64,000 nucleotides of DNA from Deltaproteobacteria bacterium GWB2_55_19 (lineage in GTDB: Bacteria; Desulfobacterota; GWC2-55-46). Shown piece by piece: positions 1-64,000 of this stretch (the stretch's first letter is position 1; each line of letters begins with the position of its first letter). The position numbers were made by a program, and so were the translations under genes. The stretch is taken from positions 152,981 through 216,980 of the forward strand of contig MGPQ01000012.1 in the NCBI GenBank assembly GCA_001797465.1. Reading direction: 5' to 3'. The notes under the pieces are model-generated. The model saw only the letters and a program-made list of their open reading frames with translations, was not told the origin of the DNA and did not search any database.

Positions 1-112
1 CCCCTGTATCATAGTCGATATGCTGACCGACTTCGTTAATTACGTTCTAATCCTGTACGCACATAATGGGAGGCGCAGGATGAGCAGTAAAATGGACGGG
101 AGGAACGGGATT

Positions 113-193
113 ATGACAACCACCGGCATCTTCGAGCTAATCGCGAACCTTGCGATTATTGTAACGATAGTCTCCGCTGTCTTCATGCCATAA
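113..193 (+). CDS. micropeptide A: 26-residue single-helix membrane peptide
   Basis: A 26-codon frame with a ribosome site (GGAGG, 9 bases before ATG) encodes a peptide that is almost entirely one hydrophobic helix. It begins MTTTGIFE, matching the VTTGALE start of the peptide at 8645; both then enter the membrane helix just after the Glu. An earlier in-frame ATG at 80 (own GGGAGG) would add 11 residues, and the frame stays open to base 2, so the gene could also be the tail of something longer. I prefer 113 because of the paralogue match. A strong terminator follows 40 bp later. No known family recognised; a role as membrane-complex subunit, stress peptide or signal is open. Confidence 0.55.
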   Translation: MTTTGIFELIANLAIIVTIVSAVFMP

Positions 194-232
194 AGCCCCC
201 GCAAATCCACCCGCCGCCCCCACCCCTCCTTC

Positions 233-266
233 GGGGAGGCCCTAAAGGGCCTCCCCGCCTTTTTTT
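233..266 (+). terminator. Rho-independent terminator after micropeptide A
   Basis: A perfect 10-bp stem (GGGGAGGCCC / GGGCCTCCCC) with a TAAA loop is followed by GCC and a run of seven T. It closes the transcript of the small peptide gene upstream. Confidence 0.9.
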
Positions 267-369
267 ATGCTTGGGAGATTCGCAAAAAACAAAGAGGTGC
301 GCAAAAAGGCTCTTGGCAAACAGTTCGGATAACAGATACAGACGTATATTCGGGTTACATTAATGGGGC

Positions 370-441
370 CAGGTTTGTAACCTGAACCCGCAATTTTTTA
401 GAGGTAGCCCGATGAGGATTGAAAACCGCTTTACAAACCTG
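370..441 (+). promoter_or_regulatory. possible two-state leader RNA before apbE
   Basis: CAGGTTTGT (370-378) can pair with the adjacent AACCTG (379-384), overlapping it as CAGGTT-TGT-AACCTG, or perfectly over 9 bp with ACAAACCTG (433-441), which ends 13 bases before the apbE start. The two pairings are mutually exclusive. I recognise no known riboswitch. The rest of 267-454 shows no clear promoter. Low confidence. Confidence 0.3.
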
Positions 442-454
442 ATATATTTCTGTC

Positions 455-1477
455 ATGGAGTTTTTTATCAAACGAATACAGCTCGCCTTCACGGCGCTCA
501 TCTTCTTATCCGCGCTCATTCCGTCTGCCGCGCAAGCCGGTCTTTTTACAAAAAAGACCTCCATAATGGGGACCGACCTTGAGGTAACGGTATCAGTAGA
601 GGACGCCTCCTTAGCGGACGCCGCCTTTTCATCAGTCGAAGACGAGATGGCGCGAATTGAAGCGCTCATGAGCGAGTGGAAGGAGGGGACGCCGGTCTCG
701 GATATAAACAGGCACGCCGGTATAAAACCCGTAGCCGTGCCTGACGAGGTATTTAAGATTATAACGGACGCCGTCCTCATATCAGAGGCGTCAGGAGGCG
801 CGTTCGACGTCACGTGGGCCTCGATGAGGGGACTCTGGTCTTTCACACCTGGCAATGAAAGACTGCCGTCAAAGGATGAGGTAGACGGAAGGTTAGGGCT
901 TGTCGATTACCGCAATATCGTGCTCGACCCTGCGAAAAAAACCGTTTACCTCAAAAAACGCGGCATGGCCATAGGGCTCGGAGCCATATCAAAAGGCTAC
1001 GCCGTCGATTTCGCGATGAAAATGATAGCCTCGAGCGGAATAAAGGACGCGATAGTCAAGGCCGGGGGGGACATGAGGGTGCAGGGGAGGGGGCCGGACG
1101 GCCCCTGGAAGATAGGCATACGCGACCCGAGGGAGAAAGACAGGCTCATAGCCACACTCGAAGTCTCCAACGCGTCGATTTCAACATCCGGGGATTACGA
1201 GAGGTCCTTCATAAAAGACGGAGTCCTCTACCACCACATCATGGACCCGAAGACCGGGTTCCCGGCCCGCGGTACGAGGTCAGTGACGGTCTTAGGCCCT
1301 GATACCGAGACGACCGACGCCCTTTCTACCGCCGTCTTCGTCCTCGGGCCAGTTGCCGGTATGGGGCTTATTAAATCCCTTAAGGGCATCGAGGCCCTCA
1401 TAGTCGATTCAAACGGGCGCATCCATTCCTCTCCCGGGATCTCGCTCGTCGCTACGGTTGCCCCTGCCCGCCCTTGA
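455..1477 (+). CDS. apbE: FAD:protein FMN transferase (ApbE family)
   Basis: ApbE enzymes covalently attach FMN from FAD to a Thr of exported redox proteins such as NqrB/RnfG, on the periplasmic side and with Mg. The 340-residue product is the usual length. It starts with a Sec signal peptide (Phe/Leu-rich core, cleavage near AQA-G at residue 29), then shows family motifs: GAISKGYAVD, AGGDMRVQG near residue 203, and STSGDYER plus HHIMDPKTG in the C-terminal half. No strong ribosome site precedes the ATG at 455. The gene stands alone between a terminator and the tetR promoter, and no flavoprotein target is visible nearby, so its substrate is unknown. Confidence 0.9.
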   Translation: MEFFIKRIQLAFTALIFLSALIPSAAQAGLFTKKTSIMGTDLEVTVSVEDASLADAAFSSVEDEMARIEALMSEWKEGTPVSDINRHAGIKPVAVPDEVFKIITDAVLISEASGGAFDVTWASMRGLWSFTPGNERLPSKDEVDGRLGLVDYRNIVLDPAKKTVYLKKRGMAIGLGAISKGYAVDFAMKMIASSGIKDAIVKAGGDMRVQGRGPDGPWKIGIRDPREKDRLIATLEVSNASISTSGDYERSFIKDGVLYHHIMDPKTGFPARGTRSVTVLGPDTETTDALSTAVFVLGPVAGMGLIKSLKGIEALIVDSNGRIHSSPGISLVATVAPARP

Positions 1478-1529
1478 GAAGGTCTTTTCCTATCTGCGCC
1501 GTCTCCGAAGGCCTCCACAGAAGACCCTA

Positions 1530-1558
1530 TTGACAAAACTTTTTTTTACCGGTATAAC
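1530..1558 (+). promoter_or_regulatory. sigma-70 promoter of the tetR-efflux operon
   Basis: TTGACA (1530-1535) and TATAAC (1553-1558) are separated by exactly 17 bp: a near-consensus housekeeping promoter. Transcription would start near 1565, inside the operator palindrome. Confidence 0.85.
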
Positions 1559-1560
1559 AC

Positions 1561-1576
1561 AAGTAAGCACTTACTT
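1561..1576 (+). promoter_or_regulatory. TetR operator palindrome
   Basis: AAGTAAG-CA-CTTACTT is a perfect 16-bp inverted repeat starting 3 bp after the -10 box and covering the predicted start of transcription. Its size and position suit a TetR dimer repressing its own operon. The binder is inferred from adjacency to the tetR gene at 1623. Confidence 0.75.
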
Positions 1577-1622
1577 ACAATCAGGGGCGGGACAATGTGT
1601 CCTTACCGGTTAAAGGCGGCAG

Positions 1623-2261
1623 ATGGCGCAGGCGGCAAAAAGGACAGTTAACAAGGCCACAAAAAGGATGTCCGGCGAGGAGAGGAAGGCCCAGATAGTC
1701 AGGGTCGCGACCGACCTCTTCGCAAAAAAGGGCTTCAAGGGCACGACCACGCGCGAGATAGCCGGAAAGGCGGGCATTTCCGAGGCTGTAATCTTCAGGC
1801 ACTTCGCAAGGAAGGAAGCCCTCTACGACGCGATCATAGACTTCCATTGTTCGGACGGGCAGGGAGAGCCGGTGCTTATCGCGCTGCTCAAGGAAAAAAA
1901 AGGCAGGGAGATGTTCTCGACCCTCGCGTCGGTCCTGATAGAAGAGCACCAGAAGGACCCTTCGTTCCTTCGGCTTTTTACTTACAGCGCCATCGAGAAG
2001 CACCGCCTCTCGGAGATGTTCATCAGGAAGCGCGCCCTTGCGCTCATCGAGTACCTTGAGACCCGCATAAGGGAGCTCATCAAGGAAGGCGTCTTCAAAC
2101 AGACCGACCCGGCGCTCGCGGCAAGGGCCTTTATGGGGATGGTCCTCCAGTACAGCATCGCCCAGGAGATCTACGGGCTCAAGAAATATTTTACAAGGCC
2201 GAATGAGGCGGTCGTAGCCGCCTTTGTCGATATTTTTTTTGAAGGAATGCGGAGGAGATAA
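1623..2261 (+). CDS. TetR/AcrR family transcriptional regulator
   Basis: 212 residues, typical TetR length. The N-terminal helix-turn-helix lies at about residues 24-70 (GTTTREIAGKAGISEAVIFRHF, followed by K-E-ALYDAI); the remaining helical part is the ligand-binding and dimer domain. It is the first gene of an efflux operon, with the tolC-like ATG one base after its stop, and it sits behind a strong promoter whose start site is covered by a palindrome, so autorepression relieved by a pump substrate is likely. The inducer cannot be read from sequence. A basic leader of about 16 residues precedes the domain; the start could be internal, at the Met in TKRMSG. Confidence 0.9.
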   Translation: MAQAAKRTVNKATKRMSGEERKAQIVRVATDLFAKKGFKGTTTREIAGKAGISEAVIFRHFARKEALYDAIIDFHCSDGQGEPVLIALLKEKKGREMFSTLASVLIEEHQKDPSFLRLFTYSAIEKHRLSEMFIRKRALALIEYLETRIRELIKEGVFKQTDPALAARAFMGMVLQYSIAQEIYGLKKYFTRPNEAVVAAFVDIFFEGMRRR

Positions 2262-2262
2262 G

Positions 2263-3597
2263 ATGATTCGCCATGCGCGCATAATAACTATTTGTCTGGT
2301 CCTGCTCTCAATGTCATTTTGTTTTTCCAGCGCCGCTTTGGCCGGGGAGCCGAGGCGCATAACGCTCGAAGAGGCCTGGGCGCTCGCCATAGGGTCGAAC
2401 GAGGACGTGCGGATCGCCGCCGAGGGCGTCAGGCAATCCGGTTTCTCGATAAACAAGGCGACCTCGAAGATACTGCCGACGGTCACGGCCGAGGGGAGCT
2501 ACACGATGTACACCGAGGAAAAGTCCTCCGGGAGTTTCGTTACACAGCCGGATAACGCCTCGAAGATGGAGATCAAGGTCACACAGCCTCTGTATTCGGG
2601 CGGCAGGGAGTGGGCCAACAGGAGACAGGCCCGGTACGGGTATGAGTCCTCAAGGGAGGGGTTCGAGCTCGCTAAGGACGGGACGGCCCTATCCACTGCA
2701 AAGGCCTACTACTCGATCCTCAAGGCCTTGCGCGACTTCGAGATAAAAAAGTCCGCACTCAAAAGGGCGGATGAGAGGAAAAAGGTCGCCTCAGCCAGGT
2801 TCGCGGTCGGTGATGTCACGAAATCGGCGGTCCTTCGGGCAGAGGCCGAATCCGCCGGCGCCGAGGCCGAACTCATAAAGGCAAAGGAAAATTTAAGGGA
2901 CTCGAAAGACAGCCTCAAGAGGCTCATAGGCGTTGACGGCGATTTTGAGGTCGTGGAGCCCTCAGCCCGTTCCTACGGCGCTGGGAGCCTCGAAGAACAC
3001 ATCGCAAAGGCGGTGGAGGGCAGGCGCGATCTCCGGCAGGCGGCGCTTTCCGAACGGTCGGCCACGGAGGGGGTCAAATACGCCAGAGGGTCGTTTTATC
3101 CGTCTTTGAAGCTCGACGGCTCCTACTCAGTAAGAGAGCAGGACCCGGAGACGACGTTCTTTCAGGCCGACAGCGCTTCTGCGACAGTCACGCTCACCTT
3201 CCCGATCTTCGAGGGGTTTCTCCGGAAGGCGGAGCTTGACGAGGCGTCGAGCAAGCTCCGGGAGGCCGAGCTTGAGAAGCTCTCGCTACGCCGCGATATC
3301 GAGGTAGAGGTGCGCGACGCCTACAACAATCTCGAATACTTCAAGGCGGTCATAGAGTCGCTGGAAAAACGCCTTTCCTTCGCCGAGGAGGACTACACGA
3401 TGGTCTTCGAACAGTTCAAGTACGGCCTCGCCACGACCGTCGACGTGATAGACGCGGACGCGAACCTGATATCGGCCCAGAGCTCGCTCATGAACGCGAG
3501 GTACGATTCCGAATTAGCCATACTCAACCTCAAGTACGCGACAGGCACGATGAGCGAAGAGACTGCAAAGGCCGCAAATGAAAACGATCATCCGTAG
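2263..3597 (+). CDS. TolC-family outer membrane efflux channel
   Basis: About 444 residues with a signal peptide cleaved near ALA-GEP. Two repeats of long heptad-rich helices (about 60-220 and 260-430) are the hallmark of outer membrane efflux proteins. ITLEEAWALA at the N-terminus and AxxxYxSxxxA-type turns fit the family. I chose ATG 2263 rather than the upstream frame opening because a strong site (GGAGGAGATAAG) directly precedes it and the signal peptide then starts at residue 1. It follows tetR by one base and precedes the adaptor gene, forming the outer part of a tripartite pump. Confidence 0.92.
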   Translation: MIRHARIITICLVLLSMSFCFSSAALAGEPRRITLEEAWALAIGSNEDVRIAAEGVRQSGFSINKATSKILPTVTAEGSYTMYTEEKSSGSFVTQPDNASKMEIKVTQPLYSGGREWANRRQARYGYESSREGFELAKDGTALSTAKAYYSILKALRDFEIKKSALKRADERKKVASARFAVGDVTKSAVLRAEAESAGAEAELIKAKENLRDSKDSLKRLIGVDGDFEVVEPSARSYGAGSLEEHIAKAVEGRRDLRQAALSERSATEGVKYARGSFYPSLKLDGSYSVREQDPETTFFQADSASATVTLTFPIFEGFLRKAELDEASSKLREAELEKLSLRRDIEVEVRDAYNNLEYFKAVIESLEKRLSFAEEDYTMVFEQFKYGLATTVDVIDADANLISAQSSLMNARYDSELAILNLKYATGTMSEETAKAANENDHP

Positions 3598-3634
3598 CGA
3601 AGAACGCCGGCATAACAACCGAAGGAGCTTTTTG

Positions 3635-4768
3635 ATGAAATCCAGGACCCTCGCAACAGCCCTCCTCGCGCTCCCGCTTCTCTTAGGGGCCGGGTGTTCC
3701 GGCGAAAAACAGAAGGCGGTTAACTCGCAGAACGCGGCCGCCCCCCAGGCATTGACCGTAAAGACCGCGATAGTGGAAGCGAAGACCGTAGAGAGGTCGG
3801 TGGATGCCGTAGGTACGCTCTTTGCCCTCGATGAGGCGGTTGTAAGCGCGGAAGTGACCGGCAGGGTGCGCAGCATTGCGGCAGACCTCGGCGACAGGGT
3901 AAAGGCCGGGCAGGCGCTCGCCGTGATCGACCCGACGGACTTCAGTCTCGCCTTAGACGACGCCAGGTCCGCGCACCAGACTAACGTTAAGGCGCTCGAT
4001 AAGGAAAGGGCGCGTCTCTCGGACGCGGATACGACGCTCAAGAGGTACGAAGAGCTCTACAAAAACGGGATGGTATCGAACAGCCAGTTCGACTCCGCCA
4101 GGACGCAGTTCGACGTCGCCAGGGCGCAGTTGAGCGAGGCAGAGGCGAGGGTAGAGCAGTCGAACGCGAAGATGGGGCTTGCGAAAGAACGGCTCGACGA
4201 CGCTACTGTGAAATCCCCCATAGACGGGGAGGTGCGGGAGCGGTTCATATCAAAGGGCGAGACGATCGAGGCGAACAAGAAGGCCTTTGCCGTCGTCTCG
4301 ACCGGCGTCCTTAAGTTCCGCGGGACGGTAGCTGAAACCGCTGTCCCGCAGATGAGGCCTGGGCAGGCCGTAATGATAGCCGTCGAGGCGTTCAAGGAGA
4401 GGGAGTTCAAGGGCGTGCTGAAAAGGGTGAGCCCGGCGGTTGACGCCGAGACGAGGACGCTCGCCATAGAGGCGGAGGTGCCGAACGCGAAGGGCGAGCT
4501 TAAACCTGGTTTCTTCGCCAAGGCCCGGATATTCACCAGGAAGGATTCCGGGGTCCCGTTCGCCCCGGAATCAGCCGTCTATTCGTTCGTCGGCATCACC
4601 AAGGTCTTCGTCGTCAAGGACGGGGTAGCCCGTGAAAAGACTATAAAGACCGGAGCAAGGGACGGCTCTTTTATAGAGATAGTCGGGGACGTTTTGCCCG
4701 GAGATATGATAGCCTCCACGAACCTCGCGAACCTCTTCGAGGGCGCGAAGGTCAATATAACCGAATAA
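3635..4768 (+). CDS. RND efflux periplasmic adaptor lipoprotein
   Basis: A 377-residue membrane-fusion protein. The N-terminus has a lipobox (LLLGAGC), so it should be acylated and anchored in the inner membrane. The order is typical: split biotinyl-lipoyl-like domain (ALDEAVVSAEVTGRV and later DATVKSPIDGEV), coiled-coil hairpin at about 110-180, beta-barrel, and a C-terminal membrane-proximal domain. The start at 3635 is supported by GGAG and places the lipobox at residues 15-21; the frame is open further upstream into tolC. It links the RND pump to the TolC-like channel. Confidence 0.92.
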   Translation: MKSRTLATALLALPLLLGAGCSGEKQKAVNSQNAAAPQALTVKTAIVEAKTVERSVDAVGTLFALDEAVVSAEVTGRVRSIAADLGDRVKAGQALAVIDPTDFSLALDDARSAHQTNVKALDKERARLSDADTTLKRYEELYKNGMVSNSQFDSARTQFDVARAQLSEAEARVEQSNAKMGLAKERLDDATVKSPIDGEVRERFISKGETIEANKKAFAVVSTGVLKFRGTVAETAVPQMRPGQAVMIAVEAFKEREFKGVLKRVSPAVDAETRTLAIEAEVPNAKGELKPGFFAKARIFTRKDSGVPFAPESAVYSFVGITKVFVVKDGVAREKTIKTGARDGSFIEIVGDVLPGDMIASTNLANLFEGAKVNITE

Positions 4769-4793
4769 CAAAACACTATCCAGAAGGTCTGAG

Positions 4794-7700
4794 ATGTCCC
4801 TATACGAGATATGCATAAGAAGGCCGGTCTTCGCTACGATGATAATAATGAGCCTCGTTGTAATGGGGCTCGCCTCATACAGGGACCTGGGGCTCGACAT
4901 ATTCCCCAAGGTCGACCTCCCCACCATTACGGTCACTACAAGGCTCGACGGCGCCTCCCCGGAAGAGATTGAGAACCAGATAACGAAGAGGGTCGAGGAG
5001 GCCGTCAACACCATAAACGGGATAGATGAGCTCCGCTCGACGACCATCGAAGGCCAGTCCCAGGTATTCGCCACCTTCAAGCTGGAGAAAAATATCGATG
5101 TGGCGGCGAACGAGGTCCGTGACCGCGTCTCAGCCGTGCTCGGCGAGTTCCCTCCGGGGACGGATTCGCCCATTATAGAAAAATTCGACCCTGACGCCGC
5201 CCCGATAATGTCGATAGTCGTCTCGGGCAAGAGGTCGCCCCGCGAGATTACGGAGATAGCCGACAAGAGGATAAAGAGACAGCTTGAGGCCATAAAGGAC
5301 ATAGGGGCGATAACGCTCGTAGGCGGTAGATCTCGGGAGATACAGGTCGTCGTAGACCCGGACAGGCTCTCTGCGTACAGGCTCTCGATAGCGAGTGTCA
5401 AGGACGCGTTGAAGCGCCAGAACGTAGAGGTCCCCGGCGGGAGGATCACCTGGGAGGCGCGGGAAGAGGGCCTGCGCACCATGGGCCGGATTGAGAAGTC
5501 GGAGGAGTTCAACGACCTCATAGTCGCCGACTTCAAGGGCTCTCCTGTCCGCATAAGGGACATCGGCTACGCGATAGACGGCGAGGAGGAGCCGAGGACC
5601 GTCTCAAGGCTTAACGGCAAGAACGCGGTCTCCGCCCTAATAAGGAAGCAGTCCGGCACGAACACCGTCCAGGTGGTGGAGAGCGTTAAGGCCAGCTTAT
5701 CAGAGATAAGATCGACGCTCCCGCCGGATATCGAGATACAGGTCGTCATAGATCAGTCGAAGTTCATAAAGAGCGCGGTCGCGCAGGTAGAGGAGCACCT
5801 GGTCCTCGGCTCGATACTCGCCTCCATCATCATACTCCTCTTCATAAGGGACTTCCGGACCGCGTTTATCGCGGCGCTCGCGATCCCGTCCTCGATCATC
5901 GGCACGTTCACTATCTTGAAGTACATGGGCTTTACGCTGAACAACATGACGCTCCTGGCGCTCTCGGTCTGCACCGGCATAGTCATAGACGACGCGATCA
6001 TCGTGCTTGAAAATATTTTCAGGCACATGGAGGAGGAAAGAAAGAGCGCGTTCGACGCGGCCATCCAGGGCACGAAGGAGATAGCGCTGGCCGTCATGGC
6101 TACGACCTTGTCCCTCGTAGTCATATTCCTCCCGGTGGCGTTCATGTCCGGACTCGTCGGAAGGTTCTGGAAGAGCTTCGGGCTTACAGCCGCCTTCGCC
6201 ATAATGATCTCGCTCCTTGTCTCGTTCACGCTTACGCCGATGCTCGCGTCCCGCCTCTTAAAGCTCAAGCATAACGGGGAGAAGGCTGAGAAGAAGTCGT
6301 TTCTTTACTCGCGGATGGAATCCGGCTATCTCTGGATGCTCAAGTGGTGCCTGAACCACAGGGCCGTATCGGTCATCATTGCGCTCGCCATACTCTACTC
6401 CGTCGTCCCGCTCGCCAAAATGTCGAAGGCCGAGTTCGTCATCGACGACGACATGAGCGAGTTCGAGGTGATAGTGGAGGCGCCTCCAGGCTCGTCGCTT
6501 GAAAAGAGCGACGCGATATTAAGGTCCATCGAGACGGAGATAGCGAAGATCCCGGAGGTCGAAAAGGTATTCACGAACATTGGCGTCCGCGGCCAGTACA
6601 TGACGAACGTGACCGACGCCTCCATCTACGTGGGATTGAAACACATGTCGCAAAGGGAGCGTACGCAGAGCGAGATAATGCAGGAGGCGCGCGCCCTCAT
6701 GAAGAGGTTCCCGGGCCTGCGCACAGGCGTCCAGACCATAAACCTCATATCAGGCGGCGGCTTCAAGTCTACCCCATTTAACCTTATCGTCCGGGGGCCG
6801 GAATTAAAGAAGCTCGACGAGTACTCCGGCGAGGTAATAAAGAGGCTCTCCGCCATACCGGGCTTTGTGGACACGGACACCGGGCAGGCGCTCCGCCACC
6901 CGGAGGTACAGGTCCACATCGACAGGAAAAAGGCCTCCGACCTTGGCGTCAAGGTGGAGGCTATCGCGTCGAGTCTCCGGACGATGGTAGGCGGAGAGAA
7001 GGTAACGCTCTACAGGGAAGGCGACGAGCAGTACAACGTGAGGCTCCGCCTGAAGGACGACTTCAGGAAGGACTCTTCGGTAATCGAAGAGCTCACCGTC
7101 CCGAACAACCAGGGGAGGCTCGTCAAGCTCAACAACTTCGCCGTCCTCACCCCGGGCGTCAGCCCCGGACAGATAGACAGATACGCGCAGGGGAGGCAGA
7201 TAACGGTAATATCGAACCTCCACGGAAAACCGCTCGGAGAGGCGATGACCGACGCCAACAAGGTGATCTCGGATCTCAATATGCCCTCTGAGTACTCAAC
7301 TAACTTTCTCGGGCGCGGCAAGCTCATGCAGGAGACCTTTCAGAACTTTCTCATCGCGTTCGTCCTGAGCCTCATATTCATATACATGGTGCTGGCGGCG
7401 CAGTTCGAGAGCTTCATCCACCCGGTCAGTATCATGATATCGATATTCCTGTCCATTCCCTTCGGGATACTCTCGCTCATAATAGCCGGGAACTCCATAA
7501 ACATTTACAGCGTCATGGGGCTCTTCATACTCATCGGCGTCGTCAAAAAGAACGCGATACTCCAGATAGACTACACGAATACGCTACGCGCGCGCGGGAT
7601 GGACAAATACGCCGCGCAGATGCTCGCCAACAAAGTAAGGCTCCGCCCGATCCTCATGACGACCTTCGCCATCATCGCGGGGATGTTGCCCGTAACCCTC

Positions 7701-7892
7701 GGTAGCGGCGACGGGTCCGGCTCGAGGGCCTCGATGGCGATAGTCATAGTCGGGGGCCAGGCGCTCTGCCTGCTTGTTACGCTCCTCATCGTCCCGGTCT
7801 TCTATTCTGTATTCGACGACATGAGCGGACTCAAGTTGTTCAGGAGATTAAGGTACCCGTTCAAGAGAAAGACCCCTGCCGAGGCCCTTTAA
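4794..7892 (+). CDS. RND multidrug/solute efflux pump, HAE1-like (AcrB family)
   Basis: 1032 residues, the family length, beginning with the typical SLYEICIRRPVFATMI helix. Two six-helix halves each carry a large periplasmic loop (about 40-330 and 560-860). GIVIDDAIIVLENIFRHME carries the paired Asp of the proton relay in TM4. It is the last gene of the tetR-tolC-adaptor-pump operon, 25 bp after the adaptor. Substrates could be drugs, solvents, lipids or metabolites; the TetR partner suggests toxin-induced expression. No clear intrinsic terminator is visible in the 174 bp that follow. Confidence 0.93.
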   Translation: MSLYEICIRRPVFATMIIMSLVVMGLASYRDLGLDIFPKVDLPTITVTTRLDGASPEEIENQITKRVEEAVNTINGIDELRSTTIEGQSQVFATFKLEKNIDVAANEVRDRVSAVLGEFPPGTDSPIIEKFDPDAAPIMSIVVSGKRSPREITEIADKRIKRQLEAIKDIGAITLVGGRSREIQVVVDPDRLSAYRLSIASVKDALKRQNVEVPGGRITWEAREEGLRTMGRIEKSEEFNDLIVADFKGSPVRIRDIGYAIDGEEEPRTVSRLNGKNAVSALIRKQSGTNTVQVVESVKASLSEIRSTLPPDIEIQVVIDQSKFIKSAVAQVEEHLVLGSILASIIILLFIRDFRTAFIAALAIPSSIIGTFTILKYMGFTLNNMTLLALSVCTGIVIDDAIIVLENIFRHMEEERKSAFDAAIQGTKEIALAVMATTLSLVVIFLPVAFMSGLVGRFWKSFGLTAAFAIMISLLVSFTLTPMLASRLLKLKHNGEKAEKKSFLYSRMESGYLWMLKWCLNHRAVSVIIALAILYSVVPLAKMSKAEFVIDDDMSEFEVIVEAPPGSSLEKSDAILRSIETEIAKIPEVEKVFTNIGVRGQYMTNVTDASIYVGLKHMSQRERTQSEIMQEARALMKRFPGLRTGVQTINLISGGGFKSTPFNLIVRGPELKKLDEYSGEVIKRLSAIPGFVDTDTGQALRHPEVQVHIDRKKASDLGVKVEAIASSLRTMVGGEKVTLYREGDEQYNVRLRLKDDFRKDSSVIEELTVPNNQGRLVKLNNFAVLTPGVSPGQIDRYAQGRQITVISNLHGKPLGEAMTDANKVISDLNMPSEYSTNFLGRGKLMQETFQNFLIAFVLSLIFIYMVLAAQFESFIHPVSIMISIFLSIPFGILSLIIAGNSINIYSVMGLFILIGVVKKNAILQIDYTNTLRARGMDKYAAQMLANKVRLRPILMTTFAIIAGMLPVTLGSGDGSGSRASMAIVIVGGQALCLLVTLLIVPVFYSVFDDMSGLKLFRRLRYPFKRKTPAEAL

Positions 7893-7983
7893 AAAAAAAT
7901 CAACGCCTTGTGCATCCGAGTGGGCCGAGTGCGAGGGGCGCTTAAAGTTAAATGAGTTTTTTTGAGGTCACATATGACGGCGC

Positions 7984-8012
7984 TTGATTATTCATGACTA
8001 AAATCATATAAT
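7984..8012 (+). promoter_or_regulatory. sigma-70 promoter of the DUF1858 gene
   Basis: TTGATT (7984-7989), 17 bp spacer, TATAAT (8007-8012). Start predicted near 8019. The same TTGATT-17-TATAAT arrangement drives the sigma-54 activator gene at 9395. Confidence 0.75.
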
Positions 8013-8029
8013 TATAAGAGAAAGTTGAC

Positions 8030-8044
8030 TATATTAGTAATATA
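8030..8044 (+). promoter_or_regulatory. palindrome TATATTA-G-TAATATA, putative operator
   Basis: A perfect 7-bp inverted repeat around a single G, roughly +11 to +25 from the predicted start of the DUF1858 gene and just before its ribosome site. Its position suits a repressor; no regulator can be named. Confidence 0.45.
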
Positions 8045-8066
8045 TTAAGACCCAAGGAGGAAGATA

Positions 8067-8291
8067 ATGTCTGCGGAAAGCATATCTGGCGACATGACCA
8101 CCGGAGAAGTAACGACGAGGTGGCCGGCTACCAAGGCGGTATTCTCGAAGCATTTTGGCTCAGGGTGCTTCACATGTCCCGCATTCGGCGGGGAGCCAAT
8201 ATCAATGGCGTGCGCGATGCACTCAACCGACGTCAACATGTTCGTGGGCGAGCTGAAAGAGGCCGCGAAGTTGGACGAGGCGAACGCCTAA
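8067..8291 (+). CDS. DUF1858 / redox-disulfide domain small protein
   Basis: 74 residues with a strong ribosome site (AAGGAGG, 10 bases before ATG). It resembles the small DUF1858 domain often associated with hybrid cluster protein: a GCFTCPA motif (CxxC near residues 34-37), an acidic/small-residue stretch, a further Cys, then a His-Ser-x-Asp turn (HSTDVN) and a final helix. Cytoplasmic; probably a thiol-redox or metal-linked protein. It has its own promoter, palindrome and terminator, so it is a single-gene unit. Adjacent to the sigma-54 micropeptide locus, it hints at a redox-stress neighbourhood, but no hybrid cluster protein gene is in view. Confidence 0.75.
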   Translation: MSAESISGDMTTGEVTTRWPATKAVFSKHFGSGCFTCPAFGGEPISMACAMHSTDVNMFVGELKEAAKLDEANA

Positions 8292-8322
8292 ATATTCAAC
8301 AGGTCATCCGGATAACCTCTTA

Positions 8323-8355
8323 GGGGCAGGCTGAATAAGCCTGCCCCTTTCATTT
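8323..8355 (+). terminator. Rho-independent terminator after the DUF1858 gene
   Basis: A perfect 10-bp stem GGGGCAGGCT / AGCCTGCCCC with a GAATA loop, followed by TTTCATTTT. Confidence 0.88.
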
Positions 8356-8387
8356 TACCTCTCTGCCCTTATCCTTCTGATGTAAAC

Positions 8388-8404
8388 GTTTCACGCTGTG
8401 GAAC
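8388..8404 (+). promoter_or_regulatory. enhancer-like site 1 (GTTTCA-N5-TGGAAC)
   Basis: An imperfect inverted repeat about 180-190 bp upstream of the -24/-12 promoter. It shares the GTTTCA...TGRAA pattern with the sites at 8426, 8492 and (reverse orientation) 9371. The distance suits an upstream activator sequence for a sigma-54 activator. Inferred, not proven. Confidence 0.5.
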
Positions 8405-8425
8405 ATTGTTTCATGGACGAAAAAC

Positions 8426-8442
8426 GTTCCATTTCTGAAAAT
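8426..8442 (+). promoter_or_regulatory. enhancer-like site 2
   Basis: GTTCCATTTCTGAAAAT differs from site 3 at one base, forming a 17-bp direct repeat spaced 66 bp from it. A related half-match GTTTCA lies just upstream (8408-8413). Confidence 0.5.
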
Positions 8443-8491
8443 ACGCATGATGGGCGATTTTATGGGCTTTTTTAAGATAGGGCGGTTCTTT

Positions 8492-8508
8492 GTTTCATTT
8501 CTGAAAAT
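8492..8508 (+). promoter_or_regulatory. enhancer-like site 3
   Basis: GTTTCATTTCTGAAAAT contains the perfect inverted repeat TTTCA-TTTC-TGAAA. It ends 72 bp before the -24 box and overlaps the left arm of the long hairpin at 8503. Confidence 0.55.
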
Positions 8509-8546
8509 ATAATCAATGGAATGGACAGCCCATTGATTATATTTTC
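8503..8546. repeat. perfect 17-bp inverted repeat upstream of the sigma-54 promoter
   Basis: GAAAATATAATCAATGG (8503-8519) and its exact complement (8530-8546) flank a 10-base spacer. No T-run follows on either strand, so it is not a normal terminator. A DNA cruciform, a binding site for another protein, or a bend site are possible. Confidence 0.8.
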
Positions 8547-8580
8547 AATAAAAACAAATAGATACGATAGCTAAGTTCTT

Positions 8581-8596
8581 TGGTACGGTTTATGCA
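8581..8596 (+). promoter_or_regulatory. sigma-54 (-24/-12) promoter of the micropeptide operon
   Basis: TGGTACGGTTTATGCA matches the consensus TGGCACG-N4-TTGCW at all but two positions and keeps the invariant GG and GC dinucleotides with a 10-bp gap. Start of transcription near 8608, 37 bases before the first micro-gene. Enhancer-like repeats lie 70-190 bp upstream and a sigma-54 activator gene lies downstream (9457). Confidence 0.82.
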
Positions 8597-8644
8597 TTGT
8601 ATAGAATGCAAGCTGGTGGACACAAAGTTGGGGAGGTGGATAAA

Positions 8645-8737
8645 GTGACAACAGGGGCTCTTGAGATGTTGATAGAGGCATCGGTCATCATAATAGCAGG
8701 GATCGTGGGCGTAGGCCCCCTCGTCGTTGTAGCTTAA
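8645..8737 (+). CDS. micropeptide B: 30-residue membrane peptide (GTG start)
   Basis: First gene after the -24/-12 promoter. A good ribosome site (GGGGAGGTGG) lies 4-5 bases before GTG. The product VTTGALE... enters a Val/Ile/Gly-rich helix for the rest of its length and carries a second Glu at residue 11. Its start aligns with micropeptide A (MTTTGIFE). It has no Cys or charged tail, so probably one inner-membrane helix. Too short for ordinary gene callers. Unknown function; I infer membership of a paralogous family with A, C, D and E. Confidence 0.6.
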   Translation: MTTGALEMLIEASVIIIAGIVGVGPLVVVA

Positions 8738-8758
8738 TCAGTGAGAAAGGAGACAAAT

Positions 8759-8851
8759 ATGCAGAGGTTCAAGTTAGGGACGATTGAAATAATAGCGATA
8801 TTCATGAACATCCTGGCGGCGACGCTCATATCGAGGCTTGCGCTGTCATGA
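8759..8851 (+). CDS. micropeptide C: 30-residue membrane peptide
   Basis: 21 bp after B, with GAAAGGAG 6 bases before ATG. The product has a short basic start (MQRFK), LGTIE, then about 17 hydrophobic residues ending in an Arg-containing tail (ISRLALS). The Glu at residue 10 occupies the same place at the helix entrance as in the other peptides. Its stop overlaps the ATG of D (ATGA), so translation is probably coupled. Confidence 0.62.
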   Translation: MQRFKLGTIEIIAIFMNILAATLISRLALS

Positions 8852-8991
8852 GGGCGCTGACCGGGCACATAAGGACGCTGGAGAAGATGATGAAGATACG
8901 GATATTTTGGATGGAGGCGGTATCACTCGGCCTCGGCATACTCGTCCTTGTCTCTATGACCCTTCTGCAATCAGGCGGTGTCATCGGTTGA
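8848..8991 (+). CDS. micropeptide D: 47-residue membrane peptide
   Basis: Starts inside the stop of C (ATGA overlap). An amphipathic, basic leader (MRALTGHIRTLEKMMKIR) leads to FWMEAVSLGLG and an Ile/Leu/Val helix, ending in QSGGVIG. The leader is the longest in the set; the helix-entrance Glu is again present (residue 22). An alternative start at Met14/15 would make it the same size as its neighbours. No homologue recognised. Confidence 0.58.
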   Translation: MRALTGHIRTLEKMMKIRIFWMEAVSLGLGILVLVSMTLLQSGGVIG

Positions 8992-9080
8992 CGCTACGCG
9001 AAAAAGTATTCATCCTTTAACGAGGCCTTAATATTGGCCATGTATAATGGTCACTGTAACAAACGAAGGAGGTAAATATC

Positions 9081-9164
9081 ATGAGACAGAGATTCTTTCA
9101 GATAGTAGAAGCGGCCGCCCACCTGGCGATAGTGACAGCTATAATAGCGGCGGTGGTGAGATAG
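9081..9164 (+). CDS. micropeptide E: 27-residue membrane peptide
   Basis: A strong ribosome site (AAGGAGGT, 8 bases before ATG) stands 90 bp after D. The product has a basic start MRQRFF, then QIVEAAAHLAIV and an Ala/Ile/Val helix ending in Arg. Glu10 matches the family position. A longer frame overlapping in another register (from 9047) merely reads through the ribosome site and lacks one of its own. Last micro-gene before the terminator. Confidence 0.62.
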   Translation: MRQRFFQIVEAAAHLAIVTAIIAAVVR

Positions 9165-9173
9165 AGCGTTTAC

Positions 9174-9196
9174 GCGGGCCTGACGACTGGGCCCGC
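9174..9196 (+). other. GC-rich hairpin after micropeptide E
   Basis: GCGGGCC / GGCCCGC with a 9-base loop, 10 bases after the stop codon and without a T-run. It could protect the 3' end of the short mRNA or act with the terminator at 9255. Confidence 0.5.
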
Positions 9197-9254
9197 TTGC
9201 ATAAGACTCCGCAATCAATCCCATCAACTCCCCCTCCTCAAAACGCTCTCCTCT

Positions 9255-9297
9255 AAACCCCTGTAAGGGTCAGGCCTTACAGGGGTTTTTCTTTTTT
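9255..9297 (+). terminator. Rho-independent terminator of the micropeptide operon
   Basis: A perfect 14-bp stem AAACCCCTGTAAGG / CCTTACAGGGGTTT, six-base loop, then TT-C-TTTTTT. It separates the micropeptide transcript from the activator gene. Confidence 0.92.
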
Positions 9298-9370
9298 AAA
9301 AATAGTTATTTCCCCCGACCTTGGCAAAAATACCTGATTTTTGTACATATTGCTCTAAAATGCAACAAGT

Positions 9371-9386
9371 GTTCCTCAAATGAAAC
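9371..9386 (-). promoter_or_regulatory. enhancer-like site 4, before the activator gene
   Basis: Read on the minus strand this is GTTTCATTTGAGGAAC, sharing its first nine bases with site 3. It lies 9 bp upstream of the -35 box of the activator promoter, a position that could let the activator (or another protein) control its own gene. Confidence 0.4.
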
Positions 9387-9394
9387 ATTTGTCG

Positions 9395-9423
9395 TTGATT
9401 TTACAGGGGAGGAGCCATATAAT
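9395..9423 (+). promoter_or_regulatory. sigma-70 promoter of the sigma-54 activator gene
   Basis: TTGATT (9395-9400), 17 bp, TATAAT (9418-9423); start near 9430 and CGGAGGT ribosome site before ATG 9457. Confidence 0.75.
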
Positions 9424-9456
9424 ATACGCAGAGTGCATCTTTCCGGAGGTCCGTAA

Positions 9457-10830
9457 ATGGAAGCGTCTGTCATAAACAACAACGAAGATAACCTCATAAG
9501 CTTGAATAGCGACGCGATCCTGAACAGCATCGCCGACGGGGTAGTGGTCATAGGGCTGAATCACAAGATACTCTTTGTGAACAGGGCGGCAAAGGAGATA
9601 CTGGGGAGGGCCGGGGCCGACGACCTCCTTAACTGCGCGAAGTGCAGTGACGTCATGGGCCACTCTGCATGCACATTCGGTTGCCTGATAAACACAACCA
9701 TCAAGACTGGAGAGCATTTATATAACTACGAGGCTGTTTTCGAGAACGGCGACAGGAAGGTCACGCTCTCCATCAACACCGCGCTCCTTAAGGACAAGAA
9801 CGACAACGTCATCGGCGGCATAGAGATATTCAGGGACGTTTCTCTTATAAAGGAATTGAAGGACGAGCTCAAGGGAAAATACTCCTTTGAGAACGTCGTC
9901 GGCAAGGACCACAAGATGCACGAGGTCTTCGAGCTCCTTAAGGAGGTCGCGCCGACAAAGGCGACGGTCCTCATAGAGGGCGAGACCGGGACAGGCAAGG
10001 AACTCATCGCGAACGCCATACACCACAACTCACCGCGCTCTAACGGGCCTCTCATAAAGGTCAACTGCGCGGCGCTCTCCGAAGGCCTCCTTGAGAGCGA
10101 GCTCTTCGGCCACGTGAAGGGGGCCTTCACAGGCGCTATCGCCGACAAGCTCGGCAGGTTCGAGATGGCCGACGAGGGGACGATATTCCTGGATGAGATA
10201 GGAGACATAACCCCGCACACGCAACTTCGGCTTCTGCGCGTCCTCCAGGAAGGCGAGTTCGAGCGCGTAGGCGGCACTAAGACCATAAAGGTAAACGTCC
10301 GCGTCATCGCCGCCACGAACAAGGACCTGAAGGCCGAGGTAAAGAGGGGGGAGTTCAGGGAAGACCTCTACTACAGGCTTAAAATAGTCCCCATACAGCT
10401 CCCCTCGCTCCGCGAGAGAAAAAAAGACATACCTTTGCTCGTCAGGCACTTTATCGAGAAGTTCAACCGGGAGATGGGCATGGGGATAACGAACGTCTCC
10501 CCCAACGCGATGGAACTGCTGATGGAGTATGACTACCCCGGGAACATCAGGGAGCTTGAGCACGTGATCGAGCACGCCTTCGTGCGTTGCCAGGGCAAGA
10601 CGCTCTCCGCCGAGCACTTCCCGAAGGACATACAGGAGCTCAAGGGCAGGGGTGCGCTACGCGGCGCAATAAGGGAGCCCGAGCCATTAAAGGCGTTCGA
10701 ACGGGAGGTAATACTTAACGCACTTGATGAAACCGGCTGGAAGTACAGCGAGTGCGCCCTCATCCTCAAGATGAGCAGGACGACCCTCTGGCGGAGGATG
10801 AAGGAATTGAAGATAGAGAAGGGGAGATAG
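9457..10830 (+). CDS. PAS-AAA+-Fis sigma-54 activator with clustered cysteines
   Basis: 457 residues in the usual enhancer-binding order. A PAS sensor domain spans about 15-135; the AAA+ domain (about 150-370) has Walker A GETGTGKE, the sigma-54 contact loop GAFTGA, Walker B GTIFLDEIGD and the arginine-finger region; a C-terminal Fis-type helix-turn-helix (about 405-455) ends SRTTLWRRMKEL. Inside the PAS domain are Cys60, Cys63, Cys72 and Cys76 (NCAKC...ACTFGC), which could bind a metal or Fe-S cluster or form disulfides. No receiver domain and no adjacent kinase, so sensing is probably direct. Placed just after the sigma-54-driven micropeptides, it is their likely activator. Confidence 0.92.
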   Translation: MEASVINNNEDNLISLNSDAILNSIADGVVVIGLNHKILFVNRAAKEILGRAGADDLLNCAKCSDVMGHSACTFGCLINTTIKTGEHLYNYEAVFENGDRKVTLSINTALLKDKNDNVIGGIEIFRDVSLIKELKDELKGKYSFENVVGKDHKMHEVFELLKEVAPTKATVLIEGETGTGKELIANAIHHNSPRSNGPLIKVNCAALSEGLLESELFGHVKGAFTGAIADKLGRFEMADEGTIFLDEIGDITPHTQLRLLRVLQEGEFERVGGTKTIKVNVRVIAATNKDLKAEVKRGEFREDLYYRLKIVPIQLPSLRERKKDIPLLVRHFIEKFNREMGMGITNVSPNAMELLMEYDYPGNIRELEHVIEHAFVRCQGKTLSAEHFPKDIQELKGRGALRGAIREPEPLKAFEREVILNALDETGWKYSECALILKMSRTTLWRRMKELKIEKGR

Positions 10831-11163
10831 CGCGTGCCTGCATGGACGCGGATCTAAGGCTCGCAATTGTTTTAAGGTGATCATGTAAGCCGGACAGGCC
10901 TGACTGGGCGTTATTTTCGGCCATCTATCTACCTGATTATCCATGAAAAAATACCTATTTAGGTTTTATTTAAAATAGGGGTTGACATTTTTTGAAAAAT
11001 TTGCAATATTGTAATTAAGCGTTTTAAACCACACGACAGACCACACACCTCGAAACCACTCAACAGACACCCACATCTCGTCCCGATCCCTTGCTTATGA
11101 TGGATTCAAGGCGGTTTTTTGTCTTCGTCCGCCATTGAGCTTTCCCTTAAAGGGTCCTACATT
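10831..11163 (+). other. 333-bp intergenic leader before the LldF-LldE gene
   Basis: No gene seen. AT-rich, with a promoter-like element at 10982-11010 and small palindromes such as ACCTATTTAGGT (about 10953-10964). About 110 bases of C-rich, apparently unstructured leader follow (11030-11140). A TTG at 11119 opens the coding frame 15 codons early. No obvious terminator for the activator gene. Confidence 0.6.
10982..11010 (+). promoter_or_regulatory. promoter-like element
   Basis: TTGACA (10982-10987), 17 bp, AATATT (11005-11010). The -35 is perfect, the -10 weak. The intervening TTTTTTGAAAAATTTG could bind an activator. Drives the LldF-LldE gene and probably the sugar genes after it. Confidence 0.5.
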
Positions 11164-13143
11164 ATGGCCACTGCCCATCTTAAACTTTTAAGCAGGTTCC
11201 TCTTCGGAGGCGAGACCAGGTTCGATGGGTCCCGCAAAAAGTCCCTTGAGGCGGCGTTCTCATCTGTCATCAAGAGGCAGGAGGAGAACTCATCGAGACT
11301 GCCGGACCTCGATGGCATGAAGGCCAGGCTCAAGTCCGATAGAGAATTCTCGGTCGGAAACGAGGGGCTCCTTGAGGTGGCTGTTGAAAACCTCAGAAAA
11401 AACAGGTTCAAGGTAGTCATCGCCAGCTCCCTTGAAGAGGCCTTCGAGGCGGCCGTAAGCGCCATAGGCGCCGAAAAGTTCGCCGTCAAATCCAAATCGA
11501 ACATCACCAAGGAGATGCGGCTTGTCGAGAGGCTCTCGGAATCGGGTATTGAGACAGTCGAGACCGACATAGGCGACAGGGTCCTTCAACTCTCCGGCGA
11601 GAGGCCCTCGCATCCGACGGGCCCGGTCAGCCACCTCGGGAGAAAGGCTATATCCGAGATAATAAGCGCCTCGTCGGGCTTAGACGTCCCTGCCGACCCC
11701 GAGGCCATCGTCGGCTTTCTCAAGACAGAGATCAGGGACGCGATACAAAAGGCGCGAGTCGGCATAACCGGCGCGAACGCCATCAGCGCCTCCGAAGGCT
11801 CGGTCGTCATCATACACAATGAAGGCAACGTCGCCGAGGTCTCGCGCCTTGAAAAACACATCATCATCGCGGATTCGAACAAGATATACGAAGACCTCGC
11901 CTCCGCCCTCAACATGGTAAAGCTCCAGACATACTACGCCACAGGCTCTGTCACCACCGCCTACATCAACATAATCTCAGGTCCGAGCAGGACCGCCGAT
12001 ATTGAAAAGAAGCTCTTCTACGGCGTACACGGGCCTAAAGAGGCCGTCGTCATTATCGTAAATAGGGACCAGCAAGCGGAATGGCGGAAGGAGAGCCAAT
12101 ACTGCATAGGTTGCGGGGGCTGTCTCCTTGAATGCCCGGCGTATCTCGAAAAAGGGCCCCGGTTCGGTAGCGCGTACAAACAGGGTGGCATAGGGGTCAT
12201 AGATTCCGCGATAAAGGAAGGCATGGAGGCCGCTTACGATAACGGCCTTTATTCGTGCCTCAAATGCGGCCTATGCAAAGAGAACTGCCCTGTCTCGATA
12301 GATACTCCCAGTATGATTGGAAAAATCAAGGAAGAGGCTGTAAAAGATGAAAGGCTCAAAAAGAGGCTCAGGCCTCTGAGGTTGGTAGCCAACTCCGTAA
12401 CGTTCGCCGCAAACGCCAGGGGCGCGCTTGGCGCGTTTTCCGCAAAAGGAAAAAAGACCGCCTACTTCCCAGGTTGCGTCACAACCGTCAATACTCCTGA
12501 GATCAGGGACGCGGCGATAAAGGTGATTGAATACGCGCTTGGGGAAAGGCCTTCAGTCCTGGAAGGCTGTTGCGGCGGCGCGTGGGACTCATTCGGGTTC
12601 GCTGAAGAGCGTGAGAAGGGGTTCAACGAATTCAGCAAACGGGCCGAAGAGAGCGGCGCTGAGGAGATAATAGTATCATGCCCGCACTGTTACGAGATAC
12701 TCATGGAGCGTGGCGATAGGCTTGAAAGCGCCGGGGTTCTGCGCGTGCTCCGGTTTAGCGAGGCCGTAGGCAACGCAGAGTTCATCGCTGATAATGGCCT
12801 TAAGGCCGCGTACCACGACTCGTGCGTCTTCGGGAGGAGATACGGCGTCTACGACGAACCGAGAAAGGCGCTAAAGAATGCCGGGGTGGAGATAGTAGAG
12901 ATGGAAAGGACGAGAGAGAAGGCCCCCTGTTGCGGCTTCCCGCTCATATTGAGAGAGCCGCTCTCCGGCGGCCCCATAGCGCAGAAAGTCGCGGACTCGG
13001 CGATCTCCGCTGGTGCCGAGAAGCTCATAACGAGCGCGTGCCCGGGCTGTTATTACGCGATGAAGAGGACCTCTGGGATAGAGGTCGAGGACATAAGCGT
13101 TTATCTCTCAAAAAAAATAATAAAGAGGAAAGAAATTTTATGA
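11164..13143 (+). CDS. LldF-LldE (LutB-LutA) fusion Fe-S protein
   Basis: 659 residues joining two normally separate subunits of the L-lactate-oxidising complex. The N-terminal LUD domain (about 60-330) has KSKSNITKEM and AISASEGSVVIIHNEGN; two [4Fe-4S] motifs follow (CIGCGGCLLECP, about 321-332; CLKCGLCKENCP, about 364-375), then two CCG domains (PGC...EGCCGGAWDSFG and DSC...PCCGFPLILREP). No D-lactate dehydrogenase or lactate permease is adjacent. Instead its stop overlaps the start of an E1/RfbH-like sugar dehydratase (13140), so I infer it may serve as that enzyme's electron donor; ordinary lactate oxidation is the alternative. The ATG at 11164 is preferred over the TTG at 11119. Confidence 0.85.
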   Translation: MATAHLKLLSRFLFGGETRFDGSRKKSLEAAFSSVIKRQEENSSRLPDLDGMKARLKSDREFSVGNEGLLEVAVENLRKNRFKVVIASSLEEAFEAAVSAIGAEKFAVKSKSNITKEMRLVERLSESGIETVETDIGDRVLQLSGERPSHPTGPVSHLGRKAISEIISASSGLDVPADPEAIVGFLKTEIRDAIQKARVGITGANAISASEGSVVIIHNEGNVAEVSRLEKHIIIADSNKIYEDLASALNMVKLQTYYATGSVTTAYINIISGPSRTADIEKKLFYGVHGPKEAVVIIVNRDQQAEWRKESQYCIGCGGCLLECPAYLEKGPRFGSAYKQGGIGVIDSAIKEGMEAAYDNGLYSCLKCGLCKENCPVSIDTPSMIGKIKEEAVKDERLKKRLRPLRLVANSVTFAANARGALGAFSAKGKKTAYFPGCVTTVNTPEIRDAAIKVIEYALGERPSVLEGCCGGAWDSFGFAEEREKGFNEFSKRAEESGAEEIIVSCPHCYEILMERGDRLESAGVLRVLRFSEAVGNAEFIADNGLKAAYHDSCVFGRRYGVYDEPRKALKNAGVEIVEMERTREKAPCCGFPLILREPLSGGPIAQKVADSAISAGAEKLITSACPGCYYAMKRTSGIEVEDISVYLSKKIIKRKEIL

Positions 13144-14342
13144 TGAGAGTGCCTTTTGGGACTATTTCGGTGACTGAGAGGGCGAAGGGCCTTGTAATGG
13201 ACGCGCTCGCGTCAAAGAGGTTGTCGAGCGGGAGGCTTGTAAGGGAGTTCGAGAAAAGGTTCGCCTCCATCATGGGTGCGAAAGAGGGGGTGGCTGTCAG
13301 CACCGGGACAGACGCCGACACATTGGCGCTTGCCGTCCTCTACGACTTCGGGGCAAAAAGGGGGGATGAGGTGATCGTCCCGGCGCTGTCGTTCGTCGCC
13401 ACCGGAAACGCCGTCCTCCAGGCCGGCTTCACCCCGGTCTTCGTCGATATCGACAGGCGCACCCTCAACATCGACCACGCGCTCATCGAAGAAAGGATAA
13501 CAGGAAGGACTCGGGCGATAATGCCCGTGCACCTCATGGGAAAGCCGGCCGACATGGACCCGATAATGAGAATAGCGGAGAAGTACGGCCTCTTCGTGAT
13601 AGAGGACGCGGCAGAGGCCCACGGCGCGGTCTACAAGGGAAGGAAAGTCGGGACCATCGGCGACATGGGCGCGTACAGCCTCTATGTGGCGCACATCATA
13701 TCCACCATCGAGGGCGGCATGGTCATAACCGACAGGGCTGACTTCGCCGAGGTCTTGAGGTCGCTCCGGTCGCACGGCAGGGCCTGCAAGTGCGAGAGTT
13801 GCGTACTGAACATCAACTCAGGCTACTGCAACAAGAGGTTCGCAAAGGGAGGCGGCGAGGACATTCGTTTCCAGTTCGAGCGCATAGGTTTTTCCGCCAA
13901 GATGAACGAGCTTGAGGCGGCTATCGGCCTCGGCAACCTCGACATATTCGGCGACATTCTCTCGAAGAAACGGAGGAATCTTCTTTCGATGATAGAGAAG
14001 CTCCAGAAGTTCGAGCCCTTCCTATACACGATCGTAGAGGAGGAGTGGGAGGAGATAGGCCCCCACGGTTTTCCGATAATACTCAAGGAAGGCGTGCCGT
14101 TTACGAGGAACCAGCTCGTCGACCACATGGAAAAGTCCGGCATAGACACGCGGAACCTCTTCCTGTCAATGCCGACGCAGTGTCCGGGTTTTAACTTCCT
14201 CGGACACAGGGAGGGCGAGTACCCAGGGGCTGAGTACATGGGCAGGAACGGCATACATATAGGCGTCCACCAGGAAATAGGCGAAGAACAGATTGAGTAC
14301 GTAATGGAGACGATCTCGAATTTTCTAACCGTAAATACGTAA
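13140..14342 (+). CDS. E1/RfbH-like PMP-dependent sugar 3-dehydratase (DegT fold)
   Basis: 400 residues of the DegT/DnrJ/EryC1 fold. The catalytic Lys that anchors PLP in aminotransferases is replaced by His: SLYVAHIISTIEGG (about residue 187) aligns with the AHHITMGEGG motif of RfbH, E1 and ColD, which remove the 3-hydroxyl from nucleotide-linked 4-keto-sugars. A Cys-rich insert CKCESC...CNKRF (about 221-239) corresponds to the CxC...CGKRF [2Fe-2S] region of E1/RfbH. The first cluster ligand of E1 seems lost (IEDAAEAHG where E1 has Cys), while an extra Cys follows CKC. So a 3-deoxygenase is likelier than a transaminase. Starts in the stop of the Fe-S gene (ATGA). Confidence 0.8.
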   Translation: MMRVPFGTISVTERAKGLVMDALASKRLSSGRLVREFEKRFASIMGAKEGVAVSTGTDADTLALAVLYDFGAKRGDEVIVPALSFVATGNAVLQAGFTPVFVDIDRRTLNIDHALIEERITGRTRAIMPVHLMGKPADMDPIMRIAEKYGLFVIEDAAEAHGAVYKGRKVGTIGDMGAYSLYVAHIISTIEGGMVITDRADFAEVLRSLRSHGRACKCESCVLNINSGYCNKRFAKGGGEDIRFQFERIGFSAKMNELEAAIGLGNLDIFGDILSKKRRNLLSMIEKLQKFEPFLYTIVEEEWEEIGPHGFPIILKEGVPFTRNQLVDHMEKSGIDTRNLFLSMPTQCPGFNFLGHREGEYPGAEYMGRNGIHIGVHQEIGEEQIEYVMETISNFLTVNT

Positions 14343-14527
14343 TCGCTTCTCGAAGCTCTTTTTCTATCCCCGACGCAACACACGCCGGAAGTACGGCAGC
14401 CACCTGGAATACACATCCCGCTTTCATCTCGTTTCGCACCCCGGCGCAGATTTATCCTATATACAAAAAGGCGGATTTTACCAGCAATTCAGTTTGTAGA
14501 TCTGCATTTGCGCACAGATGGGGAGCC

Positions 14528-15292
14528 ATGGGTTCAATAAAGGAAGCGATAGTCCTCGCGGGGGGATTCGGCACGAGGCTCAAAAGCGTCGTCAAGGACC
14601 TGCCCAAGCCGCTCGCTGAGGTCTCGGGGAGGCCCTTCCTGCATTATGTCCTCGATAACCTGAGGGATGGAGGCGTTGAGAAGACGCTGCTATCGGTCGG
14701 GTACATGCATAACCGCGTCATAGACGCGATAGGCACCGAGTTTAGAGGCATGGAGATTGATTACGTGATAGAGGACGCCCCGCTCGGGACCGGCGGCGCG
14801 ATCAGGGAGGCCCTTAAGTTAGCGCGCTCGAAGGACGTCGTCGTAGTAAACGGCGACTCTATCCTTTTGGGCGCCCTCAACCCCATGAGCTGTTTCCATC
14901 ACGACGAGATGGCTTCGATAACGATCGCGGTGAAATACGTCCCGGATACCGCGAGATACGGCGCGGTCACTATAAACGGAGGGAGGCTCGAGCTCTTCGG
15001 CGAGAAAAACACAGTCGGGCCCGGCTATATAAATACCGGTGTCTATATTATCGACAGGAGGCGCGCGGAGGTAATGGACATTCACCTCGATAGTTTTTCC
15101 TTTGAGAGGGACTTTCTTATGAAAAACCCGAGGGGCGTCTTCGCATTCAAGACCGACGCATATTTTATAGACATAGGCGTACCCGAGGACTACCTGAGGG
15201 CCGAGGACGAGCTCGTCTTTCAAATTAACGGAGGGTCGAATGATAATCTCGCGTACCCCGCACAGGATATCCTTTTTCGGCGGCGGCACTGA
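14528..15292 (+). CDS. sugar-1-phosphate guanylyltransferase-like (HddC type)
   Basis: 254 residues, nucleotidyltransferase fold. LAGGFGTRL and LPKPLAEVSGRPFL at the N-terminus are the NTP and sugar-phosphate binding signature; VNGDS (about 113) holds the metal-binding Asp. It is closest in character to HddC, which makes GDP-D-glycero-alpha-D-manno-heptose. Its 3' end overlaps the heptose-kinase-like gene by 53 bp, the pairing expected for the GDP-heptose route. A 185-bp gap with no clear promoter precedes it. GmhA and GmhB, needed to complete the route, are not in the window. Confidence 0.8.
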   Translation: MGSIKEAIVLAGGFGTRLKSVVKDLPKPLAEVSGRPFLHYVLDNLRDGGVEKTLLSVGYMHNRVIDAIGTEFRGMEIDYVIEDAPLGTGGAIREALKLARSKDVVVVNGDSILLGALNPMSCFHHDEMASITIAVKYVPDTARYGAVTINGGRLELFGEKNTVGPGYINTGVYIIDRRRAEVMDIHLDSFSFERDFLMKNPRGVFAFKTDAYFIDIGVPEDYLRAEDELVFQINGGSNDNLAYPAQDILFRRRH

Positions 15293-16277
15293 TTATCCAT
15301 CATGGTATCTCGAACACGGGGGGAAGGTCTTAGGCGCCGCCATCAACAAGTACTGCTACATAACATGCCGGGAACTGCCGCCGTTCTTCAAGCACAGGCA
15401 CAGGATCGCGTACTCCAGGGTCGAGACCGTCAACCATATTGACGAGATACAACACCCATCGGTCAAATGCACTCTTAAGGACCTCGGCATTCAAAAGGGC
15501 CTTGAGATACACCACGACGGCGACATCCCGGCCTTTTCTGGCATGGGGTCGAGCTCGGCCTTCACAGTGGGCCTTATAAAGACGCTCTACGCCCTCGAAG
15601 GCAGGTTAATACTCAAAGAGGAGCTGTCCTTGAAGGCAATCCACATCGAGCAGGAGATAATAAAAGAAAACGTAGGCTCCCAGGACCAGGTCTGGGCCGC
15701 GTACGGAGGCCTTAACACCATAGAGTTCCTCAGGAACGGCAGAATAATAGTCGAGCCCGTTATCATGAATGAGGAGAGGCTCCGGGCCTTTGAGGCCAGG
15801 TTCATGCTCTTTTACACCGGCAGGGCGCGCTACGCCTCTGAAATTGCCAAGGAGCAGATAGATAACACCTCCAAGAACAAGCGCGACCTGCACGAGATAA
15901 GAAGGCTTGTGGACGAGGCCGAAGAGATACTCACCTCAGGCGGGGAATTCACGGACTTCGGCAGGCTATTGAACGAGACCTGGCTCCTCAAGAAAAAACT
16001 CTCACAAAAGATAACCAGCCCCGAGATAGACGAACTCTACGCTATCGCCATCAGGAACGGCGCTGTAGGAGGCAAGTTGCTCGGCGCCGGCAACGGCGGC
16101 TTCATGGTCTTCTACGTGGAGCCCGCGGACCAGAAAAGGGTAAGAGAGGCGCTCGCAGACTTTTTGCACGTGCCGTTCAGGTTCGACTTCAACGGCTCGG
16201 AGATCATGGTCTACAAGCCGGATTTCTATAACTACAACAGCTCGTCAATTGAGGGCATGGAGAGGGCGTGGGCGTGA
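15240..16277 (+). CDS. GHMP sugar kinase (heptose-7-phosphate kinase, HddA type)
   Basis: 345 residues. It starts MIISRTPHRISFFGGGTDYP, as in HddA and related kinases; the ATP loop is FSGMGSSSAF (about 102-111); KLLGAGNGGFMVFY near 279-292 is the third GHMP motif. Predicted to phosphorylate C1 of D-glycero-D-manno-heptose 7-phosphate before guanylylation. The start has a good GGAGGG site within the upstream gene. A 62-bp G-rich minisatellite begins 15 bp after its stop. Confidence 0.82.
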   Translation: MIISRTPHRISFFGGGTDYPSWYLEHGGKVLGAAINKYCYITCRELPPFFKHRHRIAYSRVETVNHIDEIQHPSVKCTLKDLGIQKGLEIHHDGDIPAFSGMGSSSAFTVGLIKTLYALEGRLILKEELSLKAIHIEQEIIKENVGSQDQVWAAYGGLNTIEFLRNGRIIVEPVIMNEERLRAFEARFMLFYTGRARYASEIAKEQIDNTSKNKRDLHEIRRLVDEAEEILTSGGEFTDFGRLLNETWLLKKKLSQKITSPEIDELYAIAIRNGAVGGKLLGAGNGGFMVFYVEPADQKRVREALADFLHVPFRFDFNGSEIMVYKPDFYNYNSSSIEGMERAWA

Positions 16278-16387
16278 TGGCGGATGAAGGCGAGGGTGGC
16301 GAGGGTGGCGAGGGTGGCGAGGGTGGCGAGGGTGGCGAGGGTGGCGAGGGTGGATGGATTGATGAAAGCGTTTTCTGCGTTTGCTGA
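16277..16387 (+). other. 36-codon Glu-Gly-Gly repeat ORF through the minisatellite
   Basis: An ATG shares its A with the kinase stop (TGATG) and opens a frame MADEG-(EGG)7-WIDESVFCVC. It is open because the 9-bp repeat keeps frame, so it may be a by-product of the array; coupling by the overlapping stop/start is the only argument for translation. Not recognised. Confidence 0.2.
16292..16353 (+). repeat. 9-bp minisatellite (GAGGGTGGC), 6.9 copies, G4-prone
   Basis: Six perfect units plus 8 of 9 bases, 62 bp in all, without interruption. GGG runs separated by six bases match a G-quadruplex pattern on the coding strand. It lies in the 220-bp gap between the kinase and the next SDR gene. The array at 22465 has the same unit size, copy number and total length but a different unit. 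Confidence 0.95.
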
Positions 16388-16497
16388 TGCTGTGTAATCG
16401 GCTTATAGATTTGCAAGAGGCGGCTACGAAGGGTTTATTTTCAGGGGTTGGTCGATAACGGTCCTTTACAATCTTTCAAGACAGGAGAGCCTTGCAG

Positions 16498-17436
16498 ATG
16501 AACTACAATATACTGGTTACAGGCGGCGCCGGGTATATCGGCTCGACGCTCGTGCCTGAGTTGCTACGGCTCGGGCACCATGTCACGGTGCTCGACAACT
16601 TCATGTTCGCTCAGAACTCGCTCCTTGAGTGTTGCGCCAACGAGAGGTTCAATATCGTAAGGGGGGACTCAAGGGACGAGGAGGTATTAAGGCCGCTTGT
16701 AAAGGGAGCGGACTATGTCATTCCTCTCGCCGCTCTCGTAGGCGTGCCGCTCTGCTCAAGGGATAAGATAGGCACTGTTACGACGAACCGCGACGCGGTC
16801 GCTACTATCATAAAGCTCCTTTCAAGGGACCAGCGGATAATAATCCCCACGACGAACAGCGGGTACGGCATAGGGCGCCACGGTGTAGCCTGCACCGAGG
16901 CCACGCCCTTAAACCCCATTTCCCTCTACGGCAGGACAAAGGTAGAGGCGGAGGCGCTCGCGCTCGGGCGGGGCAACTCGATAAGCCTCCGGCTCGCGAC
17001 GGTATTCGGCATGTCGCCGAGGATGAGGATAGACTTGCTTGTCAACGACTTCACGTACAGGGCGGTAAGGGAAAAGTTCGTCGTAGTGTTTGAGGGCCAT
17101 TTCAAGAGAAATTACATCCACGTGCGCGACGTCACCGGGGCGTTTATTCACGCGATAGACAACTTTGACAGGCTCCGTAACGAGGCCTACAACGTCGGGC
17201 TGTCAGATGCAAACCTCTCAAAGATCGAGCTCTGCGGAAGGATAAAGGACGTCGTCGGCGATTTTTACTTTGTCGAGGCGTCTGTTGGAGAGGACCCTGA
17301 CAAACGCGACTATATCGTCTCGAACGAAAAGATAGAAAAGACCGGCTACAAGGCCGCCTTCACGCTTGAGCGCGGCATACGGGAGCTCGTCAAGGGGTAC
17401 AAAATAGTCCTCAATAGCAGGTACGGGAATGTTTAG
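16498..17436 (+). CDS. NAD-dependent epimerase/dehydratase (extended SDR)
   Basis: About 312 residues. The Rossmann motif VTGGAGYIGSTL sits at the N-terminus, TTNSGYG carries the catalytic Ser/Thr region and YGRTK gives the Tyr-x3-Lys pair, so it looks catalytically competent. Expected to be a nucleotide-sugar 4,6-dehydratase, epimerase or 4-reductase acting on the activated heptose. GGAG lies 10 bases before ATG 16498; a TTG at 16492 is an alternative. It overlaps the following SDR by 8 bp, giving a tightly coupled pair. Confidence 0.82.
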   Translation: MNYNILVTGGAGYIGSTLVPELLRLGHHVTVLDNFMFAQNSLLECCANERFNIVRGDSRDEEVLRPLVKGADYVIPLAALVGVPLCSRDKIGTVTTNRDAVATIIKLLSRDQRIIIPTTNSGYGIGRHGVACTEATPLNPISLYGRTKVEAEALALGRGNSISLRLATVFGMSPRMRIDLLVNDFTYRAVREKFVVVFEGHFKRNYIHVRDVTGAFIHAIDNFDRLRNEAYNVGLSDANLSKIELCGRIKDVVGDFYFVEASVGEDPDKRDYIVSNEKIEKTGYKAAFTLERGIRELVKGYKIVLNSRYGNV

Positions 17437-18385
17437 CCAAAAATCGAAGATCTACGTAGCGGGGCACGAGGGGCTCATCGGCTCCGCAATAATGAGAAGG
17501 CTTAAGGCGGACGGATACAGGAACATCGTCACGCGCGGCAGAGGCGAGCTCGACCTCAGCGACTCGCCCAGAGTCGACGCGTTTTTCATGGCCGAAAAGC
17601 CCGAGTTCGTCTTTCTCGCCGCCGGGAGGTCCGGCGGCATAGTGGCGAATATCGCCTACCCTTCGAGTTTCATCCACGAAAACATCTCCATTCAGGACAA
17701 TGTCTTCGAGGCCGCCGAAAGGAACGGGGTCACGCGGCTCGTATTCTACGGGTCGTCCTGCATGTATCCCATCAGCTCGCCGCAACCGATATCCGAGGAG
17801 TACCTTATGACCGGCCCGATCGAGAAGACGAGCGAGCCATACGCGATAGCAAAGATCGCCGGGGTCGTCGCATGCAGGGCATACAACAACCAGTACAAGT
17901 CGAAGAGGTTCATTGCCCTTGTGCCGAACTCGGTCTACGGGCAGAACGACAACTTCAGCCTTGAGAGCTCTCATGTGATGGCTGGCCTGATACGCAGGTT
18001 CCACGAGGCAAAGACCGAGGGCGTGCGGAGGATTCACCTCTGGGGGACCGGCAACCCGAGGAGGGAGTTCATGCACGCCGACGACGCCGCCTCCGCCTCC
18101 GTATTCGCAATGCTCAATCACGACAAGCTCGATAATACGCATTACAACATAGGGACAGGCGAGGACAGCTCCATAGCCGAACTCGCCTGCATGATAGCCG
18201 GGACAGTCGGGTACAACGGCGAGGTAGCCTGGAACACGGCGAGGCCAGACGGAGCTATGCGGAAGATCCTTGACTCCAGCAGGTTCTCGTCATTGGGATG
18301 GAGGCCGCAAGTGACATTGCATGACGGAATAAAAAGCACCTATGAGTGGTTCCTTGCTTCCGAGTACGCCAGGGCGCTTATATGA
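17429..18385 (+). CDS. GDP-L-fucose-synthase-like SDR
   Basis: 318 residues: VAGHEGLIGSAI (NADP site), GSSCMYP (the Ser and Cys of GDP-fucose synthase) and EPYAIAK (Tyr-x3-Lys). All catalytic residues of the 3,5-epimerase/4-reductase family are present, so it probably epimerises and/or reduces a GDP-4-keto-6-deoxy-hexose or heptose. In Campylobacter related enzymes act on GDP-6-deoxy-4-keto-heptose. Its stop overlaps the E1-alpha start (ATGA). Compare the degenerate paralogue at 20739. Confidence 0.85.
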   Translation: MFSQKSKIYVAGHEGLIGSAIMRRLKADGYRNIVTRGRGELDLSDSPRVDAFFMAEKPEFVFLAAGRSGGIVANIAYPSSFIHENISIQDNVFEAAERNGVTRLVFYGSSCMYPISSPQPISEEYLMTGPIEKTSEPYAIAKIAGVVACRAYNNQYKSKRFIALVPNSVYGQNDNFSLESSHVMAGLIRRFHEAKTEGVRRIHLWGTGNPRREFMHADDAASASVFAMLNHDKLDNTHYNIGTGEDSSIAELACMIAGTVGYNGEVAWNTARPDGAMRKILDSSRFSSLGWRPQVTLHDGIKSTYEWFLASEYARALI

Positions 18386-19287
18386 GGGTGCCTGATCTCG
18401 CGGTGATAGAGAACGGAGCGGCCATCGTTCCGGAGGATATAGCCCTTGAGATATACAGGCGTATCTGCCGGACCCGAACCTTCGAGGAGGGGCTCATAAA
18501 GGCGGTTAAAGACGGGTTCGTGACCTCTCCTGTCTATCTCTCCTCAGGGCAGGAGTCGATAGCCGCCGCGCTGTCGGTTGCCGTGCCGGGCCCGGTGATA
18601 TTCGCCCAGCACAGGTGCCACGGTGTGTATCTTTCTTACGGCGGGGACCCTGTAAAACTCCGGGACGAGTTGATGGGGCTTCCGACCGGGACGAGCGGCG
18701 GCAGGGCGGGCTCAAACTGCATCCAGTGCCATGAAAACGGCGTCGTTATGCACGGGCACCACGGCCTTATCGGAGAGAACGTCCCAATAGCCGTCGGTTA
18801 CGCGCTTGCCTCAAAAAAATCCACGCTTGCCATTTTTGGAGACGGCGCGGCCGAGGAAGACTACGTGCTCTCATCCCTCGGTTTTGCCGCCACGCATAGG
18901 CTTCCTGTCCTTTTCGTCTGCGAGGACAACAACCTCTCTATACTGACCGCCGTCGAGACGCGCCGCTCGTGGAAGGTCTCGAAGGTGGCGGCCGCCTTCG
19001 GGATGGAGGCCGTGGACCTCTCGGACGACCCGTGGACTATTTTCCTCAAGGCCAAAGAGCTTGTAAAGAAAACCCCCGCGCTCATGAACATCCATACATG
19101 CAGGGCCAACTGGCATGTGGGTATTGGTACGGACGGCCCTGTCGAGTGGGACAGGTTTTTAGATGTAAGGAACGCGCTTAAGGGCGCTGGCCTCTGGGAT
19201 AAGGCGCAGAAAATAGAAGAGGCCGAAAGGTTCTGCATGGAGAAGGTATGGGAACAAGGACAGTTGCGGAGACTATCAGGGAAATAA
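18382..19287 (+). CDS. thiamine-diphosphate dehydrogenase E1, alpha subunit-like
   Basis: 301 residues. The ThDP motif runs from GDGAAEED to EDNN (about residues 166-197), and MHGHHGLIGENVPIAVGYA is typical of PDH/acetoin-dehydrogenase E1 alpha. The 301-aa length is near the compact E1-alpha size. It is followed by a matching beta subunit (40-bp overlap), but no E2 or E3 gene is present. In a nucleotide-sugar operon this suggests transfer of a two-carbon (acyl or ketol) unit to a sugar rather than an acyl-CoA-forming complex. The ATG is placed at 18382 because of the ATGA overlap. Confidence 0.85.
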   Translation: MRVPDLAVIENGAAIVPEDIALEIYRRICRTRTFEEGLIKAVKDGFVTSPVYLSSGQESIAAALSVAVPGPVIFAQHRCHGVYLSYGGDPVKLRDELMGLPTGTSGGRAGSNCIQCHENGVVMHGHHGLIGENVPIAVGYALASKKSTLAIFGDGAAEEDYVLSSLGFAATHRLPVLFVCEDNNLSILTAVETRRSWKVSKVAAAFGMEAVDLSDDPWTIFLKAKELVKKTPALMNIHTCRANWHVGIGTDGPVEWDRFLDVRNALKGAGLWDKAQKIEEAERFCMEKVWEQGQLRRLSGK

Positions 19288-20162
19288 CGAGGGCGCACCT
19301 TGAGGGCGGCGGTATGCTCCTGGGGGAATCCATCTCAGCCGTAGGGTGGGTGAACAACACGGTACCTGACGCGGGAAATATCATGGAGCTCCCCATGACA
19401 GACGTCGCCGGCGCCGGCATTGCGGTAGGGTCCGCTCTCGCCGGGAGGAGGCCGATATTCGTCGTGAGGTTCCAGGACTTCCTGATTCTGAACGGGAGTC
19501 CCCTGATATTCTACGCGGCGAAGCTTAAGGGCCTCCACGAAAAATCGGCCCCGGTATTCGTAAGGGCGATAGCCGCCGAAGGGCTCGGGCCGGTGCACTC
19601 GGGCGTCCTGCACAGCCTGTTCATGCACTTTCCGGGCTTTAAAGTAGCGTCACCGATGACGCCCCGCGAGTACGAAGATGTATGGCGGGTCTATATGGAA
19701 AGCGACGACCCGTTTATATGTAGCGAGCACAGGGCGTCATACTCGAATAAAGACGAGCTTACTGATGAAATAATGGCAGGCGCGGACATCACCATCTACG
19801 CTATATCCGCAACCAGGTTCGAGGCAAAAAAGGCGGCAAGGCTCCTTAAAAACGATGGTGTGCGGTGCAATGTAGTCAACATAGTCTGGCTGAAACCCTT
19901 CACACTCACAAAGAGAATCACAGAGCCGTTAAAAGAGAGCAGGATAGGGCTGGTCGTGGACCCTGGGCACGAGATAGCCGGGGCGTCGGAATCGATAGCG
20001 TATTCTATGATGATAAATACCGGCTACCCCGTAAAGGCACTGGGGCTTGAGGACCGCACCAAGTGCCTCTGCCCGCCTCTCCAGAACAGGGCGCCCGATG
20101 CCGGGAGGATCGTTGAAGCCGCAAAAGAGCTGCTTGCAGGCGCCGGGCGCGTATTCACCTGA
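19248..20162 (+). CDS. thiamine-diphosphate dehydrogenase E1, beta subunit-like
   Basis: 304 residues with the pyrimidine-binding half of a transketolase-like enzyme (about 1-170; MLLGESISAVG, LPMTDVAGAGIAVGSALAGRRPIF) and a C-terminal transketolase domain (about 185-300; ADITIYAISATRFEAKKAARLL, VVDPGHE). The first Glu of MLLGES is at the expected cofactor-activating place. The ATG with GGAGAAGG site lies inside the alpha gene. Works as a heterotetramer with alpha; substrate unknown. Confidence 0.85.
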   Translation: MGTRTVAETIREITRAHLEGGGMLLGESISAVGWVNNTVPDAGNIMELPMTDVAGAGIAVGSALAGRRPIFVVRFQDFLILNGSPLIFYAAKLKGLHEKSAPVFVRAIAAEGLGPVHSGVLHSLFMHFPGFKVASPMTPREYEDVWRVYMESDDPFICSEHRASYSNKDELTDEIMAGADITIYAISATRFEAKKAARLLKNDGVRCNVVNIVWLKPFTLTKRITEPLKESRIGLVVDPGHEIAGASESIAYSMMINTGYPVKALGLEDRTKCLCPPLQNRAPDAGRIVEAAKELLAGAGRVFT

Positions 20163-20218
20163 GCCATGCGGCATGGTATTTCTGCCGTGTTCTGAAGACA
20201 ATCACAGAAGGGGAATAT

Positions 20219-20746
20219 ATGACGAAGAGAGCTGTCATAATCACAGGGCCGAATTTTCAGGATGAGGAGTTCATCTACCCGTTCTACCGGCTCCAGGAGG
20301 CGGGCTACAAGGTGGACGTCGCTGTAAAGGACAAGGAGCCGGTAAGGGGCAAGTACGGCGTCCCGGCAAGGCCGACTGTGGACGTCAAGGACTTAAGGGA
20401 GGAGGACTACGACATCGTCGTCCTCCCGGGAGGGCATGAGGCCCCGGACAGGGTGAGGCAGATGAAGGAGGTCTTAAGCTTCGTAAAGGCGATGGACGAT
20501 AAAAAGAAGATAGTTTCATCCGTCTGCCACGGTCCGTGGATAATGATATCGGCGAAGATCGTCCGCGGCAGGAAGGTCACCGGTTATATCGCTATAAAGG
20601 ATGACATAGTTAACGCAGGGGCTGAGTACGTGGACGCGCCTGTCGTCGTGGACGGCAACTTCGTAACCTCGCCCCATTACAAGTACAACGGCGACTGGAT
20701 GCGCGAGACCGTAAGGCTCGCAGAGGCTGACACGCTAAATGGATAA
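20219..20746 (+). CDS. DJ-1/PfpI family protein
   Basis: 175 residues of the class I glutamine-amidotransferase-like fold. The nucleophile elbow SSVCHGPW (Cys about 102, His next) and the early Glu in FQDEEF are characteristic of PfpI/YhbO-type enzymes (proteases, glyoxalase/deglycase-like). Good ribosome site. It overlaps the next gene by 8 bp. In this operon it could repair or hydrolyse reactive carbonyl sugar intermediates; this is an inference from context. Confidence 0.82.
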   Translation: MTKRAVIITGPNFQDEEFIYPFYRLQEAGYKVDVAVKDKEPVRGKYGVPARPTVDVKDLREEDYDIVVLPGGHEAPDRVRQMKEVLSFVKAMDDKKKIVSSVCHGPWIMISAKIVRGRKVTGYIAIKDDIVNAGAEYVDAPVVVDGNFVTSPHYKYNGDWMRETVRLAEADTLNG

Positions 20747-22454
20747 ACAAGACCGCATATTCGTCGCTGGCCACCAGGGGCTGATCGGCTCTGCGATAGC
20801 AAGGAGGCTTGAGCGCGATGGGTATCCTAACGTCATAACGCGCACCCGCGCGGAGCTTGATCTGAAGGACCAGTCGCAGGTTTCGGCCTTCTTCGAGAAG
20901 GAGAAGATAGACTTTGTCTTCTTTGCCGCGGCTAGGATCGGCGGCATATTCGCTAACAATACATACAGGGCGGAGTTCATATACGAGAACCTCCTCATGG
21001 AGGCTAACGTCATACATAACGCCTTCATAAACGAGGTCAAAAAGCTCGTTTTTTTCGCCTCGGCGGACGTCTACCCAAGGGCGTGTCCACAGCCTGCGAA
21101 AGAGGAGTACCTCCTGTCCGGTGTCCTCGAATCGACATGCGAGCCGTTTGCAATAGCTAAGATCGCCGGGATAAAACTTTGCGAATCGTACAACAGGCAG
21201 TACGGGACAGACTTCGTCGTTGTCATCCCGCCTAACGTATACGGGCCGAACCAGCGCTATGACGTCATGAACTCGCAGGTCCTGCCGTCCCTCATAAAAA
21301 AGATTCACGAAGCCAGGGCAACAGGGGCCGAAGAGGTCGCAATCTGGGGGAGCGGCGAGCCTGTAAGGGACTTTCTCTTCGCTGACGACGTCGCGGACGC
21401 CTCCCTGTTCCTTGTAAACGATTACACCGGGAACGAGGTCTTCAACATCGGCACAGGCGCCGGCACAAGCATAAGAGAGCTCACCAATGCGATAAAGGGA
21501 GCGATCGGATACACGGGGAGGATAACCTTCGACAAGGCAAGGCCCGACGGTGTGGCCAAAAAACTCCTTGACGTATCGAAGATACACGCCCTCGGATGGA
21601 GCCACAGGACAGCGCTTGCTGACGGCGCGAGCCTCACGTACGAATCGTTCCTTAAAGAGATGGAAAGGTCGAAGGTGAGGACGCTTAAGGTCTCCAAGAT
21701 AGAGCCGTCTCCCAAGGACGCCGACGTAATCGGAGAGAGAAAAAAACCGGTTAGCACCCCAGGCCAGCCCGCCACATACAAAAACACGGTCGTCATAAAG
21801 CCCTGGGGGCACGAGTTCCTCATGTTCGAGAACGACTGCACGGCGGTCTGGTTCCTGTATATAAAGAGCGGCCATTCGACCTCTATGCACTGCCACCCGA
21901 GGAAAAAGACGTCTCTCATATTGCTTAACGGCAGGGCGATGTCGAACACCTTCAGGAACAGGAGGTTCATAAAGGCCGGAGACGCGCTCATAATGGAAAA
22001 GGGCGTTTTCCATTCGACAAAGGCCCTCTCAGGCGAAGGTATCTGCATACTTGAAATTGAGACGCCGCCGGACAAGACCGACCTCCTCCGGCTCGAGGAC
22101 CGCTACGGGAGGGAACGCTCAGGCTATGAGGGGATCTCTGAGATGCAGACTACAAACCTCGAAAAATACGACTACTTCTCTTTTGACGAGCCTGAGAGAT
22201 TCGAGCGGCACTCCTTCTCAAAGGGAAAGTTTTCCATTTCCTTTGAGGTCTTCGCCGATGACGGCGAGTTCAAAAAGCACTTCAGATCGCACGACAACGA
22301 GCTCTATACCGCCTTAAGGGGAACGGTCCTCGACAGGAACGGCTCTGCGGTGCTCGATACAGGCGACACACAGAACTCCAATGCCTTCACAAGCGCTGGA
22401 GGGTTACGCATCCCTGGTAAAGCCGTAATACTCAAGACCATGACGCGGGAGTAG
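20739..22454 (+). CDS. GDP-fucose-synthase-like SDR fused to a cupin
   Basis: 571 residues. Residues 1-315 are an SDR close to the protein at 17429 (VAGHQGLIGSAI, RPDGVAKKLLD), but the catalytic Tyr is Phe (EPFAIAK) and the Ser-Ser-Cys motif reads ASADVYP, so normal reductase/epimerase chemistry is doubtful. After a linker, residues about 345-480 form a cupin (PWGHEFLMF, STSMHCHPRKKTSLILLNG with HxH, and a later His) and about 500-571 look like a second, divergent beta-domain. The cupin may be the active part, with the SDR binding nucleotide or sugar. It ends directly before the second minisatellite. Confidence 0.85.
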   Translation: MDKQDRIFVAGHQGLIGSAIARRLERDGYPNVITRTRAELDLKDQSQVSAFFEKEKIDFVFFAAARIGGIFANNTYRAEFIYENLLMEANVIHNAFINEVKKLVFFASADVYPRACPQPAKEEYLLSGVLESTCEPFAIAKIAGIKLCESYNRQYGTDFVVVIPPNVYGPNQRYDVMNSQVLPSLIKKIHEARATGAEEVAIWGSGEPVRDFLFADDVADASLFLVNDYTGNEVFNIGTGAGTSIRELTNAIKGAIGYTGRITFDKARPDGVAKKLLDVSKIHALGWSHRTALADGASLTYESFLKEMERSKVRTLKVSKIEPSPKDADVIGERKKPVSTPGQPATYKNTVVIKPWGHEFLMFENDCTAVWFLYIKSGHSTSMHCHPRKKTSLILLNGRAMSNTFRNRRFIKAGDALIMEKGVFHSTKALSGEGICILEIETPPDKTDLLRLEDRYGRERSGYEGISEMQTTNLEKYDYFSFDEPERFERHSFSKGKFSISFEVFADDGEFKKHFRSHDNELYTALRGTVLDRNGSAVLDTGDTQNSNAFTSAGGLRIPGKAVILKTMTRE

Positions 22455-22561
22455 TGGGCCGGGGGAGAGTGGGGAGAGTGGGGAGAGTGGGGAGAGTGGG
22501 GAGAGTGGGGAGAGTGGGGAGAGTGGATAAAGGCGATAATGGCCGCAGAGGTTTTGAGTAA
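22454..22561 (+). other. 35-codon Gly-Arg-Val repeat ORF through the second minisatellite
   Basis: A GTG overlaps the stop of the upstream gene (TAGTG) and opens MGRG-(RVG)n-RVDKGDNGRRGFE. As at 16277, the frame is open because the repeat is a multiple of three. A purine-rich stretch follows rather than precedes the start. Probably not a real gene, recorded because of the parallel with 16277. Confidence 0.15.
22465..22526 (+). repeat. 9-bp minisatellite (GAGAGTGGG), 6.9 copies, strong G4 pattern
   Basis: Six perfect units plus 8 bases (62 bp). Runs of four G separated by AGAGT repeat throughout, a classical G-quadruplex pattern. It lies 10 bp after the SDR-cupin stop, in a 171-bp gap before the altronate-dehydratase-like gene. 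Weak promoter-like sequences follow (TTGCAA / TTGTGG around 22582-22592) but I do not call one. Confidence 0.95.
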
Positions 22562-22625
22562 CAAGGCGCTCTGGTCCTTTTTTGCAAATTGTGGGTAGTT
22601 CGACAATACGTCATATTGGATAGAT

Positions 22626-24188
22626 ATGGAAAACTGGCCATTTCATTCAAACAACGAGGCCGCGATAATCGCGCGCTCAGACAATGTCGCTGTTGCGAAA
22701 AAGCCGATTGAGCGCGGCTCGATAGTGCGTCTTAACGGTTTCGAGGTAAGGGTCATGCAGGAAATGCAGGCAGGGCAGAGGTTCGCCATCAGGGACATTG
22801 GGGAAGGAGAACTCCTCAACCAGTACGGCTGGCCTTTTGGCGTATCAAGGGGGATAGGAATGGGGGAGCTCGTCAGCCCCGGTCTTATGAAAAGGCGCCT
22901 GGAGGACATACGGGACCTAGCCGATAGAAGGCTCGACACCTTGAAGGGCGTATGCACGTTTGTCCCCCCGGTGTTTGCGGACACCGGGGGGACTTTCGAC
23001 GGATATTTGAGGAAGGGCGGCCTGGCAGGGACGCGAAACTATTATCTAATAGTCCCGGCGTCACTTTGCGCGAGCGATGTCGCCGGAAAGATAGCTAATA
23101 CGTCAGGGGCTGTTGCGCGTGGGATCCCGAATCTCGACGGCGTAGTAGCCGCCGCACACACGGAAGGGTGCGGGTGCAACGACGGAGAGCTAATAGAGAG
23201 GTTGATAACAATACTTAAAAATACTATCATGCACCCCAACGTGGGCGGGGCGCTCATAGTAGACCTCGGGTGCGAAAAGGTCCACGGCAATGACCTCAAG
23301 AACGCTCTTGGGGATATAGAGGCGCTCGGAAAGCCCGTAGACGCTCTTTCCATACAGGCATCGGGCGGCACGCGAAGGGCCGTCGAAAAGGGGCGCAAAA
23401 TCGTTCTCTCCAGGCTCTCTGAGGTATCTTCGGCAAAGAGGCGGCCATTGCCCTTAAGCTTGTTAACCGCGGGGCTCGAGTGCGGCGCCTCGGACACTTT
23501 TTCGGGCCTGACCGCCAACCCGCTCATAGGAAGGACCGTCGACAGGCTCGTATCCGACGGCGGCTCGGCGATACTCTCGGAGGTGCCGGAGATGCTCGGC
23601 GCCGAAGCGATCCTCCTCTCCAGGATGAACGCCGCCGAGACGGTCGAAAGGTTCGTAAGAGGCATTGAGTATTACCGGGGCCTTGCCGAGGCCCTCGGCG
23701 TCTCAATGGACGGGAACTTCGTTTACGGTAACGAGAAGGGCGGGTTACTGAACGCGGCGCTTAAAAGCCTCGGCGCGGTGCAGAAGGGCGGGGCCTCCGA
23801 GATAGCCTCTTTCCTCGACTACGGCGAGCGTATTAAGGAGCAGGGGCTCTCGCTAATGAACGGGCCGGGCAATGACCTCGAGTCAATGACAGGCATTGTC
23901 GCCGGAGGGGCCAATATCATCCTTTTTTCAACGGGCATGGGCGCTACCGAAGGCAACCTCATCGCGCCGGTAATAAAGATATCCTCGACAACCGGACTAT
24001 TCCAAAGAATGGACGAAGACATGGACTTTGACGCCGGGCCGGTCATCGATGACGCGGTATCTCTTGATGAGCTCTCAGGCAGGCTCACGGACTTCATGGT
24101 TGAGGTCGCCTCCGGCAGGAAGACCTGGGCCGAACGATGGGAAAAGAGGTCGTTTCAGATATGGTCGGCAGGGAAGCTTTCATTATGA
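22626..24188 (+). CDS. UxaA-family sugar-acid dehydratase-like protein
   Basis: 520 residues. An N-terminal SAF domain (about 8-85) is followed by the large altronate/galactarate dehydratase domain: GTRNYYLIVPASLCAS, AAHTEGCGC, VDLGCEKVHGN and TAGLECGASDTFSG with the conserved Cys/Glu/Asp residues that bind catalytic Fe. Known relatives dehydrate altronate or galactarate to 2-keto-3-deoxy acids. Finding it within a surface-sugar locus, with a HAD phosphatase overlapping its end, suggests dehydration of a phosphorylated or acidic sugar precursor; a displaced catabolic gene is the alternative. Confidence 0.85.
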   Translation: MENWPFHSNNEAAIIARSDNVAVAKKPIERGSIVRLNGFEVRVMQEMQAGQRFAIRDIGEGELLNQYGWPFGVSRGIGMGELVSPGLMKRRLEDIRDLADRRLDTLKGVCTFVPPVFADTGGTFDGYLRKGGLAGTRNYYLIVPASLCASDVAGKIANTSGAVARGIPNLDGVVAAAHTEGCGCNDGELIERLITILKNTIMHPNVGGALIVDLGCEKVHGNDLKNALGDIEALGKPVDALSIQASGGTRRAVEKGRKIVLSRLSEVSSAKRRPLPLSLLTAGLECGASDTFSGLTANPLIGRTVDRLVSDGGSAILSEVPEMLGAEAILLSRMNAAETVERFVRGIEYYRGLAEALGVSMDGNFVYGNEKGGLLNAALKSLGAVQKGGASEIASFLDYGERIKEQGLSLMNGPGNDLESMTGIVAGGANIILFSTGMGATEGNLIAPVIKISSTTGLFQRMDEDMDFDAGPVIDDAVSLDELSGRLTDFMVEVASGRKTWAERWEKRSFQIWSAGKLSL

Positions 24189-24829
24189 AAAATATCAAAG
24201 CGGTGCTCTTTGACTTCGACGGGGTCCTCGGAAGGACGATGGAGGACAATTACCGGGCCTGGGTACACGCCTTCTCAACGCGCGGCCTGCCGTTTGAGAG
24301 AGAACCGTACTTTCTCATAGAGGGTTTCAATTCGAGAAGAGTCGCCGAGCACTTTCTGGGTGATTCGGCGGTAGATGACGGGCTTATTGATGAGCTGATT
24401 GGACTTAAGGAGACGCATTATGCCGAGAACGCAACGTTCTCGCTCTACGACGGTGTAGAAGACCTCATTCGCAGGCTTAAGGCCTGCGGGCTTAAACTCG
24501 CGCTCGTCTCCGGCGCGAGCTCAAAAAGGCTCGAGGCCTCGGTCAAGGGCGGCTTTCTCTCATTTTTTGACGCGGTTATCACAGGTGACAGGGTAATAAA
24601 CTGCAAGCCGCACCCGGAACCGTACCTGACGGCCGCAAAGGCGCTCGTGTGCGCCCCCGCCGAATGCGCGGCTGTCGAGAACGCGCCAATGGGCATCAAG
24701 TCGGCAAAGGGCGCAGGGATGTATTGCGTGGCAATAACGTCCACACTGCCCGAAGATGCGCTCGCGCTCGCCGACCGTACTTTCACGAGCATCACGGAGC
24801 TGAAAAGTTTTTTTTGCGACGACGCGTAA
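24185..24829 (+). CDS. HAD-superfamily sugar phosphatase/phosphomutase-like
   Basis: 214 residues. Motif I is FDFDGVLGRTMEDN (the family usually has DxDG[VT]LxDS), motif II VSGASSKR, motif III Lys in NCKPHPEP and motif IV AVENAPMGIKSAKGAG, with a helical cap at about 20-90. Closest to the beta-phosphoglucomutase/phosphatase branch. It could be a heptose or keto-deoxy-sugar phosphatase. ATG 24185 overlaps the UxaA-like stop (ATGA). A 197-bp gap follows, containing AAAAAA-GCG-TTTTTT, a possible weak terminator. Confidence 0.85.
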   Translation: MKNIKAVLFDFDGVLGRTMEDNYRAWVHAFSTRGLPFEREPYFLIEGFNSRRVAEHFLGDSAVDDGLIDELIGLKETHYAENATFSLYDGVEDLIRRLKACGLKLALVSGASSKRLEASVKGGFLSFFDAVITGDRVINCKPHPEPYLTAAKALVCAPAECAAVENAPMGIKSAKGAGMYCVAITSTLPEDALALADRTFTSITELKSFFCDDA

Positions 24830-25026
24830 GGGCAGGCGCTGAAATCCATCCATTGGTCCGCTTCAAGAGAACACACCCTGACATTCCATCGCGATTACTC
24901 ATCAGCGCAGTCATTTAATTGAAAAAAGCGTTTTTTGCATAAGTGCTCCATTCGGCCGTTTTAACGCGGAATGAGATGCGTCGTCCGGTACTAGTCACTG
25001 AGAAGCGTATCTATTAAGGAGGTCAG

Positions 25027-26514
25027 ATGAAAGAGACGATCGACGTTGTACTCATCAACCCGGGGGACAGAAAGCAGGTATACCAGGACCTCGGTACAGA
25101 GCTTGCGGCCATAGAGCCTCCGTTCTGGATAGCGGTCATCGCCGCCTACCTAAGAAACTGCGGCTTTGGAGTCCGGGTCATAGACGCGAACGCAGAGAAC
25201 ATAACGCCTGATGAGACCGCCGCGATCGTCCGCGAATGCGACCCGCACGTAGCGGCTGTCATCGTATACGGTTCCCACCCATCGGCCTCGACGCAGAACA
25301 TGACGATAGCGGGGAAGATCTGCACGGCCATCAAGGAGCATACAGCGGCGAGGGTCGCCATAGGCGGCCTCCATCCCTCCGCGCTCCCGGAAAGGACTTT
25401 AAGGGAGGAGGACGTTGACTTCGTGATCGAAGGCGAGGGGCCGCTCACCTTAAGGGCTCTCCTCACGGAAATAAAATCAGGCGGCGATTTCCGGAAGGCC
25501 CCGGGGCTCTGGTACTACTGCGGCGGCGAGGTCCGCTCCACGCAAAAGGCCCCTCTTATAAAGGACCTCGACGAGGGGCTCCCGCTCGCGGCCTGGGACC
25601 TCCTCCCCATGGACAGGTACCGCGCCCACAATTGGCACTGCTTTGACAATATCGATGACAGGGAGCCGTACGGCGCGATATATACGTCCCTCGGTTGCCC
25701 GTATTCATGCGTCTTCTGCTGTATAAACGCGCCGTTCGGAAAGCCCGGCATTCGGTACAGGTCGCCTGAGCTGGTCGTAAGGGAAATAGGCGCGCTCGTC
25801 AGGGACTACGGAGTCAAGAACCTAAAGATGGCGGACGAGCTCTTCATACTGAACGAGGCCCACTATATGGGTATCGCTGACCTGATAGTGAAGAACGGCT
25901 TTGACCTCAATATCTGGGCCTACGCGAGGGTCGATACCATCAACTTCGACAATCTGAAGGCCCTTAAGAGGGCCGGCGTCAACTGGCTCGGGCTCGGGAT
26001 CGAATCGGCCTCGACAGTCGTCCGCGACGGGGCCAATAAACGGATGAGAAGCAAGGACATAGCCGAGGTTGTAAGACGCATACAGGACGCGGGTATCAGG
26101 GTCGGCGCAAACTACATCTTTGGGCTCCCGGACGATACGATGGAGACGATGAGGGAGACGCTGGATCTCGCGCTCGAACTGAATACAGAGTGGGCTAACT
26201 TCTACTCGGCGATGGCGTACCCCGGCTCCAGGCTATACGATAACGCGATAAGCGACCGTTGGCCGCTCCCGTATCAGTGGCACGGCTATTCTCAGCACTC
26301 CTATGAGACGCACCCGCTCCCGACCAAATATATAGGCGCGGCAGATGTGTTGAGGTTCAGGGACGAGGCGTTCCACAGGTACTTCGAAAATACAGCGTAC
26401 CTCTCGATGGTGGAGGGGAAGTTCGGCAGGAAAGTCCGGGAGCACATCGTTTCGATGACAAAGGTGCGCTTGAGGCGAAGGCTCCTCGAAGGACGAGACC
26501 TTGCCGCGGTCTGA
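25027..26514 (+). CDS. B12-binding radical SAM protein 1
   Basis: 495 residues. The N-terminal cobalamin-binding-like Rossmann domain (about 5-140: VVLINPGDRK, VIVYGSHPSASTQN, AIGGLHPSALPE) lacks a clear DxHxxG. The radical SAM motif is CPYSCVFC (Cys224, 228, 231), followed by the barrel with GLGIESAS and FGLPDDTMETM. Class B-type enzymes of this kind methylate or rearrange unactivated carbons. It starts a new block after a 197-bp gap with a good AAGGAGG site, and the next radical SAM gene follows directly. Substrate could be a sugar or a lipid carrier. Confidence 0.88.
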   Translation: MKETIDVVLINPGDRKQVYQDLGTELAAIEPPFWIAVIAAYLRNCGFGVRVIDANAENITPDETAAIVRECDPHVAAVIVYGSHPSASTQNMTIAGKICTAIKEHTAARVAIGGLHPSALPERTLREEDVDFVIEGEGPLTLRALLTEIKSGGDFRKAPGLWYYCGGEVRSTQKAPLIKDLDEGLPLAAWDLLPMDRYRAHNWHCFDNIDDREPYGAIYTSLGCPYSCVFCCINAPFGKPGIRYRSPELVVREIGALVRDYGVKNLKMADELFILNEAHYMGIADLIVKNGFDLNIWAYARVDTINFDNLKALKRAGVNWLGLGIESASTVVRDGANKRMRSKDIAEVVRRIQDAGIRVGANYIFGLPDDTMETMRETLDLALELNTEWANFYSAMAYPGSRLYDNAISDRWPLPYQWHGYSQHSYETHPLPTKYIGAADVLRFRDEAFHRYFENTAYLSMVEGKFGRKVREHIVSMTKVRLRRRLLEGRDLAAV

Positions 26515-26521
26515 TCCCGAT

Positions 26522-28249
26522 ATGACGAAGATACTCCTTATGAACATACCGGCAGGGCCCATTCCCTCGGATTATCCGCCTGTCGCGATATCAAGGGTCA
26601 TGGAGGGGATAGACCCGTCCCTCGGGTGTGAGGTCTCGTTTTTGAACCTCGACCTATACAGGCCATCATTTGATTCTATCAGGGAGTCCATAGATCGTTT
26701 CGCGCCCGACATCATCGGCATAAGCGCGATGCTCACTCCGTCGTACGCGTATCTTAAAAAGCTCTCAAACTTCGTAGGCGAGAGCTTCCCCTCGGTAATA
26801 CAAATACTCGGCGGCCAGATGAACGTCATAGCGAACATAATACTTAAGAAGACGCGCATCAACTTCTGCGTCATTGGCGAATCCGAGCCCGCGTTCAGCA
26901 TTCTCATCGGTAAACTCATGGAGACGGGCTTCGATATAAAGGACGCCTCGCCATTCGTTGACATAAAGGGGCTTGTTTTCCTCCGCGACAACAAGCCCTT
27001 TTTTACAGGGTACGGGCCCGAGGACTCGAATGCCGGGACGAGGCAGTTCAATTACAGGCTCGTCTCGCGTTTCTCCGCACTCGATAACTACATCCACAGG
27101 GTCGACGGCCAGTACTTCAAGGTAAGGCTCGCAAACAGCGATATCAGCGGGCTCTTCAGCCTCTTCAGGCCTGAGAATTTGGATAAAAACCTTGCGACCG
27201 TCTTTACGAGCAAGGGTTGCGTCAACAGGTGCACCTTCTGCCACAGGTTCACCAAGGGGTACAAGGTCCTCGGAGGCAGCGGTGTAATAGAGTACATCGA
27301 AGCGCTGAGGGCGGACCACAACGCGGGCCTTCTGCTCTTCTCGGAAGAGAACTTCGGCAACCACAGGAAGGCGACCGCGAGGCTCGTCGAGTACCTTAAA
27401 ACCTCAGGGCTCAACTGGGCGGCTCCTGCGGTGCGGGTCAAGTCGGTGAACGAGGAAATATTGAAGTCATGGAAGGAGGCCGGGTGCGTGCACGTCAACT
27501 TCGGCATCGAGTCTCTCTCGCAGAAGATACTCGACGTGATGGAAAAGAACTCGACGGTCGAGGAGAACCTTGAGGCGATACGCCTATGCTTCAAGCACAG
27601 GCTTTTTACGGTCATAGGGCTCGTCATAGGGATGCCTGGAGAGACTGAGGAGACGATAGAGGAGACGATCAAAAACCTCTCTTCGGTTGTGCCCGACGAC
27701 ATCGACTTTCCGTTTGAGGTCTATGTGAACTTCGTTCAAGCCATCCCCGGCACTCCTGTTTACGAGTACGCGAGGAAAATGGGGTTTATAAGCAACACAA
27801 TAGACGAGGAGGAAAAGTATATCGAAAGCCTACACGACGTCGACGCCAACGAGATAGGCCATTATCTCAACTTCACCGATTACGAAAAAGAGGAGCTCGC
27901 GTACTGGAAGTATTATATTTCAATGGAGCTGATAACCGCGTACATCAGGAAGAACGGGTACCTGAAGGTCTTAAGAAAGAAGCGGACGCGGCCTTACAGG
28001 ATAGGGCTCGCGTATTCGGTACTGCCAAAGTTTATCAGGAAGTTCGCCCTTAAGTACGCGCTCCTTGCAAGACACTCCGGGGTTAAGGGGCTCGTTGCGA
28101 CAATAACGCGGAAGATACAAAAGGGATTTGCGGGAGAAGAGAGCAGGTTTGTGAAAGTGAACAAGTCGCTTAGAAAGATCAACTCGGAGATGGCGATAGA
28201 TACGCGCGAGGACGACCTCTCCACGGCGATACTCCGCGAAAGCCGCTGA
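26522..28249 (+). CDS. B12-binding radical SAM protein 2
   Basis: About 575 residues. The B12-binding-like domain is at 1-150 (LGGQMNVIANII, CVIGESEPAFSILI) and the radical SAM motif CVNRCTFC at 233-240; then FGIESLSQKIL and GMPGETEETIEET. The C-terminal 130 residues are basic and of unknown type. Its frame opens at a TTG (26501) within the previous gene; ATG 26522 is preferred but has no strong ribosome site, suggesting coupling. Second of a tandem pair. Confidence 0.86.
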   Translation: MTKILLMNIPAGPIPSDYPPVAISRVMEGIDPSLGCEVSFLNLDLYRPSFDSIRESIDRFAPDIIGISAMLTPSYAYLKKLSNFVGESFPSVIQILGGQMNVIANIILKKTRINFCVIGESEPAFSILIGKLMETGFDIKDASPFVDIKGLVFLRDNKPFFTGYGPEDSNAGTRQFNYRLVSRFSALDNYIHRVDGQYFKVRLANSDISGLFSLFRPENLDKNLATVFTSKGCVNRCTFCHRFTKGYKVLGGSGVIEYIEALRADHNAGLLLFSEENFGNHRKATARLVEYLKTSGLNWAAPAVRVKSVNEEILKSWKEAGCVHVNFGIESLSQKILDVMEKNSTVEENLEAIRLCFKHRLFTVIGLVIGMPGETEETIEETIKNLSSVVPDDIDFPFEVYVNFVQAIPGTPVYEYARKMGFISNTIDEEEKYIESLHDVDANEIGHYLNFTDYEKEELAYWKYYISMELITAYIRKNGYLKVLRKKRTRPYRIGLAYSVLPKFIRKFALKYALLARHSGVKGLVATITRKIQKGFAGEESRFVKVNKSLRKINSEMAIDTREDDLSTAILRESR

Positions 28250-28302
28250 TTGAAAAGCCGCCGGGATTAATGCGGCTAAACCTTTGAACAATACGGCATG
28301 AT

Positions 28303-29523
28303 ATGGTCGCTAAAAAGTACATGATACTCTCGACGATGAGGGACGATTTTTCCAACGACCTCGGCTTCGGCTACATAAGGGAGTTTGTTCGGGGCGGCGC
28401 CGAGTTCCTGGACTACGACGACCTCTATATGGCTCTCGGGAAGGGTGGCCTGGAGGATTATCTATTGAAGAGGGTCGATTCCATCGGGGCTGAGGTCGTT
28501 GTACTTCAATCGTCGCCGAGCGACTTTCACTTCAGCCTCGGTTTCCTCGAAAGGCTCCGCAAAAAGGCCTTCATGGTCATGACCGCCGGCGACTGCGACC
28601 ATTACTTCGACATCAGGGATATATATTATGCCCAGTGCTTCGACCTTGTTGTTGTCTATGATTCGCTCTCGCGGTTCAGGTTCCGGCAGTACGGGATAGA
28701 CGCGGTCTCGTTCTTCAGCTCCTTCGACGCCTCGAAATATTACAGGGTCGATACCACAGGGAAAGACATCGACGTATCGTTCATCGGAGACTTCAATGGC
28801 AAGCTTGAGAGACAGGAGTACATCGAGTATGCGGCTAAAAACGGCATAATGGTCGAGACCTTCGGGACAGGGTCGAAAAACGGGCCTCTGCCGCTCGTAA
28901 AGATGGTGGAGGTATTCAACAGGACGAAGGTCAACCTGAACTTTACCCGCATATCCCGGAGAAACGCCCTCAGACGAGAGCCATCGATAAACTCAAGGCT
29001 CCGCCAGGTGAAGGGGAGGATATCCGAGATAGCCCTCTCCGGCGGCTTTGTCCTTACTGAATATGTGCCGGGAATAGAGGAGGCATACGAGCCTGGAAAA
29101 GAGGTAGAGGTATTCGATTCAAGGGACGAACTCGTTGAAAAGATAAGATACTATCTCGCGCACAACGCCGAGAGATCCGCGATAGCCGAGGCCGGGCACG
29201 AAAGGGCGGTCAGGGACTACGACGTGATGACCGCGATACCGAGGCTCGTCGCCCTTATAGATGAAAGGAGGCACGCGCGACGCCGTCGTTTCTCTCCTGT
29301 ATGCGTTGACAGCCACTTCGAGAGGTACTACGCCACCTTCAGGGTGCGGATGCTCGCGAGGTTTGTCGCGCTCGGCAGATGGCGTTACGCACTCGAAGAG
29401 ATTGAGACCATACTGAAAACCGGCAGGATCGACGCGAGAAAGGCAGTCGGCTTTTTCGTCTTCTCGGTCTTCCCTAACCTCAAGTCCATATACCTGAGTC
29501 TCCGAAATGCTAACAGATATTAA
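28303..29523 (+). CDS. CgeB-like glycosyltransferase 1
   Basis: 406 residues. Two Rossmann halves of the GT-B type; DIDVSFIGDF (about 160) and KVNLNFTR...RISEIALSGGFVLTEYVPGIEEAYEPGKEVEVF (about 205-280) match the CgeB/Glyco_trans_1_2 family. It shares this core with the protein at 30970, so the two are paralogues flanking the flippase. A basic patch (RRHARRRRF) follows at about 325. Donor and acceptor are unknown. Overlaps the flippase gene by 17 bp. Confidence 0.78.
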   Translation: MVAKKYMILSTMRDDFSNDLGFGYIREFVRGGAEFLDYDDLYMALGKGGLEDYLLKRVDSIGAEVVVLQSSPSDFHFSLGFLERLRKKAFMVMTAGDCDHYFDIRDIYYAQCFDLVVVYDSLSRFRFRQYGIDAVSFFSSFDASKYYRVDTTGKDIDVSFIGDFNGKLERQEYIEYAAKNGIMVETFGTGSKNGPLPLVKMVEVFNRTKVNLNFTRISRRNALRREPSINSRLRQVKGRISEIALSGGFVLTEYVPGIEEAYEPGKEVEVFDSRDELVEKIRYYLAHNAERSAIAEAGHERAVRDYDVMTAIPRLVALIDERRHARRRRFSPVCVDSHFERYYATFRVRMLARFVALGRWRYALEEIETILKTGRIDARKAVGFFVFSVFPNLKSIYLSLRNANRY

Positions 29524-30973
29524 AAATGACTCCAAACTCAAGTCCGGGGTTAACCTCATCGTTATCCAGCTCGGGCTCTACGCCTTGCCGCTTGTGACTA
29601 TCCCCTATACGGTTAAGACCGTAGGCATAGAAAACTATGGCAAATACGCTTTTTTCCAGGCCGTAGCCGGCCTGCTTTCGGTAGTGGCGGGCTACGGGTT
29701 CGTTCAGACAGGGGTCCGGGACATATCCATGAGCGAGGACCTTAAATGCCTTAACTCAGAATATTCGGCGGTAATGTTTTCCAAGCTTATGGCACTCGCG
29801 TTCTCCGTCATTATTGCGCTCCCTCTTCTATTTTTAAGGAGGTTCTCATCCGAGCCTGAGTTGTTTATGTATTCGCTTTTGACGCTTGTCGCCGTATTCC
29901 TTGACACGTCGTTCGTATATCAGGGCATAGAGAAGCTCAAGGACTTCGTGCACATGAGCCTTGTCGGGAACATTGTGGTCATTGTCCTCCTCTTTGCCCT
30001 TGTAAGGGACGAGAGCGGGTACAGGCTTTTGCCGCTCGTCTTCACCCTCCCGCGGGTCACAGCGTACCTCGCGTCAATAGCGCTTCTGCGCGTGCGGTTC
30101 AACATCTCGCTCTCCCTGCCGGGTTTTAGGACTGTGCTGAAAAAGATGCGGGTAAACTTCAATTTTTTCGTCTCGAACATATTCATAATCCTGTATACGA
30201 GGGCTACCGCCGTATTCCTCGGGGTATTCGCCGGCGACGCGGCTGTGGGTTATTACTCGCTCGCCGACCAACTGACTTACGCCTATTCCAACATACAGGG
30301 GAAGGTATCGACTGTATACCAGCCGCAGACGATGCAGGCCTTTTCAGATTCCCTCTCTAAGGGGAGGGAGGCCGCCAGGGAATCAATCTTCGCGGTATCG
30401 ATAATGGCGCTCTCCGGGTTTCTCTTTACGCAGTTCTTCACAGAGGAGATATTGACGGTCTTTTTCTCAACAGAGGCGCTCCCCGCTGTCCTGCCGTTAC
30501 GGTTGCTGTCGCTTAACTTTATTACGATACATATAAGCTCGATACTCGGTATGCAGGTGCTCCTCGCCATGTACAGGGACAAAGAGATTTTGAGGCCATC
30601 AGTCTACGCGGCCCTCCTTAACGCCACATTAGGGTGCGCGGCCATATATTTATGGGGAGCAACGGGCGCCGCGGCATCCGTTGCTGCGATTGAGTGCCTT
30701 ATATTGGTTTATTTCATTAAAAAGGTGAGGGACTGCGGGGTCGAGCTTCTGGATAAAAGGTTAGTCGCGAGGGTCTTTGAGTTCGTCCTCCCGCTCTTAG
30801 GGGCCCTCTCTGTATTGAGGTTATCGTATTCGGCAACTGGCTTTAGCCCTTATGTAAAGCTCCCTGTAACCGTAGCGGCATACGGCGTGGCTGTCATCGG
30901 GACGCTCGTCATCCTAGGGATGATAGACGTAAGGGGAAGGAGGCTCCTCGTGGAGCGTATGACCGCAAAATGA
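29507..30973 (+). CDS. Wzx-type polysaccharide flippase
   Basis: 488 residues with about 12-14 hydrophobic helices and the polysaccharide-biosynthesis flippase start (GVNLIVIQLGLYALPLVTIPYTVKTVGIENYGKYAFFQA). It should move the undecaprenyl-linked repeat unit to the periplasm. Its presence with WecA-like, Wzz- and Wza-like genes indicates a Wzx/Wzy-dependent pathway. ATGA-type overlap with the next gene. Confidence 0.9.
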   Translation: MLTDIKNDSKLKSGVNLIVIQLGLYALPLVTIPYTVKTVGIENYGKYAFFQAVAGLLSVVAGYGFVQTGVRDISMSEDLKCLNSEYSAVMFSKLMALAFSVIIALPLLFLRRFSSEPELFMYSLLTLVAVFLDTSFVYQGIEKLKDFVHMSLVGNIVVIVLLFALVRDESGYRLLPLVFTLPRVTAYLASIALLRVRFNISLSLPGFRTVLKKMRVNFNFFVSNIFIILYTRATAVFLGVFAGDAAVGYYSLADQLTYAYSNIQGKVSTVYQPQTMQAFSDSLSKGREAARESIFAVSIMALSGFLFTQFFTEEILTVFFSTEALPAVLPLRLLSLNFITIHISSILGMQVLLAMYRDKEILRPSVYAALLNATLGCAAIYLWGATGAAASVAAIECLILVYFIKKVRDCGVELLDKRLVARVFEFVLPLLGALSVLRLSYSATGFSPYVKLPVTVAAYGVAVIGTLVILGMIDVRGRRLLVERMTAK

Positions 30974-32289
30974 AGCAGACCCGACGGATACTCGTCCTGA
31001 ACGTCCACAAGAAGGACGCCTCGACCATGAACGACTTCGCCGACCAGAACGCGCGTCTCCTTATAGATGGTTTTGGGGGAGGCAGGGTATTCCATTTCTC
31101 CGACTCGACCGCAGAGACAGGCATCAGGTCGACTGAGAGAGAGATAATGAGGCTTGTCAAGGACGAGGGAGTCGATACAGTCTTCTTCGCGCCTAACGGC
31201 GACAGCTATGAGTTATCAATCGAGTTTTTCAGGGACTTGCGGGAGCGGACCGGCGCAAGGCTCGTCCTCTGGGCGCTCGACGATGAAATGATATTCGACG
31301 TCCTCTCGAAATACTACGCGCAGGTCTTTGACGCGGTAGTTACGACCGATTACTACGCATGCTTCGCCTACCGGAAGCTCGGAGTCCCTTCCATGTATTA
31401 CTTCTCAAGCTATCTCAAGAAAGACTTCCATCCAGTTGAAATTAAAAAGGATATAGACGTAAGCTTCGTAGGTGACTGTGCCAAGGGCGGCAGGGCCGCC
31501 TGCATCGAATATCTGAGGAAATACGGTATATCGGTTGAGACCTTCGGGGACGGCTCTGAGAACGGGTTTGTGAAAAAGGAGGATATTCCGTCCATCTTTT
31601 CACGCTCGAAGATAAACCTGAACTTCACTAAGGTTGATTCCGCGGGACCCCTTGCATGGTTTCTCGGCGAGAACTCTTTAACGAATATCGTAAGGCAGAA
31701 TAAGGGGCGTCCGATGGAAATCGCCCTCACAAGGTCCTTCTGCCTGAGCGAGCATTCTCCGTCTCTTGGCGAGACCTTTGTCCCTGGAAAAGAGATAGGC
31801 GTTTTTTATGACGAAAGGTCGCTCCTTGAAAAGGTCAGGCACTATCTCGCCAACGATTCTCTCAGGACCCGAATAGCCGAGGCCGCGTTCAGCAAGGCTT
31901 TAACCTTAGAGGCTGAAGTCTTTTTTCCAAGGCTTGTCGAAGAGCTTCTGATACTGCTCGACAGCTCTTCCCACCCGCAGAGGGACACTGTGATACACAG
32001 GGACGCCGTATTCAAGAAGAACCACGTCATAAGGCTCGCGATACTCATGCTTTTTCAGCTCTCTAAGCTTAAATTGGCCCCGGCCTTCGGGTCGTTCGCC
32101 AATATGTTCCAGTACGGTCCGGCCATCTTCCTTTCGGCCTTTTCGCAGGGCCTCTCCATCGGATGCAGGAAGGCGCTTAATAAAAAGAGGAGAAAAGATG
32201 CCAAAGACGAGGCTCAAAGTCCTCTGCATAGTCTCGATAATGCCGCCTTACCAGGGCGGGGCCGCAGTGGACTACGGCATAATCCTTGA
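30970..32289 (+). CDS. CgeB-like glycosyltransferase 2
   Basis: 439 residues. The GT-B core DIDVSFVGDC, VETFGDGSENG, KINLNFTK and FCLSEHSPSLGETFVPGKEIGVF matches the paralogue at 28303 closely in order and spacing. The last 30 or so codons (after 32198) lie inside the next gene and read as a low-complexity basic/polar tail, so a lost stop or frameshift near the 3' end is possible. Probably adds one sugar of the repeat unit. Confidence 0.75.
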   Translation: MKQTRRILVLNVHKKDASTMNDFADQNARLLIDGFGGGRVFHFSDSTAETGIRSTEREIMRLVKDEGVDTVFFAPNGDSYELSIEFFRDLRERTGARLVLWALDDEMIFDVLSKYYAQVFDAVVTTDYYACFAYRKLGVPSMYYFSSYLKKDFHPVEIKKDIDVSFVGDCAKGGRAACIEYLRKYGISVETFGDGSENGFVKKEDIPSIFSRSKINLNFTKVDSAGPLAWFLGENSLTNIVRQNKGRPMEIALTRSFCLSEHSPSLGETFVPGKEIGVFYDERSLLEKVRHYLANDSLRTRIAEAAFSKALTLEAEVFFPRLVEELLILLDSSSHPQRDTVIHRDAVFKKNHVIRLAILMLFQLSKLKLAPAFGSFANMFQYGPAIFLSAFSQGLSIGCRKALNKKRRKDAKDEAQSPLHSLDNAALPGRGRSGLRHNP

Positions 32290-33265
32290 GCGCCTCGGGG
32301 CGGGTTTCAACAGGGATTTTGATATCCGTGTACTGACCGAGCGCGGGTGCTCCAAAGAGGCAGAAGGGGTCATCTACGACGACAGCCTCTTGAACTATGA
32401 CTCGGCCCCGACAAAAAAGCGCGCTCGCCAGGCGCTTAATTATCTCAAGATCATCCGGGAGGTGCTGTTTTCAGGGTCGAACGTCGTCCACATACACGCG
32501 AGATACGTATACGGCAGGTACATAGGGCGGCTCATCTGGCTTGCGTTGCTCTTGTCTCCCTCAAAGGTCGTCATCGACATAAGGGACAGGTTCTACGGGA
32601 ACTTCGGCTTCGGACATAACTTCATATTCTGCTCGGACGATTTAAGGGAGTTTTACGGTTGGATAGAAAACGCCGTAGTTATTCAGGTGCCGCTTGCGCT
32701 GAAGCCCCTCAGGTCCGCGGTCGAGCCCGCGCGCAAGCTTGCGTACTTCGGTACGATCGCGGCGAACAAAGGCGTATTGGAATTGCTTGACGCTTATGTA
32801 GCGTACAGGAAGGCCTCAGAGACCCCGCTCGAACTCGACTTCTACGGGTTCAACGCGATGGGTGCGGTCTTCACTGATAGGGTTTCTCATATCGAAGGTG
32901 CCGCGTATCGCGGGTACCTGTTGCCAGGGGACGTGCCGGACCGGATACTCGAATACAAGGCCGTTGTGCTTCCCTCGGCCTCTGAAGGCATGCCGAGGGT
33001 CTGCCTTGAGGCGCTCTATGCCAGCCGAATGATCCTCTGCCACGAGTCTGTGAGGAGGTCTATACCGTGCATCCCCGAGGTCTTCACCTTCAGGGATGCC
33101 GCTAAAGAATTGCCCGGGCTCATCAAAAAAGCGGAGTCCGCGGATGCGGACTTCTCATACGGATACGATTTTACAAGGCACGACCCTGACGTCGTATGCG
33201 CGGAGCTTGCGGAGCTATACATGTGGATAGCTCCAGGGCGTAAGAGAAAAGCGGTGACTACTTGA
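32198..33265 (+). CDS. glycosyltransferase family 4
   Basis: 355 residues, GT-B fold. The N-terminal acceptor half runs from VLCIVSIMPPYQGGAAVDYG to VVHIHARYVYGRY; the C-terminal donor half has AYFGTIAANKGVLELLDAY and the ExxxxxxxE-type motif SASEGMPRVCLEAL (about 266). A strong AGGAG site precedes ATG 32198 although this gives a 92-bp overlap with the upstream gene. Probably cytoplasmic, transferring a hexose-type sugar to the lipid-linked unit. Confidence 0.85.
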   Translation: MPKTRLKVLCIVSIMPPYQGGAAVDYGIILERLGAGFNRDFDIRVLTERGCSKEAEGVIYDDSLLNYDSAPTKKRARQALNYLKIIREVLFSGSNVVHIHARYVYGRYIGRLIWLALLLSPSKVVIDIRDRFYGNFGFGHNFIFCSDDLREFYGWIENAVVIQVPLALKPLRSAVEPARKLAYFGTIAANKGVLELLDAYVAYRKASETPLELDFYGFNAMGAVFTDRVSHIEGAAYRGYLLPGDVPDRILEYKAVVLPSASEGMPRVCLEALYASRMILCHESVRRSIPCIPEVFTFRDAAKELPGLIKKAESADADFSYGYDFTRHDPDVVCAELAELYMWIAPGRKRKAVTT

Positions 33266-33299
33266 ATCGAGGCGGTCTTTTTCGCTTAAAACGGAGGCC

Positions 33300-34283
33300 A
33301 TGATGCTGATTTCCATTGTGCTGTCATTCAGGAACGAGGAGGCGAACATCCCGGAGCTCGTAAGGAGGTTACAGAAGGCCCTTAAGGCGACCGGGTGCGC
33401 GTATGAGTTGATATTCGTCAACGACGCCTCGACGGACGGCTCGCAGAGGCTCCTCATGGAACTCAGGAAAAACGACGCCGCGATAAAGATAATCAACATG
33501 TCGAGGAGGTTCGGCTCGACCCCGTGCGTCCTCGCCGGGATGAGGCTTGCCAAGGGTGACGCGGTCATCTACATGGACACCGATCTCCAGGACCCGCCGG
33601 AGCTCATACCCGAGCTCGTCTCCAAATGGAAGGAAGGGGCCGACGTAGTATACACCACAAGGGTCGCGAGGGACGGGGAGAACCCCCTGAAGATGTGGAT
33701 AACGAAGAAGGCGTACAGAGTGTTGAGGCTCTTCTCCGAAATAGACCTTCCGGTCGACTCCGGAGATTTTAAACTGCTCGACAGGAGGGTCGTGAAAGAG
33801 GTCCTGAAACTCAAGGAAAAAGACGCCTTCATGCGCGGGCTCGTCTCGTGGGTAGGGTTCAGGCAGGTACAGGTGTTCTATTCGAGGGAAAAGAGGTTCG
33901 CGGGTGACACACACTACCCGTTCTTCGGGCTCGGCCCGATAAGCGCGTTCACCTCAGGGCTCACGTCTTTCTCACTCGCGCCATTGAGCCTCTCGCTCAT
34001 CATAGGATTCCTCGTATCAGTCGGCGCGTTCATGTACCTTGTTGCGATCATCGTAATGAAGTTCATGGACATGAACCTCCCTGGCTGGTCTGCGATAATG
34101 GCCACCATGCTCTTCCTCGGCGGCACACAGCTTTTTACCGTCGGCATACTCGGTATCTACATCGGACGCATATATAACGAGAACAAAAAAAGGCCCAACT
34201 ACATAATCGAGAGCACGTCCGGGTTTGAACAAGCCAAAGACGCGGACCTGACAGACGACATGAGACTGCGGCTCTATCGCTGA
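33300..34283 (+). CDS. GT2 polyprenyl-phosphate glycosyltransferase (DPM1/GtrB/ArnC-like)
   Basis: 327 residues. The GT-A domain has FVNDASTDGS and DTDLQDPPE (the DxD-type metal site) and VDSGDFKLLDRRVV; two C-terminal membrane helices (about 225-250, 260-290) are as in GtrB and ArnC. Makes a polyprenyl-phosphate sugar donor used on the periplasmic side. The GT39/ArnT-like protein encoded next is the natural user. Start at either of two adjacent ATGs. Confidence 0.88.
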   Translation: MMLISIVLSFRNEEANIPELVRRLQKALKATGCAYELIFVNDASTDGSQRLLMELRKNDAAIKIINMSRRFGSTPCVLAGMRLAKGDAVIYMDTDLQDPPELIPELVSKWKEGADVVYTTRVARDGENPLKMWITKKAYRVLRLFSEIDLPVDSGDFKLLDRRVVKEVLKLKEKDAFMRGLVSWVGFRQVQVFYSREKRFAGDTHYPFFGLGPISAFTSGLTSFSLAPLSLSLIIGFLVSVGAFMYLVAIIVMKFMDMNLPGWSAIMATMLFLGGTQLFTVGILGIYIGRIYNENKKRPNYIIESTSGFEQAKDADLTDDMRLRLYR

Positions 34284-34371
34284 TGGGCAGATGGGGGTGT
34301 TAGGGTGGGCATAACAGGGGCGGCGCGTTTGCTTTAATAGGCGAAAAGGCGGAAGTGAATCAACGCGGGTG

Positions 34372-36030
34372 ATGAAATCCATGAGCAATCCAATAGACAA
34401 AGTACCGGCGAACGACAAAAAGGGCTGGGATGAAACAGCGGAGCGCACTCTCCCATTCGCAAAATGCCGGTCGCTTTCCATATCTGCCGCCCTTTATCTC
34501 GCCTTAGCGTCGCCTTTCCTGTTACAGCTCCCGATGCACGAGGAGGTAATACACATCAGGGACACCGCGAGCTGGGGAAGGGCGCTCGCCTACTATTGCC
34601 ACCCGCCGCTGTACGCGCTACTGGGGAAAGCCGCACGGACCCTGTTGGGAGACAGTTTTCTCTCGCTCTATTTCCTGGGGGCCGCTTCCGCGGTCTTAAG
34701 CCTCTTTTTTCTCTGGAGGATCATGAAGGCGCTTGATATGGGCGGGGTGGCGCCTTTTGCACTCGCGTTCATCGCCATTATGCCGCCCTTTGTCCACGGC
34801 TCGCTCCTCCTTGAGATGGAGCCGGTTGTGCTGACCCCGCTTCTATTAGTTGCTCTGCTCTACTACATAAGGGCGCCAACAAACAATAAAGACGCGGCCT
34901 TTTACCTCAAGGCAGGTTTCCTCGTGGGGCTCGCCATGTGGGCAAAATACTTTTTTACCCCGTTTCTCCTCGTTTTCTCAATATTTGCCTATGAGGCGTC
35001 AACAGGCGTCAATATCAAGAGGGCATTAAGGAACTCGGCCCTCACCCTGTTGTCAGCCCTTGTCACGTTCGTCCCGTTTTACCTCGCGTACGCCTATTTT
35101 TTCATAGACGGCCCCAACTCCTTCGAATTCATCGCCCTCAATAAAACTCAAGAAGGCGCGCCGCTATTTGCCTCAGGCGTGGCGTTCTTCTCGCCGCTTA
35201 CGAAGATCATGGCGATGACGTTCTGGCTGAGCCCTTTTTTTGTAGCGCTATTCGTAATTGCCGCAATCAGTTCCGTTACGGGATGGAGGCGCGGCGGCGT
35301 GGAAAATCTCATCCTGATTCTCATAGCTTCAATATTCTTTTTTTATCTACTCCTGCACCCGTACCCCTTCGGAGAGCTTAAATATTTTTACCCCATATAC
35401 CCGCTATCGGCCCTCTTTGTTTTTATTTTCCTCAGGCGCGAATTAATTGAGATGCGTTTCGCTCCGGCGTTGCTTGTCGTTGCCGTCTCAGCAGTCCTCT
35501 TTTATATGATTGCGGACGACCCCCTGTATGAAACGCTTTTGCGTTACAGGGCCCGCGATTATACGGGGCTCGCCTCTTATCTCCTTGTCTACACGGCGAT
35601 GAACGCGGCGGTCTTTGCAATGGCTCGCCTTTTTTGCGGATGTCGCGCAGGAATGACGGCTCGAAGCACGCTTGTCGCGCTCTCCATCGCATCCTTCCTC
35701 TCTCTCTTTGCGTCACAGGCGACAGGTCAGTACCAGACAAGGGTCCAGTACGGCGAGACCGGCGCAAAAGAGACGATAGGGTTTGTAAGGGCGGCAATCC
35801 CGTCCTGGAACGCGGTAGTCATCCCCGGCGACATAATGTACTACACAGGGATGGAATTCAGTAAGACAGGGTCCCTGACGGCCCTTTCCAGCGATCTGAA
35901 CAATTGGGACTGGATAATCGAGAGAAGGGTCAATTTTGCGAGGCTCGCACCTGATCAGGTGCGGAAGATCGACCTGGCCTTCGAGCCTGTGATGGATCTT
36001 GGTTCTTATCAGATATACAGAAAGAGGTAA
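34372..36030 (+). CDS. ArnT/PMT-like membrane glycosyltransferase (GT39/GT83 type)
   Basis: About 552 residues with about 11-12 membrane helices. The first periplasmic loop carries the acidic motif MHEEVIHIRD and HPPLYALLGKAARTLLGDSF, typical of PMT_2/ArnT-like enzymes that use polyprenyl-phosphate sugars. A soluble C-terminal stretch at about 450-552. Paired with the GT2 gene upstream, it likely decorates the polysaccharide or lipid A from the periplasmic side. A short gap (34284-34368) separates them. Confidence 0.82.
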   Translation: MKSMSNPIDKVPANDKKGWDETAERTLPFAKCRSLSISAALYLALASPFLLQLPMHEEVIHIRDTASWGRALAYYCHPPLYALLGKAARTLLGDSFLSLYFLGAASAVLSLFFLWRIMKALDMGGVAPFALAFIAIMPPFVHGSLLLEMEPVVLTPLLLVALLYYIRAPTNNKDAAFYLKAGFLVGLAMWAKYFFTPFLLVFSIFAYEASTGVNIKRALRNSALTLLSALVTFVPFYLAYAYFFIDGPNSFEFIALNKTQEGAPLFASGVAFFSPLTKIMAMTFWLSPFFVALFVIAAISSVTGWRRGGVENLILILIASIFFFYLLLHPYPFGELKYFYPIYPLSALFVFIFLRRELIEMRFAPALLVVAVSAVLFYMIADDPLYETLLRYRARDYTGLASYLLVYTAMNAAVFAMARLFCGCRAGMTARSTLVALSIASFLSLFASQATGQYQTRVQYGETGAKETIGFVRAAIPSWNAVVIPGDIMYYTGMEFSKTGSLTALSSDLNNWDWIIERRVNFARLAPDQVRKIDLAFEPVMDLGSYQIYRKR

Positions 36031-36077
36031 GGCGGCCGGCGTTCTTTTTGGCGAATTCGGCATTGGAGGAGAGGCAA

Positions 36078-37475
36078 GTGGCTAAAGGGGTAAGAGAGGC
36101 GAGCCAACAGGCGACTGGAGCGCTTGGAGACAGCGTGGCGGGCCGCTTCCAAGGTACGCTGTTTTATCCCCTGACGGGTGCTTCCCGCGCAAACCCCAGG
36201 TTCGCTCTTACCCTAGTCTTCATAGCCTCAGCTTTCGTTATGTCGAACGACAATGCGCTGAAGTTGGGCTCGATAAGCGCCGCATCCCTCACTTCCGTTG
36301 CCATGCTCGCGGTATCCATCGTCGAGGCGCTCGCAAAAGGCTCGTTCGACCCCAAGCCCCATCCGCTGCAGGCGCCTTTGTTTCTCATATTCATATGGGC
36401 GTCCATCTCCCTAATGCTATCGAGCCTCATCCCCGGGAAGGCCTTCCCGGCTGAGACCTACGCACTGCCCTGGGCCGTCGGCATCAACTCCCCGGAGTAC
36501 AGGGGGTTTTCGTTCCTCATAAGGCTCTTCCTTTCGATATTCGCAATCGACTTCGTCATATCGGCCCTGAGCGACAGGAAGAGGATCGCTACCGCCATCA
36601 ACTTTGCCATACTGCTCCATGCAACGGCCGTCTGCTTCGGGCTGTTGCAGTTCATCTTATATGCGGCCGCGGGCGTAAGGCTTGGGAGCGTGATCACAGT
36701 CCCTTTTTTGAGGATAGGAGGATACGTCGGAGAGCCGCAGACCTACGGCCTCCTGCTCGTTACGATGACATTTCCGGTTATCGGCGCGATACGGTACGGC
36801 TACGAGGGTTGCCGATACTCCAAGCGGACGCTAAAGCTCATACTCTCGCTTACGGCCATCGCGCTCGCCCTTACTTTTTCGGTATCGATGATATTGAGCG
36901 TTCTTTCAGCCCTCCTGATATTCAGAAAAGGCGTCAAGGGGAGGACGCTCGTCAAGGCCGCTCTTTTCACAGGTGTCATCATATACTCGTTCCATGAGTT
37001 CGTAAGCTCGGCGATAACCGGCAAGCTCATCAGCGAGGCGCTTACCATTAACAGCAGGACCCTTACCTGGAAGATAGGCATGGAGATGATAGCGGACAAC
37101 CTGGTTACAGGCGTTGGCATAGGCCAATCGCCTCTGCTTACAAAGGCCGTATCAGGGTCCATAAACTTAAACTTCGATTCGCTTGACTTCGAGGCCTTCA
37201 GGGTGGCGATACTCAACTCGTACATCGAGTGGACCGCCGAGACAGGCGTCATAGGGCTCGCGCTCCTCGTCTTCGCCGGATCAAGGATTTATTCTCTCGG
37301 AAAGGGAATGTCCTCGAAAGAGTCGGATTTCGTCAGGTTCTCATTCGGCGGCTCGCTCGTTGCGCTTGCGATCTCGGCCAATTCCTACGGGTCGATATTC
37401 TACATCGGATGCTTCAATCTTCTCATAGCCATGTATGTGGCTGGCATGATGGCCTTCAAAAATGGCAAATCTTAG
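36078..37475 (+). CDS. O-antigen ligase/polymerase-like membrane protein (Wzy_C)
   Basis: About 465 residues and 11-12 hydrophobic helices. A large hydrophilic loop near residues 310-380 contains SRTLTWKIGMEMI and VGIGQS, typical of the Wzy_C/WaaL family. It could be the polymerase of a Wzx/Wzy system or the ligase joining O-antigen to core; sequence alone does not separate these. GTG 36078, preceded by GGAGGAGAGG, is preferred over the upstream TTG. Confidence 0.82.
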   Translation: MAKGVREASQQATGALGDSVAGRFQGTLFYPLTGASRANPRFALTLVFIASAFVMSNDNALKLGSISAASLTSVAMLAVSIVEALAKGSFDPKPHPLQAPLFLIFIWASISLMLSSLIPGKAFPAETYALPWAVGINSPEYRGFSFLIRLFLSIFAIDFVISALSDRKRIATAINFAILLHATAVCFGLLQFILYAAAGVRLGSVITVPFLRIGGYVGEPQTYGLLLVTMTFPVIGAIRYGYEGCRYSKRTLKLILSLTAIALALTFSVSMILSVLSALLIFRKGVKGRTLVKAALFTGVIIYSFHEFVSSAITGKLISEALTINSRTLTWKIGMEMIADNLVTGVGIGQSPLLTKAVSGSINLNFDSLDFEAFRVAILNSYIEWTAETGVIGLALLVFAGSRIYSLGKGMSSKESDFVRFSFGGSLVALAISANSYGSIFYIGCFNLLIAMYVAGMMAFKNGKS

Positions 37476-37488
37476 TTTAATATTTTAC

Positions 37489-37516
37489 TTTACATTTTAA
37501 TAAAGGATGCTATAAT
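37489..37516 (+). promoter_or_regulatory. sigma-70 promoter inside the polysaccharide locus
   Basis: TTTACA (37489-37494), 16 bp, TATAAT (37511-37516), in an AT-rich gap just after the ligase-like gene. Predicted start near 37523. The leader that follows (to 37680) is C-rich and ends in a hairpin TGTCC-CCTG-GGACA followed by GACGTCTG and a run of eight T, so partial attenuation before the GT9 gene is possible. Confidence 0.65.
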
Positions 37517-37680
37517 CGACTTAATTGAAATTCAATGTTAAGCCGGGTGGGTCTCTCAACTACCCCCGGCGCTCGATCTCCCTGAAACTCCCCGACTCAC
37601 ACCTTCGACCTTCATCTGAGCCTTAAAGCCAACCACCTGGAAAACACAACTTTGTCCCCTGGGACAGACGTCTGTTTTTT

Positions 37681-38973
37681 TTGCACAGCCGTCTCACCCG
37701 TCCATTGGCGTTAATCAAAGCCGTATCCGGGGGCGCATTGCACAGATATTCGTTTATCTCAAGATCGATCGCGCTGTCGCTCGGCTCATATGCGCAGTCT
37801 CTCCTGCACAGGGCATACGAGCGGCTCATGCCGGTCGCCGCTATGAACGGCGATCTCCTTATCGTCCAGCTCGGACAGATAGGCGATTTTGTGCTCACCA
37901 TTCGCCTCATAGAGGCCCTCAAGAAAAAACACGGAGACTCCATACGCGTCTCAGTCCTCATCGATTCGATAAACTCAAACCTCGCCCGAACTTGCGAGGG
38001 GATAGAGAATACATACGTCTACGACTCCGAAAAATACTCCAGGTCTCAAAAAAGAACGGCCTTTCCGGCAAGGGCGCTTTCCGGCAATGCATTCAATTGC
38101 GCGCTCTGGCTACGTGGCGACATGCGGACATTCAGGTGGCTTGTCGCCGGCAGGGTGCCTGTAAGGAGTGTCGCCGTCTTCCCGAACCCCATGAGGTCTT
38201 CCTGGATGTCCCTGATCGGGCGTCCAGGCAAGGCGCCTGTAAATGGAGCCGGAGGGCCCATCGGCAAAATTCGGATAGGCATGAACAAGCGCGGTAATGG
38301 AAAGACATACCCGCACTTCGTTAACTCGCTCATGGAGTCAGGAGGGATCGATGGGCATGAAGTGGAAGGACAGGCACTCTCTCCAAAGGCGGCCCTGAAA
38401 GACCGGGCAACGGGAGAGCGGCATGACGACAGGGTATTCATCCATATCGGCTCAGGAGGGGAGCTCCGGAGATGGCCTGAGGAGAGGTTCGCCGAAGTAT
38501 CCAAAAGGCTCCTTGAACTCGACGGAAAGTTGAGCATTACCCTTATCGGGGCAAAGTCGGATTACGAAAGGGCGGGAAGGGTCTTGGCGCGCATCAAGCA
38601 CCCAGCAGGGCGCGTGGTAAACGGCTGCGGGGCCTTCGAGATAGCCGGACTGAAGGCGGTCTTTGAGAAAGGCTCCCTTTTCATAGGTCTTGACAGCGGA
38701 CCGATGCACATCGCGGCCTTTGCGGGCATCCCCGTGGTGGCGCTCATGGGGCCGCAGTCGCCGGAGGTCTTCGGGCCGAGATCAGCCGGCCGCGAAAGGG
38801 TCGTATACAAGGCATATCCCTGCTCCCCGTGCTGGCAATTCGCATGCGTGCACAATACTGGAGGAGGCGCGGGCAGGTGCATTTCCGACATAACCGCTGA
38901 AGAGGTCTTCATTGAGGCGAAGTCGCTGCTTAAGGGAGGGACGTCGATTGAAGAGGATACTGCTACTTTATAA
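37681..38973 (+). CDS. GT9 heptosyltransferase-like protein
   Basis: 430 residues from the first possible start (TTG). The certain domain begins near Met50 (MNGDLLIVQLGQIGDFVLTIRLIEAL) and ends with the GT9 signature LDSGPMHIAAFAGIPVVALMGPQSPEVFGP (about 338-368). Family members add ADP-heptose to LPS core. A Cys cluster (CSPCWQFAC...GRC) near the end resembles that of many heptosyltransferases. The leader of about 49 residues is suspect: ATG 37828 is an alternative start. It overlaps the next radical SAM gene by 26 bp. Confidence 0.83.
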   Translation: MHSRLTRPLALIKAVSGGALHRYSFISRSIALSLGSYAQSLLHRAYERLMPVAAMNGDLLIVQLGQIGDFVLTIRLIEALKKKHGDSIRVSVLIDSINSNLARTCEGIENTYVYDSEKYSRSQKRTAFPARALSGNAFNCALWLRGDMRTFRWLVAGRVPVRSVAVFPNPMRSSWMSLIGRPGKAPVNGAGGPIGKIRIGMNKRGNGKTYPHFVNSLMESGGIDGHEVEGQALSPKAALKDRATGERHDDRVFIHIGSGGELRRWPEERFAEVSKRLLELDGKLSITLIGAKSDYERAGRVLARIKHPAGRVVNGCGAFEIAGLKAVFEKGSLFIGLDSGPMHIAAFAGIPVVALMGPQSPEVFGPRSAGRERVVYKAYPCSPCWQFACVHNTGGGAGRCISDITAEEVFIEAKSLLKGGTSIEEDTATL

Positions 38974-40390
38974 TGTCTATTCCGATGAGCTCGGGTCGAG
39001 CAGGCCGCCGCTAGGCACCGGCTATCTCGCCGAGGCGCTGAGTGAGGGGAGTGTCGATTACGATGTGATCGACATGAAGCTCGGCTACTCGGAAGACGAC
39101 GTGATCGAGAGGGTAAGGAAAGGCGGCTACGACTGCGTCGGGACAACCGTATACACCGTGGGGCACAAGAGGTTCTTCGGCCTCCTCGGCGCGATCAAGG
39201 ACGCTTGCCCCGGTGTCGCGACCATCGCGGGCGGCCCTCATGTGACGATTCTCGGCGCTAAGATACTTGAAGAATATCCGAAGGTCGATATCGCGTTCAC
39301 CGGAGAGGCCGAGCGCTCGCTCGTCCGTTACCTCAAGGGCGAGGAGCCGTCCTCCATACCCGGCGTCGTGCACAGGGACGGGGCTAAGGGCGTATGCGCT
39401 AACCCTTTAGAGAGGCCCGGCGACCTCGACGCCATAGGCTGGCCACGGTATGAAAAATTCGAGCTTCATAAATACGCGAACGAGATGGGCGTTATCACGT
39501 CCCGCGGGTGCCCGTACTCGTGCATATTCTGCTCGGTCGGGCTCACGCTCGGAAAAGAGATAAGGACGAGGTCGATAGAGGGCATAGGCTCTGAGCTCGA
39601 ATTCTGGTACGCGAAGGGCACGCGCATATTCAACTTCCTCGACGACAACTTTACCTTTTATAGAGAACGGGTATTCGCCCTCTGCGACGAGATAGAGAAG
39701 CGGGGGCTCAAGGGCATCACCTTGAGGGCGTCTAACGGCATAAGGGCCGATAAGATCGAGCGGGAGATGCTTGTGCGCATGAAGGAGGCCGGCTTCAAGA
39801 GCTTCGGCATTGGCGTTGAGGCCGGTAATGACAAGGTCCTTAAGACCCTCAAAAAGGGCGAGACGATGGCGGAGATAGAGTCGGCGATAAAGTTAAGCTG
39901 TGAGCTCGGGTTCGAGGTCTCGCTCTTTTTCGTATACGGCACTCCGGGGGAGACCGTCGAAGACATAGAAGACTCAATAAAAATAGCGCGGAAGTACCCG
40001 GTATTCAAGGCTGACTTTTACAACCTGATGCCCTTTCCGGGGACCGCGCTCTGGGACTGGGTTGAGGGAAAAAAGGCTTGGACCGCCGACCCGCTCGAAC
40101 TCCTTGACAGCATGGACAAGAACTTGCGGTTCTCCAAGAAAACAGGCAAACCTTTCTTCACTACCCCCGAGCTATCCCTTGAGGACAGGGAGGCGCTCGC
40201 GAAAAGGCTCCGAGACGTTACGCTGAATATCCAGAAAAAAGGGATAGAGAGGGTCTTTGAGAGGTACGGATTACTTAAGTACCCGCTCTCGTATATCGGC
40301 TCCACGATGGCCTTCCAGAGGCTCTTCTTCAATAACAACACCTTGAGGAAGCTATCCGACAAGGTCCGTTTCAGGGGAGGGACACGATGA
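38948..40390 (+). CDS. B12-binding radical SAM protein 3
   Basis: 480 residues from TTG 38948, which has GGGAGGG 7 bases upstream. An N-terminal B12-binding-like domain (about 1-130: RPPLGTGYLAEAL, TVYTVGHKRFFGLL, AGGPHVTILGA) is followed by radical SAM motif CPYSCIFC (Cys188, 192, 195) and GIGVEAGNDKVLKTL and YGTPGETVEDIEDS in the barrel. Overlaps the GT9 gene upstream and the fourth radical SAM gene downstream (ATGA). Same architecture as the pair at 25027/26522. Confidence 0.87.
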   Translation: MKRILLLYNVYSDELGSSRPPLGTGYLAEALSEGSVDYDVIDMKLGYSEDDVIERVRKGGYDCVGTTVYTVGHKRFFGLLGAIKDACPGVATIAGGPHVTILGAKILEEYPKVDIAFTGEAERSLVRYLKGEEPSSIPGVVHRDGAKGVCANPLERPGDLDAIGWPRYEKFELHKYANEMGVITSRGCPYSCIFCSVGLTLGKEIRTRSIEGIGSELEFWYAKGTRIFNFLDDNFTFYRERVFALCDEIEKRGLKGITLRASNGIRADKIEREMLVRMKEAGFKSFGIGVEAGNDKVLKTLKKGETMAEIESAIKLSCELGFEVSLFFVYGTPGETVEDIEDSIKIARKYPVFKADFYNLMPFPGTALWDWVEGKKAWTADPLELLDSMDKNLRFSKKTGKPFFTTPELSLEDREALAKRLRDVTLNIQKKGIERVFERYGLLKYPLSYIGSTMAFQRLFFNNNTLRKLSDKVRFRGGTR

Positions 40391-41832
40391 AGGTGCTTTT
40401 CCTTAACCCGCCGTTCCTGCCGATGTACTCAAGGTTCTCGCGCTCGCCGGCCGTTACGAGGAGCGGGACGATCTATTATCCGATATGGCACGCCTATGCC
40501 GCCGGGTTGCTCGAGGACAGAGGGCATACGGTGAAGATAGTAGACGCCCCAGCCGAAGGGCTCACAAGGGGCGAGACATTGAAGGCGATAAACGTCTTTT
40601 CCCCGGCAATAGCCGTCGTCTACACTGGAACGCCGAGCATCTACAACGACTGCTCTGTCGCCGGAGAGATAAAAGACCTCCTGCCGTCGTGCTTTGTCGT
40701 GTTGACAGGCCCTCATGTCTCGGCGCTGCCGGAGGAATCTCTCTCCCTCGACAGGCGCATCAATGCGGTAGCAAGGGGCGAGTACGACTTAACCATAGCC
40801 GAGCTCGCGGATAGGCTCATGGAAAATGGAGGCCTTGACAGCGTCAACGGCCTCACATACAGGGCCGGAGAAACGATAATATCAAACCCGGAACGGGCCT
40901 TTATCGAAGACCTCGACTCCCTGCCGTTCGTATCAAAGGTCTACAAAAAACACCTGAACATCAGGAACTACTTCTACGCCCACTGCAGGTATCCGGTCGT
41001 GTCCATCTTTACTTCACGAGGGTGCAACGCGCGATGCTCGTACTGCGTATACCCCGAGAAGATGTTCGGGAGGAGGCAGAGGCAGAGATCCCCGGAAAGC
41101 ATCGTCTCCGAGTTTGAGTATATAGAGCGCGAGCTCCCGGGGGTGAGGGAGGTCCTGATAGACGACGACACGTTCTCGTTCAATGAAAGGCATACGATCG
41201 AGTTCTCCGAGCTGATGATAAAAAGGGGCGTAAAGGTCCCCTGGACCGTGGAGTGCCGTGCCAATCTGAGTCTTGAAACGATGCGGGCAATGAAGCGGGC
41301 CGGTTGCAGGCTCATCGTAGTCGGTTTCGAGTCGGCGGACGACGGGATATTAAGGAATATAAAAAAAGGACTTACAGTTGAGCGCATGAGGGCCTTTGTC
41401 AAGGACGCGAGGAAGGCGGGCGTTATGCTCCATTCCTGCTTCATGGCCGGGAACCCCGGTGAGACGAAAGACACGCTTCTTAAGTCGCTTGCGTTCGCGA
41501 GAGAAATAAACGCCGATACCTGTCAGTTCTTTCCATTGATGGTTTATCCGGGGACAGAGACTTACGAGTGGGCAAGGAGGAACGGCTACCTTGAGACTAC
41601 GGATTTCAGCAATTGGCTCACCATTGACGGCCTCCATAATTGCGTCGTTTCCACACCAGCGCTTTCGTCAAAAGACCTGGTCAGGTTCTGCGGACGCGCC
41701 CGCAGGGAATACTACCTGGGGCCCAGGTACCTTGCGCGTAAGCTCCTCAGGGTCTTAAGATCGCCTGAGGAGATGAAAAAGACCGTCAAATCCGCCCGCG
41801 TATTCGCAAAATACCTTTTGAGGGAGGGCTGA
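40387..41832 (+). CDS. B12-binding radical SAM protein 4
   Basis: 481 residues. The B12-binding-like half (about 1-140: KIVDAPAEGLTRGETL, VVYTGTPSIYNDCSVA, LTGPHVSALPEES) precedes CNARCSYC (Cys213, 217, 220). Later motifs VGFESADDGIL and AGNPGETKDTLLKSL are typical of the barrel. Fourth such protein of the locus. Methyl transfer, ring or chain rearrangement, or lipid modification of the repeat unit are possible; none can be chosen. Confidence 0.87.
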   Translation: MKVLFLNPPFLPMYSRFSRSPAVTRSGTIYYPIWHAYAAGLLEDRGHTVKIVDAPAEGLTRGETLKAINVFSPAIAVVYTGTPSIYNDCSVAGEIKDLLPSCFVVLTGPHVSALPEESLSLDRRINAVARGEYDLTIAELADRLMENGGLDSVNGLTYRAGETIISNPERAFIEDLDSLPFVSKVYKKHLNIRNYFYAHCRYPVVSIFTSRGCNARCSYCVYPEKMFGRRQRQRSPESIVSEFEYIERELPGVREVLIDDDTFSFNERHTIEFSELMIKRGVKVPWTVECRANLSLETMRAMKRAGCRLIVVGFESADDGILRNIKKGLTVERMRAFVKDARKAGVMLHSCFMAGNPGETKDTLLKSLAFAREINADTCQFFPLMVYPGTETYEWARRNGYLETTDFSNWLTIDGLHNCVVSTPALSSKDLVRFCGRARREYYLGPRYLARKLLRVLRSPEEMKKTVKSARVFAKYLLREG

Positions 41833-41837
41833 CGAAT

Positions 41838-42995
41838 ATGCTTGAGGTCGTTTTCTGGGCGGGGCTCGCGACGATCGCGTATACGTATGCGATCTACCCG
41901 CTTGCGCTTTTTCTTCTTGCGCGGCTCGTGACCGAGCGCAAAGCCCATGAAAAAGGAGCGGCTCGCGCCTTGCCTGCCGCTACACTCGTCATCGCGGCGT
42001 ACAACGAAGAGGCTGTAATAGCGAAAAAAATAGAGAACTCTCTCTCGCTAGACTACCCGCAAGAGCTCCTTACCGTCATCGTCGCCTCTGACGGATCATG
42101 CGACTCGACCAATGGCATTGTGAGCGGGTACGCCGGCAGGTTCGGGAATGTCCGTCTCTTGAGCCTGCCGAGGTCAGGGAAGGGCAGCGCGATAAACGCC
42201 GCGATGCGCGAGGCGGCATCCGACATCGCGGTCTTTACCGACGCCAACACCGAGCTTGAAAGAGGCGCGCTCAAAAGGCTCTCCCGACGATTTCTCGACC
42301 CGGATGTAGGGTGCGTCTCCGGGAGGCTCGTATACAGGAACCCGTCGGGAAATATAAGCGGCAGGGGCGAGGGTGCGTACTGGAGGTACGAGGCGATGCT
42401 TAAGAGGTTTGAATCGAGGATCGGGTATGTAGCCGGGGCGAACGGCGCGATATACGCCATTCGTAGAGAGCTCTTCGAGCCGCTTAAGAAGTCCGCGATA
42501 AACGACGATTTCACCATCTCGATGAAGGTCGTGGAAAAAGGCTGGCTGTCGATATACGAGGAAGAGGCGCTGGCCTATGAGGACGTCGCGGAAGACGCCG
42601 GGGGGGAGTTCATGAGGCACGTGAGGGACGGGGCCGGCCACTATATCGCGATGCTCCATCTGCTGGCGCTCCTCAATCCGGCGCTCGGCGCGCGCTCGTT
42701 TATATACTGGTCGCACAGGGTGCTCAGGTGGGCGGTCCCGTTCATAATGGTCGCGCTGATATTCCTCAACATGCGCCTGCTCGATGACGCCTTATTCGAG
42801 ACGCTTTTTTATATCCAGGTAATTTTCTATTCTACGGCCCTCCTGGGGCTCGCGGCGTCAAGGGCAAGGAGGCTCCCCTTTTTTGTCTACATACCTTTTT
42901 ATCTATGCAACCTGAACCTCGCGCTCCTCATAGGCTTTATAAAGGCGGTCCTTGGCGCGCAGAAACCGGCGTGGGAAAAGGCAGGCAGGGCCTGA
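41838..42995 (+). CDS. membrane GT2 glycosyltransferase (BcsA/HAS-like)
   Basis: 385 residues. One N-terminal helix, a GT-A domain (TLVIAAYNEEAVI, VASDGSCDST, TDANTELE with the Asp-x-Asp-like site, INDDFTISMKVVEKGW), then two to three C-terminal helices. The acceptor motif usually QxxRW appears as HRVLRW (about 289). Probably a processive or oligosaccharide-extending transferase at the inner membrane. Begins 5 bp after the radical SAM gene. Confidence 0.82.
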   Translation: MLEVVFWAGLATIAYTYAIYPLALFLLARLVTERKAHEKGAARALPAATLVIAAYNEEAVIAKKIENSLSLDYPQELLTVIVASDGSCDSTNGIVSGYAGRFGNVRLLSLPRSGKGSAINAAMREAASDIAVFTDANTELERGALKRLSRRFLDPDVGCVSGRLVYRNPSGNISGRGEGAYWRYEAMLKRFESRIGYVAGANGAIYAIRRELFEPLKKSAINDDFTISMKVVEKGWLSIYEEEALAYEDVAEDAGGEFMRHVRDGAGHYIAMLHLLALLNPALGARSFIYWSHRVLRWAVPFIMVALIFLNMRLLDDALFETLFYIQVIFYSTALLGLAASRARRLPFFVYIPFYLCNLNLALLIGFIKAVLGAQKPAWEKAGRA

Positions 42996-43035
42996 TGGCT
43001 GGGGATTATAAATATCAAGGCATAAGAGGTGCCAA

Positions 43036-44040
43036 ATGATGGATACCGCGCTTGTGTTGACGGGCTTTTTTGTCGGAGCGGCTGGAGCGGCTTTTGTAAG
43101 CGCATCGGGTAGAAGACTCGCCATGTATGACGAGCCCTCCGAAAGGAGCTCTCATACCATGCCAACGCCGAGGGGTGGCGGCATAGGGATCGTTCTCGCC
43201 TTTTTAATCGTCGGCGTATCAGTCACCGGAGCGTTTTTTGAGACCATCATCGGCTTCGGCATGGGGTTGCTCGGTTTCATCGAGGACTCGTTCAGCCTCT
43301 CTGCGTCCTTGAGGCTCGCCTTCGAACTCCTGCTGTCCGCCGTCGTCGTACTGCCTTACATGGAGTTGAGCGTCTACGGCGCGGCTTTGTTTGTCTTCTG
43401 GACGATATTCATGGCCGCGACAGCGAACTTCTATAACTTTATGGACGGGATAAACGGCATTGCCGGGCTCACCGGGGCAACGGCCTTCACGCTCCTCTCG
43501 GTCTTTTCATTCCTCACCGGCGCTGACCATGCCATAAGCATCCTCTCCCTCTCAATCGCCGCGGCCTGCATCGGGTTCCTGCCGTTCAACGTGCCCAGGG
43601 CGCGGACGTTCATGGGCGACGCGGGCTCCATGTTCCTCGGTTTTCTCTTCGCCCTCTTCGCGTTCAGGCTGACAAACGGCCTCAACGACCTTATCTGCAT
43701 GGGGATGTTCTTGAGCCTTTTCTACGCGGATGCGATTGTGACCCTGTACCTGCGTTTCAGGATGGGAGAGCGCATAGCGTCGGCTCACAGGAGCCATCTT
43801 TACCAGTATCTCGCTAACGAGCTCGGGTATCCGCACTGGGCCGTCTCGCTCATCTATTGCATACTCCAGATACTTATAGGCGCGGCCTCGCTCGCCGCGT
43901 ATTACGGAGGCATATTATGGCAGGGCTTCGTTGCCGTCGCCTTCTCTTTTGCATTCATTGCGGCTTACAGGTCGATAAAGGGACTAAGGCCGAAGGCGGA
44001 CTGGCCCCCGCGGACGATAGCGGAAAAGTGCGAGAGTTGA
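43036..44040 (+). CDS. WecA/MraY-family sugar-1-phosphate transferase
   Basis: 334 residues with about 10 membrane helices. The family's active-site residues are visible: TMPTPRGGG near the start, NFYNFMDGINGIAG (paired Asp region), ARTFMGDAGSMFLGF and SAHRSHLYQ. It should load UDP-GlcNAc (or a 6-deoxy-amino derivative) onto undecaprenyl phosphate to start the repeat unit. The membrane 4,6-dehydratase that may supply its donor is the next gene. Confidence 0.9.
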   Translation: MMDTALVLTGFFVGAAGAAFVSASGRRLAMYDEPSERSSHTMPTPRGGGIGIVLAFLIVGVSVTGAFFETIIGFGMGLLGFIEDSFSLSASLRLAFELLLSAVVVLPYMELSVYGAALFVFWTIFMAATANFYNFMDGINGIAGLTGATAFTLLSVFSFLTGADHAISILSLSIAAACIGFLPFNVPRARTFMGDAGSMFLGFLFALFAFRLTNGLNDLICMGMFLSLFYADAIVTLYLRFRMGERIASAHRSHLYQYLANELGYPHWAVSLIYCILQILIGAASLAAYYGGILWQGFVAVAFSFAFIAAYRSIKGLRPKADWPPRTIAEKCES

Positions 44041-44144
44041 CTTAAACGCCGCGATGAAATGACAACGGACGACTCCATGACAGGACGCCCCTCGATCTCT
44101 TCTCGAAAGCTCACCCGGACAAAAAAAACACGGAACGGGAGAGT

Positions 44145-46172
44145 ATGTACGGATTCATATCAAAGCTCATGTACCCTACTTATTTCAAGAGGTACGCGTT
44201 CTTCTTTATTTCCGACATCATCGTGATCTCGGCGTCCCTGTACCTCGCGTTCCTCCTGAGGTTCGATCTCAATCTCCTTGAGGCGCAGAAGGCGCTCATA
44301 TACGGCGTACTCCCGCTCTTCATCACGATAAAGCTCGCCGTATTCACGACGTTCAACCTCTGCAGGGTCACATGGAAGTACGTCGGGCTTAAGGACCTCG
44401 TGAACATGACAGGCGCCATCATAGTCTCGGAATCCCTCCTCGTCCTCTTCGTGTACCTTCCTACGCCGGGAGATGGCTTACTGTCGATGCTCAGCGTGGA
44501 CGGGGTCCGCTTCTACGGGTTCCCGAGGTCGGTCTTTATCATAGACGCCGCCAACACGCTCATACTCCTCTTCCTGCTCCGGATATCCAAGAGGCTTTAT
44601 CTCGAGGTCTTAAAGAAAAACGGGGCCACCGGAGGCGGCATGAGAACAATCGTCGTCGGCGCCGGGAACGCTGGTGAAATGATTATAAGAGACATGTCGC
44701 GGCAGGGCTTCGCTGGCTTTAACCCCATAGGGCTCCTCGATGATGACAAGAACAAGACCGGCACATACATGCACGGCGTAAAGGTCCTGGGCGCCATCGA
44801 CACGCTCAGGCCGATGGTGCTCCGAAAGGGGATAGAGGCGGTGATAATAGCCATCCCGTCGCTGAACCAGAAGGTGCTCCGCGCCATCTATACCGTGGCT
44901 ACGGAGGCCGGGGTCAAGACTATAAAGATAGTGCCTCGCATATACGACTTTACAAGCCCCGAGGTGAACCTTAAAAACCTCGAATCGATCCGCATAGAGG
45001 ATTTGATCGGCAGACAATCGGTCGAGGTCGATTACGCCTCGATAAACGAGTTCCTTAAGGGCAAGAACATCCTCATAACCGGCGCCGGCGGCTCCATCGG
45101 GTCTGAAATAACCGTGCAGGTCCTCTCGTCCGCTCCGGGAAGGGTAGCGCTCCTCGATATAGACGAAACCGAACTGCATAACATGGAGATGAGGTTGAAG
45201 CGCATGTTCCCGCGGCATTTCAGCAAGGACGCTTCGAGAGGCGCCGAAAAGGTCTCGTTCATAGTCGCGGACATAAGGGACTCGCAGAGGCTTAACGAGG
45301 TCTTTGACGCAGTCAGGCCCGACATAGTCTTCCACGCCGCCGCCTACAAGCACGTTCCGATGATGGAGCATAACCCGACGGAGGCGGTAAAGGTGAACAT
45401 ATTCGGGGCGCACGCGGTGGCGCTCGCCGCGGTTTCGAGCGGGGCGCGAAAATTCGTCATGATATCCACTGACAAGGCCGTGATGCCCACAAGCGTCATG
45501 GGCGCTACAAAACGGATGTCGGAGAACGTCTGCAGGGCCATGAATTGCGCAGGAGGGACCGAGTTCGTCTCGGTGAGGTTCGGCAACGTCCTCGGTAGTC
45601 GAGGGAGCGTACTGCCGCTCTTCATGGAACAGCTGAAGAACGGGGGCCCGCTCACTGTCACGCACCGAGAGATGAAGAGATACTTCATGACCATACCCGA
45701 GGCCGTCTCGCTCGTCCTCCAGGCGTCGGTCATAGGCAGGGGCGGAGAGGTCCTCGTCCTCGACATGGGCGAGCCTGTCAGGATCGTTGATCTCGCCGAG
45801 GAGCTCATACGCATAAACGGTCTTGTGCCACACAAGGACATAGACATCGAGTTCATCGACCCGAGGCCGGGAGAGAAACTCTTCGAGGAGATACTCACGG
45901 CCGAGGAGGGCACCACCGCGAGCCTCCACAGGCAGATTTTCGTTGCGAAGAACAGCGACAGGTTCACGGTTGAGGAGATTAGGATAATATTGGGTGAGTT
46001 CGACGCGCTTATCCACGCGCGGCCGAAGCCTGAGGCCGTAAAAGACCTTTTGAAAAAGTACGTAAGGCACTTCGAAGAACCGCGCTTGGAGACAGCGGCC
46101 GTTGCTCCAAGAGAGACGAGGAAAGATGAGAGGCCGTCAGTCATGGTGCAGGAAAAGGAAGCCCTCGCATGA
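44145..46172 (+). CDS. membrane UDP-GlcNAc 4,6-dehydratase (PglF/WbpM/CapD type)
   Basis: 675 residues. Four N-terminal helices (about 10-130), a CoA-binding-like Rossmann domain (about 165-280: VVGAGNAGEMIIRDM), then the extended SDR domain (about 300-600): ITGAGGSIGSEITVQ, HAAAYKHVPMMEHNP, STDKAVMPTSVMGATKR, RFGNVLGSRGSV. The SDR's Tyr is replaced by the Met-type arrangement usual in this family. It makes UDP-4-keto-6-deoxy-GlcNAc for FucNAc/QuiNAc-type initiating sugars. ATGA overlap with the Wzz gene. Confidence 0.9.
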   Translation: MYGFISKLMYPTYFKRYAFFFISDIIVISASLYLAFLLRFDLNLLEAQKALIYGVLPLFITIKLAVFTTFNLCRVTWKYVGLKDLVNMTGAIIVSESLLVLFVYLPTPGDGLLSMLSVDGVRFYGFPRSVFIIDAANTLILLFLLRISKRLYLEVLKKNGATGGGMRTIVVGAGNAGEMIIRDMSRQGFAGFNPIGLLDDDKNKTGTYMHGVKVLGAIDTLRPMVLRKGIEAVIIAIPSLNQKVLRAIYTVATEAGVKTIKIVPRIYDFTSPEVNLKNLESIRIEDLIGRQSVEVDYASINEFLKGKNILITGAGGSIGSEITVQVLSSAPGRVALLDIDETELHNMEMRLKRMFPRHFSKDASRGAEKVSFIVADIRDSQRLNEVFDAVRPDIVFHAAAYKHVPMMEHNPTEAVKVNIFGAHAVALAAVSSGARKFVMISTDKAVMPTSVMGATKRMSENVCRAMNCAGGTEFVSVRFGNVLGSRGSVLPLFMEQLKNGGPLTVTHREMKRYFMTIPEAVSLVLQASVIGRGGEVLVLDMGEPVRIVDLAEELIRINGLVPHKDIDIEFIDPRPGEKLFEEILTAEEGTTASLHRQIFVAKNSDRFTVEEIRIILGEFDALIHARPKPEAVKDLLKKYVRHFEEPRLETAAVAPRETRKDERPSVMVQEKEALA

Positions 46173-47164
46173 GCGCGACGAGTACGCAAAAAGAGGCAGG
46201 GGTCATGGCTTACCTGCTGATAATCTGGAAGTGGCGGATGTACGTGGCGCTCTTTTTCGCGGCAGGGACGATCTTCTCCGCAATTGGCACCTTTTTCATG
46301 ACCGACATTTACAGGGCCTCCGCCGTAATAACCCCGGCGGCCGGCAGGGAGACTGGCGGGGGAGAGATGTCGATGGTCGCACAGCAACTTGGCGGGATAT
46401 CAGGCATAACTTTTCCGGCGTCCCGTCCGTCTTCCGAGATAATAGGCCTCCTCAACTCAAACATACTGAGAGAAAAGGTCATAGAGACGCATAACCTCCT
46501 GCCTCTCCTATTCAGCGATAACTGGGACGCTGAGATGAAAGGCTGGAAGCAAGTACCAGACAACGGATTGACCGGGCGGATTAAACGGCTTTTCATAGCC
46601 AGCCCGGCTGAGGCCTACGGCGGAAGTAACAGAGGCCCCTCGCTATGGGACGGGCTCCGTGAACTCGATAACATCGTGAAGGTATCGGCGAGCGCCAAAG
46701 ACAACACGATTGCCATATACGCAGAGCACCGGGACCCGGCCTTTGCCTCAAGGGTTATCGAGATACTGCTCTCTACCCTCAATCTGCACATGTCGGGCGA
46801 GGCGAAGCGGGTCGCCCAGACGAACAAGCGGTACCTCGTTGAACAGCTTGGGGCCGCGAACGACCCGTTTATCAGGCAAAAGATATATAACCTCATCGCA
46901 CAGCAGATAGAAGTCTATATGATGTCCGAGGTCAAGGAGAACTTCGCCTTCAAGGTCATAGACCCTCCAAGGGTCCCGGACAGGCGCGTGAGGCCGGGAA
47001 AGGCGCGTATCGTAGAGGCCGGCGCGGCCTTGTCGCTCCTCGCCGGAGTATTGGCGGCGCTTGTCCTTGAGTTCGCCTCGCTTCTTATGGCGAGTCAAAA
47101 GGCGGCGGCAGGGGACGGGGCAACATCGGAATTAGCCGTTGACGAGGAGACCGGGAGCGACTGA
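46169..47164 (+). CDS. Wzz-type chain-length determinant
   Basis: 331 residues. An N-terminal helix (about 25-48) and a C-terminal helix (about 285-310) flank a periplasmic domain that starts YRASAVITPA; the family's Pro-Pro motif lies before the last helix (VIDPPRVPDRRVRPGKARI). It lacks a tyrosine-kinase domain, and no separate Wzc kinase is visible. Controls chain length and couples Wzy to export. Confidence 0.85.
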   Translation: MSATSTQKEAGVMAYLLIIWKWRMYVALFFAAGTIFSAIGTFFMTDIYRASAVITPAAGRETGGGEMSMVAQQLGGISGITFPASRPSSEIIGLLNSNILREKVIETHNLLPLLFSDNWDAEMKGWKQVPDNGLTGRIKRLFIASPAEAYGGSNRGPSLWDGLRELDNIVKVSASAKDNTIAIYAEHRDPAFASRVIEILLSTLNLHMSGEAKRVAQTNKRYLVEQLGAANDPFIRQKIYNLIAQQIEVYMMSEVKENFAFKVIDPPRVPDRRVRPGKARIVEAGAALSLLAGVLAALVLEFASLLMASQKAAAGDGATSELAVDEETGSD

Positions 47165-47234
47165 AGGCGTAAACAAGAACAAAAAAGGCCGGACGCAACG
47201 ACACCCGCGAGAAGGTACAAGGGGGAAGCGCGAC

Positions 47235-49952
47235 ATGCAAGTGATATTAAGGGCGATTATCATTCTAACAGGCGTTTTTATACTGAACAGCCGCTCTATC
47301 GCCGACGACAAGTGCGGCGCGCTCAAGTCCGGGGGCGCCCCGCTTGAGATACTGGTAAAGGCAGGGTGCGGGCCAGATGGCGGAGAGTCTCTCGTAAAGG
47401 CAGACTCGTCAAATGAGGCGAAGGCGTCGCCCGCGACATCAGCGCCGCCTCCAGCGAGTGCTCCGGTCTCTCTCTTCGAGAGATATCTTTCGGCCTCGTC
47501 ACCGGCTGAGCCCGCGATAACGCTCAAGCCTTTCGGCTACGACCTCTTCAGCGGCCCGACGCTAATCCCGCCCTCGGACCTCCCTGTCTCATCAGATTAC
47601 ATAATCGGCCCGGGCGACGAGATAACGGTCCTCCTCTGGGGGAGGGTCAACGGAGAACACACGCTCATCGTCACGCGGGAGGGGACTATCCTCTTTCCCA
47701 ATATAGGGCCGCTTAACGTGGCCGGAATGACGTTCGACGAGATGAAAAGGTTTTTGTCGAGGCAGTCCGCTAACATCATCGGGACTGACATAAGCGTAAC
47801 AGCGGGGAGGCTCCGCTCCATACAGGTATTTGTGCTTGGCGAGGTCAAAAAACCCGGCACTTATTCATTGAGCGCCATGTCGACGATCACTAACGCGCTC
47901 CTCGCTTCAGGCGGGCCTACTGAGATAGGGTCGCTAAGAAAGACCGAGCTCAAGCGCGGCGGAAAGACGGTCGCACGGATGGACTTTTATGATCTCCTTC
48001 TCTCCGGCGACAGGTCGAGGGATTCGAGGCTCTCAAATGGCGACGTCGTTTTCGTGCCGACTGTCGGGCCGCTCGCGGCCATCGCCGGCAACGTCAGGAG
48101 GCCATCCGTCTACGAGCTTGGTGAAAAGGCGGACCTTGAAACGCTCATTGAGCTCTCAGGCGGCATAATCCCCACGGCGTACACTCAGAAGGTGCAGGTC
48201 GAGAGGGTCGAGGGGAACGTCCGGAGGGTCGTCGTGGATGTCAACGCCTCGGAGGGCCGTCAATTTGATTTCAAGCTCCAGGACGCAGACCTCGTCAAGG
48301 TCCTCTCCATTGTGGAAAATGATACGAACGCCGTCTACGCAGAGGGCAGTCTCAAGCGTCCGGGCAAGTACGAGCTCAAACCCTCGATGACGCTTAAAGA
48401 TGTCATTAAGGATTTATCAGACCTCCTCGATGAGACCTACCTCGACTACGGCGTAGTAAAAAGGCCCGTGAGCCCGGGCGGCGAGACAGCCCTCCTGCCG
48501 TTCAGCCTAAGGGAGCTTTTCAAGGGTTCGGGTGAAGCCGATATCGCGTTAAAGCCGAGAGATACAATCGTCGTATACTCCAGGTGGGAGTTCATGGAAA
48601 GACCGCGCGTCACTATCGCGGGCGAGGTAAGAAGGCCGGGGACGTTCGACCTTGAAGACAACTTAACCGTCAAAGACCTTGTGAAAAAGGCCGGAGACCT
48701 GACCGGGAACGCCTTTCTTAAAGACGCCGAGCTCTACAGGACTGACAAAGACACGAAAGACGTCAGGCTCCTTAAGTTTAACCTCTCGAAGGCGCTTGCC
48801 GGAGAGCCATCCGATAATTTAAAGCTTGTAGTCTCCGACAGGGTAGTAGTTCATTCGGTATGGGAGACGCAGTTTAAGCCTTACGCGACGATAAACGGCG
48901 AGGTCACGAACCCCGGAAAGTACCAGTATGCGGTCAACATGGAGATAAGCGACCTCATCTTCGCTGGAGGCGGTCTCCTCGGGTCGGCCTACCTGGATGA
49001 GGCCGAGCTCACCTCCCACGTAGTTGTCAAGGGGGAGGTCTCTGCAATAAGCGTCAGAAAGGTGAGCCTGAAGGATATACTCACCAATGGGCCGGATAAC
49101 GCGCCTCTGCTGCCTTTTGACAGCCTCTTCGTCAAAAAGATACCAGACTGGGGCGCTGACAGGTCCGTTACGGTCTCCGGCGAGGTCAGGTTCCCCGGAA
49201 AGTACCCCATAAACAAGGGCGAGCCTCTAAGCTCGGTCATAGAGAGGGCCGGCGGCTTCACTGAAAAGGCGTACCTGAAAGGCGCGGTCTTCACGCGAGA
49301 GTCGGTAAGGGCCGTTCAGCAGGAAAGGCTCGATGAATACACGCGGAGGCTTGAGGCGGAGCTCTTATCGAGTTCAGCGTCCAAAGCCGAAAAATCGCTC
49401 TCAGCAGAGACTTCAATGCAAAATGACCTTGCGACCGAAAAGAAAAGGGCCTTCGTCAATTTAATAAGAGATGCTAAACCAAGGGGCAGGGTGGTTGTGA
49501 AACTCGCTTCCCTTGATAGGCTTAAAGGTTCTCCCCACGACCTCGCGCTCGAATCCCTCGACACCCTCTACGTCCCCGAGAGGTCCGCTGTCGTAAACGT
49601 CTCCGGCTCTGTCGTCAACCCGGCCTCTTTCATCTACGAGCCCGGGAGCGGGATAACAGAATACGTCGGAAAGGCAGGCGGCGCGTCCCGGACCGCCGAC
49701 ATTGACAGGCTCTATGTGATCAAGGCCGACGGCTCTTCTGTAACGCCATACTTCGGGTCATTCGACTTCGAGTGGAACTCCGCGTCCCACACATGGGACG
49801 CTTTCTCTTTTACCTCAAGGCTTGACCCCGGCGATACCATCGTAGTGCCGGAGGAGATAGAAAGCATAGCCTGGATGAGCGAGATCAAAGACCTTACACA
49901 GATACTCTACCAGATAGCCGTAACCGCCGGCGTCATTATCGTCGCCTTCTGA
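47235..49952 (+). CDS. Wza-like polysaccharide export protein with about seven SLBB domains
   Basis: About 905 residues, more than twice the length of classical Wza. A signal peptide (to about residue 25) and a disordered Ala/Ser/Pro stretch lead to the poly_export domain (about 118-195; DYIIGPGDEITVLLWGRV). SLBB repeats follow, each with a GEVxxPGxYxL-like strand (starts near 198, 278, 365, 452, 540, 640 and 775), and a C-terminal hydrophobic helix that may pass the outer membrane. A strong GGGGGAAG site supports ATG 47235 rather than the longer open frame from 47139. No classical lipobox. Confidence 0.88.
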   Translation: MQVILRAIIILTGVFILNSRSIADDKCGALKSGGAPLEILVKAGCGPDGGESLVKADSSNEAKASPATSAPPPASAPVSLFERYLSASSPAEPAITLKPFGYDLFSGPTLIPPSDLPVSSDYIIGPGDEITVLLWGRVNGEHTLIVTREGTILFPNIGPLNVAGMTFDEMKRFLSRQSANIIGTDISVTAGRLRSIQVFVLGEVKKPGTYSLSAMSTITNALLASGGPTEIGSLRKTELKRGGKTVARMDFYDLLLSGDRSRDSRLSNGDVVFVPTVGPLAAIAGNVRRPSVYELGEKADLETLIELSGGIIPTAYTQKVQVERVEGNVRRVVVDVNASEGRQFDFKLQDADLVKVLSIVENDTNAVYAEGSLKRPGKYELKPSMTLKDVIKDLSDLLDETYLDYGVVKRPVSPGGETALLPFSLRELFKGSGEADIALKPRDTIVVYSRWEFMERPRVTIAGEVRRPGTFDLEDNLTVKDLVKKAGDLTGNAFLKDAELYRTDKDTKDVRLLKFNLSKALAGEPSDNLKLVVSDRVVVHSVWETQFKPYATINGEVTNPGKYQYAVNMEISDLIFAGGGLLGSAYLDEAELTSHVVVKGEVSAISVRKVSLKDILTNGPDNAPLLPFDSLFVKKIPDWGADRSVTVSGEVRFPGKYPINKGEPLSSVIERAGGFTEKAYLKGAVFTRESVRAVQQERLDEYTRRLEAELLSSSASKAEKSLSAETSMQNDLATEKKRAFVNLIRDAKPRGRVVVKLASLDRLKGSPHDLALESLDTLYVPERSAVVNVSGSVVNPASFIYEPGSGITEYVGKAGGASRTADIDRLYVIKADGSSVTPYFGSFDFEWNSASHTWDAFSFTSRLDPGDTIVVPEEIESIAWMSEIKDLTQILYQIAVTAGVIIVAF

Positions 49953-50052
49953 TTGCGGCGTGGGAGTGCGTGGGGCGCGATATGGAAGGATAACTACCGC
50001 GTGCGATGTTTAAGATATGACCCGGTGAAGGGGAAGAGGAGGGGGAGCGGAA

Positions 50053-51564
50053 TTGATATTAAAAAGAAACGCAATTTTTGCGCCCCTCGCCCTGTTTATC
50101 GTCCTCCTTGCCTCACGCATTTGCGTAGCCGGCATGGGGCATATAAACATCCCGATTGGAAGCCAGGCATACAGTGATATTGAGACGCTTGAATCATACG
50201 GGCTCGTAACGACCGCATTCCTTGCCTCAAAGCCGTTCACCTATAAAGAGGCCGCGCGTCTAACCATTGAGGCGAAGTCCAGGTGGGATAGGCTCGACGC
50301 GGCTGAGCGGTCGCGCCTTGTATCCGCTCCTATCGCAATGGGAAGGCTCGAAGCGGTTCTTGAAAACCTTATGCCGCGTAAAGACTCCATGTCAGTGAAG
50401 CCCATCGCAAACCCGTATGTGAAGTATTACTACCTCTCCAGCGGCGCCATTGTCACGCCGGATATGGCAAGGGGCGGGGACACTTTTAAGGATGGCGCGA
50501 ACGCGAGGGCCGGCCTCGATCTTATGGCAGGCTCTGATTATCTGTCTTTCAATCTCTCCCCTGAGTACAGGCTCTCGAATGATTCATCCGCTGTTGAGGC
50601 AAGGTCGGCCTATATCGTCGGAAGCCTGTATAATATCGAAGTAGTGGCGGGGAGGGACCCGATGTGGTGGGGGTCCTCCTTTCACGGCTCGCTCATTATG
50701 AGCGACAACGCGGAGCCTTTCGAGTCCGTCAGGATCACTTCAGAGATGCCCTTCATCCTCCCCTGGGTCTTAAAACGCATCGGCCTCATAAAACCCACCG
50801 TATTCCTCGCTCGCCTCGAAGAGGAGAGGGATTATCCACGCGCCTCCCTCCTCGGCATGAGGCTGGACTTACGGCCCGCGCCGGCCTTTCAGCTTGGGTT
50901 CAGCAGGGTGTTTATGTTTGGAGGCGACGGCAGAAGGGGCCTGAGCTTAAGCGAATGGGGACAGGTCTTCATCGTCTCCGACAGCGTCGACCACGGGGAT
51001 TCGCCAATTAACGGAAACCAGCTCGCCTCCATCGACGCCTCTTTTATATATTTAAATAAAGCCAAATACCTGCCCTTCACCACAATGAAGCTCTATACCG
51101 AATGGGGTTTCGAGGACTCCTCTGGCGATACAAAAACGCCTACCGGACAGGCGTCGCTACTCGGGGTGTTTTTCAAGGGGCTAGCAATTGACGGCCTCGA
51201 CCTGAGGTTAGAGTGGGCCGACACAGCGCATAGCGAAAGATACGGCCCGCTCTGGTACGAGCACGGGGTATATTATACCGGATACAGGTATAAGGGGAGA
51301 GAGATCGGCCACCACATGGGCGCAGACGCGCGCGACCTCTTTGCGCGGGCCGAGTATCGCGCCTCAGAGGGCGTGAGCTACGGCATTGAGTTCGACTACG
51401 AGCGCTCCGGCGTTCATGGGGAGGGCCCTGAGACCTCAAGATGGCTCGGCGCCGACATAACGCGGTCATTCGGCGGCCTATCGGTTAAGGGTGTCGCCGG
51501 CGTTACCAGCGGGGAAGAAGGAGGCGGCGCCGTTTTTGGCATCGAGGCCTCTTCTATTTTCTGA
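50053..51564 (+). CDS. Wzi-type capsule assembly outer membrane protein
   Basis: 503 residues starting at TTG with a strong GGAGGGGGAG site. A signal peptide (cleavage near VAG) is followed by an N-terminal helical part (SQAYSDIETLESYGL) and alternating strand segments of a beta-barrel (RDPMWWGSSFHGSLIMSDNAEPF; EYRASEGVSYGIEFDYERS) ending in Phe. Wzi anchors exported capsule to the outer surface. It closes the polysaccharide locus; no terminator is seen after it. Confidence 0.85.
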   Translation: MILKRNAIFAPLALFIVLLASRICVAGMGHINIPIGSQAYSDIETLESYGLVTTAFLASKPFTYKEAARLTIEAKSRWDRLDAAERSRLVSAPIAMGRLEAVLENLMPRKDSMSVKPIANPYVKYYYLSSGAIVTPDMARGGDTFKDGANARAGLDLMAGSDYLSFNLSPEYRLSNDSSAVEARSAYIVGSLYNIEVVAGRDPMWWGSSFHGSLIMSDNAEPFESVRITSEMPFILPWVLKRIGLIKPTVFLARLEEERDYPRASLLGMRLDLRPAPAFQLGFSRVFMFGGDGRRGLSLSEWGQVFIVSDSVDHGDSPINGNQLASIDASFIYLNKAKYLPFTTMKLYTEWGFEDSSGDTKTPTGQASLLGVFFKGLAIDGLDLRLEWADTAHSERYGPLWYEHGVYYTGYRYKGREIGHHMGADARDLFARAEYRASEGVSYGIEFDYERSGVHGEGPETSRWLGADITRSFGGLSVKGVAGVTSGEEGGGAVFGIEASSIF

Positions 51565-51601
51565 GGGATCAAAACGACGGAAGGTCAGGAACAAAAAAAT
51601 A

Positions 51602-51630
51602 TTGACATCAAAACCTTATTTTGAGAATAT
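51602..51630 (+). promoter_or_regulatory. promoter-like element before the tRNA
   Basis: TTGACA (51602-51607), 17 bp, GAATAT (51625-51630). The -35 is perfect and the -10 moderate. Start would lie about 80 bp upstream of the tRNA. Confidence 0.5.
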
Positions 51631-51650
51631 ATTTGACTTAGTGTGGGCTG

Positions 51651-51700
51651 AGTGGGGCGCGGATTGAACCAGGAGATGCCAGCCCCCCGCTCTAACCACA
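51651..51700 (-). pseudogene. possible tRNA-Ala(GGC)-like relic
   Basis: The minus strand reads TGGTTAGAGC (typical D-loop/D-stem), GGGGG-CTGGCAT-CTCCT (anticodon arm with loop anticodon GGC and U33), then GGTTCAATCC and GCGCCCCA, all in tRNA order. The 5' acceptor and D stem and the variable/T-stem bases are missing, so it cannot fold as a working tRNA. May be chance resemblance. Confidence 0.3.
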
Positions 51701-51717
51701 TGAAAATTTTACATAAA

Positions 51718-51794
51718 GCCCCCGTAGCTCAGATGGATAGAGCAGCAGATTCCTAATCTGTTTGTCGGACGTTCGAATCGTCTCGGGGGCACCA
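51718..51794 (+). tRNA. tRNA-Arg (anticodon CCT)
   Basis: A 77-base cloverleaf. Acceptor GCCCCCG pairs with CGGGGGC; D-arm is GCTCAGATGGATAGAGC; anticodon stem GCAGA/TCTGT has a loop TTCCTAA giving anticodon CCT, reading AGG, which is very frequent in this window's genes. The T-arm contains GTTCGAATC, and the 3' CCA is encoded. Confidence 0.95.
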
Positions 51795-51802
51795 GTAAAA
51801 TC

Positions 51803-51840
51803 AAAGGGTTACGGGCTTTAAGCCTGTAACCCTTTTTCTT
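51803..51840 (+). terminator. Rho-independent terminator after tRNA-Arg
   Basis: AAAGGGTTAC pairs with GTAACCCTTT and an inner GGCTT/AAGCC extends the stem; TTTTTCTT follows. Confidence 0.9.
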
Positions 51841-51896
51841 TTGAAGGGTGTTTGTACAGCCTCTGTATAACCACTTCTTAGTTGCAGGCGACGTCC

Positions 51897-51925
51897 TTGT
51901 TAATAATCAATTTTTCTGATATAAA
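51897..51925 (+). promoter_or_regulatory. promoter of the tetrahaem cytochrome gene
   Basis: TTGTTA (51897-51902), 17 bp, TATAAA (51920-51925); start near 51932, 41 bases before the ATG. Confidence 0.6.
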
Positions 51926-51972
51926 TTGAGTGGATTTCATTTTTGCTTTTATCTTCCAGCTCAATTATAAAA

Positions 51973-52527
51973 ATGCCCCCTCCCAGATACGCCAGAAACA
52001 TACTGATATTTGTACCCCTCCTGCTCCTTGTCCTCTCATGGCTATATGCGGGGACCGAGGGGTATTTCAGCTCAACCCGGTTCTGCGTCTCCTGCCATTC
52101 CATGACCTATCCGGAAAGAGAGCTACGGGCCTCATCGCACTTCGGCCCGCTCGGTTTCGCGCCGGAGTGCGGGGACTGCCACCTGCCGCCAAGTTTTTTT
52201 GAGAGGGCGGCTACCCACGCCATCGACGGCGTAAAGGACGTCGTGAACGAGGTCAGGTATAATATCAAAACCGAGGAGGAGTTCGACCGATACAGGGCCG
52301 GGTTCGCGCACAAGGCACGGATAAGGCTTAAAAAGTGGGACAGCTCTCCATGTAGGACCTGCCACAGAAACCCGGTCCCTAAAAACGATTGGGCCAGGCC
52401 CTTCCATGAGGAGATGAAGGGAGGCAGGAAGACCTGCATCGACTGCCATCAGAACATCTTCCATAAGAGGGTCCCTGAGGAGGACCTTGACAGGGGTATC
52501 GCTGAGAATAGGATAGTGGAGAGATGA
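51973..52527 (+). CDS. tetrahaem NapC/NirT/NrfH-family cytochrome c
   Basis: About 184 residues with one N-terminal membrane anchor (NILIFVPLLLLVLSWLYAG) and four CxxCH haem sites: CVSCH, CGDCH, CRTCH and CIDCH. The SCHSM motif at the first haem gives the NrfH/NapC-type Met nearby. Such proteins oxidise menaquinol and pass electrons to periplasmic reductases. No nrfA, nap or other partner is adjacent, so it is an orphan here. ATG 51973 lacks a clear ribosome site; an in-frame TTG at 51943 is the other start. Confidence 0.88.
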   Translation: MPPPRYARNILIFVPLLLLVLSWLYAGTEGYFSSTRFCVSCHSMTYPERELRASSHFGPLGFAPECGDCHLPPSFFERAATHAIDGVKDVVNEVRYNIKTEEEFDRYRAGFAHKARIRLKKWDSSPCRTCHRNPVPKNDWARPFHEEMKGGRKTCIDCHQNIFHKRVPEEDLDRGIAENRIVER

Positions 52528-52628
52528 TTTTTGGTGCGATGCGTGGCAACAGGCTTGGCGAGATGTAAAAATTCAATAAAATTGACCAGTTATGTGGCTA
52601 AGTTAACATCAATTATAATGGAGGTAGC

Positions 52629-52862
52629 ATGTCAGTCGAGGCCTATGTCTTCATAGAGTGCGAGCACGCAAAGTCAAAGGAGGTCCTTGAAGGCCTCCTT
52701 AAGATCGCAGGCGTTGAGGTGGCCAGGATCGTCACAGGCCCTTACGATCTCATTGCCCTTGTCCAGGCCTCAAACTTCAAGATACTGGGTGATGTTGTTA
52801 TAAGCAGGATACAGGCGGTGAACCATGTGAAGAGGACGCTTACGAACGTGATAATAGAGTAG
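52629..52862 (+). CDS. stand-alone Lrp/AsnC ligand-binding (RAM) domain protein
   Basis: 77 residues: one complete ferredoxin-like RAM domain (EAYVFIECEHAKSKEVLEGLL, VARIVTGPYDLIALVQASNF, VNHVKRTLTNVII) and no DNA-binding domain. GGAGG is 5 bases before ATG. Such single-domain proteins may bind small effectors or join with full Lrp regulators. TATAAT just before the ribosome site is too close to be its promoter. Confidence 0.85.
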   Translation: MSVEAYVFIECEHAKSKEVLEGLLKIAGVEVARIVTGPYDLIALVQASNFKILGDVVISRIQAVNHVKRTLTNVIIE

Positions 52863-52884
52863 GGGGGCTAACTAAAAAGCAACC

Positions 52885-53739
52885 CTAATTGAAGTACCCA
52901 TCGAGCTGTGCGCTCATCTGCTTGACCGTTTCAGCCACCTCATGGAGGACCATATTGTCCACGCAGGCGGCCTTCATAATGTCCGAGTGTCGCGGTGATA
53001 TGATCGTGCATTTCCCTGAACAGTCGTTGCCTTCCGATATTATCAGGTCCGCGAGATATACCATCGGCACGAGGGGTGAAGGCTTCCCTGTCTTTACTGT
53101 CGAGAGGTAGAGCTCCGGGTTGTGGTGGAACCTTATCGAATTAACGCAACTCTCGGGTAGTTTGCACCTGTCGGCGAACCACGAGCCGGCCTCCGGGTGC
53201 GCGGCCCCGAAAGTCTCCTCCTCAATTGACAGGAGGCCCATCGCGTCGCACACTAATACATCCAGGTACTGTCTTCCGAATATCTGATAGAGAATCGGCC
53301 TTCCTATATCGTGAAGGAGCCCGGCTAAAAACGCGCTGTCTTTGGCTACGCCACCGGACTTTTCGGCGAGTAGGACTGAGCCCATGGCCACTTCGAATGA
53401 GTGCCGCCAGAGGGATACTATGTCAGGGCGCCTTCCCTTGTCAAAGACGTCGAAGACCGCAGTCGATATCGCGAGCCCCTTTACCATCTCAAAGCCGAGT
53501 ACGAGTATCGCCTGGGATATGGAGTTTATCTTCCTCGGGAAACCGTAGTACACGGAGTTAGATATCCCGACTACCCTTGCGGCTATCGACTGGTCGTGCT
53601 CGATCACGCGCTCAAGCTCGGACACAGAGGAGTTTGAGTCCTCGGTTACCTCGATAATCTTCTTTAAAATTGAGGGGATAGTAGAAATCTTTATGATCTC
53701 GTATATCCTGCTTAAGAGTTCTTCCCTTTTAGTGCTCAT
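52885..53739 (-). CDS. HDOD-domain protein
   Basis: 284 residues; the HDOD domain spans about 15-210 (ISTIPSILKKIIEV, NSVYYGFPRKINSISQAILVLGFEMVKGLA, FLAGLLHDIGRPIL). The HD pair is present, although catalysis is generally not expected of HDOD proteins; they take part in signalling, often with c-di-GMP or chemotaxis outputs. It lies 180 bp after xerD on the same strand and probably has its own promoter. Confidence 0.88.
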   Translation of the reverse strand: MSTKREELLSRIYEIIKISTIPSILKKIIEVTEDSNSSVSELERVIEHDQSIAARVVGISNSVYYGFPRKINSISQAILVLGFEMVKGLAISTAVFDVFDKGRRPDIVSLWRHSFEVAMGSVLLAEKSGGVAKDSAFLAGLLHDIGRPILYQIFGRQYLDVLVCDAMGLLSIEEETFGAAHPEAGSWFADRCKLPESCVNSIRFHHNPELYLSTVKTGKPSPLVPMVYLADLIISEGNDCSGKCTIISPRHSDIMKAACVDNMVLHEVAETVKQMSAQLDGYFN

Positions 53740-53816
53740 CGATTGTCCTGAATAAGACGTTATTTGGATAATTCCTTATCGACATTAATGCGTAAAACTT
53801 TACGAACACACTTGAG

Positions 53817-53845
53817 ACAATGTCGCATAATGGATATTATGTCAA
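53817..53845 (-). promoter_or_regulatory. weak promoter candidate of the HDOD gene
   Basis: On the minus strand TTGACA is followed after 17 bp by CATTGT. Perfect -35 but poor -10, about 75 bp before the HDOD start. Confidence 0.35.
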
Positions 53846-53919
53846 ATTATACCCAGGGGAGATCCACGGTCTCAGCCACGAGCCTTTTATAGGATGTCTT
53901 CGTGTGACCTCTGGCCCCC

Positions 53920-54813
53920 CTATCCCCTCGGGTGCTTCGATTTGTGGAGGTTCTTGAGGCGTTCGTTTGTGATGTGGGTGTATATCTGGGTGGTGGATAT
54001 GTCGGCGTGGCCGAGCATTGCTTGCACGAGCCGGAGGTCGGCGCCTCCCTCAAGGAGGTGTGTGGCGAAGGAATGCCGTATGATGTGAGGCTTGATCTTC
54101 TGCTTGTCAATCTTGGCATCAACAGCCGCTCTCTTTATGATGACCCAGAAGTTCTGGCGCGTCATGCGCGTGCCGCGTGCCGTCACAAAAAGGAATTTGT
54201 TCTGCCTCTTTTTGAGTATCACGGGCCGGGCCTCATCCATGTACCTTTTGAGCCAGATCAGCGCCGCCTCTCCCAGAGGCACGATCCGCTCCTTTGACCC
54301 CTTGCCGAACGCCGTAAGATAGCCGGCCTGAAGGTTCAAGTCGTTGAGTTTAAGCGTCACGAGCTCGGATACCCTGAGCCCCGTTGCGTAGAGCACTTCT
54401 ATCATCGCCTTGTCCCTTGCCCCGAGGGGCTTATCCGTCTTCGGCGTCGAAAGGAGCTTCTCAACCTCTTCGAATTTAAGGAACTCAGGGAGCTTTTTAA
54501 CGGCCTTGGGGATGTCGATGGCAATACACGGGGAGAGTTTTATATGCCCTTTTTTAACGAGGAACTTGTAAAAGGAACGCAGGGCGATGAGCCCTCTTGT
54601 GTAAGACCCGACCGAGAGCCCCGCCTCTTTCAGGCACTTTAGAAACCCTGAGATATCCTCAGGCGAGGCGGCTTCAAGGACCGCGCCTTTTTGAACGATA
54701 TAGGCGTTGAACCGCAGGAGGTCCCGGCAGTATGAGGCCCTGGTGTTCTCGGCAAGGCCTTTTTCCACGACGATGTAGTCGAGGAAAGAGTCTATGAGCT
54801 CTTGCCCCTCCAT
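53920..54813 (-). CDS. xerD: XerD-type tyrosine recombinase
   Basis: 297 residues, the standard XerC/D length. The SAM-like N-terminal domain (about 1-85) is followed by the catalytic domain with Arg in ATGLRVSEL, Lys in GKGSKERIVPL, HIIRHSFATHLLEGGADLRLVQAMLGHADISTTQIYTH containing HxxR, His and the nucleophilic Tyr. Its place in a mutS-amidase-glnD-xerD chromosomal block, 3 bp after glnD, argues for the housekeeping dimer-resolution recombinase rather than a mobile-element integrase. Confidence 0.9.
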   Translation of the reverse strand: MEGQELIDSFLDYIVVEKGLAENTRASYCRDLLRFNAYIVQKGAVLEAASPEDISGFLKCLKEAGLSVGSYTRGLIALRSFYKFLVKKGHIKLSPCIAIDIPKAVKKLPEFLKFEEVEKLLSTPKTDKPLGARDKAMIEVLYATGLRVSELVTLKLNDLNLQAGYLTAFGKGSKERIVPLGEAALIWLKRYMDEARPVILKKRQNKFLFVTARGTRMTRQNFWVIIKRAAVDAKIDKQKIKPHIIRHSFATHLLEGGADLRLVQAMLGHADISTTQIYTHITNERLKNLHKSKHPRG

Positions 54814-54816
54814 GCG

Positions 54817-57468
54817 TTAAGCCCCTCCCCTGTCCTGTTGTGCGGTCAGCGCCTTGTGGAGGAGGTCGGCCATCTCCCGGAGCTTCTCCTTATAGAATAT
54901 CTTCTGCCCGAAGATGTCCTTCACGTAGAATATGTCGGCAACGGCGTCTCCCTTGGTGGATATCTTGGCTATGTAGATATATAAGCCGAGGCGGGCTAAT
55001 GTGCTCGTTATGTCGTAGAGGAGACCGATCCTGTTCTGCGCGTGCATGTCTATGACGGTGTAGGCGTCGGATACCTCGTTGTCGATCTCGACGGAGGTTC
55101 TAACCGTCGGCTTCGCCTTCTTGTCCAGTATCGAAGGTTTTCTCCTGCCGACGAGCGCGGCCACCTTCACCCTGCCTGTTATGACCTCCGAGAGGTCGTG
55201 CTCTATCTTCTTAAGCTTGGTCTCATCCGTAATGAGTTCGCCTGTGGCGCTCACCACCTGCAACACGTCGAGGACTATGCCGTTTTTGAGCGTATTGATC
55301 TGCGCGCCCAGTATGTTGACGGCGTTGGCGGCCATCACCCCTGTTATCATCGAAAAAAGCCCGTGCACGTCGTGCGTGCAGATGAGGACCTCCGTGTACT
55401 CTCTGAACGTGTCCTGGCGGATTGTCATCACATAGGGCCTGCCCGTAAAATCCCGGAGCGTCTTTATGTGCTCGGCGATAGTATCAGGGCGGTTCGAGAG
55501 GAAGTACCTCGGAGGGAGAAGCCCGAAGTATTCGTCCACGCAGTACCTGTCCACGCAATCCGGCTTCAACGCCTCAAAGACTCTCTCCTTTACAACGGCT
55601 ATTTTTACAGCCGCGTCCTCTGGCTCGAACGTCCCGCGTTCAAGCACGGTAAGCACCTTGAAGTAGAGCTCCTGAAAGAGCGCGCCCTTCCACTGGCTCC
55701 AGACGTCCGGCCCAACTGCCCTGACGTCCGCGAACGTGAGGAGGTAGAGGAGGTTGAGCCTCTCCATGTCGCCTATCTTCTTTGCGAACTCTATTACGAG
55801 GTTCTCGTCGTGCAGGTCCCTGTACTGGGCGGTGTCCGCGAGGATGAGGTGGTTCCTGACGAGGAATTTTATGAGGTTCGTGTCGTCCTCCGCGAGATGG
55901 AGCCTCTCGCATATCGCGGGGACTATGTGGGCCCCCTTCTCGGCGTGCCCCTTGCCGTGCGCCTTTCCGATGTCATGGAAGAGGACTGCGAGGGTGAGTA
56001 TCTCTGGGTTAGGAATCTCTTCGAAGATGGTCGACAGGAGCGAAAAATCCGTCTTGTACTGGCCGCGGAGCCTCTCAAGCTCCCGGACGGCAAAGAGCGT
56101 GTGCGCGTCGACCGTGTACACGTGATAGAGGTCGTGCTGTACGCGACAGCTTATATCCCCGAACTCGGGGATATATTTTTCGAGGAATTTGAGCCTCTGC
56201 ATCTCAAGGAGGGTCCTGTAAACCTCCCTGTGCCTCAATATCTTCAGGAACGAATCTGATACGTCACGCGAGCGTCTGAACTCGTCCCCGGCGCCGTCGA
56301 GGTAATGCAGGACCGCGTCCTTCGTGGACTGGTGTATCTCCACGTTGAAGGCCTGCGAGTATTCGAATGCCTTTATGGCGACAGACGGGTCGTCGAAGGG
56401 CGCGCCCTTGTCTTTTAAAGCGAGCATCCCCTCGGCTATGCAGTAGTTTTTGTCTATGCGGACCTTCTTCTTCGGCCAGGAGAAGACCCTTTCGTCCCCG
56501 GTATGCAGTGAGCGAGAGAGGATGAGGTTCGAGTAATGGTTTACGTTCGAGGCGTCCTTGTAGTACTTCTGCATGAACTGCTCTACCGCGAGCGCCTTTT
56601 CATTCGACTCGAAACCGAGGAGAGAGGATATCCTCTCCTGGTGGTCGAAGGTGAGCTGGTCGTTCTTCCTCCCGGTGGCGAAGTGGAGTTCGTTCCTCAC
56701 CCATAGGAGGCAGTCGAGCGAGGCGTCGAGCGTCTTTCTGTCATGGTCGGATATGAGGCTCGTCGAGAAAGGCTCCAGGAGCTTGCCGCTCCGGGCCTTC
56801 ACGACCCACATCGCGGTGTGTAGGTCGCGCAGCCCCCCCTCCCCCTCTTTTACGTTCGGCTCGAGGATGTAGACCGAGCCGCCGTATCTCTCGTGCCTCT
56901 GCCTCGTCTCCTCGACCTTGTCCCTTACGAAATCCCCTACGCGCCCCTTGTTGAAGAGGTGTTTCCTTGCGCCTGAATGGAGCGCCTGGAAGAGCTTCTC
57001 GTCGCCGTCGATGAACCTCAAATCCAGGACCGCCGTCATGGTCTTAAGGTCGTCTTTGGCGAGCGCGATGCATTCGGAGAGCGAGCGGATGCTGAAGGCG
57101 AGGTCGAGCCCCGTGTCCCAGAGGACGTAAAGCATCTGCTGGGTCAGGTCCTCGATAGCGGGGGTGAGTTTCCTGCCGTGGAGGAGCATGAGGTCTATGT
57201 CAGACCTTATGTTGAGCTCGCCCCTGCCATAGCCGCCAATGGCGACGAGGGTCATGGGGTCGTTGCACTTGAGCTCCGCTTTCTTGAAGGTGAAAAGCCC
57301 CTTAAGTATTTCGTCGACGAGCGACGTGTACGCCCCGCATATTTCGCGGCCGGAGAGGTTCCCGAGGTGAAGGCGTCTTAGCTCCTCCTCTCCCCTGGCG
57401 AGGAAGTCCTTCACGACAGGCGCGGCCTGCGGGCTCTTTCTCAAGCTATCGAGCACCTGGTTGTGCAT
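54817..57468 (-). CDS. glnD: PII uridylyltransferase / uridylyl-removing enzyme GlnD
   Basis: 883 residues. The nucleotidyltransferase domain has GGYGRGELNIRSDIDLMLL (about 73-91), followed by a GlnD-specific linker domain, an HD domain (LFHDIGKAHGKGHAEKGAHIV, about 490-510) for UMP removal and two C-terminal ACT domains (from about 700 and 800) that sense glutamine. It modifies the PII proteins and so sets nitrogen status. Start abuts the stop of the amidase gene; coupled translation is likely. Confidence 0.95.
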   Translation of the reverse strand: MHNQVLDSLRKSPQAAPVVKDFLARGEEELRRLHLGNLSGREICGAYTSLVDEILKGLFTFKKAELKCNDPMTLVAIGGYGRGELNIRSDIDLMLLHGRKLTPAIEDLTQQMLYVLWDTGLDLAFSIRSLSECIALAKDDLKTMTAVLDLRFIDGDEKLFQALHSGARKHLFNKGRVGDFVRDKVEETRQRHERYGGSVYILEPNVKEGEGGLRDLHTAMWVVKARSGKLLEPFSTSLISDHDRKTLDASLDCLLWVRNELHFATGRKNDQLTFDHQERISSLLGFESNEKALAVEQFMQKYYKDASNVNHYSNLILSRSLHTGDERVFSWPKKKVRIDKNYCIAEGMLALKDKGAPFDDPSVAIKAFEYSQAFNVEIHQSTKDAVLHYLDGAGDEFRRSRDVSDSFLKILRHREVYRTLLEMQRLKFLEKYIPEFGDISCRVQHDLYHVYTVDAHTLFAVRELERLRGQYKTDFSLLSTIFEEIPNPEILTLAVLFHDIGKAHGKGHAEKGAHIVPAICERLHLAEDDTNLIKFLVRNHLILADTAQYRDLHDENLVIEFAKKIGDMERLNLLYLLTFADVRAVGPDVWSQWKGALFQELYFKVLTVLERGTFEPEDAAVKIAVVKERVFEALKPDCVDRYCVDEYFGLLPPRYFLSNRPDTIAEHIKTLRDFTGRPYVMTIRQDTFREYTEVLICTHDVHGLFSMITGVMAANAVNILGAQINTLKNGIVLDVLQVVSATGELITDETKLKKIEHDLSEVITGRVKVAALVGRRKPSILDKKAKPTVRTSVEIDNEVSDAYTVIDMHAQNRIGLLYDITSTLARLGLYIYIAKISTKGDAVADIFYVKDIFGQKIFYKEKLREMADLLHKALTAQQDRGGA

Positions 57469-58725
57469 TTAAACCGACTGGCCTCCGCCGTTTATGTATT
57501 TGAGCAGGCCGGATGTGATGCCGTCGACGATCTCTTTCAGGTACCGATCGTCCTTGAGCCTCTTTTCTTCATCTGGGTTTGAGATGTAGGAGACCTCGAT
57601 GAGTATAGCGGGCATCTTCGTTCCGACGAGCACGTAGAATGGCGCGCCCTTGACGCCGTTGGACTTTGTCGATTTGTATTTCGCCTTAAGTACAGAGACG
57701 AGCCTGTCCTGCACGGAGGCGGCAAGCCTCACCGAATCGTTAGTCTTCGCGGTCTTGATGAGGTCGTTCAGGATAAATTCGAGGTCGCTCACCGAGCGTG
57801 TGGATGTCGCGTTCTCGCGCGCGGCGATCCGTTTCGCCTCCTCGCTGTTTGAGAGCCCGAGCGTGTATGTCTCCACGCCCGAGGCCGCGCGCCGGGGAGA
57901 GGCGTTTATGTGTATGGAGACGAAGAGGTCGGCGTCCTGGCTGTTCGCTATGGCGGTCCTCTCTTCGAGCGGGATAAAGACGTCGGTAGAGCGCGTCATC
58001 ACTATCTTTGACTCGAGCCTGGCGGAGAGCGTTTCACGGAGCATCCTGCCGAGCCTCAGCGTGACGTCTTTTTCCTTAAGGCCGCCCCTGCCGACAGCGC
58101 CGGGGTCCTTGCCGCCGTGGCCGGGGTCGAGGACTATCTTCCTCACCTTAAGGCCGAGTTGCTGTGTTATCGTCGGAGAGGCGCTCCTTATCTCAGGCGC
58201 CTTCCTGGCCGAGGGCTTCTCTATAACAGATTGCGGCTTTTCAGGCTCTGTTGCAGGGGGCTTGGCCTCCTCAGCCTTTGCGAGGGCTTCGCCCTTTCCC
58301 GTAACGTCGACAACTATCCTGAACGGGTCGCTTAATGGGAATATTTTGAAGTCGTCAATGGATTCTATGTCGAAGACGACACGGACCGTGTCCTTGTCGA
58401 ACTGCCCCGCCCTCGCCACCTTGAGCAACCCGTCGTTTATGGGTATGCTCTTGCTGAGGGCCTCTCCGAGATGAGCGTCCTTTATATCGACGTAGAGCCG
58501 CCGCCAGTCCATGTTTATCGCCGGGTCAGGGTTAAGGAGCTTGTGCGAGAAGGCGGCCTTCTTATCGAGGCTTATGACTATCCTCGTATAATTCGGGTTG
58601 GACCAGTGCTTGACCTCTGTTACGTCAGCGTTCTTTCCCGCGCGCGCGTGAAGCGGCGTCAAAAAGAGCGCGGCGAAAAGGAATATGGGCATAAGGCGCT
58701 TAAGGGCGTGACTGCAAGGTCGCAA
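57469..58725 (-). CDS. N-acetylmuramoyl-L-alanine amidase with AMIN domain (AmiC-like)
   Basis: 418 residues from a TTG; the ATG 33 bases further in (58692) is an equally good start and puts the signal peptide (IFLFAALFLTPLHARA) at residue 1. The AMIN domain (about 35-145), which targets septal or outer-membrane sites, is followed by a Pro-rich linker and the Zn amidase_3 domain (about 195-410) with DPGHGGKDPGAVG, an ERTAIAN/SIHINAS region and LIEVSYISN carrying the metal and catalytic residues. Cleaves septal peptidoglycan. Five bp after mutS. Confidence 0.92.
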   Translation of the reverse strand: MRPCSHALKRLMPIFLFAALFLTPLHARAGKNADVTEVKHWSNPNYTRIVISLDKKAAFSHKLLNPDPAINMDWRRLYVDIKDAHLGEALSKSIPINDGLLKVARAGQFDKDTVRVVFDIESIDDFKIFPLSDPFRIVVDVTGKGEALAKAEEAKPPATEPEKPQSVIEKPSARKAPEIRSASPTITQQLGLKVRKIVLDPGHGGKDPGAVGRGGLKEKDVTLRLGRMLRETLSARLESKIVMTRSTDVFIPLEERTAIANSQDADLFVSIHINASPRRAASGVETYTLGLSNSEEAKRIAARENATSTRSVSDLEFILNDLIKTAKTNDSVRLAASVQDRLVSVLKAKYKSTKSNGVKGAPFYVLVGTKMPAILIEVSYISNPDEEKRLKDDRYLKEIVDGITSGLLKYINGGGQSV

Positions 58726-58730
58726 GGTCT

Positions 58731-61313
58731 TCAGTTCTCCAGCATGTCTTTGAGGTTTTTGAGCTCAAGGAGCGCGTCAAGCGGTGTCAGACGCTCAATC
58801 TCAATCTCTTTCAGCCGTTCGCGCACATCGTCGCGGCCTCCGAGCAGGCTCAACTGGCGCGTTTCGCGCCTCTCCGCCTGAACGGATATCCTCGGCACTC
58901 CGGACGAGTTGAGCTCGCCGGATTCGAGGTTCTTGAGTATCTCCCGCGCGCGCGCTATCACTTCCCCGGGCAGGCCCGCGAGCCTCGCGACCTGTATCCC
59001 GTAGCTCCGGGACGCGCCGCCGGGCACCACCTTCCTTAAAAAGATTATATTATCTCCCCATTCTTTTACAGCCATATTATAATTTTTGACCCTTTCCCTT
59101 GTCAAGGAAAGGTCGGTGAGCTCGTGGTAATGCGTGGCGAAGAGCGTCTTTGCCGCGACGGTCTCTCTGTCATGAAGGTGCTCGACGACCGCCCAGGCTA
59201 TGGAGAGGCCGTCGAAGGTCGATGTCCCTCTGCCTATCTCGTCAAGGACAATGAAGCTCCTGGGTGTCGCGTTATTCAGTATGTTCGCCGTCTCGTTCAT
59301 CTCCACCATGAACGTCGAATGCCCTCGTGCGAGGTCGTCGGAGGCCCCGACCCGCGTGAATATCCTGTCAACGACGCCTATGCGCGCGCGCGCGGCAGGG
59401 ACAAATGACCCAATTTGCGCAAGGAGTATGATAAGCGCGTTCTGGCGTAGATAAGTGGATTTCCCGGCCATGTTCGGGCCGGTGAGTATTATGACCCTCG
59501 TATCCGACCCGAGCGCGAGGTCGTTCGAGACGAACCCGTCCTTAGAGAGACGCTCAACGACCGGGTGCCTGCCGCCTTCTATGTCGATTGAGTCGGAATC
59601 GTCTACGATTGGCCTCGCGTAGCCGCCTTCGGAGGCGGCGTCCGCGAAAGAAGTAAGCGTATCGAGGACCGCAACGGCGTCCGAGGTCCTCCGCACGCGC
59701 CCTGCGTGGCGCGCGGTCCCGGAGAGTATATCTGAAAAAAGCCTCACCTCGAGCGCGATGGACCTCTCCTCGGCCGAGAGTATTTTCTCCTCCCAGTCCT
59801 TAAGCGCCGGGGTTATGAAACGTTCCGCTCCGACGAGCGTCTGCTTTCTTATGTAATCAGCCGGTACCGAGGAGAGGTTGGACTTCGTAACCTCTATATA
59901 GTAGCCGAAGACCCTGTTGTAACCGACCTTCAGCGAATTTATCCCTGTCTTTAGCCTCTCGGAGGCCTCAAGCGCGGCTATCCAGTCCTTGCCTCCGGAG
60001 CGTATGGAGCGGAGCTCGTCGAGTGCCGCGTCAAAGCCCGCCCTTATGTAACCGCCGTCCCTCGCGTTCACCGGAGGCGTATCGATTATCGCCCTCTCTA
60101 TGAGCGTGGACGCCTCAGGCACCGCGTCCAACGCGGCGGAGACGTCCTTCAAAAGCGCGCCATTGAACCTGGAGAGCGCGTCAACAAGCTCTGGCACGAC
60201 CTTGAGCGAGTCCTTTAAGGCAACAAGGTCTCTCGGACCCGCGGCCCCGAGAGAGGCCCTGACTGAGAGCCTCTCGAGGTCGTAGAGCCTTGATAGAGAT
60301 TCCCTCAGAGCCGAGCGCGCCTCTCTTTTGTCCAGGAGTTCGGAGACCGCCTCCTGCCTGTCGCGGATGGGAGCGATGTCCTTTAGCGGGTGGATGAGCC
60401 AGGACCGGAGACACCTGCCCCCCATAGCGGTCCGCGTCCTGTCGAGTAGCTCAAGGAGTGTTGCCTCCCTTCCGCCCCCCCTTAGATTCTCGGTTATCTC
60501 GAGGTTCCTCCTGGTGGAGGCGTCCATGACGAGGTAGTCTTCCGTATAATACGGCGTGCACCTCGTGACGTGGCCAAGCGCGCCCTTCTGCGTCTCTTTA
60601 ACGTAGGCGAGGAGCGCCCCGGCGGCTCTCACGCCGTCCGAGAGCTCGGAGAGGCCGAAGCCGTCCAGGGACCTTGTCCCGAATTGGGTGGAGAGCCTCT
60701 CAGCGGCGGAAGCGAAGTCGAACTCGCAGGCGGGTAGCTGGGTTACCTTCCTGACATGGATGTCCGTATTTTCAAAAGAGACGCCCGCGCCCTCATGAAC
60801 GAGCAGTTCGAGCGGCCTTATCCTTTTGATCTCCTCATTGACGGCGGATAAGGACGAGAGCAGTGTCGCCCTGAACTCTCCGGTCGAGACGTCCATGTAG
60901 GCGAACCCCGCCCTTGTGCCGTTCAAACAGGCTGAGGCGATGAAGTTGTTCGACTTGGGGTCGAGGAGCTCGTCATCGAGCGCAACACCCGGCGTGATGA
61001 CCTTGACTACGGCCCTCTCGACGATGCCCTTCGCATCCACTGGGGCGGTCGTCTGTTCGCATATCGCGATCTTATGCCCGTCTTTAACGAGCCTCGCGAT
61101 GTAGGAGGCCGCCGCATGATACGGCACGCCGCACATAGGGACCTTGCGTTCCTTGTCTCTGGACGTGAGCGCTATGCCGAGCGCGCGCGAGGCGAGGAGG
61201 GCGTCCTCAAAGAACATCTCGTAGAAGTCACCCATCCTGAAGAACAGGATGGAGTCCTTGTGCAGGGCTTTGATATCGAGGTACTGCCGCATGGCAGGGG
61301 TTACGGTTTTCAT
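58731..61313 (-). CDS. mutS: DNA mismatch repair protein MutS
   Basis: About 860 residues with all MutS domains. The N-terminal mismatch reader has the Phe-x-Glu motif FFRMGDFYEMF, followed by connector, lever/clamp (MDASTRRNLEIT) and the ATPase with Walker A GPNMAGKSTYLRQ and the LDEIGRGTSTFDG Walker B. ATG 61313 is chosen; the frame is open to a TTG at 61337. First gene of the mutS-amidase-glnD-xerD run. The 134 bp upstream (61338-61471) show no clear promoter on this strand. Confidence 0.96.
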   Translation of the reverse strand: MKTVTPAMRQYLDIKALHKDSILFFRMGDFYEMFFEDALLASRALGIALTSRDKERKVPMCGVPYHAAASYIARLVKDGHKIAICEQTTAPVDAKGIVERAVVKVITPGVALDDELLDPKSNNFIASACLNGTRAGFAYMDVSTGEFRATLLSSLSAVNEEIKRIRPLELLVHEGAGVSFENTDIHVRKVTQLPACEFDFASAAERLSTQFGTRSLDGFGLSELSDGVRAAGALLAYVKETQKGALGHVTRCTPYYTEDYLVMDASTRRNLEITENLRGGGREATLLELLDRTRTAMGGRCLRSWLIHPLKDIAPIRDRQEAVSELLDKREARSALRESLSRLYDLERLSVRASLGAAGPRDLVALKDSLKVVPELVDALSRFNGALLKDVSAALDAVPEASTLIERAIIDTPPVNARDGGYIRAGFDAALDELRSIRSGGKDWIAALEASERLKTGINSLKVGYNRVFGYYIEVTKSNLSSVPADYIRKQTLVGAERFITPALKDWEEKILSAEERSIALEVRLFSDILSGTARHAGRVRRTSDAVAVLDTLTSFADAASEGGYARPIVDDSDSIDIEGGRHPVVERLSKDGFVSNDLALGSDTRVIILTGPNMAGKSTYLRQNALIILLAQIGSFVPAARARIGVVDRIFTRVGASDDLARGHSTFMVEMNETANILNNATPRSFIVLDEIGRGTSTFDGLSIAWAVVEHLHDRETVAAKTLFATHYHELTDLSLTRERVKNYNMAVKEWGDNIIFLRKVVPGGASRSYGIQVARLAGLPGEVIARAREILKNLESGELNSSGVPRISVQAERRETRQLSLLGGRDDVRERLKEIEIERLTPLDALLELKNLKDMLEN

Positions 61314-61471
61314 AGGATGAGAGGTAGCCAGATACAAATGTCAGTTTATAGACTTCCGGAAAATAGATGCGCTTAACGGTTTCTGCGTGGACAGGAACCC
61401 ATGCTGTTACGTCCTATCGCTAAAGACCCCTGGTCCCCGCTTAGAGACCGCGGGAATGACGGATTCCGGTC

Positions 61472-63697
61472 TTACACTATCCAGTTCTGCTCCTCGAAGT
61501 CCTCGGACGGCGTGTGGAAGACGACGAACCCCTTGACCGGCCACCGCTCTATTCCGCGCTCTCCGGCGTTGATGGTTATTACGAGCCGTATCTCCGCGCC
61601 CTTGTCGAGGCCGCCGAGGAGCGAGAGAGGTAGCGAGAGCTCTACTACCGCATCAGTTGCGACGCGGGCGCCGTGGTCCTTCTCTTCGGCCCACTTGCCG
61701 TCCCTTTTGGCCTGCGCCGCCACAGAGGACTCCGCACCCTTGACGACGGCCGTGAGCTTTACGTCGAACGGGTGCATGAAGCTGACGGAGAGAGACCACT
61801 CTTTCTCAAAAGACGCGGCCTCAGCGAGGTAATCGAAACGAAAAAAAAGCTCTTCCTCTGAAAAGCCGTAGGAGATGGACTCGATCAACCCATTGCTCTG
61901 CAATTCCCTGTGCATGGCCGAGCCGTAGTACTGTCTCTCAAGCCTTCCGGCGGCGAGCCACTCGAAGTAGTTGGATATCGTCCCGTCTATGACAGGCTTT
62001 ATAAGGGCGGTCGGCGTGAGCAATGGCACGAACCCCTTGACCTCGGATGATATCGGGATGTCGAGCGAGTCCGGAGGCTCCGCGTCGATAAGGGCGTATA
62101 TCCTCTTTATGTGGCGTCTGAAGAGGCTGTCGAAGTGCTCGTCGCTCAAAGACGAGTGCTCCTCCCCGTACCACCAGAACCAGTCGCTTCCCTCAGCGGC
62201 GTAGACCTCGTCCCACGCCGCAACGAGGTTGTCTTTTTTATCTTCTCTCTCTTGCGGAGCAAGGGCCTTTTCGTATTGGACGAGCGCCGACCTCGCATCC
62301 GCTATGAAGTCCCAGGCCGCGTTGTCCTCGGGGTGCCCTATCCAAATCCTGAAGTTGTGGCTTATCCAGGAGCCGGGGAAGAGCCACTGGATCTCGTCCC
62401 TCTGCGTCTCTTTTGTGAGGAACTCGCTGATTGTCACGCATTTGAGCTTCGTGTGGCGCTCGAGCTTCGAATACAGGGCGACGAGAAAATCCCTTCCGTC
62501 GTTCCTGAAGTGCTCCCAGGCGTTCTCGCCGTCGAGTATGATGGGGACGATGTGCCTGCCTGGCTCCTCGAGCATGTTGTGTATGTGTACGAGCCTTGAG
62601 ACCATGTCGTTCGCCGCGGCCTCGGGGTCGAGCTTCGAGTAGTCGAACCCGATGAGGTCCGAGAGGACGTGGTCCCTGAATACCATCGACAACCTCTCCC
62701 CGGCCGCCTCTACCGAATATGCCTTGTACAGGAACGGGTCGTAGCAGTTGCCGGAGCTGTCTCTCCGTAAAGGCCTTTTGAGCGAGTTTGAGAGTATTTC
62801 TTCGTCGGTCGCAAGCCACTTGAAACCCTCGGCCGCTACAAGCGGGAGCATCTCCATGGACACCGAACCCTCGGACGGCCAGAGACCAGCCGGCCTTCTG
62901 CCAAAGGTCTTCTCGTAAAGCTCTACACCTCTCTTGAGCTGAACAACTGCGTCCTCCGGGTGGATAAACCTCTCCTTCGGGAGCGTCACGCCGGGCATAG
63001 CCTCCCTTGCCGAAAGGCTGTCGCAAAGGAGCGGGAGTATCGGATGATAATACGGCGTAGTCGAGACCTCGATTATCCCCTTATTCATCATCTCCGCGTA
63101 CTTGGGCACTACCATACCGGCTATCGCGGTCTGCCTTTGCAGGAGCTTCTTTTTTTCCTGCTCGGTGTATCCGCCGCCCTTTTCGTACAGGGCGCGCAGA
63201 AACGGGTCCTTCTGCCTGAAGACCGGGTCTATCCAGACGAGGTTGAAGAGCACCTGGAGGTCGAGGTAGTCCTCGTCCCTGAAGTACCGTAGGACTGCCT
63301 GGACCTCCTCCCTGGTGTTGTTCAGCCCGCGCTTCCGTAGGAGCTCCTGGTATCTCGGGACCGGCCTTATCATGTGGTCCCAGTTCGCCTGGAAGAAGTA
63401 CTGGAGCATGAAGGACTTGTCTTCCTTCGTAAGCTCGGCTACGGTCCTGGCGCTTATCTTCCCGTATGAGTCGAGCGCTTTGCCGCTTGCGTACTCGTTT
63501 AACTGTTCGATGAGGCACGGTACGAGGTTGAAGGTCTGGTGGACCTCCGGGAACTCGTCCAGTATCGCGACCATGTCGTAGTAGTCTTTTGTCGCGTGGA
63601 AGAGGACCCACGGCATGGTGTACTCGTTCGTGGCCGGGTCCTTGTAGAGGGGCTGGTGCATGTGCCACATAAAAGCGATGTTTAGCCTGTTCGGCAT
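61472..63697 (-). CDS. glycoside hydrolase family 57 protein
   Basis: 741 residues. The GH57 start IAFMWHMHQPLYKDP is unmistakable; later PAGLWPSEGSVSMEMLPLVAAEGFKWLATDEE and IPIILDGENAWEHF carry the region of the catalytic acids. A C-terminal beta-rich domain (about 560-741) may bind sugar. No signal peptide, so cytoplasmic; family members act on alpha-glucans (amylase, 4-alpha-glucanotransferase, branching enzyme). 24 bp after the PQQ-repeat gene and probably in one operon with it. Confidence 0.92.
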   Translation of the reverse strand: MPNRLNIAFMWHMHQPLYKDPATNEYTMPWVLFHATKDYYDMVAILDEFPEVHQTFNLVPCLIEQLNEYASGKALDSYGKISARTVAELTKEDKSFMLQYFFQANWDHMIRPVPRYQELLRKRGLNNTREEVQAVLRYFRDEDYLDLQVLFNLVWIDPVFRQKDPFLRALYEKGGGYTEQEKKKLLQRQTAIAGMVVPKYAEMMNKGIIEVSTTPYYHPILPLLCDSLSAREAMPGVTLPKERFIHPEDAVVQLKRGVELYEKTFGRRPAGLWPSEGSVSMEMLPLVAAEGFKWLATDEEILSNSLKRPLRRDSSGNCYDPFLYKAYSVEAAGERLSMVFRDHVLSDLIGFDYSKLDPEAAANDMVSRLVHIHNMLEEPGRHIVPIILDGENAWEHFRNDGRDFLVALYSKLERHTKLKCVTISEFLTKETQRDEIQWLFPGSWISHNFRIWIGHPEDNAAWDFIADARSALVQYEKALAPQEREDKKDNLVAAWDEVYAAEGSDWFWWYGEEHSSLSDEHFDSLFRRHIKRIYALIDAEPPDSLDIPISSEVKGFVPLLTPTALIKPVIDGTISNYFEWLAAGRLERQYYGSAMHRELQSNGLIESISYGFSEEELFFRFDYLAEAASFEKEWSLSVSFMHPFDVKLTAVVKGAESSVAAQAKRDGKWAEEKDHGARVATDAVVELSLPLSLLGGLDKGAEIRLVITINAGERGIERWPVKGFVVFHTPSEDFEEQNWIV

Positions 63698-63721
63698 GGC
63701 GTCTCTTTCCTTGCTTGCTGG

Positions 63722-64000
63722 TTACCTGCCCCTGAATACCTCTATGACGCCGCTGTCGGTGAGTAAGGCTATCCTCGAATGTCCAGAGGAGCCGTTTGAC
63801 GATATGCCGGACTGCAACCCCTCTCCCCATAGCGTATCGCCGTTTTTCAGGTCCAGCGCCTCAATATAGCCGTTGTCCTTTTCAAAGTAGCCGGTATTAA
63901 GGAAGCTCGTCTTGCTATTGGAAAGGACGAAGACAACGCCCTTGACGGCGAATATCGACGAAGACGGCCTGTTCCGGAGGTCCTTTTTCCAGAGTATAGA
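63722..64000 (-). CDS. C-terminus of a PQQ-repeat (beta-propeller) protein, cut by the window end
   Basis: The last 92 codons of a minus-strand gene entering from the right edge. AVKGVVFVLSN, YIEALDLKNGDTLWGEGL and IALLTDSGVIEVFRGR match the blades of PQQ/WD-like beta-propellers, where ALDLxxGxxLW is the repeat signature. Function unknown because most of the gene is outside. Ends 24 bp before the GH57 start. Confidence 0.75.
   Translation of the reverse strand, partial: SILWKKDLRNRPSSSIFAVKGVVFVLSNSKTSFLNTGYFEKDNGYIEALDLKNGDTLWGEGLQSGISSNGSSGHSRIALLTDSGVIEVFRGR

Follow-up and report, generated by a model that had tools for sequence, protein, structure and literature searches.

The window analysed here, a stretch of DNA of 64,000 nucleotides, carries a few very short reading frames, each of which would encode a single hydrophobic helix. 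The locus raises the question of whether these frames are genes, what would switch them on and what their products could do in the membrane.

Short reading frames and the design of their products

An earlier note on this DNA had listed five single-helix frames with a ribosome site or a coupled start, and all five were found where it had placed them, on the forward strand. Peptide A (8645-8737; 30 aa, VTTGALEMLIEASVIIIAGIVGVGPLVVVA) has a single transmembrane (TM) helix and a GTG start behind the ribosome site GGGGAGGTGG, and is followed by peptide B (8759-8851; 30 aa, single TM, MQRFKLGTIEIIAIFMNILAATLISRLALS; ribosome site AAAGGAG). Peptide C (8848-8991; 47 aa, MRALTGHIRTLEKMMKIRIFWMEAVSLGLGILVLVSMTLLQSGGVIG) has a coupled start through an ATGA overlap with B, and peptide D (9081-9164; 27 aa, MRQRFFQIVEAAAHLAIVTAIIAAVVR) has the ribosome site AAGGAGGT. 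Peptide E (113-193; 26 aa, MTTTGIFELIANLAIIVTIVSAVFMP; ribosome site GGGAGG) is a D-like paralogue, and an alternative start at 80 would extend it to 37 aa. The peptides with similar beginnings are E and A, and not, as had been claimed, A and B. The flanking terminators were recovered as terminator-like hairpins with T-runs on both sides of the A-D cluster, one belonging to the preceding DUF1858 gene (8067-8291) and lying 5' of the cluster at 8322-8348, the other 3' of D at 9255-9288, both on the forward strand. A similar forward-strand hairpin, spotted by eye, lies 3' of E (233-256) and is followed by a T-run. Directly before the window (contig C12 near 152980), between a DUF3570 gene and E, a run of 40 N masks part of that interval.

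The organisms compared are uncultured 'Deltaproteobacteria' and related MAGs. The A-D frames are open in three congeners of the window's own genome (G000), with identities of the congener peptides to those of G000 of 63-83% for A, 60-80% for B and 74-100% for D. The order A, B, C, D is kept at all four congener loci, as are the ribosome sites and the B/C ATGA overlap; G002 and G004 start A with ATG where G000 and G001 have GTG, and a peptide similar to A is also present in G017/G022. Substitutions between G000 and G002 (32/26/62 by codon position) are heaped at position 3 (p = 9e-5), and the pooled pN/pS of A-D in the congeners is 0.34-0.49. B is the weakest of the four, with a pN/pS of 0.3-0.5 in most comparisons and, for the most closely related pair, a value exceeding 1 that comes from few changes. 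Used as a single query against 59 relatives, D was recovered at full length in the three congeners (74-100%) and through weaker matches in five further genomes. The translated search of relatives that had been set as a test returned conserved frames with synonymous drift, in matches that are not independent of one another. On the sequence evidence, A-E are well supported as real, conserved coding frames that have gone unannotated.

The set is bigger than had first been seen, with several loci per genome and two promoter types. In 74 of 82 distinct peptides a Glu or Asp falls between positions -6 and +3 relative to where the hydrophobic stretch begins; chance TM ORFs show this in 27% of cases and shuffled peptides in 40% (p = 3e-33 relative to chance TM ORFs, related sequences being counted at full weight), a result that bears out the entrance Glu noticed earlier as common to the peptides. 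Lys and Arg number on average 1.5-2.0 among the ten N-terminal residues and 0.3-0.7 among the eight C-terminal ones, a basic N-terminal bias that predicts an N-in topology. The short basic N-termini would, with moderate confidence, put the N-terminus in the cytoplasm and with it the entrance carboxylate at the cytoplasmic membrane face.

D-like peptides are present in at least ten family genomes with the Glu invariant, and this Glu is the sole invariant column among 18 D/E-like sequences; Asn, His or Ser often stands one turn beyond the carboxylate. The majority of the family's activator loci have a C-like peptide, and those aligned have an acidic residue (Glu or Asp) at the helix entry in 12 of 12 cases, plus an invariant Gly. 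The proposal of one family of five held for D and E, which together with the contig-10-type peptides are homologous (profile-profile probability 88%). It was marginal for B against D/E (29%) and was not supported for A and C, for which profile-profile comparison with D/E detected no homology, only a shared architecture.

As the earlier note had anticipated, no described family fits: the peptides have no significant relative in Pfam, NCBIfam, PHROG or PDB, the best database matches for E being insignificant (Ycf12, E=0.03; phrog_35977, E=0.06), and no matching description was found in the literature covered, which lay mostly outside subscription papers. A photosystem-subunit reading of the peptides was rejected. 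So was a type IV pilin-like reading built on the prepilin motif (G|F-x3-E) with a periplasmic part behind it, because the Gly-Glu distance varies and a C-terminal part is lacking. The D/E profile, run against 395 genomes of the phylum, matched in the family only, plus one pseudopilin gene, taken to be a chance similarity to the pilin N-terminus. At no more than about 50 aa, with a single hydrophobic helix and a conserved frame, the peptides share these features with stress-induced small membrane proteins of the YohP/PmrR/AcrZ kind.

The sigma-54 activator and its unit

The peptides had been described as neighbours of an activator, and a sigma-54-dependent activator gene with PAS, AAA+ and Fis-type HTH domains indeed lies downstream of D (9457-10830, forward strand). 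Four residues of its PAS domain (window 9457-9900), Cys63, His69, Cys72 and Cys76, are invariant, so that a metal or redox signal is possible and the domain is a candidate sensor of metal, heme or redox state.

A predicted sigma-54 promoter of the TGGYA type (TGGTACGGTTTATGCA; 8581-8596, forward strand) precedes A-B-C-(D). Upstream of it are activator-site-like repeats at 8388-8404 (GTTTCACGCTGTGGAAC), 8408-8424 (GTTTCATGGACGAAAAA, about -173 from the promoter), 8426-8440 (GTTCCATTTCTGAAA, about -155) and 8492-8507 (GTTTCATTTCTGAAAA, about -89). Another such repeat, at 9371-9385, stands before the activator gene and may serve autoregulation; repeats of this kind precede the activator gene at many loci. 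A long inverted repeat surrounds one activator-site repeat at window 8470-8555 in G000 and is absent from its congeners.

Among activator orthologues drawn from the family and the class, tiny TM peptides were found beside the activator at 17 loci besides the window. The family loci mostly have two to five tiny TM ORFs of varied sequence immediately upstream, and a few (G005, G008) have a single one. One strong sigma-54 element precedes the first peptide at all 18 co-directional activator loci, window included, and at most of the 18 it is accompanied by GTTTCA-N4-TGAAA-like repeats at about -179, -161 and -93 from the promoter; for the unit itself, the DNA of four congeners was aligned as well. 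In three genomes from a different family of the class (f8), a sigma-54-like promoter runs divergently from the activator and leads to a single 27-aa peptide built in the same way (MKAFETLVKAFGLVIGLFLVIGLTLTV or closely related sequences), the promoter at one such locus (L032) having been identified by eye and showing more mismatches. The activator locus of the class member G050 revealed no convincing tiny peptide, and distant Cys-PAS activators of the phylum lie mostly in other contexts with no consistent tiny peptide. One activator orthologue (G028, C37, 123530-124771) contains an in-frame TGA.

A -24/-12 promoter with upstream repeats beside an activator gene is the arrangement of a sigma-54/bEBP unit, and these observations strongly suggest that the activator switches on A-B-C(-D). 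The pattern TTTCA-N4/5-TGAAA occurs at 14 palindromic places in the window's own genome, nearly none of them with a tiny TM peptide or a convincing promoter, and no wider regulon emerged for the sigma-54 activator.

The response-regulator-type box

The second promoter type follows the pattern YTAAY-N6-YTAAY-N10-TATAAT. Before D it reads TTAAC-N6-TTAAT-N10-TATAAT (9017-9048, forward strand), in a DNA block that is nearly invariant in four congeners; before E (36-67, forward strand) it has one mismatch, CATAAT, at which G001 has TATAAT. The description of four frames in one operon is therefore only partly right: D lies downstream of the sigma-54 promoter but has its own promoter-like box. As a direct repeat of 11-bp period that overlaps the -35 region and ends about 10 nt before the -10, the box is of the OmpR-family (PmrA/CusR) type.

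The box is found before D in the congeners and before E in both G000 and G001, and it also precedes members of a seven-peptide array in G006. That array (contig C9; L019, reverse complement, 8298-9875) runs as seven consecutive tiny TM peptides from a dinB-like gene to a DEAD-box helicase gene, with at least four YTAAY-type boxes among them and a lexA-like gene nearby. Four tandem D-like peptides (MTKSKGILETAASLAVIVAVVAVSTLNFVM and relatives) face opposite-strand genes in G003 (C104; L104, 1254-1715), and tiny peptides with a box also stand shortly before a porin-like gene (L181) and before ABC transporter ATPase genes (L184, L218).

The criteria for box and peptide were chosen after the first examples, and the family scan and background test were made later with the pattern fixed. 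The scan of 30 family genomes returned 65 exact matches, against 0 for the reversed-pattern control. A TM ORF with a ribosome site follows 39 of 56 distinct boxes, the background rate of TM ORFs being 0.7% at random positions and 2.6% at other -10-like sites. The remaining 17 lack a qualifying peptide, some of them standing before a TlpA-like gene or PepSY-b561 and others before no evident target. When one mismatch is allowed, the window's own genome has only four boxes, each before a tiny TM peptide: those of D and E, one before three peptides of contig 10 (MTRIFETVASLAVIVTLVAVSASNLVM and two alike), and one before a 41-aa peptide of contig 5 that adjoins a sensor kinase and an NtrC-type gene. 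The box likewise precedes tiny peptides in the rest of the order. In family f8 it lies before a PepSY-cytochrome b561 operon, which in G058 includes an OmpR-type regulator.

Close orthologues of this OmpR-type regulator were found in 21 of the 30 family genomes, at 66-74% identity, with a fragment in G013. Boxes are present in all 21 genomes with the regulator, compared with 4 of the 9 without it (Fisher p = 9e-4, uncorrected for phylogeny). The five box-less genomes without the regulator are congeneric, and the sixth of that genus, G029, has both regulator and boxes. For the response regulator, the G000 assembly shows a 57% paralogue but no close orthologue. At most loci viewed the gene forms part of a cytochrome b561-regulator-kinase operon; a double YTAAY repeat lies upstream of this operon at 7 of 7 loci viewed and is missing at two paralogue loci, a pattern typical of autoregulation. 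The models closest to regulator and kinase are CzcR/CopR and CzcS/CopS, whose cut-offs are not reached, the NCBIfam bits of the regulator being 260.6 of 279.2 for CzcR/SilR/CopR, 186 of 330 for PmrA and 172 of 345 for QseB. Together these results strongly suggest that D, E and their paralogues are switched on by a CusR/PmrA-like regulator, whose gene accompanies those of a cytochrome b561 and a sensor kinase.

Possible roles and likeness to known systems

Regulation of the peptides by two dedicated regulators is strongly suggested by comparison of genomes, and the evidence on regulation speaks for a response to envelope or redox stress. Peptide E is located within a b561-SHP-DHC-thioredoxin-DUF3570-ApbE region, and the b561, DUF1924/SHP, DHC, thioredoxin-like and ApbE neighbours, with the CzcR/CopR-like class of the regulator, suggest the stress character. 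Genes for a cytochrome b561-diheme cytochrome fusion, DUF1924 (SHP-like) and DHC were seen upstream of the window (L003 1765-3944). Upstream of A-D the window has an RND gene, as do many family members, and the neighbourhoods of the peptides vary between genomes.

The reading that we favour, with slightly more confidence than doubt, is that A-E are inner-membrane peptides of an inducible envelope/redox-stress regulon that bind membrane partners. The sigma-54 activator would drive transcription of A-B-C(-D), and the b561-coupled response regulator that of D, E and paralogues. We infer a biochemical role as small inner-membrane proteins acting on membrane partners: the peptides might work in trans, packing among themselves or onto larger membrane proteins, possibly transporters, b-type cytochromes or sensor kinases, which could be stabilised or modulated under stress in the way thought for AcrZ, PmrR or YohP. 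The many paralogues would point to several partners or to dosage. A bolder proposal, offered tentatively and well short of an even chance, is that the Cys-PAS sigma-54 activator and the cytochrome-b561-coupled two-component system have as their main output varied 25-45-aa peptides with an entrance carboxylate, which would build homo- or hetero-oligomeric structures in the inner membrane for envelope or redox defence, a type of response not described so far.

The peptides could instead be type I toxin-like, as TisB, Hok, Ibs and Ldr, depolarising the membrane when induced and restrained by antisense RNA. Their size, hydrophobicity, tandem paralogues and stress-type promoters agree with this, antisense-checked peptides would explain the tandem copies, and one array, in G006, lies beside lexA- and dinB-like genes. 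Known type I toxins, however, have long structured leaders, and no such leader with a sequestered ribosome site was found here: with a median of 40 nt the predicted leaders are short, and their SD shows no systematic sequestration, 2 of 45 falling below 0.2 unpaired. An unsystematic look identified no antisense gene, and the control appears to be by dedicated activators, not repression, so a toxin role is considered unlikely. Leader peptides or uORFs regulating a downstream gene in cis might be suspected where a peptide stands ahead of a helicase, kinase, DnaK-like or ApbE gene, but terminator-like hairpins intervene after D and E, the G003 array faces genes of the opposite strand, and the TM helix with its carboxylate is conserved at the amino-acid level, which suggests a product acting in trans; regulation in cis appears highly improbable.

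Two further explanations tie the peptides to neighbouring genes. As subunits of a stress-induced electron-transfer complex (b561/SHP/DHC), comparable to small oxidase or photosystem subunits, they would suit the region around E and the b561 in the regulator operon; most box loci nevertheless have no adjoining cytochrome, and the number and sequence of the peptides vary widely between genomes, which makes this quite unlikely. The RND gene near A-D, shared by many family members, is what would be seen if the peptides were dedicated small subunits of the adjacent pump, as AcrZ is on AcrB. This seems very unlikely, as no RND end was seen within 3 kb in several genomes (such as G008, G012 and the divergent f8 loci), many D-like loci have no RND gene, and four or five different peptides would be odd for one pump.

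A set of peptides with many members across an uncultured family suggests a layer of envelope biology missed by gene calling, small membrane proteins usually being found singly and in model bacteria. The missed gene class can be traced through its regulation, with the strict box and the sigma-54 unit as genome-wide search keys for unannotated peptides, and the candidate response regulator and sensor kinase make the role of tiny stress-induced helices directly testable.

In size and in having a single helix the peptides resemble YohP and similar peptides of E. coli. To our knowledge that kind forms no regulated multi-locus family and has no dedicated activator, whereas the peptides described here are multi-locus, with predicted dedicated regulators. 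YohP itself is a hydrophobic single helix of 27 aa, made under starvation or stress, with no detectable catalytic activity (PMC12719787). The SHP-DHC-cytochrome b operons, in which cytochrome b is found with diheme cytochromes and a sensor kinase/response regulator, share with the present loci the cytochrome b, the diheme cytochromes and the two-component system, but tiny TM peptides go unmentioned in the part of that account drawn on here (PMC2909971). Type I toxins such as TisB, Hok, Ibs and Ldr are similar in size, hydrophobicity and tandem copies and differ from the peptides here, which have short, mostly accessible leaders and activator-type promoters. AcrZ is a 49-aa subunit of AcrAB-TolC. 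Like it, the peptides of the window are small helices encoded near an RND pump, but the RND association is not general and the peptides are shorter and multi-copy. PmrR of Salmonella is a 29-aa membrane peptide under PmrA. By its description it shares with the present peptides the tiny single-TM form and a response-regulator box with two half-sites and an 11-bp period. In K. pneumoniae the PmrA box reads CTTAAT-N5-CCTAAG, in Salmonella CTTAAG-N5-XTTAAT (PMC3973317), and the YTAAY box resembles it. The enterics have one such gene, whereas here there are several paralogues per genome and a separate sigma-54 unit.
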